Shown in pieces: positions 1 to 64,000 of a DNA stretch of 64,000 bases. Numbering within the stretch: the stretch's first letter is position 1; every line of letters begins with the position of its first letter. The stretch is from Ehretia macrophylla. Taxonomy: Eukaryota > Streptophyta > Magnoliopsida > Boraginales > Ehretiaceae. Location of the stretch: the NCBI GenBank assembly GCA_037974665.1, contig CM075770.1:96282850-96346849 (forward strand), given 5' to 3'. Below the pieces are notes generated by a model, which saw only the letters and a list, made by a program, of their open reading frames with translations, was not told where the DNA came from and did no database searches. The position numbers and the translations under genes were made by a program.

Positions 1-1160
1 GTCAATGACTTCGACTGCTCTTTCGAAGATGTTTTGCCTTTTGTAATGGATTTTGTCTAGTTCGTAATGTTGTCAAGATTCCGGTTAAGGAATGTGTCCT
101 TGACATCTATGAGCTAAGTTTCTGCATTTTGCAATGGCTAAGAGATCTTCTTATGAACTACAGTAGGGCTATTAGTGTGAAAGTCTCCACATGACTAATA
201 CTCTCATAAGAGTATACCCTTTTCATCACTAGTCTTACTGTCCTTGTCCATTAATCTCTTTCTTGTATTCTTGTTACACACTAAGGGTTCTACCCTTGTC
301 TAAGTATAACTACAAAACTCTAGACAAAAGGAATCCAAACCTTTCAACAACAACCAAGTCATTGTTTTATCATTCTTAGTGGATAAGGCCATGGAAACTG
401 CCCTGAGAGATTTTCCAAGTTAGTCTGATTGTTTCCTTAGTCTCCTACTACGATGAGGGTTCATGGTACATTAAGGAAATTTCTGTTTTATACACTAATG
501 CAAGTAAGGTGGAAGTTCCGAAAAACTTCCGCTTTTATAACTTCTGAACATAATCCTTCATAAATGGATCATACTATCATTCTCCAAGTTTCTTAGCAAA
601 ATACTTGTTAGTATCCTTTGCTTCTTAGAATGATGGAAATTCCACTTTTGTTCTTCTAGAATAATTCATTGAAACTACACATCTTGAACTTATAACCTCA
701 ACCAGGAAGCTAAGTAGTTCAGCACTCAAGCCAGACGCCCTACATGTGAATGTGCCTTATACTGGGCATTCCAACCCAATAACATGTCTTAAGGAATCTT
801 TAGTACTGATCTTGAAGGCACTTGTTGTCAAGATCTGTGTGGCTATTTCAATAATACCCAATCCCAATATGAGTGGAATTTTGCAACTCAACATGAATTT
901 ATTCATATCTAATGAGAGTGATCTTGTTTCTTAGATACACTATTCCTTTGAGGAATGGTAGGTGCAACCTACTAGGACACATTCTCTGTTGTACATGATT
1001 ACCAACTGAACTCACCCAAGAGCACTATTCCTTCTTATTCTGGTGTGCTCATAGATCCACCATATACACCAATGTGCACCAATCTAAACCTTCCTTATCC
1101 TATGCCTTATGAAAGAATATAACCTTTCGGACAACCTTCCTTTCAAACTAGATTCATATT
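1..1160 (-). pseudogene. copia integrase-like sequence, fossil
   Basis: Minus-strand translation around 1030-1190 gives KPLGSLDL and LVHIGVYGGSMSTPE. These resemble the copia integrase block usually seen as EPLGLIHTDVCGPMST. Sequence further left is degraded and only weakly recognisable, but it lies where the integrase core should be. The copy is broken and is truncated by the window edge. Confidence 0.55.
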
Positions 1161-1699
1161 GAGCCTTTGGTTTGAGATCTAATGAGCCCAAAGGCTTATC
1201 CTCAATCCAGACTCTAAACCCATCTAGGTTCATATAACCTTAATCATAGGTCTCACAAGTACTGGTTTATGGTGAACAAAATCTATCTAAAAGAGATTAG
1301 AGAATTCAAAATAATTGCATGTTGGAAATAGAGATAAGAGAAAAATCATGCACACTTCCAGACTTTGAATAAAACTTCCATTAAATGAATAAAATACTTG
1401 AAAGTTATCATAACAGTACTTTAAAACAATTATCAAAATTTAAAATTGTAAATAGTCTGGAACATGACAAGATTGTCTTTGAAACAAATCTCTAAGTAAC
1501 AAAATTGTCTTCCAACAACATCCGCCCAAGCCATCACTCTTAAGCCTACTTCTAGAGTGATTCCCTCTTTACTTAGTCTTTTCATTACCCGAAATTCCTG
1601 CACAACAATGCAGTAACTGTTAGTGGTTCTTGATTCTACTATCCATGATTCTGGAGAATTAACCACTATACTAGTTTCAACGATATAGGTAAAGTCTAT

Positions 1700-2539
1700 A
1701 CCTTTATTTTTCTTGGCTAGGTACTTAGGGCAGTCTTGCTTCCAATGGCCTTTCTAACCACATTCAAAGAACTTCCTCTTAGGCTTCCCTGTACATTTCT
1801 TGTGTTTCTGCTGATGCTTTGGCCCATTATCAACCTGGCCATTCCCCTTTGTATTTCCTTGCTTCCCCTTATTCCAACACTTCTTCCTTTTCGGGTTTCG
1901 TCCAAAAGTGGATGCTTGGGCCATATGGTATTGACCTAAAAGCTTCATGACTGCCTTGGCTGCCTGAAGTTCCTTCATAAGCTCAGTGAGCCCTATGTCC
2001 ATCTTGCTCATATTGTAATTGAGCTTGAACTAGGCAAAGGATTCAGGTAGTGTCTCGAGAATCATATCGACCTTGCTTCCATTATCAATCTGGGCCCCCA
2101 AGGCTTCTGCAAGGTTAAGATTGTCCATCATCTTGAGAACATGTTCTTTGACGGATGTACCTTCTGCCATCTTGGCCGCCATAATTTTCTTCATAACAAC
2201 TTGTTTAGTAGGCCTATTCTTATCTGAGAACATCTCAGATAATGAGGTCATGATGTCTTTAGCAGTATCTTTTTTCTCATGTTGTACAAGCAGCAAGTCA
2301 AACATAAAGGCTAGCATATAGCACTTGGCCATGCTATCTGCCCTCTGCCACTTATCATGAGCCTTTTTCTCAGCATCAGTAGAGTCATCCTTTAGTGTAG
2401 GACATGGCTCAGTCAGAACATACTTGTACCCATTAGTTGTGAGTACTATGTCCAACTTCCTCTTCCAATTATTAAAATTCAGACTAGTCAACTTGTCATT
2501 AGTCAGAATGGTCGACAAGGGATTGAAAGAACCAGTCAT
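1700..2539 (-). pseudogene. gag: copia gag (UBN2-type) with zinc-knuckle region, fossil
   Basis: Starts at the minus-strand ATG at 2539. The N-terminal part reads MTGSFNPLSTILTNDKL and is followed by an NFNNWKRKL block, AKCYMLAFM, a region ending VKEHVLKMM, and ILETLPESF. This order is typical of the copia gag (DUF4219/UBN2) that packages element RNA. A Lys/Gly-rich stretch and an FECG zinc-knuckle half lie at about 1740-1900. It precedes protease-like sequence (WIVES, about 1630-1665) in the order expected for copia. The copy is broken. Confidence 0.85.
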
Positions 2540-3490
2540 TTTAATCTGGATATACAATATAATTAGGAATGACAATTTATGTATGACAAGCATATGTGAA
2601 CAATATGCATGAAAATATGACATTAGGAATTCATGAATGCATATGCACAAACATAGATGACCCTTTAAACTATGACTAGTGCCCTTAGTGATTACTCCAC
2701 CACTAATCAATTTGGCTTCTCAAGACTCGATAGCACTTACTCCGAAGGGAGGTTACTGCTTAACTTGAGTCGAGTGTAAGCACCATTCCTTATGGGACTT
2801 TCCTAGATAACTTAGACTAGAGCCTCCAAAGGGAGGTTACCCCAATCCTTATTATTTATAAGATGTCATATAGCTTAGAACTCCATCGAAGGATGACCGC
2901 TCAACTAACATCTTGAATGTGAATTCTCAATTTGAGATTATATTGCTAAATCCAAACAATGCCACCCTCTAAAGGGAAGTTAATGACACTATCCTTTAGC
3001 ATAATCCAGATATGGAAAGCCGTGAGATTTCCTAGTTCCCTCTCCCACTCGATTAATTAAAATAAGGGTTTCTAATTATATGATTTTTGCTTAATACTTA
3101 ATTTTTGGTTTTTTCAAAATTTCTAGATTAAAGTCCATAACCAATTTTGTCTGAAAAAACCTCAAGTATACTTCAAATCACATAGTCCTAATCTGGGTTG
3201 TCATCTTTACCCTAGGATTGGCTTTCATGGCTCTTTTAGTCAAGTATATGTTTCTAAGCAAAAATAATAGCCATATAGTTTTTCCTTAACCAATTTCTAA
3301 TTAATGTTTAGACTATAGTATTATTAGTCTAATTTCCAAGATTAATAATTACCTTGACCAAAAGCTCTAACAATTACAACAATAGAAATGCTTGTAATTC
3401 ATTCACATATATATTATTTAATGTCAGTACAATTTATAATTATGTACAAAACATAATTTACTACAAATTATTTCTCTAGTATTTTAGACA

Positions 3491-3493
<3 letters not shown>

Positions 3494-3531
<38 letters not shown>
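3494..3531. repeat. (TA)n microsatellite
   Basis: About 18 uninterrupted TA units in the AT-rich leader of the copia element. Confidence 0.95.
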
Positions 3532-3534
<3 letters not shown>

Positions 3535-4371
3535 CATATTTGAAATAAACCAAAAAATTATGCTATACCACATAATTTCACAAACTTCTATTTCAAATAT
3601 ATAAATGCCATACAATTAGAACAAATAAATTAGGCTAAACCACGTAATTTCAAAAATTTGTATTTCTCGCATTAAAAAATAATACAATGCTTGTACAATA
3701 ATAAATTATGCAAGAAAACATAATATGTCATTATTGTATTTATAGAATTAATAAAAAGATAAGACTTTGCCATATTTAAACTATACAAAACAACACAAAC
3801 AATTAAAAAACTGAAAAAATAAAAAAATAGCCAATGGGGACCACACCAAGTGCATAGCCGTGCGTGGCCCACGTGCGGATCCCCACGCATATGGACCCCA
3901 TCCCTATAATTTTTATTTTATTTTTATTTTTGTGTTGTTTGGTTTAATAAGGATTAACTTATTTTGGGTAAGTTTGCAATCCTCTTCCAAAAACAAATTT
4001 GCAATAAATATGAAAATCTAAATTCTAGGAATCATACCATAAAACTTCAGGTAAACCTGTTTTATTAAAATTCCTTATTTAAATGTGATCTTCTATTAAT
4101 TGTATTCCTATTTAAATTACTTTTCCAAATAAGAAATTTACCTTAAATACATTTACTACCATAAAATCACATATAGAATTAATTACAAAATAATTCTAAA
4201 TTAAGTAGAAACAAATTACAACACAAATATTCTTGCATCTATGATCAAACACAAATCTGAACTTTGTTCTAGTGTTCATGTAATTTATAAGTTTCTATCA
4301 TCCAAGAATCAAATTGTTCTTAACTGTTCTTAACTATTTTCATGTTTAATTTGCAGTGTCTCTGATACCAC

Positions 4372-6299
4372 TGATGGAAAACGGTGTTAAGTTACATGAT
4401 TCATATTCAAAAATTTCTATGAATATGGCGGAAACAATTATGTTGAATCTTACTGAGATTAAACATGTGATAGTAAAACCAAAAACATTTTACAATTTAA
4501 TTCCCAATTGAAACAATGATTTAGGCATACCTCTTGTGAAAAACGATGCAAGAACACTAACCACCTTGATCTACAAACCTAGGAGATATTGCTTCCACTC
4601 TTCTACTTTGATTCTCTCCTCTATGACCAGCACCTTTCTAAAGTATAATCTAGTTGTGGGACTAGATTTTGCTAAACTAAAAGATATAAACTAGAATGGA
4701 GTTTCTTCACAAAGGGGAAGCTTACTCAAAAGAGAGAAGAGAAATCTTAGAAGAGATGGTGTGTGGAACATTTTTCAGAGTTAGAGAAGAGGTCTATTTA
4801 TAGGCAGAAGATCTAGAGAAAAATTCCTAAAATTCCGATGTAGGATTTGGTCAGAGAAAAGTCTAAATCTCTTCCACTCCTTCTCCCTTCTTTTCTTCCC
4901 CATAGCTGATTTTTCTAAGATGGGTAGGTCCCACCTCCTACGTCCAGCCTTGGCTTGTGAGCCATGGTCTTGGTTCAGGCAGCTTGCTCCTATTTAATTT
5001 AATCCTGACAATAATTAAAAAAAAGAAATCTATTTCCATAAAATAGGAAGTCTATTTTTAAATATCTAATTTCCAATAAATTAAATATTCCTTGATTAAT
5101 TCCAAAAAGTCTAAATCCAAACTACTATTTAAGAATAATCTATTTTTCCAATAGTGAAAAATTATCTTAAATATCTCAGCAGTCTTCTAGACTTTAATTA
5201 ATCAATTAATTACATAATCTAATATCTTGACAATTCTTAAAATAGAAACTCCTTCCGAAAATAGAAAGTCTACTTTGATTCTAACCGTCAAAGGATTATA
5301 TCCTATCTCAAAATAATATATTCTTAACTAAGTTTAGATACTTAACAAGGTAGATGGCTAGAAGAGGGACCAAAGACATAATTAACCTTTCTTCTGGAAA
5401 TGAATAAAATATTTTCGCTAGTCCCCTAGCAATACTTTATTATCTCAACCAAGTCTACTCCACTAAAAGACTTTGGCTGCACTCAAGGATAATTACTGTA
5501 AGTACAGGAGTCAGTCAATCTATACATGACGCTCTGTCTTTGGACGAACTAAGTATTATATTGACCATAATGCCCCTCTATACTCACTCATAGCTAAAGA
5601 TAGGTTTCCGAAGTATACTATTACCTCTTTGACTACATCTTGTCTCCTTAGAACCTCTAATCTACAATCTAACCATCATCCTAAAGGTATCCATTTATCT
5701 AAGGGAGCTACCCTTAAGTGTAACATTTAACACCTCAAGTGTTACTGCGCCAACAGATTCAGGATGATTTAGCTTAGATTATTCTAAAGGAGTGATTAAT
5801 GTATAGACTCCTTATTATATATGCACGTCCCTTCTAATTATGTCCTATACACCCAAACCACAGAGTAGGTGATCTAACTATTAAGACCACACCATAATGG
5901 ATCAAAGTGCAAGCACTCAACTTCGTCGGTTCATCCACATATGCTCAAGATTAAAAGCTATGGTCTACTTAAAAGCTTGTAGGTTTAGGTGAACTCTTTC
6001 TTTGATAGTACGTATTTAGAGTCTACACCTACGAGGTCCGTCCAATGCATACACATGCATAAGCGTAATAAGTCTGGAACAAATCCATGATCAAGGCAGA
6101 TCACCCATCGTCAAAGGGAACTTATTCCACTATGACTTCTACCATGGTAAAACACCCAACACTACTACTTAGTCGTGGACAAGGTTACTTTGCTTATTCA
6201 AGTGACCATGACTTAGACCTTTTGTGTGTAACCACCCTGCATTTAAGTCACTCCTTGAAGCAAGGACCTTATATTCACACACACATACACACACACACA

Positions 6300-6347
<48 letters not shown>

Positions 6348-6501
6348 GATATATATATATATATATATATATCTATGTCAATCCACATAATGAGAGAAAT
6401 ACGCCCATATGAATATGATGACACTAATTATCTTATTGCAAACCATCCAGATGTTCTAATGACTAAGTGCTAGTGGTCTTTTGGGTATACCAATGCCAAC
6501 A
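4372..6501 (-). repeat. 5' LTR of the copia element
   Basis: The plus-strand left boundary (TGATGG at 4372) abuts the primer-binding site. The right boundary is placed at CCAACA ending 6501, so that on minus the LTR begins TGTTGGCATTGG and ends CCATCA, with the usual TG...CA termini. An alternative outer end is 5755, where minus also reads TGTTGGCG, giving a 1.4-kb LTR with flank gattc. I prefer 6501 because 5756-6500 reads as continuous LTR-like sequence. It contains a CA/TA microsatellite at about 6275-6373. The choice needs the other LTR, which lies outside the window. Confidence 0.55.
6275..6373. repeat. compound (CA)n/(TA)n microsatellite
   Basis: Several CA blocks are followed by TA blocks with single interruptions. 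The open frames across it only reflect the dinucleotide repeat and are not a gene. Confidence 0.95.
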
Positions 6502-7560
6502 CTAACTATTTGATTCCACGTAGATGATTCTAGTATTTATGTATCGAGAAGATAATTTTGGAGTGATTGTATGATTATTCAAATTCTCTAGATCTCCTTA
6601 GTATCTTGTTATTGTGAGGGAGATAGATTATTGGATTTGATTTAATGGTGTGTAAGTGGGACACCCTTTTGTGCTTCCTATTTCCATTGGTCTTATTATT
6701 CTCTTCTATTCTATTATCGCTTATTTGAGATAAAGTTGCACTCTTCTAGCGTATCAATTATTTTCTTTGAATTTTTGCTTATTGGATTAATTGATCTTAC
6801 ACTCAGTTGTCATTGTTTCTATTCTTGACATTCGTATTTGCTTCTTATAGCAATCTCGCTTATTGAAGTTAAGGTTTGAGACTTTTATATTCGTTCTATA
6901 TCTCAAGCCATTGGTTTCATTACTCCCTTTCATCTTATTACTATTCATTTAAGGGTAAGTTCCCCCTCTGGTATAACATTTTACTTATTCAAATTTTACT
7001 TGCTTAATGTACTTCATACCTAATTGCATAATATCATTCTTGCTAATCCTTGTTGATTGTATAGTTTTATTATTAAACGTCGAAGCATTACCTTGCTTGT
7101 AATTGTCTGTTCAATGTACTCAGTACTGTCATATTGTTATCATTTCTTATTCATACTTGTTTGGTTATTGGGTACTGAGATACTCATTATATTGTCACTC
7201 ATGTCTCCTATTGAATTAATAATCTCTTTGCTCTCAATTTCATTTAGCCTCACGTACAACTTGTTAGTTCTTTGTGCAATCATCGAGCATTGAAATGTTT
7301 ACTTACTCATGAATGTTCGTTCAACATACTCAGCACTGTTTTGTCTCGTCATCATTTTTTGTTCATACTTGTTTAATTGATAGGTGCTGAGATATTCATA
7401 ATATTGGTTATCATGCTTTCCTATTGAACTATTAGCATCTTGATTCTCTAACTTATTTGACCTCTTGTACAATTGATTGTTGGCTCATATTTGGTTTTCC
7501 ATATCCTTATTCATTTGTAAATTTCATATAAGACATATTTTGACCAAGGTCACTTTTGAG
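6502..7560. other. AT-rich interval without a gene; contains an imperfect tandem duplication
   Basis: No coding region is recognised. Two diverged copies of a block of about 160-200 bp follow each other at about 7105-7285 and 7313-7495. Both run from TCAA(T/C)(G/A)TACTCAG(T/C)ACTGT through CATACTTGTTT and a ..TACAA(C/T)T(T/G) end. The offset is about 208 bp. Origin unknown. Confidence 0.6.
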
Positions 7561-10089
7561 TTGTCCCTCGGATCAGTGATCATTCATGCTATTATAAATG
7601 AGTTTTGAAACCCTCGGGGTATCCGTAGAGCCCTTTTTGTGTTGTAATGGGTGGTTGATAAGCAGTTGTGTCATGTTAAAAAGACATTGGAGTTGTGATT
7701 TCTCTTTGTGTGCAATATGATATTAGGTGGGAGTGAATCATGAATTGAGGGCTGTCTTGAAATTGTGACCATCAACTTTCGGTCAGCGGAGTTAATTTCT
7801 TCTTGAGGTCCTTGTACAGGTGTCATCCTAGGAGCTAAGTGAAAACTAAGGGAAGTATTGTTGAAGTGTAATGATTGAAGATTTAGTTCCCCGTAAATTA
7901 ATGAATTTCGAGGGCAAAATTCTTATAAGGAGGGGAATGTGTAATACCCATGCTAGAGGCGAGTCAAAATAAATTGATAATTATTAAGAAATGACCCATT
8001 AATGTTTGAAAAGGTAAAAGTGGTATGAAATGTGTCAAAATGATGCCGACATATTTAGGTAGCAAATTATATCTGCGAGTCTAGTTTGGAATAAAAATTG
8101 TATTGATTGGGGAAGATTTAGGTAGCAAATTATATATGGTTATAAATTTCTACGAGTCTAGTTTCTAACGTTTCAAACGGTTCAGGAATTGGAGTTTTCT
8201 AGAAAAAGTTATGACCATTTTAGTACAAGGTGCAGAACTGCCACTTTGATGCGAAAAATGCAATTTTGACGTTATTTTGGTTCGATTATGATTTATTCAT
8301 CTCTGGTTGGATTTATTTGGTTTGCCAAGATTAGTAAATGACTTAGAGGAATAAATTAGATGGGGATTTGACCAACAAAACAAAATAAATAAAACAAAAG
8401 CGAATTAACGCACACAAAAGCTAGACCAACATTGGCCAAGAGAAAAAGAAAGCCAAAGGGAGAGTTCAACCATGAGAAGGAAGAAAGAAAAGAAGAAAAG
8501 AGGAAAAAAATGAATAAAGAAGAAATAAGCGGTTTTGGCAATGCTTGTGCATCTCTAACTATTCTAGGTGAGGAATTTTGGTTATTTTGCAAATTTTAAA
8601 GTTATGGGTTTTTTTGAATGTTGTGTATATGCCACGGATGGTTTAAATACTTGATGTTTTCTTGCCCTAGAACCATAATAAGTGATGATTTAAGAGTTTT
8701 ATTTTATATTTGAACATGTATGCTTGAGTGATGTATGTATATGATGTCTTGACCTAGGGCTTGTTATGATTCATGGAAGAATTGAGCTTTTGGTGTTAAA
8801 AGAGTATATTTATGGCTATATTGACATGAATTTTGTTGTTGTTGGGTTTAATTGTTGAAGAATGACATTGAGTTAGAAAATGGGTTAGTTTATGGTTGAA
8901 GTGTTGGTTATGGTTTGAGGGCTTGAATTGGGCTATGGTGAGAGATTAATGTGTTTTCAAGGGAAAACATGTGTGTTGAGTTGTTAGATGATGGAAAGTT
9001 GGGTTGGTTGTGATAGAAGTGTCATTTGGTATAAAGGGGTTTTTATGGCTTGAAGGCTAAATGAGTGTAATTCATGGTGTTTTCAAGTGAGTTCATGTAT
9101 GTAGTGTAAATGGTGGATAGAATGTGGCTTGTAAAGTGAATTTGGTACTTAGCTAAATGGATGCAAAAGGGGTAGAACTAATGTTTAGATATAATGAATA
9201 CTTGAGGTTAACGAATGTTTGGTAGTTATTATGAGTTAATCATAATCATTGCTTGGTGTTATATGTGTTTGTTGATATTAATACTTAGAGGTCATTAATG
9301 CTTAAAGTTACTAATGCTTAGCGACTATTAATGTTTGGAGTTTGTTAATGATTGGTGTTAATGAATGATTGATAAGATGAATGCATGGCCTTTGGAATGC
9401 TTGATGACAATAGACGTTTGGTGGTCATTGTGGCCTAATGGTAATTAATGCTTAGCATGTGGTTTAATGGTTGAATGGAGTTTGGGCTTGCATTGTACAT
9501 GTTTCATGTCATCCGTGCATCATGAAAGGTTTTCCAAAGCTTCCCGTGTCCTTGCTTAAATGTTTCATTGTTAAATGCTTTTAAATGATATTAATGCTTA
9601 TGCTATTGTTGTTGTTGGTTTACTAATGATAATTTCAAATGGTTTTCAAAAGGTTTTCCAAAACTACACTCTCTCACTGAGCTGTTTAGCTCACCACTCA
9701 TTTTATAAAATATTTTCAGGTGAAAGCTTAGGAATGAGGGAATGACGTTTATTGAAGAGACGTGAGAGGTTGTTGGAACTTGTATAGTTATCTCGTTATC
9801 TCTGGTTATGTAATCTTATGTATGGGAGAATTATTATAGAGATGAATTCTTTTGTAATTAAAAGTGAATGTGGAAGTTTAATGTATTAAATTCTTGCATG
9901 AAATTGTAAAGTTTTAGAGGCTCTGAGGTATTGTTTTGTGGATTTTAGTGAACGCCCGCTATTGTATTGTCCTTTAGTGGACTTAGGAGGAGCGATCTTC
10001 TTAAACCCGTGGCATTAGATTATGTTAATGCTTTGTGAATTTGTGAATATTCTATGGTATCAGAGACTGTGTTAGTAGGGGTCGTGACA
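7560..10089 (+). mobile_element. 3' remnant of a Ty3/gypsy chromovirus
   Basis: Plus strand. Sequence at about 7870-7930 reads like the last codons of a chromovirus polyprotein (an EFRGQNS-like tail) and ends in a purine-rich tract at 7926-7937, directly before an LTR. Only a few hundred bases of internal sequence remain. It is therefore a truncated, broken copy. No matching target duplication is seen across the remnant (gaatg left of the LTR, cctaa right), as expected if the 5' part is missing. Confidence 0.6.
7940..10089 (+). repeat. chromovirus LTR (about 2.15 kb)
   Basis: Begins TGTAATACCC after a polypurine tract and ends GGGGTCGTGACA, matching the TGTAA..CCC to G(G/T)GACA pattern of the other plus-oriented gypsy LTRs here. 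It holds the CTCACTGAGCT...GCTCACC motif (about 9674-9695) also found in solo LTR D. A TGGTATCAGAG string at 10055-10065 lies just inside the 3' end. No gene lies inside. Confidence 0.7.
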
Positions 10090-10156
10090 CCTAACAACTT
10101 AGTTACCCGATCAGAAGGCTTCAAACCCTTGATTACTCCTACTTACAACAAAAGCC

Positions 10157-10746
10157 ATGGCCGAAACTAGCACTCAGAACGATCTTCAAGCCCAGATGAA
10201 GGCCTTGATAGCTGAGATATACGCATGCAAAGATAAGTTAAAGGAACTTGAGGTGGAAAATGCCCTGATCCGTCAAGAGAACCTCAAGTTAGAAGAGAAG
10301 AACCGGACGCTCTCAGCAACAGTCGCCACGCCACCCAGCCGCGGAAAGTCAGTTGCCCATAGCTGAGTGGGAGATCCCATTCAACTCTTAGTTCTATACC
10401 ACAACAAACACCAAGTAATGGAGCCCATCCGCAAACTACTATCACACTAGAAGAGCTACATCTTCAACGAACCAAAGAAGGTGCACTAAACCAAGACCTC
10501 ATTCAACGATTATACGAGAAGTGCAACAAATGGGTTTGCTGATTCTCGATTTGTTGATGCTATCTCCATGACAGAGATGCCCCCCAAGTTTAGCTTTCCT
10601 AACATGGGGTTCTATGATGGTACCATCGACCTAGATGATCATATAACGCAGTACAAGGGCTTCGACTCTAGCTTGGTAGAACCAGCCCTACAATGGTACA
10701 CTAACCTACCAAACAACTATATCGCATCTTTCGTGCAGTTGACGGA
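10157..10746 (+). pseudogene. gag: Tat/Ogre-like Ty3/gypsy gag, left fragment
   Basis: Starts MAETSTQNDLQAQMKALIAE, a coiled-coil N-terminus typical of Tat-lineage gag in plants. At about 10568-10746 it has the conserved gag block with FYDGTIDLDDHITQYK and ALQWYTNLPNN. It stops at the target duplication acgga (10742-10746) of chromovirus A. The next part of the same gag is found 24.7 kb away at 35479. The fragment is broken even apart from the insertion. The element's own LTR is not visible upstream, where a chromovirus LTR ends 67 bp before the ATG. Confidence 0.85.
10742..10746. repeat. target-site duplication (left) of chromovirus A
   Basis: acgga directly before TGTCACGCCCC. The identical acgga follows the distal end ...CTTACA at 35479-35483. 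Confidence 0.92.
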
Positions 10747-12663
10747 TGTCACGCCCCGCCCCCGACCCATCGCTAAGCAAAGTCCAGAACGTGACGTGGC
10801 TGATGACTTAATACCTGCAGATCATGAATTAGTAACCTATTGAACATTTGCAACCACAAGTAACTTCAAAAGGATGCCCAACTCCCGAGGCACAACGTGA
10901 TTTCATAAACCTGTTCAATATATACAAGACCTAGTTTCTTCAACCTAAACATGATGTTAACCCATTGACGACCTCTAGGTCTCAAAGGAATAAAGTGTCA
11001 AGTTAAGTACAACCCATCTGTCCAAAAGAATAGTACAATATATGAAGTTATACAAGTTCATAAACAAGTTTAACTCAACAAAAGAAACATCTTCAAATAC
11101 AAGCATGAATCACAACAAGCAGAAATCTTCTTCATCACACTGCGCAACTTCGCCCGCGGCCTGAACAGTCGGCTCGGGTTCGGGCTCACCTAAAAATTAT
11201 AGAAAGAAGGGTGAGCTATACCACTTAGCTTAATAAGGGATAACAGGAAGGGGATTTTCACAAGTGTTTTATACTTTCGAAACCATTTGGAAATCCATGC
11301 CATGCATACAAAATCAATAACAAGATATCAATAATGTACAATCCAGATAACAACATATAACCCAACTCTCCAAGGGGCTAGGGCCCTAGCAAGAGTGGTA
11401 ACATAGGATTAGAAAGGATACAGTTGTACTTGCAGTTGCTGAAGTCGGCCGGCCTTGAATCAATCCCCTTACTCCATACCATAGGGTAATCCAGATAAAC
11501 CCAAGTTCCTATAACCCACCTCTTTGAGGGTTGAAACCCAAACAAGAGTGGGATTAGGGTCCATGGTAGTTGAGACCTACTAGTAAGCCCGATGCCGCCC
11601 AGTGGATAACGAACGCTACCATGCTTATAGAATGATTACAACCTTGTCGCGTGCACACAAACCAATCATGATTGCACAATATAAATAAGCAAAAGGAGAT
11701 TGCCTCTGTCATGCACACAATATCAAGTAACAATGCAAAAGAAGTTCATGAGGAATTCAAGAAGTATTTAAGACCACATTGTCATATCATGCGTTTTGAA
11801 CCTTGTTAACATCATATCTAACATGCATTTTGATCCCATAGGGGTATAAACTTGATTGCACTTGCAAACAACACAAAATGGACACATCTAACACAAGCAT
11901 ACTTCACCATATATGATTCTTCATATAGATCTCATCACAACTTATCATACTCACCAAAAGCTATAACAACAAGATCAAGACACATCTAACACTACAACAA
12001 CCATTTGAAACCCTAGATGAACATACTAAGCTTAAATTCATAAATCAAGCTTATACATAACTTTAATCATGCTCATTAAACATATAAAACCCATAACATG
12101 AATCATATGATTTTTGTAAAGCATTTGAAAAACATCCCTCACCTTAGCTTTGTGTTAAAATACAAGAAATGGTGCTAGAAAGTTTGAAGATGCAAGATAG
12201 TGCTTGAAAAATGCTTGAAATAACTTGGTCCTTCTTCTTCTTATTCTTCTTCTTCTTCTTCCTTAGGTTGACTGTGCAGTGTATATGTGTGTGTAATGTG
12301 TAGATAGTGTGTGTGTGTATATAGTATATGTATGTGTATTATTTTGTGTTTGTGTGGTAGAAAATAGTAGGAAAAGGTTAGGTAAGATATTTTAATAAAG
12401 CTAATTGACCAAAGTGCCCTTCGACTGGATTATGTATTGCTAGTTTGCCATACTAGTCCAATTTTAACTAATCTAATTAGTTAGTCTTACTCGATAAATC
12501 TTAACTAATGCCTACGATACCCAAAACAATTAATTGCACAAAAAATGATGCAAATGCACATAAAATGAGATAATTGTACATAAAATAATATAAATGCACA
12601 TAAATTGATTTAATTATGCATATTTAATCTAAATGCATATGTGGTCTCGTACTGGGTCTTACA
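10747..12663 (-). repeat. 3' LTR of chromovirus A
   Basis: Plus strand runs TGTCACGCCCC...GGGTCTTACA. It is closely similar to 30592-35478 apart from the solo LTR inserted there, although this copy is shorter (1917 bp against about 2.24 kb). It contains a (TTC)n stretch at about 12233-12262, a TG-rich stretch at about 12280-12335 and the AAGCCCGATGCCGCCCAG core motif at about 11587. The polypurine tract lies at 12664-12677 (complement). Confidence 0.92.
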
Positions 12664-13975
12664 TCCTACCCCCTTAAAAGAATTGTGTCCTCACAATTTC
12701 CTTCTTACGTTGCGAACAACCCCAGGTACTGTGTCTCCATATGGTCGCGTATCTCCTAAGTTGCCTCTTCGATCCCGTGATTATTCCAAAGCACTTTTAC
12801 CATGGGAATGCTCTTGTTGTGCAACTTTTGGTCTTGTTTATCCAAGATCCTCACCGGTTTCTCCTCATAAGACAAATTCTCCCGAAGTTCTAGCGGTTCG
12901 GGCTCCAAAATGTTAGATGGATCGGGGTGATACTTCCTCAGCATTGAAACTTAAAATACACGATGAATGTTGGAGAGGTTCGGAGGTAGATCCAGCCGAT
13001 AGGCCAACTTGCCAACTCTACCCACAATTTCAAACGGACCCACATACCTCGGACTCAATTTTTCACCTTTGCCATGGCGAATCAATCCCTTCTAAGGCGA
13101 CAACTTCAAGAATACCCTATCACCAACTTCAAATTCTAAGTCTCGCCTCCGCTTATCCGCATAGCTTTTTTGTCTGCTTTGGACCGTAAGCATTCTCTTT
13201 CGGATTAGCTGTCTATTCTTTATCTTCTCTATCAACTCCGACATCAATGTAGGATCCACGACTTTCATCTCACCGACCTCATCCTAATATAAAGGGGATC
13301 TACATTTCTGTCCATATAACGCCTCGTACGGTGCTATACCAATTGTAGCTTGATAGCTATTATTATAGGCAAATTGCGCCAAAGGTAAATACTTCTCCCA
13401 AGTACCTCTGAAATCCAATACACATGCCCTCAACATGTCCTCCAAAATCTAGATGGTTCTCTCCGATTGTCCATCAGTTTGAGGGTGATATGCCGTGTTG
13501 AATTTCAATTCTATTCCCACGGCTTTTTGCAATTTCTACCAAAAATGGGATGTAAACCTTAAATCTCTATCAGATACGATGCTAGCTGGCACACCATGTA
13601 GCTTCACTATATTAGCCATATATATTTCGGCTAACTTACCTACATTATCCTTCTTATTCATCGCCATGAAGAGGTCGGTCTTCGTTAACCGATCTACAAC
13701 AACCCATACTGCATCACATCTTCTAGGTAACCTCAGCAACTCCATCACAAAATCCATCGTTCCATGTTCCTATTTCCATTGTGGAACCTCCAAAGGTTGT
13801 AGAAGCCCTGCAGGTATTTGATGTTCCGCTTTCACCCGTTGACATGTTAAGCATCAAGATACAAATTCTGCAATCTCTCACTTCATATTGTTCCACCAGT
13901 AATACTGCTTTAAGTCTCGATACATCTTTGTACCCCTGGGTGAATTGTATACCTCGCATTATGCGCTTCTTTTAG
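12641..13975 (+). other. antisense side of chromovirus A integrase, no plus-strand gene
   Basis: Open plus-strand frames here are complements of the integrase and chromodomain frames on minus. They show no domain of their own. Confidence 0.85.
12756..12960 (-). pseudogene. chromodomain of chromovirus A, fossil
   Basis: Minus frame contains YHPDPSNILEPEPLELREN, then EEKPVRILDKQDQKLHNKSI and PMVKVLWNNHGIEEATWE. This is the classic chromovirus integrase tail plus chromodomain, with the aromatic and (V/I)KV(L/R)W strand pattern. In intact relatives this domain steers integration to particular chromatin. Confidence 0.88.
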
Positions 13976-14090
13976 TACCTTCTGTTTCAACTCCGGCTCA
14001 TTTGATATGCAAATCCCGTTCCTGAATTTTCACAATCCATCTTCATGTAATTTAAAATCCGGTTTACCGTCCTTAATCTTATGAAACTGG
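13000..14090 (-). pseudogene. integrase region of chromovirus A, fossil
   Basis: Minus-strand pieces include a core beginning MDFVMELLRLPRRCDAVW, the second acidic block SIVSDRDLRFTS, and downstream remnants of the conserved region with YGRKC-like sequence around 13300. The order is correct for a D,D-35-E integrase between RNase H and the chromodomain. Broken. Confidence 0.85.
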
Positions 14091-14188
14091 GGATCTTGCT
14101 GTTGGGTTTCTTGAATCTGAGACAACAATGTAGGTTGTGCCATTAGATAAGCAATAAAAGACACCCCATTCTTTATCAATCTAGGCTT

Positions 14189-15232
14189 TCATTGGTTTGC
14201 TTCCTCGAGCATCTCCCACTCTTTAACTTTCAGCTTTGCTAAACTCGCCTTTCGACTCAAGGCATCCGCTACAACATTCTCCTTTCCTGGCACATAATTG
14301 ATCGTGCAGTTATAGTCATTCAGGAGTTCCATCCACCTCTTTTGTTGCATATTCAACTCCTTCTGAGAAAACAAATATCTCAGGCTCTTATGATCAGTAA
14401 ACACCTCAAATTGACTCTCCCACAAGTAATGCCTCCATTTTTTCAATGCAAAAACAATGGTTGCCAGCTCCAAATCATGTGTAGGATAATTCACCTCATA
14501 AGGTTTCATCTTTCGTGATGCATAAGCAATGACTTGATTATTTTGCTTTAAAACACATCCTAACCCTTCATTCGAGCCATCACTGTAGATAACGAACCCT
14601 AGTTTCCCTCGGGTAATACTAATATAGGGGCAGTTATCAACCTCTTATTCAATTCCTGGAAATTGTTTTCACACTTGTCATCCCATACGAAACTGATCTT
14701 CTTTTGTGTGAGCTTTATAAGTGGTCCTGCGATCTTTGAGAAATCTTTCACAAATCTCCTGTAATATTCTGCCAAGCCAAGAAAACAATGCACCTCTGTG
14801 ACATTCTCCGGCTTCTTCCATGTTTGCACCATATCAATCTTCAAAGGATCTATCGCAATTCCTTCCTCAGAAATCACATGTCCCAAGAATGCCACATGTT
14901 TGAGCCAGAACTCATATTTACTAAACTTAGCATATAGTTGATGCTCTCTCTATTTCTGCAACACCAAGTGTAAATGCCTTTCGTGCTCCTCCTCAGTCTT
15001 TGAGTACACCAAGATATCGTCTATAAAGATGATCACGAACAGGTCCAAATAAGGCTAAAATACCCTGTGCATCAAGTCTATAAAAGCGGCAGGAGCATTC
15101 GTTAGCCCAAACAACATTACAATGAACTCATAATGTCCTTATCTCGTTCTGAAGGCTGACTTAAGCACAACTTCCTGTTTAATGCAGAGTTGGTAGTATC
15201 CTTGTCTCAAGTCAAATTTAGAATATACTTTG
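14189..15232 (-). pseudogene. RT C-terminal part and RNase H of chromovirus A, fossil
   Basis: Minus-strand frames give the RT finger block [12 protein letters not shown] (next to 15232), the FLGHVIS...IDPLKI block (about 14895-14830) and [21 protein letters not shown] sequence. The RNase H block follows with [38 protein letters not shown] and [10 protein letters not shown] is separated from its upstream part by chromovirus B. Broken. Confidence 0.92.
15228..15232. repeat. target-site duplication (left) of chromovirus B
   Basis: ctttg precedes TGTAAGAACCC and is repeated exactly at 25821-25825 after GGGGTTGTTACA. Confidence 0.95.
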
Positions 15233-18200
15233 TGTAAGAACCCTACTTGAAATTTTAAATAGTGGTATATGAAATAGTGTTATCTATGTGCTTAGTGTTT
15301 TATTTAGGATATGTGTTAAACTAGCATATCAAGCTAAGCAATCGTTTCAAAAAACAAAACAAAAAAACAAAAAGGGAACTAGTAGAATCTTATGATACCT
15401 ACTATTGAAGGTTAAAACTTCTTGTAGTTAATTGAATTTGGTTAGGGTATGTTAATTTAATTAAGATCTTATCTGGCTTATATAGCCCAGCTGGCAAGTT
15501 TAACTTGGGATTATAATAAACTATGATAATGAACTGTATAAAATAATGAAGGAATGTTTGTGTAACACTTAAAATTAATCCAATTAGTTAGAATTCTCCA
15601 ATGCGGAAAGTCCTTAACGTGGCAACATTGAAAGATTTTAAATGATTAGGGACGTTTGTTTACCTCCGTTTAGATAGAATGACTCAAGAACTATTATAAA
15701 TGATAGGGTTGGATTAATTTAAATAAGATACTATTGCCAATGATGGAATAAACTTAGCTTGAAAAAGGGGTTTATTATTTTACTAGCTCAAGTCGACCTT
15801 GGAAGGTTGATACATAGATTTAATTAAATCTTAGCTATTGACTTATATGATCTTACATGATCAGTAAACATTCAAAAGCCTTATTATTTTTACGCTGCAT
15901 ACCATCATATAATTTAAATTAATTTGCTCGGTTAGTTTAGCTAAAGAAAAATGTTGTTATGAAGTAAGCTTGAATGGAAGATTTATTAATTTTTCCATTA
16001 ACTAGGCTCGGAAGCTTTATAAGCCATTGGATTTAATTTATCTTAGATTAGTCTTCACGTGCATGGCTGCAATCATTATTTAATTTGGGCTCTTAGCTTA
16101 GTTAACCAGGTGAACAGTAGCTCACCCGATTAGGGACTACCTTTGCACCAAGGACCGCGATGTATGACGCGCGATTGTTGAGCTACAAATTTTACTAGAG
16201 CTTGGTAACATCCTGGTGACCAGCCTGCTAGATGAACCCAAAAGAATACCCCACCGTATGCCTAGTCATTGAGCGGCAATTAAATTAATAGCTAAACCGC
16301 CAGTAACCTTGCATGTAAATGATTTTCCAAGCCACACAACAGCTAGAAACTTCTCACAGGATATCCTCGTCGAACACGCTGCTACTTACATTAAAAGATG
16401 GGGCTTCACTAACAGGCACGAAAGTAGTGAATCACCAAAGTTATCTAGGACATTCAATCATCATTAAAGGGCTAGATTACCAGTATTGTCAAGCAATAAA
16501 GGAAGCAAAATATGAGTTAGCTCCTCACTGCGTTAGGCAGGCAGCTCGCGTGGTTCATAACTATCCATTTTCGAGCAGTTGCATGAAATAACCTTGTTAA
16601 CAGTGAAGCGCGTAGTAAGGCTCGTGATAATTAACCAACGGGCCAATCGGAGCAAGTAAAAGAATGCCTCTATAAAGACGGTTAAGTAGTCGGCTTAATC
16701 ACACAACAAAGTACATCTTAACTTTTAAACTTTTCTTGGTCTTAAGCGCAGTCCGTGAGCAACACCAAATCAGGTGCGAAATTATTTTTAAAAGCATAAT
16801 AGATTTCCTTGCTTAGAGAAATTATAAACCTGTATATTGTATTTTATGTGTAGATGTATGCGTTTATGGTAGAAGTGCATTGAAAATCTCTTTTGTTTGG
16901 TTATAAAGTTGATGATTATTCTCTTACATTATACAAACTATCAGCTTTGCCTTACGATCCGGAATGATGACAATTAATAGAGAAGGTAATAGGTTCACAC
17001 ATGTGATGTGCAGGTTTTTCTTGCTTGAACCATTATAATACTCATATATGTTAGATAGGTAGAAGTAATATATTATTATTCTTTAGTATGTTATAATATT
17101 GAGTAACCTTGGAGTCGTATATGAGAAGCATGAAGGCCATTTGTATTCGGCTAGGTAGGGAAAAAAAGAGAAAAGAAGAAAACCTACTTCATGTTCTAAT
17201 CACTAACTTAATAATAGCCAGACATTCCTTTTAACGGCCTTAGTACATTTAAACTTATAAACTAGGACTGTCAATTATAAAATAATTAGGGCTTCCAAAT
17301 TATCTACCTTCATACTTGAGCTGTTTGACTATTTTAATTAATTATTACATCGTTAAACATTTAAGTAACAACAATGAGTTTCAAGTTAATGGTTACCTCC
17401 ACAATCCACTGTTATACTCTAAAATTCTTGTTATTTGCATAGGACAACCTCTTTTGTTGATCCCCGTACTATCTACTGTGTGTTCTATGGCTACTTATGC
17501 ATGCATGTGTGCTCCTAAAATTTAGGGGTTGCAACCTCAAGTACGATAGCATTCAGACACCGGGTGGCATAGGGCTTGCTGGTACTCCTGTGACTATCGT
17601 GGTCCTATTCCCTCTCCCGCTTGGGAGCACTACCGTCCTTGGAGATATTTTCTCTCTTTGGACCAATACCGTCCTCGGGGAACTGGGTCGTAGATTTCGG
17701 GTACAATCCGGGCTACCCTCCTCGGAGAGATAAGACGTTGTGTTCTGCTCTGGCTGGCCATTTCTGGAAGAAAAATCAGATTATATCCTTTGCAATGTGA
17801 TCTGTAACTGTTATTCTTTTCTTGTTATACTTAGACTGTTTTGCATCATATTTTCTAAAGGCTCAAAATTGTTTTCAAAACCACCCTGGTGACTATTCCG
17901 CACTAAGTTCTTCTGAGCTCACAACCTATTCTTCCCCCATCACAGTTGAGACTGTAGAAACTATAATACCAGCTAGCAGCGATGTGTCTGATATGTTTTT
18001 TTAGGCAATATGGATCACCTTATACTGAGGGGTGCTGAGGTACTAGTTCATCACCACTACCTCCTTGACGAGGATACCGTGGATTTTGATGTGCCTCACC
18101 ACTTAGTCTACGATATATTAGTTAACAATGTAATAATAGATATAGGTTTTGGCCCGTGTGTGACGGTGTATGTTGTATACTATGGTTATGTTTTTGAGTA

Positions 18201-18389
18201 GGCGTGTTGGACTCCCAGACTCATTTTGTCGTTTGTAAGGTTTGGGCGTCAGAAGTATATAACCCTGGCTGTTTAACGGAATGGTTTATAATATAAGTAA
18301 CACCTTAATTTCTACCTTATGCTAAGATAATTGCTTGCTTAGAACCTCCGCCTAAGCCTGAGAAGGATCTGGTAATTGGGGTTATTACA
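15233..18389 (+). repeat. 5' LTR of chromovirus B (3157 bp)
   Basis: TGTAAGAACCC...GGGGTTATTACA, matched by 23049-25820. It contains two adjacent GC-rich repeats of about 30 bp (ACCGTCCTTGG / ACCGTCCTCGG, about 17625-17690) and, on minus, the shared LTR core motif near 17560. Open frames inside are not supported as genes; they lie in LTR sequence and recur in the other LTR. Confidence 0.95.
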
Positions 18390-18564
18390 GTTTGTATTAG
18401 AGCATACTATTGCCTTAGAAGTTGGGTTGAGAAATACTGGGCAAAGGGTTAGGGACCTTGAACTAGGGATAAGCTCATATGTGTTATATGTTTATATTGT
18501 ATGTCTATGTGCTATCTTAAATATGTGCTAAATAAATGAGGGTGCTTACGTATGATTTGAGAGG

Positions 18565-19630
18565 ATGGCTGGACCTAGTACACGAAGAACCAACAGGAAT
18601 GCTGAGTTGGTAGAAGAAGCTGGTCAGGCTAATCAAGGAATGGCCATGTTCAATCTGATGGCAACAGCAGTGGACAGGGTGTCCAGAGTTCTGGAACGCC
18701 AAGAGGTGAGGGAGGCAGGTAACCCTCACAATGTTGAAGGCAGGGAAAACAATGAAGGGAACAGGATAAGTCCACTTAAGGAATTCCTGGGTTATTACCC
18801 CCCAAAATTTTTCAGGAACCCGGATGATGAGAAGGTGGAAGCATGGTTTTTAGAGGTGGAAAAACTTTATGAGACTTTGGACTATGATGGCGAACAAAAA
18901 GTTATACTTGCAGCATTTCTGCTCAAAGGGGATCCAGAACAATAGTGGAAGGTAGTAAAACGTCAGTGGGAATAAACCCACACACCTTACACCTGGGAGA
19001 ATTTTACTGAAATTTTCAGAGAAAAGTATATTCCAACTGTTGCCAGAGAGAAACGGGAGGAAGAATTCATGTCACTAAGGTAGGGGGGCATTACCGTTGT
19101 CCAGTATGGGGTACGTCTTGACAAACTATCTCAATATGTACCTGAGCTGATGCAGCCACCAAGCCGGGCAATTCGGTAGTTTGTAAGAGGACTAAGGGCT
19201 GAAATCTAGGATAGTCTGGTCACAATAAAATTTGAAACATTTGGGGATGCTGTAGACGTAGCCACACGGGTGCAAAAAAAGAAAGATGAAAACTAGGGGT
19301 GGACTAAGCCAACCCAACAAGAAGCCCTTTCAGCAAGCCCCAATACAGCAAAGAGCAAGTTCAGGTTATCTTAACCAGGGACGAAGTCAAGCGGGGTCTG
19401 TAGTTAACCGGCCACAGTCAATGGATCGGTGGCCTCCTCAGCCCGAGGACCAACGAGCACTAAAACCCAAACCGCTATATGTACCTATTATGACAAAAAG
19501 GGACACATTGAGTCGCAATGTTGGAAGAAGGCAATAAGGAGTCGCGGTTGTGGAAGCAGCCAGCATCAAGTTAAGGATTGCCCTAAATGGCGAGGGGGAA
19601 GGGATTACAATAAGGCCGCATCAGGTTAGT
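18565..19630 (+). pseudogene. gag: gag of chromovirus B, fossil
   Basis: Starts MAGPSTRRTNRNAELVEEAG and continues with MATAVDRVSRVLERQ, a core with KEFLGYYPPKFFRNPDDEKV and AWFLEVEKLYETLDY, and a C-terminal CCHC-type knuckle region (about 19480-19590). This is the capsid/nucleocapsid protein of Tekay-type elements. Broken. Confidence 0.92.
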
Positions 19631-19668
19631 AAGTACAGGCTAAGGTTTATGCGATTGAGCAACAAGAG

Positions 19669-19965
19669 TTGCCTGATGACGCCGCAGTGATAGAAGGTAT
19701 ATTCTCAATTTTAACTCAGCCTATTAAAGCTTTAATTGACACTGGGGCAACTCATTCATTCATTACTCCTTCTTGTGTGCATCGAATTAGTATTCCAGTT
19801 AGTAAATTATGTTATGGTATTGAGGTAAGTACCCCGACAGGTAACAAATTTATGACTGAATTTGCTTGTAAAGCCTGTGAAATTCAGGTTGAGGATTGTA
19901 AATTCTCCGCTAATCTAATTCTCCTTCCTTTTGAGAAATATGAGGTTATTTTAAGAATGGATTGA
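19669..19965 (+). pseudogene. protease of chromovirus B, fossil
   Basis: Contains the retropepsin active-site block IKALIDTGATHSFITPSC followed by hydrophobic strands and ILLPFEKYEVIL. It lies between gag and RT as expected. Confidence 0.9.
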
Positions 19966-20279
19966 CTCATGCACACTTGGATTGTAGAACCAAAATGTTA
20001 AGGTCGTAGGTACCAGGGCAACAAGTGATCTAAATCACAAGCGGTAAAAAGGACCGCGAGGGTGATGTTATAATCTCAGCAATAAAGGCCGCAAGATCTA
20101 TCATGAAAGGGGGAATTGGGTTCCTCGTGTATCTGATTAATAAGTCAGCCGATAAGGCCAAATTGGAAGAAGTTGCCATAATAAAAAAATATCCGGATGT
20201 ATTCCCTGAAGAGTTACCCGGGTTACCTCCAAAACGAGAAATTGACTTAAGCATTGAGCTATTACTTGGAACCTAACCA

Positions 20280-21520
20280 ATCTCTAGAGTTCCCTACAGA
20301 ATGGCTCCAGCAGAGTTGAAAGAATTGAAGGTATAGTTACAGGATTTAGTGGAGAAGGGTTTCATTCGACCCAGTTCTTCACCGTGGGGAGCGCTAGTGT
20401 TGTTTGTTAAGAAGAAAGATGGTTCCTTGAGGCTATGTATTGACTACCGGGGTTTGAATCAGGTAACAATCAAGAACAAATATCTTTTGCCATTGGTTGA
20501 TGAATTGTTTAACCAGTTACAAGGATCAAAGGTGTTCTCTAAATTTGATCTAAGGCAAGGCTATTATCAGCTTTAGATTAAGAAGGAGGATATACCAAAA
20601 AGTGCTTTTCGAACTCGGTATGGGCACTATGAGTTTATCGTGATGCCTTTTGGATTAACCAACGCACCCACAGCCTTTATGGATATGATGCATCGAATAT
20701 TCCGTTCTTACTTGGATCAATTCATGTTAATATTCATAGACGATATACTAGCATATTCCAAGACTGAGAAAGAACACGAGCAACACCTGCATCTAGTATT
20801 ACAAAAGCTTCGGGAACATCAGCTATATGCCAAATTTAATAAGTGTGAGTTCTAGCTCCAACAGGTATCATTTCTGGGACACATAATATCCCAAAATGGA
20901 CTAGAGGTAGACCCAGCAAAGATTAAAGTAATATCATCCTGGAAGAAGCCGGGAAATATCACTAAAGTGCGAAGTTTTCTAGGATTGGCAGGATATTATC
21001 GACGCTTTGTCAAGGATTTTTCAAAAATAGTCGGACCACTTACAAGAATTACATAGAACATGATGGCATTTGAATGGAATAACAAGTGCGAAGGTAGCTT
21101 CTAGGAATTGAAAAACAGATTGACTACCGTACCTATTTTAGCATTACCATAAGGGGATCAGAATTACATTATTTATAGTGATGCCTCGAAGAAGGGGTTG
21201 GGCTGCGTATTAATGCAGAATAACCAGGTAATTGCCTATGCTTCACAGAAATTGAAACCTTATGAGGTCAATTACCCTACCCATGACCTAGAGTTAGCCG
21301 CTATTGTATTTGCCTTGAAAAAATGGAGGCACTATCTGTGGGGAAGTAGATTTGAAGTATTCACAGATCATAAAAGCTTGAAGTATCTCTTCTCTCAGAA
21401 AGACCTTAATATGAGGCAGCGAAAATGGATAGAGCTATTAAATGATTATGATTGCTCCATTAACTACGTACCAAGAAAAACGAACATTGTAGCAGATGCT
21501 CTGAGTCGGAAGACAAGTTT
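20280..21520 (+). pseudogene. reverse transcriptase and RNase H of chromovirus B, fossil
   Basis: RT blocks in order: [72 protein letters not shown], the catalytic-site strand [11 protein letters not shown], and [16 protein letters not shown]. RNase H follows with [40 protein letters not shown] and ADALSRK. Broken. Confidence 0.94.
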
Positions 21521-21722
21521 GGTGATTCCTAAAACTGAGATGTTAAATGGAATTTGGAGTGCTTATCTGCAAATACAGTATAATTTGCTAATACAGCTGC
21601 GGGAGGTGCAAAAATAAGATCCCCGGTTTCAAAAGGTAAAAGAAGGGAGTGTTGACCGTAAACTACATCAAAAGGAGTTATGGAAGTACAGAAATCGGGT
21701 TTGTGTACCAAATAACTCAGAA

Positions 21723-22980
21723 TTGAAAAGAAAGATCCTTGAAGAGGCTCACAACTCTAAATATACTATTTACCTCGGAAGAACAAAGATGTACCGGGAT
21801 TTAAAACAGTATTACTGGTGGAATAATATGAAAAATGATATATCAGAATTCTTAACTCGGTGTCTAACCTATCAACAAGTCAAGGCAGAACATCAAAGAC
21901 CTGTTGGGTTACTACAACCATTAGAGATACCTCAATGGAAATGGGAACACGTGACCATGGATTTCGTCATGGGGTTACCAAGATCTCCTCGCAGATGCGA
22001 CGCTATCTAGGTGGTAGTAGATCAGTTAACTAAGACTGCCCATTTCACAGCCATGAATATAGAGGACAAGATAGACATGCACGCCAATCTGTATGTGGCG
22101 AATATTGTGAGACTTCATGGGGTACCCGCTAGTATTGTGTCGGATAGGGACTTCCGATATACATCCAGACTCTGGTAGAAGATGCAAGCTGCTTTGGGCA
22201 CTAAGTTGAACTTCAGTACAGCCTACCATCCCCAAACAGATGGGCAATCGGAAAGAACAATTCAAATTTTGGAAGATATGTTAAGGGCCTGCGTGTTGGA
22301 CTTTGGAAAGAATTGGGATAAACATCTTCCTTTGGCTGAATTTGCCTATAACAACAACTATCAGGCCATTATTGGTATGGCTCCATACGAAGCCTTGTAT
22401 GGAAGAAAATGCAGGTCCCCCTTGTACTGGGATGAATTCGGAGAAATGAAAACAATCGATCCGACTATATTGCCAGAATTAGAAGAAAAGATAGCAAATA
22501 TCAATTTGATTCGGAAAAGGATGTTAACTTCTCAGAGCCAGCAAAAGAGTTACGCTGATAGGCGTAGACGGGATGTAGAATTTAAAATTGGTGACTTGGT
22601 ATTTCTAAAGTTGTCACCTCAAAAAGGATTGGTCTGACACGGTAAAAGTGGAAAACTGAGTCCACGGTTCATTGAGCCATTTGAGGTTATAGACAAAATC
22701 GGAAATCTGGCTTATCAATTGAGGTTACCTTCGGAGTTGGCCAACCTTCATGATGTGTTCCACGTGTCATCCTTAAGGAAGTACCACCTCGACCCCTCTC
22801 ACATTCTGAAGCTGGAACCATTGCAATTACTTGAAAATTTGTCTTAAAAAGAGAGGGTCATACGAATCCTAGACGCACAAGATCGAGAGTTAGGATCGAA
22901 AATGATACCAATGGTAAAAGTCCTTTGGAGTCTTCACGGACTCTAGGAAGCCACCTGGGAGCGAAAGGATCAGATGGAAC
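21723..22980 (+). pseudogene. integrase and chromodomain of chromovirus B, fossil
   Basis: N-terminal zinc-binding region near 21750-21890, core blocks MDFVMGLPRSPRRCDAI, SIVSDRDFRYTS and [15 protein letters not shown], then [14 protein letters not shown]. The GPY/F-like region and a C-terminal chromodomain (YHLDPSHIL, IPMVKVLW) follow. Broken. Confidence 0.93.
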
Positions 22981-23048
22981 GACAATACCCTATGCTATTT
23001 ACAAGGTAGGTAAATTTCGGGGATAAAATTTTTATAAGGGGGAGAGGA

Positions 23049-25820
23049 TGTAAGAACCCTACTTGAAATTTTAAATAGTGGTATATGAAATAAGTGTTAT
23101 CTACGTGCTTAGTGTTCTATTTAGGATTACTATCATATCAAGCTAAGAATTCGTTTCAAAAAAAAAAAAAAGGGGGAACTAGTAGAATCTTATGATAGGC
23201 TATTGAAGGTTAAAACTTCTTGTAGTTAATTGAATTTGGTTAGGGTAATATTAATTTAATTAGGATCTTATCTGGCTTATATAGCCCAGCTGGCAAGTTT
23301 AACTTGGGATTATAATAAACTATGATAATGAACTGTACAAAATAATGAAGGAATGTTTGTGTAACACTTAAAATTAATCCAATTAGTTAGAATTCTCCAA
23401 TGCGGAAAGTCCCTAACTTGGCAACATTGAAAGATTTTAAATGATTAGGGATGTTTGTTTACCTCCGTTTAGATAGAATGACTCAAGAACTATTATAAAT
23501 GATAGGGTTGGATTAATTTAAATAAGATACTATTGCCAACGATGGAATAAGATACTACCATCGTACCAAGGACCGCGATGTATGACGCTCGATTGTTGAG
23601 CTACACATTTTACTAGAACTTGGTAACGTCCTGGTGAGAAGCCTGCTAGATGAACCCAAAAGAATACCCCACCGTATGCCTAGTCATTGAGCGACAATTA
23701 AATTAATAGCTAAACCACCAGTAGCCTTGCATGTAAACGATTTTCCTTGTTAAGCCACGCAGTAGCTAGAAACTTCTCGCAGGACATCCTCGTCGAACAC
23801 GTTGCTACTTACATTAAAAGATAGGGCTTCACTAACAGGTACGAAAACGGTGAATCACCGAAGCTATCTAGGAGATTCAATCATCATTAAAGGGCTAGAT
23901 TACCAGTGTTGTCAAGCAATAAGGGAAGCAAAATATGAGTCAGCTCCTCACTGCTTTAGGCAGGCAACTCGCGTGGTTCATCGCTGTCCATTTTTGAGCA
24001 GTTGCATGAAATAACCTTGTTAACAGTGAAACACGTAGTAAGGCTATGATCTAGACGTTATAATTAACCAACGGGCCAATCGGAGCAAGTAAAAAAATAC
24101 CTATATAAGGACTGTTAAGTAGTCGGCTTAATCACACAACAAAGTACATCTTAACTTTTAAACTTTTCTTGGTCTTAAGCGTAGTCCGTGAGCAACACCA
24201 AATCAGGTGCATAATTATTTTTAAAAGCATAATAGATTTCTTTGCTTAGAGAAATTATAAACTTGTATATTGTATTTTATGTGTAGATGTGAGGGTTTAT
24301 TTTAGAAGTGCATTGAAAATCTCTTTTGTTTGTTTATAAAGTTGATGATTATTCTCTTACATTTATACAAACTATCAGCTTTGCCTTATGATCCGGTAAG
24401 ATGACAATTAATAAAGAAGGTAATAGGTTCACACATGTGATGTGCAGGTTTTTCTTGCTTGAACCATTATAATACTCATATATGCTAGATAGGTAGAAGT
24501 AATATATTATTATTCTTTAGTATGTTATAATATTGAGTAACCTTGGAGTCGTATATGAGAAGCATGAAGGCCATTTGTATTCGGCAAGGTAGGAAACAAA
24601 AAAAAGAGAAAACAAGAAAACCTACTTCATGTTCTAATCACTAGCTTAATAATAGCCGGACATTCCTTTTAACGGCCTTAGTACATTTAAACTTATAAAC
24701 TAGGCAATTATAAAATAATTAGGGCTTCCAAATTACCTACCTTCATACTTGAGCTGTTTGACTATTTTAATTAATTATTACATCGTTAAACATTAAAGTA
24801 ACAACAATGAGTTTCAAGTTAATGGTTACCTCCACAATCCACTATAATACTCTAAAATGCTTGTTATTTGCCCATGACAACCTCTTTTGTTGATCCCTGT
24901 ACTATCTACTGTGTGCTCTATGGCTACTTGTGCATGCCTGTGTGCTCCTGAAATTTAGGGGTTGTAACCTCAGGCCTGATAGCATTCGGACATCGGGAGG
25001 CATAAGGCTTGTCGGTGCTCCCGTGACTATCGTGGTCATATTCCCTCTCCCGCTTGGGACTACTACCGCCCTTGGAGATATTTCCTCGCTTGGGACCAGT
25101 ACCGCCCTCGGGGAACTGGGTCGTAGATTTCGGGTACAATTCGGAATACACTCCTAGGAGAGATAAGAAGTTGTGTTCGGCTCCGGCCGGCCATCTCTGG
25201 AAGAAAAATCAGATTATATCTTTGCAATGTGATTTGTAACTGTTATTCTTTTCCTGTTATACTTAGACTGCTTTGCATCATATTTTCTAAATGCTTGAAA
25301 TTTTTTTCAAAACTACCCTGGTGACTATTCCGCACTGAGTTCTTCTGAGCTCACAACCTATTCTTCCCCTATCACAGGTGAGACTGGGGAAACTATAATA
25401 CCGGCTACCAGCGATGTGTCTAATATGTTTGTTGGGCAATATGGATCACCTTATATCGAGGGGTACTAATGTACTAGTTCATCACCACTACTTCTTCGAC
25501 TAGGATGCCATGGATTTTGATGTGCCTCACCACTTTGTCTATGATGTATTAGTTAACAATGTAATAACAGATATAGGTTTTGGCCCGTGTGTAACGGTGT
25601 ATGTTGTATACTATGGTTATGTTTTTGGGTAGGCGTGTTGGACTCCCAGACTCATTTTGTCGTTTATAAGGTCTGGGCATCAGAAGTATATAACCCTGGC
25701 TGTTTAACAGAATGGTTTATAATATAAGTAACACCTTAATTTCTACCTTATGCTAAGATAATTGCTTGCTTAGAACCTCCGCCTAAGCCTGAGAAGGATT
25801 TGGTAATTGGGGTTGTTACA
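23049..25820 (+). repeat. 3' LTR of chromovirus B (2772 bp)
   Basis: Follows the polypurine tract aagggggagagga at 23036-23048. It matches the 5' LTR over almost its whole length and is shorter overall. The ctttg duplication follows it. Confidence 0.95.
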
Positions 25821-26058
25821 CTTTGGCTCTTTGTAGTTGGTCGAACAACTCATCAATCAAAGGTAACAGATCCTTGTTCTTAATAGTTACCTAATTCAAA
25901 CCCCTGTAGTCAATGCACACCCTCAATGTTCCATTCTTCTTCTTTTCAAATAATACCGGTGTACCCCAAGGGGATGAACTAGGTTGTATGAATCCCTTCT
26001 CTAACAAGCCTTGTAGTTGAATCTTTAACTCTTGCAACTCAATTGGAGCCATGCGGTA
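25821..26058 (-). pseudogene. RT N-terminal part of chromovirus A, fossil
   Basis: The minus frame reads YRMAPIEL at the right border and [11 protein letters not shown] followed by VTIKNKDLLPLIDELFDQL towards the left. These are the first RT blocks of chromovirus A, bounded left by chromovirus B and right by solo LTR C. Confidence 0.9.
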
Positions 26059-28048
26059 TGTCACGTCCTAACTCGACACCACTTATGATCAGTCAGGACG
26101 CAACGGAATTTCGACAATATAACGTCTGTATTATGGACATTGGGGCTCTAAACCAACCCTTTATAACATCACACAACCAATTTCAAATTTCAACAACAAC
26201 TCCACAACCATCATCAACATTCAATACATCGAACACCATATATTGAACAACCATACAACATACCAACCACAAGTCATATGCCTTCGTTTCAACAACATAC
26301 CACAAGTTATACTATACATAGGCATACTTTATATAAAACTAGACTAGCAACCTACTCACAATCCAAAGTAAGACAACTAAACTAGCATTGTACTTTTCAC
26401 TATCATTATAACATCTTATACAATACATACTTCAAAGTAAGTACAATACAACTGGTTCTAATATACAAGATAGCAAAAAAAAGAACTCCAACCAAGACAT
26501 CATGGATAAGACCCAGGCACATACGACTCCTCAACAAAAGGCACATTCTCAGCTTTCTGAGGGACATACCCAAAAATTGGCTCAATTACACTTGATAACA
26601 ATAAACGAATGAGGGTAAGCTTATATATAACAAAGCTCAGTAAGGATTCAAAAGATGTTTTGAAATCATTTACTTTATCCCTTGGGAAATCATCCTATGA
26701 ACAATAACACACAATAAACTTCATTAACATCAACATTTCAATTCAAGCCACATAAATAACCATTCAATTGAGAAATGATACACTAGTTGGCGTAGCTCCA
26801 CACGCCATCACGATCTCAACCATCTTCTTATAACTCCTATAATACATAACCGAGGTACCTCATCTAGCCCCTCCCTCCATGGCATCTCCGCCTATACGAG
26901 CTGAGGGTAGTCTATGATAGTCATGCCGTTATCAACCCGACAGCCCGACGCTACCCGAAAGGTGGCACACACTATCAAGACTCATGACAATAACAATAAA
27001 CATCTCATATTCTGGAAAGACAACAAACTAGATTGTCCTCCAAACCATCATCAATCATCAATCAGTTAACAACACTTCATTAAACATAACATCAATTTAA
27101 CAACTAAACAACTAAGTTAGATGACAAAGTAGGCTATCCAACTTAACATGCATTTAAACATACTTCCAAACCCAAATCTACTCAACAATAATCTATGAAA
27201 CAACTACTCAAACACCACCAACCAACTAAAGACAACATTTTAACAATTCAAAGAAAGACTATACAAACTTCTAACATTCATAACTTACAATTTAGAAATC
27301 CAATAACCTCCAAACCACTTTCTATCACTCAACCACACAAGTAACTACATTAACCCCATCGGAAACCAACCAAAAGTTATCCAAAACAAGTCCAACAACC
27401 CTATTTTGGCAATGCACCTAGGCTAAATTTTTCGAACTTTTGCTACGATATCCAAATCAAAAATTTGGCATTACAACATTACTACATAGTAATTAACAAA
27501 CTTTTAGAAGCAACAACCATTCAATTTCAACCACCACAACAACAATTATTCATCTATGAACCTATAAATCAATTTTAATACCCGAAAATTAGAAATAGAT
27601 GCTACTACTGTTCAAAACAGCTATAAATACATATAAATGGTCCTTGGCAACTTTTGAGCAATAATCTAAAGACAATTTAACAAAACATCAGATTAAAATG
27701 CAACTATAGAAATTTGACAATAAATAGCATTTCTAGATCTATAATTTTTCTCTCACCTTTGATCCGAAGTAAAGCTAGGAATACGTGCAATGGATGCCCA
27801 ACAAGCGGAATCTAACCCGGAATGAAAAGCTTTGGACAAAAATTGAGTTTTCTAAGGTAAAATTACTTTGAAAAACCCTGAACAAAACCTCCATTTTCTC
27901 TCATATGGCTCACAGCAATGTGTGTGTAAAATGTGGGGGTTTTTAGCTTGTTTTAATGTGTGTTGATAGTTATAAGCAAAAGTCAACAAAAATAGTAAAG
28001 GTCAAAGTTGTATACTTAGTCTTTTAATTGTATTTTTAAACTATTTTG

Positions 28049-28099
<51 letters not shown>

Positions 28100-28520
28100 A
28101 TCTATCATATATACTATTTTTAGTAGATTAATTATAGTTCACAACATATTCATATGCATACATATACATACAACTAGGTACAAAACTTAATTTTTACAAA
28201 AGAAGGTGTAAAATCCCTTTTAATTCCTAGCTCATTTTAAAATATGTTTTAATCAGACACGGGTCTATTAATATATGAGGATTAGGTTTTCAAATGCTTA
28301 AAATACTAGTTTCAAAATTTTAGCAGACGTGTTTTAAAAATACTATTCATAAAACTTGATGATAAAATTTTCAATGCCGATTTTTTATAAAAATTTCATG
28401 GATGCTCACATAACACGTAATAGGAGTAGAAATCACAAAATTAGCACATTCTAAGTCAAATAACACATATACAAGTCAAAACACGCAATTTCACACAAAG
28501 ACGAAATTTAGGGTTTCACA
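26059..28520 (-). mobile_element. solo LTR C (gypsy chromovirus type), nested in chromovirus A
   Basis: Plus strand runs TGTCACGTCC...GGGTTTCACA, the mirror of the LTR A termini, so the LTR is in minus orientation. It lies between the protease-RT linker (28544-28909) and the first RT block (from 26058) of chromovirus A. Flanks are cggta (26054-26058) and tagta (28521-28525), which agree at 3 of 5 positions; both differences lie in a CpG and are C-to-T/G-to-A transitions. It holds no coding region and is typical of LTR-LTR recombination leaving one LTR. Confidence 0.8.
28054..28097. repeat. (TA)n microsatellite inside solo LTR C
   Basis: About 22 TA units followed by a short (TCTA) stretch. 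Confidence 0.95.
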
Positions 28521-28543
28521 TAGTATGGAACTTTTGAGACTGG

Positions 28544-29233
28544 TTATGTACCGGGTAACACTTCAATCACAAACTCAATCTCTCTTTCGGGTGGCAATCC
28601 CGGCAACTCCTCCAGGAATACATCAGCATACTCTTTAACCACTGGCACTTTAGCTAGCTTGGTTTGATCTGCTGGCTTGTTGATTAGGTAAGCTAAATAG
28701 CCACTACAACCCTTCCTCATCATCTTCACTACCTTGATCGAGGATACCACGGCCATTTTCGATAGGTCACATATTCCCTTTACCCTAATCACTGGTTGTC
28801 CCGATATCCGGAACTTCACAACTTTCGTACGACAATCCAATTGTGCATAATACTTTGCCAACCAATTTATTCCTAAGATGACATCATAATCTTGGAATGG
28901 TAACACCACAAGATCAGCTACAAATTCTCGGTCCTTTATTTGAATCTTGCAAGCCTTAAAACCAAACTTGGAAACATACTAAGTACCAATGGGAGTGCTA
29001 ACTTTTACATGACATGGCAAGGGTACAATTTGCAACTTAATGCGATGCACACATTGGGGAGAAATAAATGAATGTGTGGCTACAGAATCTATAAGTACCT
29101 TAACCATTTGATTTAGAACTAGGAAGATACCTTCAACAACAGTAGTAGCCTCAGGAAGCTCATCTTGATCAATAGCATAAACCCGGGCCTGAACCCTCTG
29201 AGTCGGGACATTGCCTCCGGCCTGTGTTTGCAC
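28544..29233 (-). pseudogene. protease and protease-RT linker of chromovirus A, fossil
   Basis: Minus frames contain the protease block VKVLIDSVATHSFISPQCV, DYDVILGINWLAKYYAQLDC, and the linker VVKEYADVFLEELPGLPPER that precedes RT in plant chromoviruses. Solo LTR C begins just after the linker. Broken. Confidence 0.9.
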
Positions 29234-29249
29234 CCTTTATTGCGCCGTT

Positions 29250-30276
29250 TCGGGCACCCCCTAGCCAAGTGTTGATCACTCTCACAACCCAAGCACTTGC
29301 CCATTTTCTTCCAACACTAGGCCTCAGTATGTCCCCTCCTGTTACAATAAGTACAAACCATACCTCAAGATGCAGCTGCACTACCTGAAGAACCAGTAGT
29401 CGATTGAGCTGCTGAAATACTAAGTTGTGGTCTGGTGGCAGCTAGTCTTGCTTGGCTTTGAGCATGACTCTGAGCAGGATAGGACCTCTATGGTGCTTGT
29501 GAGACTGATGGCCTCTTGACAACCTGACTCGATCCACCACGAGTATCTAACCTCCTTTTCTCAACCCTTGTCGTTGTATCAATCATGTCGGTATATATGG
29601 TGAAACAATGTGCAGCCAAGAAGTCTTGAATCTTGGGCCTCAAACCTCGGATAAACTGCTAGATCTTTCTTCTTTCTATCTGGACCAACTCAGGGATATA
29701 ATAGGAGAGCCTGTTGAAATGGGCTTCATATTGTACCATTGTCATACCACCCTACCTCAATGTAAGGAACTTCTCTTCCTTTCTTTCTCGGGCTATTTCC
29801 AAGATATAATTTCCCTTGAAGGATCTTACAAAGTTAACCCAGGTTATTGGCGTATGTCGTTGCTCCTATCGAAGCTTCTCCGTGCACTACTATTGTTCGG
29901 CGTCTCCTTTTAGTAAGAACACCGCAAACTACACCTTCTTTTACTTCGCATAATCAAGGGTAGCGTATATTTTATCAGCATCTGTAAGCCAAGACTCCGC
30001 TTTTTCGTCATCCAGTTCACCTTTAAATCTAGGAGGGTTATAGCTCAAGAAGTCCTTCAAAGTTCCATCCATGTCTCCCCCATTGCCACTGGTGTTACTG
30101 CACGATCCTCTATTGTTATTATTACCAACACCACCTGTGGCTTGCTGCTCCATTACTCTACTTATGCAGTCGATAGTAGTTGTCATCATGTTAAACATTA
30201 CTACACAAGGATTAGCTTGATTTGCGTTGTCTACTCCTTGAGCCTGTGTATTCCTGCGGGTATTTGGTCCAGCCAT
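29250..30276 (-). pseudogene. gag: gag of chromovirus A, fossil
   Basis: Starts MAGPNTRRNTQAQGVDNANQ, close in layout to the gag of element B. It continues with MFNMMTTTIDCISRVMEQQ, a Gly/Asn-rich spacer, and LKDFLSYNPPRFKGELDDEK. CCHC-like knuckles (CLGCESDQHLARGC) lie near 29270-29300. Broken. Confidence 0.92.
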
Positions 30277-30591
30277 CTATAGATATGTATACACCACCGA
30301 CGGTTATATAGCATGCATGCATTAAATGGGAAATGGGTTCATGTACTATTAATACTCCTAACATGTATGTATCATGGTTATATCTAACACATAAGTTCAC
30401 ATAAGCAAAGGTAATCATAGCATGTAAACACGTATGGTTTACACATAAGCATACAAGTCTTACAAATATACTCAATCAATTGGAATATTCCCAACTAGGG
30501 CATCTACCCACGGACCCTAGTTCAAAACCCGAACTACGCTAACACTAGCTAACTCTACACTAACAAGGCTAGCTTTGATACTACCTAAAGG

Positions 30592-33500
30592 TGTCACGCC
30601 CCGACCCCAACCCATCGCTAAGCAAAGGCCGGAATGTAACGTGACTGATGACTTAATACCTGCAGATCATGAATTAGTAACCTATTGAACATTTGCAACC
30701 ACAAGTAACTTCAAAAAGATGCCCAACTCTCGAGGCACAACGTGATTTCATAAACCTGTTCAATATATACAAGACCTAGTTTCTACAACCTAAACATGAT
30801 GTCAACCCATTGATGACCTCAAGGTCTTAAAAGAATAAAGTGTTAAATTAACTACAACCCATTTGTCCAAAAGAATAGTACAATATAAGAAGTTATACAA
30901 GTTCATAAACAAGTCTAGCTTAACAAAAGAAACATCTTCAAATACAAGCATAAATCACAACAAATAGAAATCTTCTTCATCACACAACGCAACTTCGCCC
31001 TCAGCCTAAACAGTCAACTCAGGCTCGGCCTCACCTGAAATTGTAAAAAGAAGGGTGAACTACACCACTTATCTCAATGAACGATAACGGGAAGGGAATT
31101 TTCGCAAGTATTTTATCCTTTTGAAACCATTTGAAAATCCATACCATACATACAAAATCAATAACAAGATAGCAATAATGTACAATCCAGATAACAACAT
31201 ATAACCCAACTCTCCAATGGGCTAGGGCCCTAGCAAGAGTAGTAACATAGGATTAAAAAGGATACAGTTATACTTGCAGTTTCTGAAGTCGGCCGGCCTT
31301 GAATTAATCATCATATCAATCCCCTTACTTCATACCATAGGATAATCTTGATAAACCCAAGTTCCTACGACCCACCTCTTTGAGGGTTGAAACCCAAACA
31401 AAAGTAGGATTGGGGTCCATGGTAGTCGAGACCTATTGGCAAGCCCGATGCCACCCAGTGGATAATGAATGCTACCATGCCCATAGAGTGGTTGCAATTA
31501 TCGCGCGCACACAAACCAATCATGCTTGCATAATATAAATAAACAACAATAGGGAAACAACAAAGTAAGTTGCCTCTATCATGCACATAATATCAAATAA
31601 CAATGCAAAAGAAGTTCATGAGGAATTCAAGAAGTATTTAAGACCACATTGTCATATCATGCATTTTGAACCTTATTAACATTATATCTAACATGCATTT
31701 TGATCCCATAAGGGTATGAACTTGATTGCACTTGCAAACAACACAAAATGGACAAAATATGACCATTCGGTCAACTCAGTCGACTTGATCCGGTCGACCG
31801 GATCCTACAGTAAAATGCACGAATTTTATTTTCTTGGTTCTTTTGCTATGCCACTTAATTCCAATCCATACCCATTTTACCACACAAGTTTAGCATGCTT
31901 TAAACATCACATAAATGCAAATCCAACCTTGAATTAAGCATGTGAAGCATTTTACCCATTTCACCATATGCATTTTATAGCATTTCATATATTTTTATAT
32001 CATTTAATATGCATTTAAATCAATTAATGTGTGTTTACCTTGATTTACGTGCATTTATTTTGAAATACGTGAATTTACATTGTATAACGTGCATTTGTGT
32101 GATTTAGATATCGTAGGAATTAAATAAATTACACTACACTACACTAGCTAACTAAATAAGTTTAAATAGAACTACATGACAAACTAGTAGATTTCAATTA
32201 GTTAAGAGAGCAATTTGGGCATTGGGCTTATAAGATATTTCCTACCTAACTAAAAATACACATTACACACTCAATACACACAAAAATACTACACATACAA
32301 ACACATCAGACAACACATTCACACACACACAAGAGCACGACCAAGAAAGAAGAAGAGAAGAGAAGAGAGAAGAGAAAGAGAGAAAGAGGAAGGAAGAAGA
32401 AGGGATATTGAGCTAGCATCTTGCATCTCTTCGCCTTTGTTTGCATCTTCAACATCAACCTTGACATTTCATCACTCAAGAACTAGGTGAGGGTTGTTTT
32501 CTTAAAAAGTTTTCTAAAGCTATATTGAGCATGATTGTGATTATATATGTGTATTAGTCTTGCTATAGTTTGTATACAATAGCTTTGTTGATGAGAAAGT
32601 TGAGTATTTTGTGTTGTAGATCTAGGATTTTGAATTTGATGTTTTTGTGGATTGTTGATGTGGGGTGGTTTTGATTGAGTTTGAACCCTTCTATAATGCC
32701 CATAAACTATAAGGAATATGCTTGAATGTTGGTAGGAGGGTTGGTTGTTGTTGTATAGATGATTTGGGTGTTATTGCAAGTTGGATTGATTCAAGGGTGT
32801 TATACCATGAATTGTGAACTTGATTATGTGTTTTAGAAGCCCTTTTGAGTGCATTAAGTGTTTGAGAAGCATTGGTGGTATGACAAACAAGTTAGGGGTC
32901 AAATGGAGTGAATTTACGGGTGTACTTTGCCTAGGCCGGTCAACTAAACTTGCTCGACATTTGACAAAATTCACTGGAAAAGCCGGTTGACCAGCCGGTC
33001 GACAAACCGGGTGAGTAACTTGTCCGGCTTGGTTTTTCAGCTTCGCACAGTGTTTTTGTAGATGCCATATATCACTCAATTCAACTCCGAATTGAGTTCC
33101 ATTTGATTCTAAAATTATCTACATTCGATAAGCTTAGATTCTAGACTAAAATAATTTTATTTGGAGCTCAGGAGAATAGGGAAATTTATGGCTTAAGTTG
33201 GACCAATGCGGGCGTATTGAAGTTGTTTGATTTCTTCATGTACCTTTGTGGCATGGGTACCAACTTGTTTCATGGACATAAAAGAAGGTTAATTGTGGCA
33301 TGAATGAGGTATATGAAGGAATGTGGTTGTGTGGCATGGAAAATTATACTTGATCATGAACTAATCAATTACATCGAACTGCTATGAACTTGATTCTTTT
33401 GCCTTGAACTTGAACACTTTAAATGTGCATATGAAAGTCCTGTTTGTAAGTCTTAAGCTCACTTTGTACTTGTCAATCTAAATTCTTCCATGGAAATATT

Positions 33501-35478
33501 GTGAATGCTATATATATATGAATTGTATGGGCGACTTGGTTGTAACCTCTCATTTGTTAAGGGACGGGATTAAAGGTGCACATTGCAGTGATAGTGGTAG
33601 ACACCTTTTGAGGTGCACACGACTGTGATAGTGGCGGACACCTCCCTACCCCATTAGTGTTATATTGCTTATGGTTGGTGTTGTACGGAGCAAAGTACAC
33701 ACGACTGTGATAGTAGGCGACACCTCTTGAATCCGTATAAGCCATCTTCCTTATCATGTATCAATCTCTTGATCACGTTCGAGTCATATGCTTTGATATG
33801 TGTTTTCCTACTCTCGCTTGGTCCCTCGAGGTCCTCAGAGTGTAGAGTTGGATACTGTTAACATGTTATACTTGTTATCTTAATTCATGCTCTACCAAAT
33901 GTCCATATTGAATATGTACAGGATCAGGTATTGATACTTGTGAGTTATATGTAATTATGCATGTCAAAGTTTTCGAAATGGATTTCGAAATGATAAAACC
34001 TTTGTGAAAACCTTTCCTTGTTTTCCTCCTCACTGAGCTATATGCGAGGATCTAGCTCACCTCTTTTTTATGACAATTACAGGTAAGGCTGGTTGAGTTA
34101 ACTTTACAAGTTGAAGGAAAGGATTGCATACGTGAAAGACTTCTTGATTGATGTTATATAAGTACATGAGTTACTTGATGTACGTTAAAGAATCTTGATC
34201 TCGTGTATAGGTATTCGGTGATAAGCATTATGTAATTTATTGGAGTATGATTGAAATATTAATTATTAGTGATGAAGTTTGTATAATGTCAATGTTGGAT
34301 AATATAACTTTAAGTTGGTGTTTATTCTTCTGAGACCCAGAAACTTGATTCTTAGTTAGTTGTTATGATGAGCAGGGGAATTCGAGGTCTTGTGAATATT
34401 TCACGAATTGTTGTAATCCTTTAAGGCCGATATTTTCGGGAGAATTTCAGAAGTCTTTTGGAATTTCTTGGGGAATATTATAACTATTCAGGTTGCTACT
34501 ATCAAATCTTGCAGGGTTTAAGCTTGAGACGTCATGTTTCAGCCTTAACCTAACGATGGGTCGGGGTTGGGGCGTGACAAAGCAAGCACCAAGCACAACT
34601 CATTCTCTTCAAAGCAAAGAATTTAACACAAATCCTCAAAACTCAATCTTCAATTTCTTCTCTCTTTCACCAACACAAGCATACTTCACCATATATGATT
34701 CTTCATATAGCTCTCATCACAACTTATCATACTTACCAAAAGCTATAACAACAAGATCAAGACACATCTAACACTACAATAACCATTTGAAACCCTAGAT
34801 GAACATACTAAGCTCAAATTCATAAATCAAGCTTATACATAACTCTAATCATGCTCATTAAACATATAAAACCCATAACATGAATCATATGACTTTTGTA
34901 AAGCATTTGAAAACAATCTCTCACCTTAGCTTTGTGTTAAATGCAAGAAATGGTGCTAGAAAGCTTGAAGATACAAGATAGTGCTTGAAAAACGCTTGAA
35001 ATAACTTGGTCCTTCATCATCATCATCATCATCATTATCTTCTTATTCTTATTCTTCTTCTTCTTCTTCTTCTTCCTTAGGTTGATCATGTAGTGTGTGT
35101 GTGTGTGTGTAGTGTGCAGATCGTGTGTGTGTATATAGTGTATGTATGTGTACGATTTTGTGTTTGTGTGGTAGAAAATAGTAGGAAAAGGTTAGGTAGG
35201 ATATTTTAATAAAGCTAATTGACCAAAGTGCCCTTCAACTAGATTATGTATTGTTAGTTTGCTATTCTAGTCCAATTTTAACTAATCTAATTAGTTAGTC
35301 TTACTCGATAAATCTTAACTAATGCCTACAATACCTAAAATACTTAATTGCACGAGAAACGATACAAATGCACATAAAACAAGATAATTGTACATAAAAT
35401 GATATAAATGCATATAAAGTGATTTAATTATGCATTATTTAATCTAAATGCATATGTGGTCTCATGCCGGGTCTTACA
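30592..35478 (-). repeat. 5' LTR of chromovirus A, interrupted by solo LTR D
   Basis: Plus strand runs TGTCACGCCCC...GGGTCTTACA, matching 10747-12663. Solo LTR D sits at 31941-34579. The primer-binding site (complement of a TGGTATCAAAGC-like string) lies at 30574-30590. Distal simple repeats include (ATC)n, (TTC)n and (TG)n at about 35013-35140. Confidence 0.93.
31941..34579 (+). mobile_element. solo LTR D (gypsy chromovirus type), nested in the 5' LTR of chromovirus A
   Basis: 2639 bp, TGTGAAGCATTTTACCC...GGGGCGTGACA, flanked by perfect aagca duplications at 31936-31940 and 34580-34584. It is in plus orientation. It carries CTCACTGAGCTATATGC...AGCTCACC (about 34030-34060) as in the LTR at 7940-10089, and a triplicated ACACGACTGTGATAGT-like block at about 33572-33725. 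GT-rich sequences built on CCGGTCGAC occur at about 32935-33010. No gene inside. Confidence 0.9.
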
Positions 35479-36310
35479 ACGGACATGTTCGTGGAACAAT
35501 TTGCCAATAGTAGAAAACTAAAAAAGCACTCAGACAACCTCTACCTGATCGTGCAAAGGAAGGGAAAAATTTTACGGGACTATATCGGCAAATTCAACAA
35601 GGAAAGGGTGTCCATCCCATATTGTAACATGGCTACAGTTATCTTTGCCTTCCACAAGGGTTTGCTCCGCGAGTCAAACTTGTATAAAGAGTTAACCAAG
35701 TACCCATATAAGACCATGAAGGATGTCTTCACCAAGGCGTGGGCCCAAATCAAGTGGGAAGAAGATAGACCCAACTACCGTCCCTTCTCGCCGCACTACA
35801 GTAGGCGAGATCACAGACGAACTATGACATCTGATCGACATCATAGAAGATATGAGCCCTACACTATGGATAAACGAAGGAATAGTCATTCACGAGATAA
35901 TGGGCGACCCCTCGAATAAGAACAAATCCACAGGAGAAGAATGATGACCCAAGGAGAAAGAAAGCATGCGACTTAGGATACCACTTTGCCAGGATCACCA
36001 AGATATGAGCACGCTGTCAATGCTATCACTAGCAGATCACAAGTTGGTGGGACTGCACATTTGGCAACAAATATACGCACCGACTGTGTGTTCAAATCTA
36101 TCTTTAGGCCCCAACAATTGAAGTAGTTCAGACAAGGTCAGGTCATTGTGTTCTTTAGCCATGAAGCAACCTACCTAGATGGCCCGTACTACGATGCCTT
36201 AGTCATCAAGTTGGTGGTGGCCAACCGGTTGGTTAGGCAGATACTTGTCGACAACGATGACGCCGCCAATGTACTCATGCTAAAAACTCTTAGGAAAATG
36301 GGAATTGATG
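35479..36310 (+). pseudogene. gag: Tat/Ogre-like gag, right fragment, and protease-like sequence
   Basis: Begins at the right acgga duplication. It carries the second half of the conserved gag domain (MFVEQFANSRKLKKHS, FNKERVSIPYCNMATVIFAF, LYKELTKYPYKTMKDVF), then an Arg-rich tail with RRDHRRTMTSDRHHRRY. At about 36148-36310 a retropepsin-like segment (DALVIKLVVANRLVRQILVD) follows. The sequence ends near 36310 at a foldback repeat, so the rest of this element's pol is missing from the window. Broken. Confidence 0.85.
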
Positions 36311-36324
36311 AATTAATAAATGGC

Positions 36325-36487
36325 AAAAATTTGTTAAAAAAGGGAAACATGGATAGTCGATAATAAAACTTGTGTATGCATACCATATGTACAAACAATT
36401 AAGTAAAACACGAAAAAATATTTAATAAACAACAAAAAATTGTATCTAGGCATTCATACACAAGTTTTGTTATTAACAAATTTTTTT
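36325..36487. repeat. foldback (inverted) repeat, MITE-like
   Basis: The left arm has AAAAATTTGTTA (36325-36336) and AATAAAACTTGTGTATGCAT (36362-36381). The right arm has their inverse: ATTCATACACAAGTTTTGTT at about 36452-36471, then TAACAAATTTTTTT (36473-36486). The loop is about 65 bp and AT-rich. A third, direct AAAACTTGT copy lies at 36536. It sits exactly where recognisable Tat sequence ends, so it may be a small inserted element or a rearrangement joint. Confidence 0.65.
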
Positions 36488-36639
36488 AGATATACTAGAT
36501 AAGAAAAGATTAACAAAAATATAGAAGGCACATACAAAACTTGTATTTCACATTATCGTATCAACTATATACATGCATGCAAAAATAAAAAATAAAAAAA
36601 TGTTGGACCAATATTGCATTAAACACGACAAATGAAAAG

Positions 36640-37123
36640 GATTAGAAACTCAAAACTTTTTGTAGTTGTTCATGGTCGCTGATTGAAATATGTGATGATT
36701 TGTTATGAAGATGAAGGGTTTGAGGGGTGAGGTTGAGAGACGAAAGCGAGAGTATTGTATATCGATGATTGAATGAAGAGAAAAAAAACAAGATGGGAGG
36801 GGGATATATAGGAGGGGTGATGGACCACGAAAAGGTGGAATTAGTTAATGTGAATCAATTTTTTTCCATGATGAATGTGATTTGATGGCATACGAAGAGG
36901 TAAAGAGACGCATTTCAATGGCACAAAAAACGGAAAGGTCTGAGGGATGTGACAAAACGAAAATGCATTGTTCTATGATGCATTTTGGGTTAATCGATGC
37001 ATTTGCTAAGGAACATGAATCGGCTTTTTTTGTGTCTAACTCGAACCGGCATCATTGGTCCATATAAAAAAAATTGGGCAATTACCAACTCTAATAAAAA
37101 TCAGAAAAAAGGGACCCTCAACG
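36640..37123. other. unassigned interval with a possible minus-strand promoter
   Basis: On minus, TATATAT at 36804-36810 is followed by a pyrimidine-rich leader (36800-36670), a layout like a plant core promoter, but no coding sequence follows before the foldback repeat. On plus, a frame at 36882-37067 ends in FFVSNSNRHHWSI. That resembles an HW strand of an Ulp1-type peptidase only loosely, and I do not assign it. Confidence 0.3.
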
Positions 37124-37450
37124 ATGTCATCAATTGGTGAGGAAGAGAACAGGCCAATGGATGAAGCTTGCTCTACTCACGTTATTCTATCTGTTAGATC
37201 CATGTTTGTTGATAAAGACATACACTTTAGGATCAAGCGTACTAACAAGTTAAGCAAACTCTTTGCTTCTTATTGTGAGAGGTAGTCAATATATATCGAT
37301 ATCGTTGTCTTCTTGCATGGTGGTAGCCTTTTTCAAGGAAATAAAACACCAGATAAGGTTAACTGGAGAATGGAGCGAGGATAGAGGTCAGCTGTCTACA
37401 CTTGGTAGTAGAGATTCTGGTTTATGCTTAAACAATATAGGGTTTGCTAA
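37124..37450 (+). pseudogene. SUMO-like gene, decayed, intronless
   Basis: From ATG 37124 the frame reads MSSIGEEENRPMDEACSTHV, then VILSVRSMFVDKDIHFRIKR, TNKLSKLFASYCER. This matches the SUMO N-tail and first half of the ubiquitin-like fold (plant SUMO: HINLKVK...FRIKRSTQLKKLMNAYCDR; HVILKVKS resembles the SUMO3 type). An in-frame TAG at 37283-37285 stands where SUMO has the Gln after YCDR. The frame continues with IDIVVFLHGGSLFQGNKTPD, matching SIAFLFDGRRL..QTPDE. A shift near 37365 then gives ENGARIEVSCLHL, which fits the EDGDEIDAMLH end. Di-glycine processing is not preserved. The absence of introns across the fold suggests a processed copy, but no poly-A tail or target duplication was found. 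SUMO is normally a small protein conjugated to lysines of nuclear proteins. Confidence 0.8.
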
Positions 37451-38429
37451 TTCTTTTTTTCTTCTTTTGGGGTCTAAGTATAGTTATTGAAGTTCTAAAT
37501 AGGTGTTTTTATTAGTATCGCTTGTTTCTGGTTGGCAAATTGTGGATAGTCCATCTCTTCCTTGACCATTTTACGATGGCTGAAGTTTAACCGAAAACTT
37601 TATCGGCGAGCTTTTAATTCCAATTTTTTCTATCATTTGAATACAATATTAATATTAAAATGTTCCGTATTTAGTTCTAAATTTGAACCCAATCTATCTT
37701 TAAAATGCAAGATTTTACTTCTATATCACCCAATTGATAAACCACCACCAAACACTTTAATATACCCAAAACAACCCTTGAAGTGAAACATACATAAACA
37801 AACAAACCCAGAGAGAGGAAATAATAGAGCTTAAAAGAATCTATAGCTTGGAGTTTCAAAATAGAGATTTTTTTTTTCATTTTTCAGAAAAAAAAATAAA
37901 GAAATAAAATTGTCTCACTAGTCCCCATTGTTTCATTTTATCCCAAGTTCGTCCCTATTATTTAAAGTTGACCAAATGATCTTCAATGTTTGAAAAAAAA
38001 ACTCTCAAATTGGTCCTCACATCTAAATTTATTTTCAAAAACTTTAAAAATTGCTATGTTGTTTAATAACTTACTTCATTAACCACATGATAAAATTATC
38101 TCAAACTGTAAATTAGATGATAAGGTAGATAAAAATTCATATATACAAAGAAAGTCTAACCTATTGTTTAAGCAAGCAAACAGTAAAGAAACCCCAATTA
38201 TCAAAATAACATTATTTAAGCAACATACATAAGTTGGAGCAAGTTTTACTGCCCGATAGGATGATATTACCAACATCAAATTTTACTTGTCCTCATCCCC
38301 ATAATAAAAATATAAACAAAGATAAATATTATTTCCAGCAAAGCCAACAACGGCGTTAATCAAAGAAAAAACCCAAAACCAGATACACAAAAATGGCGCA
38401 ACAAAAAGCCATCAACCAAGCATCAAGCA
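37451..38429. other. interval without a recognised gene
   Basis: AT-rich, with poly-A/T runs near 37865-37910. The segment around 37917-37985 has the GTCCCCATTGTTTCATTTT / CGTCCCTATTATTT style common at ends of plant repeats, but I cannot name it. Open frames here have no domain. Confidence 0.5.
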
Positions 38430-41400
38430 TGTAACGCCCTGATCCCATTCCCAAAGGCACAAAAAATGAGGAGAAACGGGCAGAGTTTTCCCTATTTTTA
38501 GGCCTAACCAGTTACCTGTATTTAGAAGAAATAGCAACAAAACTATAAACCAACATTCACAACTAACCCCAACTTTCAACATCGAAACAACCTTCAATCC
38601 TTTTGACCATCCGAGCCCTCCTACTACCACAAACTATAACATACAGACATGCATTCATTAACTGTTGAAGTTCTATGTTTATAATTTCACTTATCATACC
38701 ACTCTAATATTTTTTATTTAACTTTCTTATAATTTAAGTCATCAACCATCTTCTCCTTAATCCCACATAAGTATGCCAGTTAAACTTAGACAATAAAGTA
38801 AAACATTAAAGTTATTACATGTCCGCTACAATTGTGTAATCATATAAACCTTTCAGCTCATATTACAATCCCTCAGATAACATAAATACATACAATTTTG
38901 AAATATCAATATACTTTACATCACAACACATAAAACACTCATCCACAGCTACAAACATGCAATGAAGCCTCCGAATTCTCTCTAGGGATCCAGTTACTTC
39001 TTTACCTGTAAAATGTTAGAAAGGAAGGGTGAACATATAATACATGTATACTCAGTGAGGGAGGGAAACAATTAACTGGGGGTTTTCGAAAATCTTTTCG
39101 TGCAATGCGGCAATTAAACACAAGAATAACAACTAAGCAATAGGGAATCAATAAAGCAATTGAATACTACACATTTCAAAAGGATACAATTTCGATAACC
39201 CCAAATACTCCAAGTCTTGATCTTCAATCATGAACCTCGATCCACGAATCACGAACTCGATCAATGTGCCGGCATAACCCCATAACACTCCAGTGGGTGT
39301 ACTCCAGATATACCCCGAATCCTATGACCCAACACCCCTTGGAAATCTCTGGACCAGGCGAGAGAGGGACTAGGGACCATGGTAGCCGAGGTATACCAAT
39401 AAGCCCGATGCCACCTGGCTTCCCCGTCACTACCATACCCAAATGGTTGCACAACCATGATGCAATACACATAAGGTAACAATAATCGAGATAACTTAAG
39501 AAACACATAATCGGGGGACAACAAAGTAGGTTGCCCTCGCACATATGTTACAATTATTAAGCATTATAACAATATAAGCAAGAGATAAGCATATTCACTC
39601 AATTCTTAACAAGGTACACATAAGTATAAACAATTATATTAAACTACACAACTTATGAACAATAAAATAAACTAAGATTGACAAAACAATGAAAACTCCC
39701 ACACCTCTACCACGCTTCAAAATGCAAGAATTTGGCTCCAATTCAATCTTAAACACCTACAATGAATTCTAACCATACTTTAATCAATTCAAGCGTTAAA
39801 TTAGCATTATGAACATATATGGCACAAGATAGCAACTAGGTTAATCATAGATTCTGAATACATTCTAGTTCACTTAGACACTCAATACATAAACAATAGA
39901 AATTAGACAATTATTAATGTATTTTTAATTTAACACTTAAAGCACTATTATAACACATAAATACATTATATTGCACTAAAGGATAAGAGAACAAAAAAGT
40001 AAATTATCTAACTAACTAATGCTTCTAATACTATTAACTTTGAACTTTAAGCTAGAATCATGTCATTGGAAGTTACTAGCCAAAAAGAGGTTAAGCTCAA
40101 TTAATACCTCTATCTTTTAATCTATTAACAACACAATAGAGGAGCATTCAACCAATAAGCCAAAGTTAGTTACATCTAAATCCATTTAAGCTTTAGTTAA
40201 TTAGCAATTCATACCAAAAGTATTTCATTTAGAAATTGACAGCTAAGGTTAAAACAACTATAGCTATATCTTTAGCTAACTTAACAATAACATTATAGTC
40301 TCACAAATTTTAGAGTTAACACACACTTAGTTTATCACTTAACTAACTCAATACTTAGCTCAACTAACACTTTTAACATTAACAATCAATAACCTAAGCT
40401 AGGCACATTACACTTACATGTTCGTAACTATATGTAGCCAAATTCACTTATCACTTAGCCTAGTATATGAAGTTAGTTAACAATCATTCTTAAGCTTAGC
40501 TAGTAGTCAACATAAAAGTAGAATTCTAATTCATTTATAACATTACCTAACTTTGGCATTTTTTACCTTAGTCTACTAGCACATTTTGACGCTCAATCAA
40601 ACTACAAGTCACACAATCCATAAACCAACTATCCTACATCTCTAAGGATACCATTTGACACATACTCAAGCCATGAAAACTCACTTCTAACACAAAAGCT
40701 CGGGAAGCCCCCGAGGTCACTTTGAACTACAGGTACCTAATCCACCCCCCAAACCAATGCCACGATTGCACCAAAAGTGCTTCCCCGCCTAGTAAATACC
40801 AAATCTAGCATTCAATTACACACGGGCAACCCTTTTACGCAAAACCCCTTTTTGATTTCAAGCCAATTTAGAAAATTATACAAGTTTATTCAAATTACAT
40901 TCATTTTAATCACTAACCTAGGTTCAATAGCACCTAAGGCATCTTTAGATGGCATCGAATCAAGCTTAAAATCAACACTGCACAAAACCCTCGGATTTTA
41001 CTATTCATCATCTTCTCCAACATGCTATCCTATTTCTAGCCAACAAGGATGCTAAATAACCATAAAATTTAACTCTACACACTTAATAACTATTATTACA
41101 AGCAAAACAAGCCATAAATCAAACATTTATAACAAGTCAGGATTTTTACATAATCAAGGTTGAAGCTTTAAATGTACATAAAATGAAATCCCTTATCATA
41201 ATCAAGCTAAAATGCAAAGTAGAGGTTGAAGATGAGCATTTGCACCCCTTTTTCCCTCATTTTTCTTCGTCCACTTTCTTCTCCTCTCTTCTTTTCCTCT
41301 CACAAGTGTGTGTGTGAAAACTGTGAGTGTTTGTATATTTTTGCCCGATTTGTGTATGTGTGTTATATAAATGTCTTATTTTATTAGTTTGGTCCTTTTA

Positions 41401-41771
41401 TTATATATGTATGGTATAGTTAAATATATAATAGATAGATGGGTTGGGTTTTAAAATGGGTCAATTGCTTGCAAATGGTTCAAGTTATAAGCAAAAGGGT
41501 CATTAGTTGTTTAACAAAAAGCTGAAATCACTATTTATGCGATACACTTACATTTTTATAACTCGAGTTCCCGATATGCTATGTTCGTAATTCCAATTTT
41601 CTCATGCCTCTTAAATGTCAAGTAACATAGGAAAAATTTAAAATCAAGGAAATAAAATAGTCAAAAATATTATGAATAGTAACTATTTGTAAATAAGTTT
41701 TTCAAGAAATAAATGCACACAAATATTTTCAAATGAATGGCATATGCATGCACTTGGGCTCGGGCGTCACA
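38430..41771 (-). mobile_element. solo LTR E (gypsy chromovirus type, 3.3 kb)
   Basis: TGTAACGCCCTGATCCC...GGGCTCGGGCGTCACA, with no coding sequence between. It shares with solo LTRs F and G the block GGCACAAAAAATGAGGAGAA near its start and the core motif AAGCCCGATGCC near 39402. The immediate flanks (aagca left, aatta right) do not match well. A 9-bp repeat catcaagca touches the left end (38421-38429) and recurs 17 bp beyond the right end (41789-41797). Orientation is inferred from the LTR C/A pattern and is uncertain. Confidence 0.75.
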
Positions 41772-41869
41772 AATTATACTATTATTCACATCAAGCAAAA
41801 GAAAAACACCACACAAACAACAACATAAGCATTATCCATCAACATTCTTAACAAGTTCCAAAGACGCCG

Positions 41870-43505
41870 GGTTTTAGAGGTTGGACCAATGTATCCACAA
41901 TTCGAAGGCAAATGTTTTCCTTTTAACCCAAGAGTTCTTCTTTGGGTAGGCCTTTACATTCCCATGAGAGTTCATCATAAGGAAAACATATAACCCACAA
42001 TCGTATACCCCTGCTTGTCGTGGAACCCATGATGGCGTGCGAATGCAGAAGGTACCTTATGTATACAACTGTAAGTTGGATCATCAGTATTCTAGACAAC
42101 TCGTCAATGTAATTTAATTGCAAAACCAAAACACGATAAGACAAATGAATAAAGGGAATAATAAATTTTAGAATTAGAAAATAGGTGAATAACTTTACCA
42201 ATTTGGAGATCTAGGATACAGTATGCCCAGATCACCAAGAGCGGAGTCATAAAGCAATACGTTATCCAATTCGAAGTCAATTATGCATAGGTACCAGTGT
42301 TGATGGTTCAGATTTATGGGCAAATAACTAAATGCGTGTGTAAGATAGTCTCTTACATTTTATTTATAATTATTAAACTATCGTCATTGAACGACAGTGA
42401 AGTACCTTCTTGCAATCACCTAAACTGCCAATGAACTTAGAGGTACCCCAATATGCACGACGATAACTCTCAACTTCGATCGGGTGTCCGTCAATACCAA
42501 TCAGTATGTATTGCTACAATACATATAGTACAAGCATTGTTATTAACTAAAACTTTGATTTAATTTAATTATACGTAATTGCACTAACATGTAATTCAGA
42601 TGTTACATAATTCAAAAGATTCCGAAAAAAGGTTGGAAGATACCAATTGGGCATCTTTGGATCTTTGATCTGTTCATCTTAAGTCAAAGAAACCACATAG
42701 CAATCTATGATATGTGAACGAAATAAAAAATTAATACCAAGCCTGTTGAAGAAAAATCATCCATTACATGATTCAATTACTCACGCAGGATGAGAGAAAG
42801 AGTTTGGCAATAGCCCATGCATTTGCTCCCGGGTAACGTAGTACCACCCCATGTCCAGAACCATCTCCCTGCAACATACACATGAACTGGATAAATTTAT
42901 TGCAATATGTTGAATTTTAAAAAAATGTTACAAATCGAATAACACGTCTTCACCTGTAATCCCTTTCAAATTAAAATAGATAATCATATAGTATGGAATT
43001 GTCTTCCATCATGTCACGAGCCAGGTCGCAAAAAATGTACTTGGGCAACGGCTCACTGTTGTTCGTGTCACTACTCAAAGCCAATTGCTTGCAACCTACT
43101 TGGTCTGACTGAAAAAAGGCTCCTTCAACAGCTAGGTGGTTTTGAAATCTGTTGACCCTCAGTCTTCTTCAAAGGAGAGTTAATTGAATCACTCCCCTCC
43201 AAGTGTGACGATGCCCCAGTGTTTCCATCTGAATCTTCTTGTACTGGATGTTGGCCAGCCTCACCAAATGCATCTTTCCGAACACCAACATCACCTATCC
43301 TACCGAAGCCAAAATCTACTCCCCGACCATAGTCTTCAATTGGTTCGAACAGTCTAATAGGAGTCACTTTTAGAGGGGGATTGAGTCTTTCCATGAATTG
43401 CTTTTACAATGCATTTATGTTGTTCCATGCGGTTGTAGTATTCCGAATTTCTGACTTCATGCTCTCTATATATTCTTTAATCCGGGATATTTCCTTTTGC
43501 ATACC
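41870..43505 (-). pseudogene. Ulp1-type (C48) cysteine peptidase gene, multi-exon, decayed
   Basis: Minus-strand pieces in order, most with splice signals. Exon 43505-42954 has a coiled-coil start MQKEISRIKEYIESMKSEI, an acidic/Ser spacer (GEAGQHPVQEDSDGNTGASS) and LPKYIFCDLARDMMEDN. Exon 42868-42785 has REMVLDMGWYYVTREQMHGL. A piece from 42742 has DPKMPNWYLPTFF. About 42517-42408 reads YILIGIDGHPIEVESYRRAY. About 42318-42200 reads HQHWYLCIIDFELDNVLLYD, with the catalytic His. About 42060-41880 reads VPRQAGVYDCGLYVF, with the catalytic Cys. This is the H-D-Q-C order of C48 peptidases, which cut SUMO from its precursor or targets. One in-frame TAA near 43407 and a frame change near 43125 indicate decay. 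Ulp1 domains also occur in plant Mutator-like transposons, and I cannot tell host gene from transposon cargo. Confidence 0.72.
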
Positions 43506-44419
43506 CTAAAAAAATCACTATACTAATTTAGATACTCACCTAATAAAAAAATTGGCCTCTCTTTCTCATCCCGCTCTACAATTCTTTCCCCCTTAATTTT
43601 CCTTTCAAATTATATGAAAATTGATGATAAACCACGACCTATATGTAAGCTTACTTGTGTGCCATGATACACCATGACCTATGGCCTAGGTCGAATTAGA
43701 CATTCACTTTCCCATACAATTAAAATTGATTTGATGTAGCATGGCATAGAATGTAAGTGGATTTGGCATTCCTTTTCCTTATAGTCATCATGAACAATCA
43801 TTACAAATTTAATTGATTTGACATTAGCAATTTTAGGGTAGGGTTATATAATAATATAATAACATATATATATAATACTCTCTACATCAAAATTCTTATG
43901 GTGTACTACGTGCTGCATGCCACCCTTATTGCTTATTTCATACTAACCTTTATAATTTGACATAAAACTAAACTAAAACTGAAATCCAACTAAAACTAAA
44001 TAATACTCACAATTTATCGATTCTCTCTTCTATCTTATAATACACACTCTTTTTTTAATCCTAAATCAAGCATCCAAAATGTTATTCAAAATAACCATGT
44101 ATTTTTTACAAATAATTCATTCTTGTATGCTTGATGGGGGCTAATGTCTTGTTCGATTGTTGTTATTGGAAAATTTTTTACCCTCTCACCGCATCCGCAC
44201 CCACATTATTTGGTTTTTTTTTCTATGCTTGCTTATGCAATGATGAAAACTTTCAAGTAAATTACAACATGTGACAATTCATTTAAAGATAGTTGTACCA
44301 CGCTTACCATACATTAAACATATATTTAAGTGGGGTACACCGATTATATTTCACAACAACATACAAAATGCAAACACACACCTTATTTGGAGATAACAAC
44401 ATAAAGCATCATCTCCAAA
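43506..44419. other. interval without a recognised gene
   Basis: AT-rich, probably intron or spacer between the Ulp1-like and GRF-like sequences on minus. A short imperfect repeat of ACCATGACCTAT / ACCACGACCTAT type lies at about 43633-43683. No coding homology seen. Confidence 0.5.
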
Positions 44420-44776
44420 ACACTACAAACAAGACTTAAAAAAACAATTGTTTTCTTCAGCTTAAGTTGATCATCATCCAGCTTTATCCTTTGTATAGGA
44501 CATAAGGCCTCTTCTTTACTGTCCCATTTTTGAAATGTTTCTTCTGCTTAAATGGATCTCTTTGCCTTGCCAAAAGGCCCTTACTGGGTCGCACCACTAG
44601 AAATATTCACAAGTTCTACATTTGTAAAACAATTATCCTTTGGTTGGCTGCTTTGAGGATGCGATGACTTTGATAGGGGTCTTTCTGTTGCACCAACATT
44701 TCACGTTCACGTAGTGCAACTCTAGTAGCGGATGCCGTGCTACTATACCCCTAGAGCTCCTACTCAATGATGACAT
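44420..44776 (-). pseudogene. GRF-type zinc-finger gene, decayed
   Basis: From the minus ATG at 44776: MSSLSRSSRGIVARHPLLEL, then VKCWCNRKTPIKVIASSKQ. The GRF signature follows, with LFYKCRTCEYF and WCDPVRAFW. The CxC, FYKC, CxYF and WCD spacing matches plant GRF fingers (usually NPGRxFYxCP...CxFFxWCD). A TAA and a TAG fall inside the finger (about 44631-44633 and 44594-44596). Further down, in another frame, a hydrophobic stretch IVFLSLVCSVLEMMLYVV resembles the C-terminal membrane segment of such small plant proteins. Together with the Ulp1-like gene on the same strand it may belong to one transposon. GRF fingers bind nucleic acid in characterised proteins; the role of these small plant forms is not established here. 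Confidence 0.72.
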
Positions 44777-45006
44777 TTTTCTAATCTCAAACAATCTACA
44801 CATAAATAAATTAATCAGGAATAACAACGTCATAATCAGAACATTAAGAAACTTAGAAACTATACACATAAAATGACCATGATCAACTTCATGAATCAAC
44901 ATATAAGTAAATAAATCATCACATACCAAGCACTCAAAGGGGATTGGAAACAAATTATATTTGTAGGATGGGAAATAATAGTATACTTGCATACAAAAAG
45001 GTGAAG

Positions 45007-45195
45007 CTAAGAAGCTTTTTGTGTACTAACACCAACACCCGACGCATACACCACCATAACCCAACGCCCGACGCCAACGCTCAGGACCACCAAAACTAGC
45101 AATAGTGACACCGTTAACACACGCAACCTTCTAGACCAACACAACATATACATATACACACATGTACACACACATGCAAAGTGCGATAAATCCAT
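45007..45195 (-). other. small open frame with one hydrophobic helix, doubtful
   Basis: 62 codons, MDLSHFACVCTCVYMYMLCW, then a helix around VLTVSLLLVLVVLSVGVG. It lies between the TATA box at 45361-45354 and the GRF-like start, so it could be leader sequence. Composition is biased (GT-rich on minus) and no family is recognised. Confidence 0.2.
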
Positions 45196-45353
45196 GTATG
45201 TTCAACAAATTTGCAAAATTATAAATTTTATGAGAAGAAAAAAATGAGGGAGCTACTTATTTAGTTGGAGCGTAGAAAGACAAGGGAAGAACCATATAGA
45301 TGAAAGCTTGGGGTTTTCTATGTTTGTGACAGAGGGGGAGGGAGATGACCCGC

Positions 45354-45361
45354 TATTTATA
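45354..45361 (-). promoter_or_regulatory. TATA box, probable core promoter for the GRF-like gene
   Basis: Minus TATAAATA with a C/G-rich flank, followed by a CT-rich leader (45345-45230). It lies about 0.58 kb upstream of the GRF-like ATG. No other TATA box fits this gene better. Confidence 0.5.
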
Positions 45362-45767
45362 ATGGTCAAATTCAAGGGTAATTTTGTCTTAACATACGAA
45401 GTATAAAAATTGTAACAAATGGTACATGCTCTTTAATGTACCCACCAGCTAAAAACATCTTATTTTTTGACAAAATTAACCCTTATACATATTACGGTCA
45501 ATGGATATGAAATGTATAATATAATCTATACAAGGTACAATCAATATTTTTCAATTGCCACCTACAAATGTATTCTCGATATTCGAACGTAATTTCAATT
45601 TTCTAACTATCAAACCATAAAGTATAAATATATATAAAAAAAACCTATATTATGAATTCACGGTCTCTCTAATAATTATGGATTATGAAAATAATTCATT
45701 ATGTGCTAATATTAGTACCACAAAATGCAATTCGATTATAGCATGCTAATAACATTTATTTCATCCC

Positions 45768-46210
45768 TGTATCTTAACTTCAATTAAACTTATTACTAAG
45801 CTTCATTTCATTATTAATTTACTTCAGTGATATTGTAATTTAAGGACACCTTAAATCTTTACTTTGAAAGTTAAATTTTTTTTATAGGTTAAATACTCGA
45901 TCAAACTGTTACTTACTACGGATAGGAGACCCATCATTTTGCTAGGTCATAAAATCTAGTATGGCCGAATCATGAATGCTTTGCTCATGACATACATTAA
46001 GGGCTTTATAAATTTCAATGTCGACTAAATATGAGATATTATATAGGGAACTAGGGATGATACCTATGCCTTTAATGTAAAAGGTTATTCATCACATGTT
46101 ATTTTCATGTATGTAAGTCATTATAAACAAATTTACACTTTATTTCACCAAATAATTGTAGCTAATTAAGATATTATATTCATGATATGTAAAATAAAAC
46201 TAGTCCCGAG
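45768..46210 (+). repeat. 445-bp tandem repeat, copy 1
   Basis: Begins TGTATCTTAACTTCAATTAA and ends ...AAACTAGTCCCGAG. It is highly similar along its length to 52511-52953. A solo LTR separates it from copy 2. No coding region and no transposon domain is visible. Strand is arbitrary. Confidence 0.88.
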
Positions 46211-49200
46211 TGTAATGCCCCGATCACTTACGGAATCAGAACCAATAATAACAACCCGATCCAATCCCCAAGGCACAAAAAATGAGGAAAAACGAACGGA
46301 GTTTCCCTTATACCTAGGCCAAACCAAAACCTGCAAGCAGAAGATTTCCACAACAATAGTTACATACAATATCCCAAGACATCAAATAGGTTCCATTTCA
46401 AGTTCATAACATAGTTCTAGCTTATTTTGCCATGACAAATTATATTTAAGCATTTTAAACTAACATCTACTAACTAAAGCAATTATATAACTTATTACAA
46501 GCCATTTATTAATTATTCAACTTTAACTTACAAGCCTTACAAACATGAATTACATACAAGGCTAACTAGACTTCAAAATGGTTACAAAGTCATAAATCAA
46601 CTAAGACTTCACTTTACAAAATATTGGGTCATATAACACAAGCATTCAATCTCGATCAATCAAGAAAATGCTTCAACATCTTCTTTCTCTACAACCTGAA
46701 ACATGGTAGATGAAAAGGGTGAGCATTCATAATGCTTAGTGAAGGGGGAATAAATGGAGGGAGGTTTTGAAACTATTTTCGTGCAATGCAAATAAACAGG
46801 TTATATAAATAACGACAAAAGTACAATAACGAACACGAAATTATACAATAATATGAGACAATCCTTTAAACTTATAAACAATAACACATATTTTAAAAAG
46901 GATACGATCTCGATCACGAGCACAAACCACGAGCCTCGAGCACGAGCAAGATCACGATCTCGATCACACTACGATAACGATAATATAATCGGCATCCCTA
47001 TACACCAACGAGGGTACTCTGGATGTAACACCCCATTATCCTACGACCCAACTCTCCCAGGTTAGCATCCCTAGCAAGAAAGGGAATAGGGTACGGAGGT
47101 CGAGCAACCACTGGCAAGCCCAATGCCGCCCAGGGAGACCCAACACATTCGTCCCGAAATGGTTGCGCAACCATGATAACGATAGATACGAGATATGAGA
47201 TAGCAAGATATGTACGAGACTCTAGAGGTGGCTCCCACTTCTTCTTGGTGTAGCACTTAGCTCTCGCACATATGAATATTTAAACATAAACAACACGTAA
47301 CACGATATAGCACTTAACACGTAATTCGATAACATTGTCACATAAACTGATAAGCATGTAAATAAATAACAACAAAAGAGGTTGTCCTCGCATATAAATA
47401 ATAGCACTTCATAATAACTATAAAGGATACTCTAATTCGATTCATAGTTCTAGTAAATAAGCAACATAAACTCTTTAACATCTAAGCTTCCATATTCAAT
47501 CAATATAGCAAAGTGACCAAGTTAAACATGTCACAATGCACAAGAACACAAGGCAATTATGATATAGCAACTAGCAATTATTAACATAAGATAGCAATGC
47601 AATGACTAGAGTTCTTATTCAATTAAAGTAACAATATAACCAACTAATATCTCATTAGGACACAATATGATATAGACCAACTACAACTTCACTTAGCAAC
47701 ATAGACAAGCAACTAACTCTTTTACATTTTGCCTTCAATTTCCTAATCAAGACTATTACAATAGCACCTTAAAACCCCTCCAAAACTCCTGATTAAACAA
47801 GTTAAACTATGTCATACCAACTAGCAATCATTAGAACAAAACTTAGCATATAATATAACAATCAAATCATTTATCTAACCAAACTAATTTAACATTGTAC
47901 TAATTCAATATAAAGCCCAAGTGTTCATACATTATACTTGATCTTTATCAACCAGCCATAAAATAGCAATTCCACATATTTAGATATCATTAGGCAACAA
48001 TAACTATTAGCAAGAACTCTCACTCCCACGATTTGGCAATACCAATTAACTATATCAATTAACCATTTAGCTAAGATATTTTTCAACTTCTAGAGGAAGC
48101 TTAAATTTATCAAATCAGTTGCCTATGTTAATAACCTCTAAATTCTCTGTTCTTTATGTATAAACGAAGCTCTTCGAGTATAGATAGTCTTAGGATCAAA
48201 GGGAGCTCAATTCCGGGTTATATTCCTTAAGTTATGACCATTTTCGTGCAACTACTTCTAACTGTCCAGTTCAACGATTTTCATACTACCTTACGGAAAT
48301 GGATTTGTCAGAGGGTTAAAATGACTACACTAGCTCTTGCTCCAAAAACAAAGTTTGTTTTACACTGAGACATCTAGCTACTGTAAAAGTTTCATTCAAT
48401 TCCAAGCACGTTTACTATGTCAAAAATGCTCTAAAATTCCAGTAAAGCAATCTATCCAGAACAGGGAAATAACCATTTTTACCAACTTTTCTTCTTGAGC
48501 TAATTCATGAACTCTTTCAAGCAAGAAAGCAAGCACATAACCTACATACAATACTCTTGTTCAACCATCAACAACAACATCAACAAAACACTATAATGTC
48601 TAAGTTTAGTTTGCAACAACACTCAAACATCATATAATCTACCTAATAAACAAGCTAGCTAGTTAGAACCAAGCATAAAACAACTTATTGCAACAATTAC
48701 ATAAACCTACCATTATCAAAAATTCAAGAAATAAGCACAAAGATGTAACCCCTTACTTTGCTAGCTAGAAAATGCAAAAGATGAGCTTGAGATAAGTTTT
48801 TCACCCCCTTTCTTCTCCTTTTTTTCTTTCTTCTTCTTCCCTTTCTTCATTTCCTTCTTCTCGTCGATCTTCTCTCCCTCTTTCTGGTTCTTTTTTTTTT
48901 TTTGTCTAATTGTGTGCGTGAGTGGAGTGAAATGTTTATTGTTTTATGTGTGTATATGTAACACCCCGATCCCTCTCGAGACCGGAAGTTCTATTAATCA
49001 ATCTAATCGCAACCCAATTCCAAATCCGGGCATAATATTTGGGGAAAAACGGACGGAGTCTCTCCTGTTTCTAGGCAAAAATCAAATCCTGCAAACAGTA
49101 CATAAATGGACCAGTACCGTGTCCAAACATTCACAACTTCTGAAGGCCATCCGAGCCTCGAATTTCAACAAGTATACACAACAAATATATATTTCCAAGT

Positions 49201-52200
49201 ACCCAGACTATTCTAACTCTTTTCCTTTGGACAATACAAACATGCATTGAAGTTAAACTATACTAACTGGATACATAAACTAGCTTATCATACCACCTCA
49301 ATAACCTAGTTAAACTTAAACTACATTCCTTTTAATACTAAATACATACAACACATGAAAAACATACACCTTTGCATCTTTCTACCACTCAGCCACATAA
49401 CATGCAAGACAACTCTTCAAGCACGAGCTTTCCAGCTAACACGACAACTCCTAAAATGTGGTGGTAAGGAGTGAGTATACACAACACGTATACTCAGTGA
49501 GGGCAGAACAGATATCGAGGTGAAGAGAATGAAAGTCGTGCAATACAAATAAGACAGTTAAGCAATATATCCAATAAGAACAATAATCAATATAATCAAC
49601 AATATAATAACAATTAAAGAAGGCATTAACACAACCAGTCAAAGCTATACCATACTTTGAAGGCTATGGTTCACTCATACGAGCAATGTACCATTTCACG
49701 AGCAATACATCAATCTTGAGCTTGATGTTGACAACGATGACAATAAGCGCTTAACCACCTTATAATATCCACTGGGTGTACTCCGGATGTACCCCGACAC
49801 ATCTACGACCCAAATCTCCCAAGGTGGCACCCCTAGTGAGAATGGGAATAGGACACGGAGCTAGATCAAACCAACCCTGGCAGCCCGAGACTGCCCAGAG
49901 AGGCCCATCACTCACGCACCTGACACTATGCAATGCAATACGAGATACAAGCAATAAACGAGTGATAGCACAAAAGTGCAGATTAGTGTCGATATACGAG
50001 ATATCAAGCATTTACAATCAATATTAGCATTCAATTAACTTCTCAAGCATGATTATCATTAACATCAACAAGAACATCAATTAAACAAGTAATAGCAGTT
50101 CAAACACGAAAATGACAAATATCACTATTCAATCTCTAACTTCCAAAGGCAATTACGAGCAAACGAGCTACGGGATTAGGAAACCGATTTTACTACCTTT
50201 ACTTAGGCACTACAAGGCACGTTTCTATGTCACAAAACTTCACTTTCTCACCCAAAGCCCGAAAGTCCACCTACTGCGTTTGAACTACAGCTATGCTAAC
50301 CGGTCGCTCAATCAATGCCACAACAGCGCCAAAAGTGCTTCCATGCCCTCAATAGCAAAACCTCCAACTCAATTTGAGCACGGTCAACACTTTGCCAAAC
50401 GGCCCTTTTACGTTTCTTTGTCTAATTTCAAGTTTTAACAAAGGCCGGTCTGTTTTTATTGCACATTTTATCTTTCTAACAATAATGGCACCTAACCAAA
50501 TCAAGAAATCGCAATTCGGATAAAAAATCCAAAAATCTATGATTTTACTATTCAAAAACACTATTTATTGTTCTTTCCCAATTTCAATTTGCGTTTCTAG
50601 TCGTAAAAATTGCTAAATAACTAACAAGCAATGCTTTACGATCCCTAAAGAGACAATTCCAAGCAATTTCAGGCATTATAACACATTAAATATCAAATCT
50701 AAGAAATTGAATCAAAAATCAAATTCGAATAAAAATGCTCAAAAACATGCAAACCCTTACAGAGATTGAAAAGGAAGCCTAGCAAGGACTCGAGCCACGA
50801 TCCCTGAGCAATTCCACACAAGATTTTGGCTTTAAAATGCAAAACAATATTTTCTTTTTCTTTCCTTTGAATTTCGGCCATGGGAGGGACAAAATGAGAA
50901 TTTTGGGTTTTGTTTTTGAGTTAATTTTGCCTTGTTTTTGTTTTATAAGGTGACAAAGGCATTTTGGTAAAAAGGCAAGGTCAAATTCAAGTTAAAAATG
51001 GTCAAACGAGCTTATTTAATTAGCATTTAGTCTATTTCAAGTTAAAACAGTGCAATTTTAATGCAAACCAACTAAAAACTAGTTAAATTAAACTAGAAAT
51101 ACTATTCACGAAAAACTATAAACAAATTTCTAACTCTCGCTTTCGCTGCGTTACGATCGAATGGTCAATGAATGAACACTAATAGAATGATAAGCAATTT
51201 CAAAAATATATAATTTTTGAAAAGTAATTTAGTTTAAAATTTACTCCGGGCTCAGAGCCATTTTTCCTTTTAGTTGAAAACTAAGTAATTAAATACAAAA
51301 AAATAAAACTGATTATTAAAAATAATCAAAACAATCAAAATAATCAATATAATCAATATTCATTTAAAAATAATTAATTTAACTATTTCTAAAATATTTT
51401 GAAGAATTATGAAAATAATGCTAAGATACAAATGAATAAATTAATACAAACACGTAATCAAATGCAATTAAATACTAACATTTAAGATAAATAAAAAATA
51501 TAAATAAGAAATATTTTTTTAATAAATAAATATATAAAAATTATTTAAATATTTAAAAAAGAAAGAACAAAATAGTACTTAAAATAAATAGATTGAGTAA
51601 AATAAGCACTTATTTAAATACAAGAAAATAAAACCGAGTATTAAATATAATAACATAGTTAATACTTATTCAAAATAATTAATCCAAGTATTATTAAGTA
51701 TTTTTGAAAGAAAAATAAAAACAATACAAAAACAAATGACTTTAGCTAAATTAATCACTTAAATTTATCCTATTATTCAAAATAAAACTCATTTAAATGC
51801 AAATAGATATCACTAATTATATGCTGGGTTCGGGGTACCACAGTGTATGTATATAACCGTGTATATGTGTGTGATTGAGGGAGTTGGTTTGATTTTTATT
51901 TGTTTGTGTGGTTGTGAGTTATTGTGGTTAGTTTATTTTATTTTGTGTGGTCCAGATGAAAAGCTAGTTAATCAAGTCACAAATAGATTAATCTAAAATG
52001 CCAAATATCTACAAACTAGTTCGTTAGATGATGAAATGCACGTACTAAGTAGCTACTAAGTACGCAGATGACACTATTCATTTGTTAAACTATTTACAAA
52101 AAAATCTCACTCTTGAATGCAATGCACATAATTTTCTCGATGAACGTGCACTAGAAATAAGCCAAGTAAGATAAATATGTATGCAAAATAAATAAATAAA

Positions 52201-52510
52201 ATAAAATGAAATGATCTCCGGGCTCGGAGCTCAAATTCAAATAATTGAAAACTAAACAATTAAATGCAAGAAAATACTTTCAAATAAATATAATAATAAT
52301 AATATAATCATGTCACATAAATTAATTAAATACGGATTAACTAAATGCAAACAATTGTGGATGCACGTTTTTAAGTAATATGAAAACTAATGTTAATAAA
52401 TAAATGCAAGTCATTAAAGTAAACATAAAATTTTACACAAACACTTAAAATAAACATATAAGCAGATGCAAATAAATATATTAACTATATGCTAGGTCCG
52501 GGGTGTTGCA
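46211..52510 (-). mobile_element. solo LTR F (gypsy chromovirus type), carrying solo LTR G
   Basis: TGTAATGCCCCGATC...GTCCGGGGTGTTGCA. Excluding G it is about 3.4 kb, with no coding sequence. It is inserted exactly at the junction between tandem-repeat copies 1 and 2. The undisturbed junction of copies 2 and 3 (TAGTCCCGTGTATC at 52947-52960) shows the empty site. The flanks ccgag (46206-46210) and ctatg (52511-52515) are both derivable from ccgtg, by one change on the left and by CpG transitions on the right. Orientation inferred from sister LTRs. Confidence 0.8.
48957..51842 (-). mobile_element. solo LTR G (gypsy chromovirus type), nested in solo LTR F
   Basis: 2886 bp, TGTAACACCCCGATCC...GTTCGGGGTACCACA, with flanks gtata (48952-48956) and gtgta (51843-51847) agreeing at 4 of 5 positions. 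It shares with E and F the near-start block GGGGAAAAACGGACGGAGT and the core block near 49770-49895. No coding sequence. Confidence 0.82.
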
Positions 52511-52953
52511 CTATGTATCCTAACTTCAGTTAAAATTATTAATAAGCTTTATTTCATTGTGAATTTACTTCAGTGATATTGTAATTTAAGGACACCTCAA
52601 ATCTTTACTTTGAAAGTTAAAATTTTTCTATGTGGTAACTACTCGATCAAACCGTTACTTGCTACGGATATGAGACGCATCCTTTTGGTAGGTCATAAAA
52701 TCTAGAATGGCCGAATCATGAATGCTCTGTTCATTACACGCCTTGAGGACTTTATAAATTTCAATGTTGACTAAATATGAGATATTGTATAGGGAACTAG
52801 GGATGATATCCATGCTTTTAATGTAAAAGGTTACTCATCACATGTTATTTCCGTGTATGTAAGTTATTATAAACAAATTTACACTTTATTTCACCAAATA
52901 ATTGTAGTTAATTAACATCTTTTATTCCTCATACAAAAGATAAAATTAGTCCC
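52511..52953 (+). repeat. 445-bp tandem repeat, copy 2
   Basis: Follows solo LTR F. Landmarks shared with copy 1 include GGACACCT(T/C)AAATCTTTAC, ATGGCCGAATCATGAATGCT and GGGAACTAGGGATGATA. Confidence 0.9.
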
Positions 52954-53215
52954 GTGTATCTTAACTGCAATTAAAATGATTATTAAGCTTCACTCCACAA
53001 TTAATTTACTTGAATTATGTCATATTTTAAGGAACATATCAAATCTTTACTAGTAGATCAAACTGTGAAATAGTAGGACATATGAGACTTATCCTCCTAG
53101 TAGGTCATAAAACATAGTATGCTCTAATCATTAATCCTCTAGTCATTACATGAATTAAGACCATTATAAATTTCAATGTCAACCAAATTAAGAGATTGTA
53201 TAGGGTAATTTTCTC
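52954..53215 (+). repeat. 445-bp tandem repeat, copy 3 (partial, more diverged)
   Basis: Starts GTGTATCTTAACTGCAATTA immediately after copy 2. It keeps GGTCATAAAA and TTATAAATTTCAATGTCAAC and fades after TTGTATAGGG. Confidence 0.8.
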
Positions 53216-53460
53216 CCCATTATTTCTTTTTATGAATATGTTATCAATAATACAAATTCGATAAATTAGTTACTAATAATTTAACAATAACATTAGTTGA
53301 ATGATTTATTAGGAACAAAAATTATAAACTATCATATGTGTAATATAAAGTACAAAATTTAATTTCTTTTAATTGTTAAATGTTAATATGTTCTTTCATT
53401 CTAATTTATCTAATACCTTATATTATATTTTAATATCTTGTAGTTTTTCATAATTTCTCA

Positions 53461-53600
53461 TCTATGTCATTTTTTTTTGTCATTTGCGTACTATTTTGTC
53501 ATTACTTATCTATGTCCTTTTTTGTCATTTGCCCACTATTTTGTCATTACTCATTTATGTCCTTTTTGGTAAATTGCCCACAATTTTGTCTTTTCTCGGA
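53461..53600 (+). repeat. minisatellite, three units of about 45 bp
   Basis: Units begin T(C/T)TATGTC(A/C)TTTTT and contain CATTTGC(G/C)(T/C)ACTATTTTGTC. The first two are near-identical, the third is diverged. A frame crossing it encodes only the repeated FCHYL/MSFF pattern. Confidence 0.85.
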
Positions 53601-53719
53601 ATATTTTAAATATCCACTACGAGGACATAATTGTCATTTCGTCAACAAAAATGAGTGCATAATAGACATATCAAAGCCGGTCATCATCTATCTTAATCTC
53701 ACCCAATTAAATGTTACCC

Positions 53720-53826
53720 GGTCCCACTGCCACATGTGCATGGGTATAAATGACAATTACTCATGTTTTTTGTTTTCATCTCAATTGTTACACCATTAAT
53801 GCACGTGGGTCCCACTGCCACGTGTC
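53720..53826. promoter_or_regulatory. duplicated GTCCCACTGCCAC boxes with G-box/ABRE-like CACGTG motifs
   Basis: GGTCCCACTGCCACATGTG occurs at 53720-53738 and GGTCCCACTGCCACGTGTC at 53808-53826. A further CACGTG lies at 53802-53807. CACGTG and CCACGTGTC are known binding cores for plant bZIP/bHLH factors. No gene is visible nearby, so function is unproven and it may be repeat-derived. Confidence 0.3.
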
Positions 53827-53849
53827 AAAATCTCCTTCTTCCCTGGACC

Positions 53850-56800
53850 CGGGAGCTCGGTTACTAGAATTTTCTGATTTTAAAATAGCAGCTCTAATAC
53901 AAATCTGCAAGTTATGTTATATGATATGACGTTCATTTGGCATAAAAACTCAGACACAATTAACAAGACTAGCTCACCTTACTATTAATTTGCCCTTAAT
54001 ACAACCCTCAAAATCATTTTCCTTTAGAAAGAGTAAACATGTAGTACCCTTAAGTGTACGTTACACTTAGCATTATCAGACTTCTATTTTTGGGGTATAT
54101 CATTTAAGTATTAGAGCATTCTCTCTGAAAACCTGAGGATCAACTTATCTTTATTGTCTTGTAAGAAACTCATTCACTATATACATTGGCTAACTTTCAT
54201 TTAGATCTCTCAAAGTCCCAACATTGCCGAACAATGGTACTAAGACCCGATTATGTTACTAGGTCCAAATGTTTGAACAATTTGAGAAATTGTGAAATGC
54301 TTGAGCAAGTAAACAAGATGAAATGAGTACAATTCTAACATATTTGAGAAGAATCAAACTTCATTACGAGAGAAGAACGAATGTGAACCTTGTATTATCT
54401 TCTAAACGAAGATTGAATGAAGTCATTTTCACTCTGCTTCAACATGAATGTTATCTAAAAAATAAAATTTTCTTTTGCTAACTGTTCTTAAATATGAGCA
54501 TTATCATGAAAGCAAATTTTCTTGCAATCATTTTTCAGGATGATGGAAAATGCGATTATTTAGTCGTATTACCATTGGTTAGTTCTACTTAGTTGCCATT
54601 AGGAAAATCTTGGGAATATATTTGTTGAAGATTGCTCAAATTGTAAAGAAGCCATGTACTAGCAAAATGTTATAGGTAGAACAAGAAACCTTCTAAGAGT
54701 CACTAGGGTTTAGGCTTACTTGCAATAAGTCCTCTTAATTCAAGCAAGCATACTATTTCTTGGAACTAGTTAGATACCTTGTTTTGGTTACAAATTTATA
54801 TAATTTCACTTGAGAAGAGTGAAAAGGAGAATCCAAAAATAATTGAATAATATATAAGCTTCTTTTTAATTATGTTTCATTTCAAATATTAATCTATTTC
54901 ACACCATCTTTGTGAGACTTTCACTCTCTAAGTTCTCTTACCACCTATCAAATTTTCATTGCAGACACCATCATCGATATCACTTTTTTTCCTCAACTTC
55001 GTCGCAATGATATTCTTCATTTAGTATTTTGGAGCTGGTTTATAATGTTGACTAGAAAGATTAAGTCAGTATCAATATAGGAACTAATTGTAATGTGATG
55101 GTTGTCTTACAATTGCACAATCCTTCAACTAGGATCCTATATCTAGTCTTGTCTTTGCAGCATCTTTTCATTCTTATTAGAAAGAGGAGAACGCAATGCA
55201 CAAGTATAGATTGTTATCAATATAAAAAGTGGTGTCTCTCCACGAGCAAAGAGTACCATGCACGAGCGGAGTGAAAAGAAAGAAAAGAGAGTTACTTGTA
55301 TCTCAATTCAAACAAGCTTAATATCATTATCTATCTATCTATCTCTATGGCTATGATCTTCTTGTTTAAGAAACAAGAATGTCAAAATAAATAATATGCA
55401 TATTATGAGTGTAAATATTCTCTACCTAATTTTTTCTCCCTTCTCATAAGACAAGTAGAGAACAATTAAGTAGAGTTGACTTAGCCAACTCTGCTCAATC
55501 TCCATTTCCTAGCATGAGCTTGACTAGTACGAGCTCACCTATTATAAATTAAAGTGCCTTTGTACTCGAAATAGATATGCATGTCTAAATGTTGTTGCCT
55601 ATACGAATCTTGAATCATTTTTCTTAAAGATGCAAACAAACGGAAAATTCTATTAGTAATGGAACAAATTAACTTCTATGCATAATGGTAATTGAATTGA
55701 TAATATTAAACTAATCAATTAAGTATTCTATTGTTCATGGTATTTATTTTGATCCCACAAAGCCTCGACATTGGCACTTTAGAATACTAGTTTTCAAGTG
55801 GTATATGGGAGTACTTTAAGGCGACAATTGGAATCTTGAAAAAAAATTGGACAGGAATAGGATAAAACATAGAATGAAATGAACTTGACGAAGAGTATGT
55901 CATACTTTGTATGCTCTAAGAATTAATATAGGAATGGTTGTATTGATTCTAAAATCATGTTTGGTAGTTAGTATACTAGAGTAATATTGAGAATAACTTG
56001 TATAAAATGACAAGATTGCCCTTATGTTATTATATATAATATGTTTACTCTTATTAAGATTTATTTATATTACTTATATTTATTATTTTTACTTTCTCAC
56101 TCTATTATTATTTATTAAGATTATTATTGTTTACTATGATTATTATTATGATTTCCATTATTACTACAATTATTTTATTATGTTTATTTTTATTATAAAT
56201 AGCATACATGTATATAAAGGGCTAGTTTTGTAATATGATATGATTTGAAAGAGCATTTTCGTATTTGAAAAATGAGTTTTGAAACTAATATGGATATTAT
56301 TTATTAAAATTATTATTATCTATGTTATTACGATTATTATTGTTATTGTCATTTATCATATTATATCTCTTTTTATTCTTAAGAAAATAACATGTATATA
56401 AGAAGCGAGTTTTGTAACGTTATTTTTGAAAGGGTATATTGGTCATTTGACAAATGATCTTTTGTAACATGTATATAATATGTTTATTAATAAATGTTGA
56501 AGAATCAAAGTTGAACAAGATGTGTCAAGTTTTTGGCTGTGGATGGTGGTCGAGGCTCGGATCGGAGATAGGAAACCACCAACATGTTCGCAGTTCAACA
56601 AGGATCATTAGAGCATTGGCTAATCAAAATTTCAACTCCCGGATCATACATAAATATATTTATATATAGACATATAGTAACACAAAACAAGAGAAAAAGA
56701 AGAAACAAAAAAGATGAATTATAAAAGAGATGGAATAGAGGATTAGGAAGAGAAGGAAAAAATTCGAAAAGGAGGGGGATAATGTACATTACCAAATGCA

Positions 56801-56940
56801 TTTTTGGTAGACCACACGGCATATAGTTTCTTTACTATTAGAGAGCATTTCTGTCCAAAAACATATAAACTTAGGTGGAATACAAGACTAGTCTCACTCT
56901 AATCTGCGGTTCACACGCACAGTCAAAATGGATGGAAAAA
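53850..56940. other. intergenic interval, no gene recognised
   Basis: AT-rich. It holds a short ATCT repeat at about 55328-55348 and ATT-rich low-complexity sequence at about 56028-56370. There, ACATGTATATAA(A)G followed by (C/T)GAGTTTTGTAA-like sequence occurs twice (about 56206 and 56391). Nothing else recognised on either strand. Confidence 0.55.
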
Positions 56941-56962
56941 TGGACCCAAGGAGGGAGGGGGT

Positions 56963-56985
56963 GGGGGGGGGGGGGGGGGGGGGGG
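56963..56985 (+). repeat. uninterrupted run of 23 G
   Basis: Lies in a longer G-rich stretch (56951-56999) about 0.95 kb upstream of the MADS ATG. Such a run can form a G-quadruplex, and its exact length is prone to sequencing error. Confidence 0.9.
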
Positions 56986-57633
56986 TGTGGTTCGCGGGGT
57001 GTGCTATGCAACATTGAATTAACAAAAGGGGATTATGAGCTAATTCTGGGGCGATGTGTAGTTAACCCAATCTTTTTTGATAACTTTGACAATTTGTTGA
57101 AGATATGTTTACATTGGTAAGGTGAACTTTACAACTTCATTTCACACTTCATGACTTCAATACGTACAATGCAGTTATGCAGCTAAAAGGTTATCTAAGT
57201 TAAATCAACAATAAGGTGACAAAAAGAGAAATTCGTGTAGCATTTTCATATATATTTGGATTTTGTGCAAGAAGTGTTTGATTAATCAATTTCTATCTAA
57301 CAAAATTTCCAGGATTATAATTCAATACATATGAAAAGGCTACTTTATCAAATAAAATGTAAACATATCCTGTAAAAGAACTCTTCGGATGAAAAATTGC
57401 ATGTGAAAAGTATGAACTATTGTCATCTATGGCAATTAATACCTGACTTTATATCAGGCCTTATAGTCGAAATATTTGCCAGGTTGAGGATTCTGACTCC
57501 AGGCAAAGCAATGTGTTTCAATTTGTTTCATGTACCATTGGTCGCATAGCCAAGTGTCTTAAACATTATCATCATGATATGCTACTCTAAAGGCCAAAGA
57601 ATCCACAACATCTGATATGCACAACCGCATTGG

Positions 57634-57640
57634 TATAAAA
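57634..57640 (+). promoter_or_regulatory. possible TATA box of the MADS gene
   Basis: TATAAAA about 290 bp upstream of the ATG. A TTTGTCTGCAG acceptor-like site ends at 57915, 11 bp before the ATG, so a 5'-UTR intron is plausible. Neither is proven. Confidence 0.3.
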
Positions 57641-57926
57641 GTAACGTTATTAATTACACTTGGCATGATAGTGATTGCGTCGTAATTAACAATCCAAAGT
57701 ATGCAGATCCTTAATAAGTTGGTAATAAATGAGTCGACAAGGGTGTGTGATCAACTTGTGTGTGGATGGGGTTGACAAATTGCTCATTCATGATCTTATA
57801 ATTAATCACCTCATAAAGCTTTCATGGCTTACCTTTGGCTTTGCATGTGAATGCAAATGAAAACCACCTGCAGATCGTAATTAGTCTTTGTTCATCAACT
57901 TTCTTTTGTCTGCAGAAGTTTACACA

Positions 57927-60900
57927 ATGGGTCGAAAGATTGATATGAAAAAGATTGAGGACATAACAAAATGTCAAGTCACCTTTTCAAAGCGACGTAG
58001 TAGTTTGATGAAGAAGGCTCATGAAATCTCTGTTTGCTGCGAGGTGGATGTCGCATTTGTGGCATTCTCACCCTCTGGTCGTGTGAGCAAATTTTGTAGC
58101 CAGAAAAGGTATTTTAAACCTGTAAATAACTTATTATTAAGTCTTAGTGGGAAAAAAAAGAACTTATTATTAAGTTATTACCTCAATCTAAAAGTTTAAA
58201 ATTATTAGAGAGGAGTTTATGATATTTATTTAATGTCTAAATATTTGGTTACTTTATTTAATTTTGTTCTGCACAGATTTTTCTGATTCAATTCCTTATA
58301 TTAATTTTAATGTTTTAAGGATTGAAGATGTGCTTTTTCGTTATGTTAATCTACCAGCTGACAGGAGGTTGAAGTAAGGAAAATCTATGAATATTGATGT
58401 TTGCATCTTAAATTAAATCAGCCCTTTCTATTTCCTTGATGATCCTTTTCATTTTCTCAACTTTTACTAATTTTGGCGCCTACATTGTGTGGGATGCTTT
58501 GGACGGCTACCATGATTGACTGTGAAATAGTCATATAAAAGATGTTCAGGTAATTTAGTCATGTTTTCATAAGCATAATTTATATATATATATATATAAA
58601 TATTTAGTGAGATGTAAATGACTAAACTTGGTAAAATGCATATATATCATGTGCATAAAGGAAAAACTCGAGAAGTTACGACAACTTGACCATATCAAGG
58701 GTGATGCGAGCAAATTACAATTTCTGGAGAAACAGTTAAGTTCGTCTCTGTGTGTGTGTGTGTGTATACATACATATACATATAATATAGATATATATAT
58801 GTATGTATATGTTTTGTGTGTGTGTGTGTATATATATATATATTATATTAATTATTCATGTAAATTTTATTTGTGTTATTCTAGAATTTTTAATCTTTTT
58901 TTATTTATTTATGTTTTGTTGTGTTGTAATCTAGGTTTAGTCAATCCATTATAGTTAAAGCTCTGTTTTCATTTTTCTCTTTAAATTGCTAATTGCAAAA
59001 AATGTTTGACATTTATTTTCCTACTATTTTAAAGAACATCATGAGATGCCCATAGTTATATTTTTAAAAAAATAATAATAATTCAAAGCATATTCCAGAA
59101 TGATTAATCGGTGACAAATAAGATGGTGAGATTATATGTGACTATGGTGCTATTTTTTCTATTTTTATTATTGTAGTAGTGTCACTTTAAAATAAAACTA
59201 GCATGACTACTTAATGGACAGTGTTATATCATCATGTTGTGAAAGTGATAAATGAATTGAAAAGGTATTGGCCTTTTAAACACTTTCAAAACCCTACTTT
59301 CATAATAAGTATTGCTAGTAAGGTGATTTTTTTTTTTTTGGTAAATCAGATAAGGTGATTTGATTCACATAATTTAAGTGCACCATGAATACAGGTCATA
59401 CATGTAGTACATAGTGAATCATGGTTTTGTGATACCACAAACGACAAATTCTCCTTTCTCGTAGAGATTTTTTTGCAGTTTTTATCTCTAGCAAAAAATG
59501 ATATTTCTAGATTTAGGACGAAAGGAGAGAAAAGTAAATCAAGTTTTTACGATGTTAATAGGAATAGAAATCAAATTATGGATTAGAAAGAGAAATGTAT
59601 AGAAATTAATTATATATGTAATAATGAAATAATAAATTACAAAATGTACTTAAACATTTGAATCTTATTTTAGTCTGCCACCTTAAACACTTGTTAAGCA
59701 ATATTTTATGACTCAGCTTCTCCTGGTACATAGATATTGCGATTTTCATATTCAAAGGAATTGTAAGGAAGGAAAAAAAAAAAAAAAAGGCTTCTCACGA
59801 AACTTCCTACTAAAAATTTTATTTCCTTACCACAAGTAGGGAATCAATAGGGCAAACAAGGCGAAAACATGGATAACCTTATTGTGTGTTGAATCAATTA
59901 TCACTTTCATAGTACTAGCATCGAATTCAGCAGTGACTACAAAATTTTAGCTCTTTTGCAATACTCCAATTGATAAATAAAAAAATTGTCGCAATACGTG
60001 TCTTAGGGTAGCTTTTTTTAACTAGTGTGTAAACTACAACGTTTTGCAACTTTTATTTAATTGCAACAATAAATTGTTTTAGCACTTGTTTTTAGTAATT
60101 ACTCATGAGATTACTTTTCTGCAATAATTTAAAATTATAGTTTAATTTCAATGATTTTAATTTTATTTATAAAATATCCTTTTAGTAAGGAATTTGCAAT
60201 GGGACCATATGCAACAATTAAAGTCATTTATAATAATTTTTAGCCTCTTTGCAACAATTTTAAATATTGCAATGGATAAAAAATGAGGTAGTGTGATTCA
60301 CTATAGCTATTATTAAGTTCAATGGTGTCCCCTATATACTTCGAGAAACACAGATGTCTAGAAAGTCCGTCAATATTTAGGTAGTAAAATTATGCTTTAA
60401 TATGTCAAACCTGTGAAAAGGCCTGCATAATCTATTTTCTTTTTATTTTTTGCCAGAAAAAACCTACATAATCTGTTAATATATGGGGTTTTGAGTAGTA
60501 AGGTTCATCACCAGCTTTTAAAAGTTTAATAATTCACTTTTACAATAATAATTTTTGAATTATGAGACAATTTACCACATTATGAGGGATGGGGAAGTGA
60601 AAGAAATTAAGTTGTCTTTCTTTTTTGTTTCATCTTTAAGAGAAATAGAAAAAGAGATTTGCCTTTGACTGAAGATATACATGGTTGTTGGATATGTCAT
60701 AGGGAAATTTTCCAAGTGTAATAGGAAATAGAGAATGCAAAATGAGTTGATCTCTTTCACAGCTGATAAAAAAAAAAAAAAAATCTGATTGTATAGAGAT
60801 TTTATTGTTCTATTGATATCCCAACATATCTAGATGCCAATTAAATTCTCATCATCTAATATAAACTAATAACTTTTATTGCTAATTATTATTGCATATC

Positions 60901-63825
60901 TGCATTAGATTACCTTTCAATAGTGCAATGCCTTTTTGTAATAGTTTTGGCAAGTGGTCTCAATCGTTTCCGTTTGTGTTAAAGATTGTGCATCCAATCC
61001 AATTTGATATAAGATTATTTTATTTACAATACACTTCTTTGTTATTTGTTATCACAAAAAAAAAAAAAAAAAATGAAACACATGAACATGCTTAATTCAA
61101 AATAGGAGGTCAAATTGATAGGATTCAAAAGTACATCATGCCATAAAGTAACTGAAATTGATTAAGAGCTGGCATGAGAAGTTATTATGTGTTGGAATAG
61201 ATGTAAATCTGTTTTAGAAAGTACACTTAGCTTTGATAATATAACATTAGATGGTTATAACTTATGGTTGGTCGCCTCAAAATTTTGTCACACCAAAATG
61301 GAAATTCAAAATATAGTTAGCTCTTTTGTAATACTTTATTTAAAATGAAAAATAAAAACATTACAATAGGTGTTCTATTGCAATAGTTTTTTTTAACTAT
61401 TGTAAAAATGAAAACTTTTTGCAACTTTTTAATTTTTCTCAACAATTTTAAAATTAGAGTTTAATTTGTAACCATTTTTTTAACCGATGATTATTATATA
61501 TAAAAAAAAAACTATTGCAGTACAAAAAAACTGTTGAATTCATTTACAACAACCTTATTTTTTATCATTTTGCAAAAAATGTGTTGCAATAAACAAAAAC
61601 ATAGTTTATTGACACTCCCATTAATCTTAGATACTACTTTTTGAATTACTATTATGTATTTTTTGAGGAAAAAAAGGTGAAACACAAATCTCACAAACAT
61701 CAACAATCTATATAAAATGTTTTTAAATAATTCAATATTGAATTTCAATGAAATCTTGGATGATTTTTGATGAATTTTCTCATAATGACCTAGTTTCTTA
61801 TAATTTTGAAAATTAATTTCTAACTAAAAAGAAGTTTCTTGATGATGGATTGTCGCTTTCACTATTCAAATGGGATGATCTACTGATTCCAGAATCGAGG
61901 TAACCATTAACTTAGAAACTCCTAAGGTTTATATTCCTTTTGCATTCCAGTAAAAATAGACACCAATTTCCTTTAATTGTGTCTTACTACAGAATCTTGA
62001 ACTACAAATTAAGAAGAGCACACTTCAACAACAAATTTTGGAAGCTGATCTACGGTAATTTTATTAGCTTAGAAGTTCATATCAGTATGCATTAGTGATT
62101 CTGTCATTAAATTATTGTCATCTAATTGGTATGCATTATCCTATCTAGTCTTATGTCGTTTTTCTAAAGAAGTGATGATTCATAAAACAACTCACATATG
62201 ATGAGAAAAAGGTATATACAAATATAGTATCACCACATGGTGAACTAAAGATTAAAGAGAAGAATTTTTACCAAATAAAAATATTAGAAGAATAATGAGT
62301 TATTAATAAATATGTGTAGCCTCAAGACCTAATAGTTTAAGCTTTTGGGTCAATAGTTGAGTTTCTACACATATGTGTTAAGGTCCATTTATTCTCTGAT
62401 TCTCGGGGCTCACCATAACAAATTGGTATCAGAGCTGATGATTTGACGATCTTGGCCCGGACTCTCGAATAATTATGATAAACTATCATGATGGACTCTC
62501 GGTGGAGCTTGGTAGCAGGGTTCGGAGGATGGAGTAGGGTCACGATAAGTATAATTCTTGGGCTATACTCTCAAAGTTGTATGAGGTTACAGTAACGCGA
62601 TAGAGCAAGGCTTGGTTGATCTAGGTGATTCTAAGCGGACTCGTATGAGAGTAAGATCACGGAGCCTCATGGTTGATTTAGGGTGCACAAGGAAAAGCTA
62701 CTGGAGTTGACATGGTACTAGTTAAGGTCCATGGTTGATTTGGGGTGTACAAAGAGGTGCATGGTTGATCTAGGGTGCACGTGAAAGAGCTAATGGAACC
62801 GGCATAGTATAGTAGCTAAGGTGCAAAAAAGAAGATCTAAATACCTTGTGAGAGTCATAAAGTTAGATTCATCGGCGATGAATGTGGATCAAGGGGAAGT
62901 TAAGGCCCAATTGGAGTTCACATGTAAAAAGGAGCAGATTTGTTAGAAGTTTCACATGATGAACTAAAGAATAAAGAGAATAATTTATCCCACATGAAAA
63001 TATTAGGAGAATATTGACCTATTAATAAACATGTGTAGGATCAAGATCCAATAATTTAAGGTTTTGGGTCAATAATTAAGTTCTACACATATGTATTAAG
63101 ACCAATTTATTTTCAAATTCTTTGAGCTCGCCATAACATATATATATAATTGGACTTTAATCACATAGGTGGAAAGAGTTAAATCTGAGATTTTTTAGTC
63201 TCATGTCTCTCAACTCGACCTTGGCCACTGACTAAAGCCTCATTGCCATGTTTTTCTTTTTCTTTTTTGGTTTATAGGGATTATGAGCCAGGCCCAGAAC
63301 AAGAGCCTTCGCTACATCAACTTTCGTGGTGCGAGAGAAACCTCGAGTCATCTTTACAGAAAGTCATGGCTAGAAAGGTTACTTCTTTTTTTTTCTAAAT
63401 TATATAGTTTAATATATTTATTGAATAATAGAAAGTATTACACATTTTTTTTTTTTCGTTTTATTGATGGCATTGTTCTTAACTTGAATTACATTATTGT
63501 TCTGCCAGAATTCGTTAGGCAGTACTTCAGCTCAATGGCCACCTAATTCCCAGGTAAAATATATAAATGTAGAAAACGAATTCATCCTTTCTTTTCTATC
63601 CTCAAAGAAAAAGTAAAATATTAAACTGATATAATTGCAATTTTACATCATTATGATGGGATGACTATAATCCTACGATCAGATAGATATTATGGACTTG
63701 GAGAACCAAGGAGGGGAGCCAATTTCATACAACTTTAATGTGAATGAACTGACTACTCCTACAGGATCAAGCCACTCAGCAGGGCAGCTTCTCATGCAAC
63801 TTGATCCCTGGATTAGTCCATACAG
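57927..63825 (+). CDS. MIKC*-type MADS-box transcription factor (AGL66/AGL104-like), 3' partial
   Basis: Nuclear DNA-binding regulator. Proposed coding exons: 57927-58108, 58320-58373, 58531-58549, 58661-58734, 61893-61899, 61993-62054, 63278-63377, 63509-63553, 63683-63825; all phases agree, giving 228 codons plus 2 nt before the window ends. The MADS domain begins MGRKIDMKKIEDITKCQVTF and includes SKRRSSLMKKAHEIS and the VAFSPSGRVSKF strand. RIEDVLFRYVNLPADRR follows, as in AGL66/AGL104. A coiled coil NLELQIKKSTLQQQILEADL leads gap-free into RDYEPGPEQEPS, matching the LRRYEPDPIRF landmark of the MIKC* S clade, then CERNLESSLQKVMARK and a Gln/Ser/Pro-rich tail. Start 57927 is chosen because MGR is the family start; an upstream in-frame ATG (57888) lies before a splice acceptor. 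The MADS domain is unusually diverged (VCCEVDVAFVAF). Arabidopsis relatives act in pollen as heterodimers. The 19-nt and 7-nt exons are the least certain parts. Confidence 0.8.
58748..58845. repeat. (TG)n/(TA)n compound microsatellite in a MADS-gene intron
   Basis: Two TG blocks and two TA blocks just downstream of exon 58661-58734. A frame across them is low-complexity and not coding. Confidence 0.93.
59940..60300. repeat. MITE-like AT-rich repeat in the large MADS intron, copy 1
   Basis: Begins AAAATTTTAGCTCTTTTGCA and holds repeated TTGCAACT/TTGCAATA words. A related sequence lies at 61310-61615. No transposase, and termini unclear. Confidence 0.45.
61310..61615. repeat. MITE-like AT-rich repeat in the large MADS intron, copy 2
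   Basis: ATAGTTAGCTCTTTTGTAAT opens the match to copy 1. TTTTTGCAACTTTTTAATTT and AAAATTAGAGTTTAATTTG continue it. The two copies are diverged and are in the same orientation. Confidence 0.45.
62221..63137 (+). mobile_element. TRIM-type miniature LTR retrotransposon in a MADS-gene intron
   Basis: Direct terminal repeats of about 200 bp (about 62221-62419 and 62941-63137) share CACATG(G/A)TGAACTAAAGA, TAATAAA(T/C)ATGTGTAG and CTACACATATGT(G/A)TTAAG. The first is followed at once by TTGGTATCAGAGCTGATG (62421-62438), a tRNA-Met primer-binding site. The second begins TGTTAGAAGTTTCACAT. The roughly 500-bp interior is non-coding and repeats CATGGTTGAT(T/C)T(A/G)GGGTG three times (62668-62780). Size, layout and lack of coding match TRIMs. 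Clear target duplications were not found. Confidence 0.75.
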
Positions 63826-64000
63826 GTATGTTCTTATCTTTCCCAATTGATATTCCTAATCTACAATTTGCTGTGTATTAGCATATGATGCATTATACTT
63901 GTACTTGTAAGCAGGGACAGAGTCGAGATTTTAAAATTAGGAAGACACGATTCAAATAAAAGCATTTATGACAAGGGGAAAAAAAAAAGACGGAGGAGTG

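Follow-up and report, generated by a model that had tools for sequence, protein, structure and literature searches.

Introduction

MIKC* MADS-box factors are said to direct pollen maturation (PMC2258202), the Arabidopsis members form an S clade (AGL66, AGL67, and AGL104) and a P clade (AGL30, AGL65, and AGL94) (PMC4729134), and the I region of MIKC* genes is encoded by four or five exons instead of one (PMC5915566). We use the term micro-exon for plant exons shorter than 51 nt, the smallest class being those of 15 nt or less. A survey of micro-exons in MADS-box genes took only genes with both SRF-TF and K-box Pfam hits, placed 92.3% of the micro-exons in the K-box, and mentioned in one sentence two micro-exons in the MIKC N terminus (PMC7714060); these two may correspond to the I-region pair formed by exons 3 and 5 that is described below. 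A splicing study states that nearly all MIKC-type micro-exons code for part of the K domain (PMC10808074). No word starting with MADS or AGL occurs in the main text of a paper on 45 clusters of plant micro-exons (PMC8831610) and no word starting with MADS in a micro-exon database note (PMC12409088), and among the titles and abstract openings listed by literature searches, in which the asterisk is not searchable, we saw none on I-region micro-exons of MIKC* genes.

The gene analyzed here lies in a stretch of 64,000 nt from Ehretia macrophylla (C7:96282850-96346849), henceforth the window. It resembles Arabidopsis MIKC* genes in its MADS domain and in its multi-exon I region (PMC5915566), but it is more diverged, its MADS domain is one codon short, and it has a 3.16-kb intron 4. 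Classical MIKC(C) floral MADS genes have K-box micro-exons, and like these the small exons of the window gene encode coiled-coil (dimer/tetramer) parts; the floral micro-exons lie in the K domain (PMC7714060; PMC10808074), those of the window gene in the I region upstream of it. We consider it about two-thirds probable that the locus is a MIKC*-type gene that has the small-exon I-region layout of its sister genes, is selected at the protein level, and carries a 19-nt exon 3 and a predicted 7-nt exon 5. The gene belongs to a known group and is ordinary within it apart from one extreme small exon, the predicted exon 5.

A Diverged MIKC*-Type MADS-Box Gene

The preliminary description of this DNA had given the span of the gene as 57927-63825; the start and coordinates are right, and the gene extends beyond 63825 and ends near 64678 (extended window coordinates), with a predicted stop codon 678 bases past the window end. 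The model comprises 11 predicted coding exons and 322 codons that join in a frame without a stop, C-terminal exons included (table 1). Its MADS domain scores 71.6 bits with the Pfam SRF-TF model (cut-off 26) and matches the MADS domains of SEPALLATA3 and MEF2 among solved structures (best E 4.8e-12). Several exons encode the I region, as they do in five sister genes; they lie between the MADS exon and those of the coiled-coil, and of them exons 2 and 3 are firm and exons 4 and 5 less firm. The SRF-TF score, this multi-exon I region, and the phase pattern of the sisters bear out the earlier proposal of a diverged MIKC*-type MADS gene, which is probably a fast-changing yet intact gene of the pollen type. 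With the Pfam K-box model, the K region scores 13.5 bits in the window gene and 26.7 bits in the C11 sister, both lower than the cut-off of 30, so that such genes could escape a survey that selects on SRF-TF and K-box hits (PMC7714060).

Table 1. Exons and associated features of the window MADS-box gene
Feature	Position	Strand	Remarks
Exon 1	57927-58108	+	182 nt; start codon and MADS domain; 185 nt (one codon more) in five of five sisters
Exon 2	58320-58373	+	54 nt; spliced alignment with C20 and C5 sisters
Exon 3	58531-58549	+	19 nt, (N)HIKDVQ; spliced alignment with C20 and C5 queries
Exon 4	58661-58734	+	Start fairly well supported; 3' end as in the preliminary description
GT repeat	58750-58766	+	At the 3' end of exon 4; blurs the donor site
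Intron 4	58735-61892	+	About 3.16 kb; 94-145 nt in four measurable sisters
Predicted exon 5	61893-61899	+	7 nt, AATCGAG, giving (Q)IE; position, phase, splice sites, hydrophobic-E end
Exon 6	61993-62054	+	62 nt, coiled-coil exon; 62 nt in five of five sisters
Exon 7	63278-63377	+	100 nt, YEP exon; sister comparison
Exon 8	63509-63553	+	45 nt; 51 nt in C11 sister
Exon 9	63683-63825	+	C-terminal region; open frame between splice sites
Predicted exon 10	64277-64469 (extended window coordinates)	+	Open joined frame
Predicted exon 11	64589-64678 (extended window coordinates)	+	Open joined frame

Sister Genes Share a Phase Pattern

The genome assembly that we searched (1.58 Gb in 20 contigs) contains at least five MIKC*-type sisters, at C11:9.76 Mb, C16:38.07 Mb, C20:41.05 Mb, C5:14.42 Mb, and C7:9.22 Mb (the last termed C7P), and there may be further MIKC* genes. 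Candidates were drawn from the best 20 of 137 genome MADS matches, which were checked for the MIKC* exon 2, and C7P came from another search. Three loci (L025 at C16:75.68 Mb, L026, and L040) were left out of the sister set, L025 being rejected as a MIKC* sister on a model that looked like a classical MIKC gene. Sister models were made with a purpose-written spliced protein-to-genome aligner and partly by eye. Two groups of MADS-box matches elsewhere in the genome are clustered: a stretch of about 0.54 Mb (C4:55466898-56009105) holds 14 on a single strand, which form a local MADS array, and one of about 95 kb (C18:15237073-15332374) holds four that are probably recent tandem copies, three of them scoring equally.

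The exon lengths modulo 3 common to the five sisters are 2, 0, 1, 2, 1, 2, and 1 for exons 1-7, exon 5 of the C5 gene being unplaced. The window gene fits this pattern independently in exons 1-3, 6, and 7, which are homologous to those of the sisters, whereas its exons 4 and 5 entered the comparison as modeled in the preliminary description and fit by construction. Four of the five sisters have an exon 2 of 54 nt and one has 60 nt; for exon 7 the lengths are 100 nt (four sisters) and 97 nt (one sister). Exon 3 measures 16 nt in C11, 28 nt in C16, and 19 nt in each of C20, C5, and C7P, and exon 4, in the same order, 62, 29, 56, 62, and 65 nt, ending always in phase 2. For C16, the length of exon 4 depends on the query, 59 nt with C11 and 29 nt with C20, and we used the latter; for C5, the aligner offered 29 or 44 nt, with GC donors, and the 62 nt was set by eye. 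All these lengths are 2 modulo 3. Exon 5 is 28 nt in C11, 28 nt in C16, 37 nt in C20, and 16 nt in C7P, each 1 modulo 3, and ends in LE, MQ, VE, and IE, respectively.

The window gene shares 45-47% amino-acid identity over 130 residues with C11, C16, and C20, and its exon 1 is 64% identical to that of C11. It is like the five sisters in phase pattern, in a small exon 3 (16-28 nt among them), and in a 62-nt exon 6, but differs in exon 5, which is 16-37 nt in four sisters and a predicted 7 nt in the window gene. Small exons at both places are usual in the sisters, and their presentation as a peculiarity of this gene was overstated. MIKC* gene models depend on two exons that are short enough for annotation programs to miss, and it is plausible that automatic annotation would miss both in the window gene; the comparison within one genome yields a simple phase rule for finding them.

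Downstream of the I region, the exons at 61993 and 63278 join in frame, as had been claimed from the letters. The latter encodes the YEP landmark, which we take to be common to the window gene and the AGL104 protein. An exon 6 extended upstream to start at 61960 would be in frame with a 93-nt exon 4 but breaks the 62-nt length of all five sisters and was rejected. For exons 8-11 the model is a prediction. When peptides were searched against the genome, exons 6-8 gave six hits (three to the window gene, one to the C16 sister, and two weak), and both hits of the exon 9-10 peptide were the window gene itself; no close orthologue was seen in the same genome by these searches.

The 19-nt Exon 3

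Exon 3 reads TCATATAAAAGATGTTCAG at 58531-58549 and is flanked by AG and GTAATT. Exactly this interval was chosen unprompted in both runs of the spliced alignment with the C20 query and in all five with the C5 query, whereas the C11 query did not choose it and put the end of exon 2 at 58367. It ranks at the top of the four phase-compatible candidates in its gap, with a splice score of 3.3 against -5.8 for the next; its acceptor is weak (-3.0 bits), and its donor (6.2 bits) is among the top 0.2% of all GT dinucleotides in the window. Earlier it had been put forward as a real exon that mends the phase between exons 2 and 4, and both points hold: omitting it leads to an early stop, and a small exon of equal place and phase is present in all five modeled sisters. 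We therefore regard the predicted 19-nt exon 3 as established by homology, and such an exon is an ordinary feature of the MIKC* family.

Exon 4 and the Long Intron 4

The first 20 codons of exon 4 include six that are identical to those of the C5 sister, a score reached by 141 of 20000 shuffles; the likeness to C7P is weaker (988 of 20000 shuffles as good) and that to C11 is no better than chance (3693 of 20000). Leucines are kept at positions 3, 6, and 9, and the 111 nt between exons 3 and 4 compare with 99, 114, and 169 nt in three sisters and 603 and 714 nt in two. On the distance from exon 3, the leucines, and the likeness to C5, we favored the exon at 58661 over exons 4 and 5 at 60457 and 61960, as obtained with the C11 query, and over exons at 59479, 59717, 61122, and 61916, as obtained with the C20 query.

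The 3' end of exon 4 is uncertain: 58734 is used in the model, and 58749, 58753, and 58700 are possible. All phase-2 donors are poor, with -4.3 bits at 58735, -7.9 at 58744, -3.3 at 58750, -3.4 at 58756, and -5.9 at 58762, the last three lying within the GT repeat, and there is no GT at the place that would make exon 4 62 nt long. The three sister donors that were scored have -2.4 (C5), -0.04 (C11), and 5.8 bits (C20). In no aligner run was 58735 taken as the donor; runs that included the exon at 58661 used the donor at 58701 (1.2 bits), whose phase is wrong for a 7-nt exon 5, together with one or more mini-exons. The exon 4 donor, which the preliminary description did not mention, is thus the weak point of the model with a 7-nt exon.

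Two diverged direct copies of one repeat, which may be a small mobile element, lie in intron 4 at about 59947-60148 and 61317-61467. When 58735-59950 was searched against the genome, 91 non-self matches were listed, all within positions 10-194 of the query (40 of 168 candidates scored); the matches of these first 1.2 kb are repeat stretches only, and the view of intron 4 as a single inserted element was rejected.

A Candidate 7-nt Exon 5

The letters around the candidate are as first reported: ATTCCAG at 61886-61892, AATCGAG, and then GTAACC. The last in-frame stop is a TGA at 61876-61878, and the single AG between it and the exon is at 61891-61892, which agrees with the claim of a sole acceptor. 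The acceptor scores 1.8 (top 4.6% in the window) and the donor 3.6 (top 1.8%), and by its own splice-site score the exon ranks second among 286 phase-compatible middle exons; the splice-site weights are plant frequencies. Intron 5 would measure 93 nt, and in the four sisters whose exon 5 is placed it measures 90-164 nt. A rule that looks 60-250 nt upstream of exon 6 and takes the best-scoring small exon of fitting phase selects 61893-61899 in the window and recovers the aligner-defined exon 5 in all four sisters that have one, these placements not being fully independent since the aligner shares the splice scores of the rule. The 7 nt fall outside the 16-37 nt range of those four. In AGL104, exon 5 is presumably 28 nt, judging from the protein, compared with a predicted 7 nt here.

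Of 3003 control places on both strands of the window, 55 have, at 60-250 nt upstream, a small exon of fitting phase that scores as well or better; with E or Q as the last codon and a length of at most 40 nt the number falls to 15, and with an end of V, I, L, or M followed by E or Q to 0 of 3003, a figure that is somewhat flattering in that the distance range was set with the sisters in view and the end motif with both the sisters and the candidate in view. Inside intron 4, none of 228 control places was as good. A four-row profile, one row of which is AGL104, used 61893-61899 in six of nine settings (every one of the six at an intron cost of 8 or 4, but none of the three at 14); the six runs also inserted mini-exons into intron 4, which at low intron cost included plainly spurious ones of 0-5 nt, and we treat them as supporting evidence only. 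The 7-nt exon was picked in none of three runs with the full C11 and C20 queries and in all five with the C5 query, a result that is partly circular because that query carries its own inferred IE.

In the C5 gene (locus L039, C5:14418500-14427500), the rule gives no good exon 5 within 60-250 nt upstream of exon 6. Farther upstream lies a 7-nt candidate, TATAGAG, that would encode (T)IE. Its donor is excellent (6.4), its acceptor is poor (-4.7), and a 55-nt rival scores better; should the candidate prove genuine, this genome would hold a second exon 5 of 7 nt. Within the locus it occupies 1684-1690, and the 62-nt exon 4 occupies 1426-1487 and is followed by simple repeats.

Of the original proposal of a 7-nt exon, what stands is that it is the best candidate for a small exon 5 upstream of exon 6; that it is really spliced we regard as well supported but unproven. 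It would represent an extreme form of the small exon found in the sisters. On this model, the window gene would encode a MIKC*-type MADS-box transcription factor, selected at the protein level through most of its history, though evolving faster than its sisters, whose I region would be spread across small exons in the layout common to MIKC* genes here. Of these, exon 3 is the usual small exon, and exon 5 would have shrunk to, or retained, 7 nt that contribute (Gln-)Ile-Glu where the I region meets the coiled-coil. By analogy with the family, the protein would most likely act as a DNA-binding partner in MIKC* dimers in the male gametophyte. Should the 7-nt form be real, exon 5 might by its length tune the spacer before the coiled-coil of these dimer-forming proteins. 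A wider view, which we put forward only tentatively, is that exons 3 and 5 are an ancient micro-exon pair of the MIKC* I region, in which exon 5 may vary from 7 to 37 nt with its phase and its hydrophobic-Glu/Gln end held; the 7-nt form would then be common to the window gene and C5, and surveys selected on the K-box score, which MIKC* genes can fail, would undercount the pair.

Protein Constraint and Phylogeny

Codon positions were counted in exons 1, 2, 6, and 7 of four genes. Where three sisters agree, changes confined to the window gene occur at 18 of 66 sites in codon position 1, 14 of 91 in position 2, and 16 of 26 in position 3, and the sisters have the same shape with lower rates at positions 1 and 2. 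This bias indicates protein constraint: the protein of the window gene has been constrained through most of its history, more loosely than its sisters. In a tree with AGL104 as its only reference, the window gene sits on a long terminal branch and in no supported branch, so that membership in the S clade, with genes of the AGL66/AGL104 type, is no more than possible.

Alternative Structures of the Locus

The strongest competing structure, although an unlikely one, is that exon 5 has been lost, with splicing either from a donor in the GT repeat at 58754, which makes a 93-nt exon 4 of phase 0, to 61993 or directly from exon 3 to exon 6. Both joins leave the frame open, the 93 nt equal the total of exons 4 and 5 in the C20 sister, the donor of exon 3 is excellent (6.2) and the acceptor of exon 6 good (2.9), and the three profile runs at intron cost 14 reach 61993 without an exon 5. 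The donors of the GT repeat, however, score -3.4, about average for a GT in the window, and exon 4 is present in all five sisters and a placed exon 5 in four; a loss would also not account for the presence, at the exon 5 place, of a small exon that has the correct phase, good splice sites, and a final IE. The same acceptor could instead open a longer exon 5 of 34 nt (61893-61926) that runs to the next donor. It has the right phase, an open frame, and a length within the range of the sisters, but its donor is weaker (1.0 vs. 3.6), intron 5 would be 66 nt where the sisters have 90-164 nt, and it ends in Lys where the four placed sisters end in Glu or Gln, which makes it the least probable of the structures considered.

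Early decay would account for the locus differently: the exon 4 donor and exon 5 acceptor would be gone, intron 4 would have become more than 20-fold longer, a TGA would lie in the usual exon 5, and no normal mRNA would be made. There is indeed no GT at the 62-nt exon 4 position and no AG at the 28-nt exon 5 position, a TGA falls within those 28 nt, the exon 4 donor is poor, and the terminal branch in the tree is long. The model of 322 codons is nevertheless free of stops, C-terminal exons included, and this open frame together with the codon-position constraint argues against a long-dead pseudogene, although a recent loss would not alter the constraint signal. We consider decay improbable, somewhat less so than the 34-nt exon, and prefer the intact gene with a predicted 7-nt exon 5.

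Other Features of the Window

Fragments of LTR retrotransposons lie at 2033-2719 (-), 14192-14644 (-), 21153-21614 (+), and 28547-28978 (-); two of the six open reading frames scanned had no hit, and the Pfam domains found in the fragments are RT RNase H (in two of them), a gag of the copia type, and a protease of the retroviral type. The 23 bases at 56963-56985, some 940 upstream of the start codon of the MADS-box gene, are all G.
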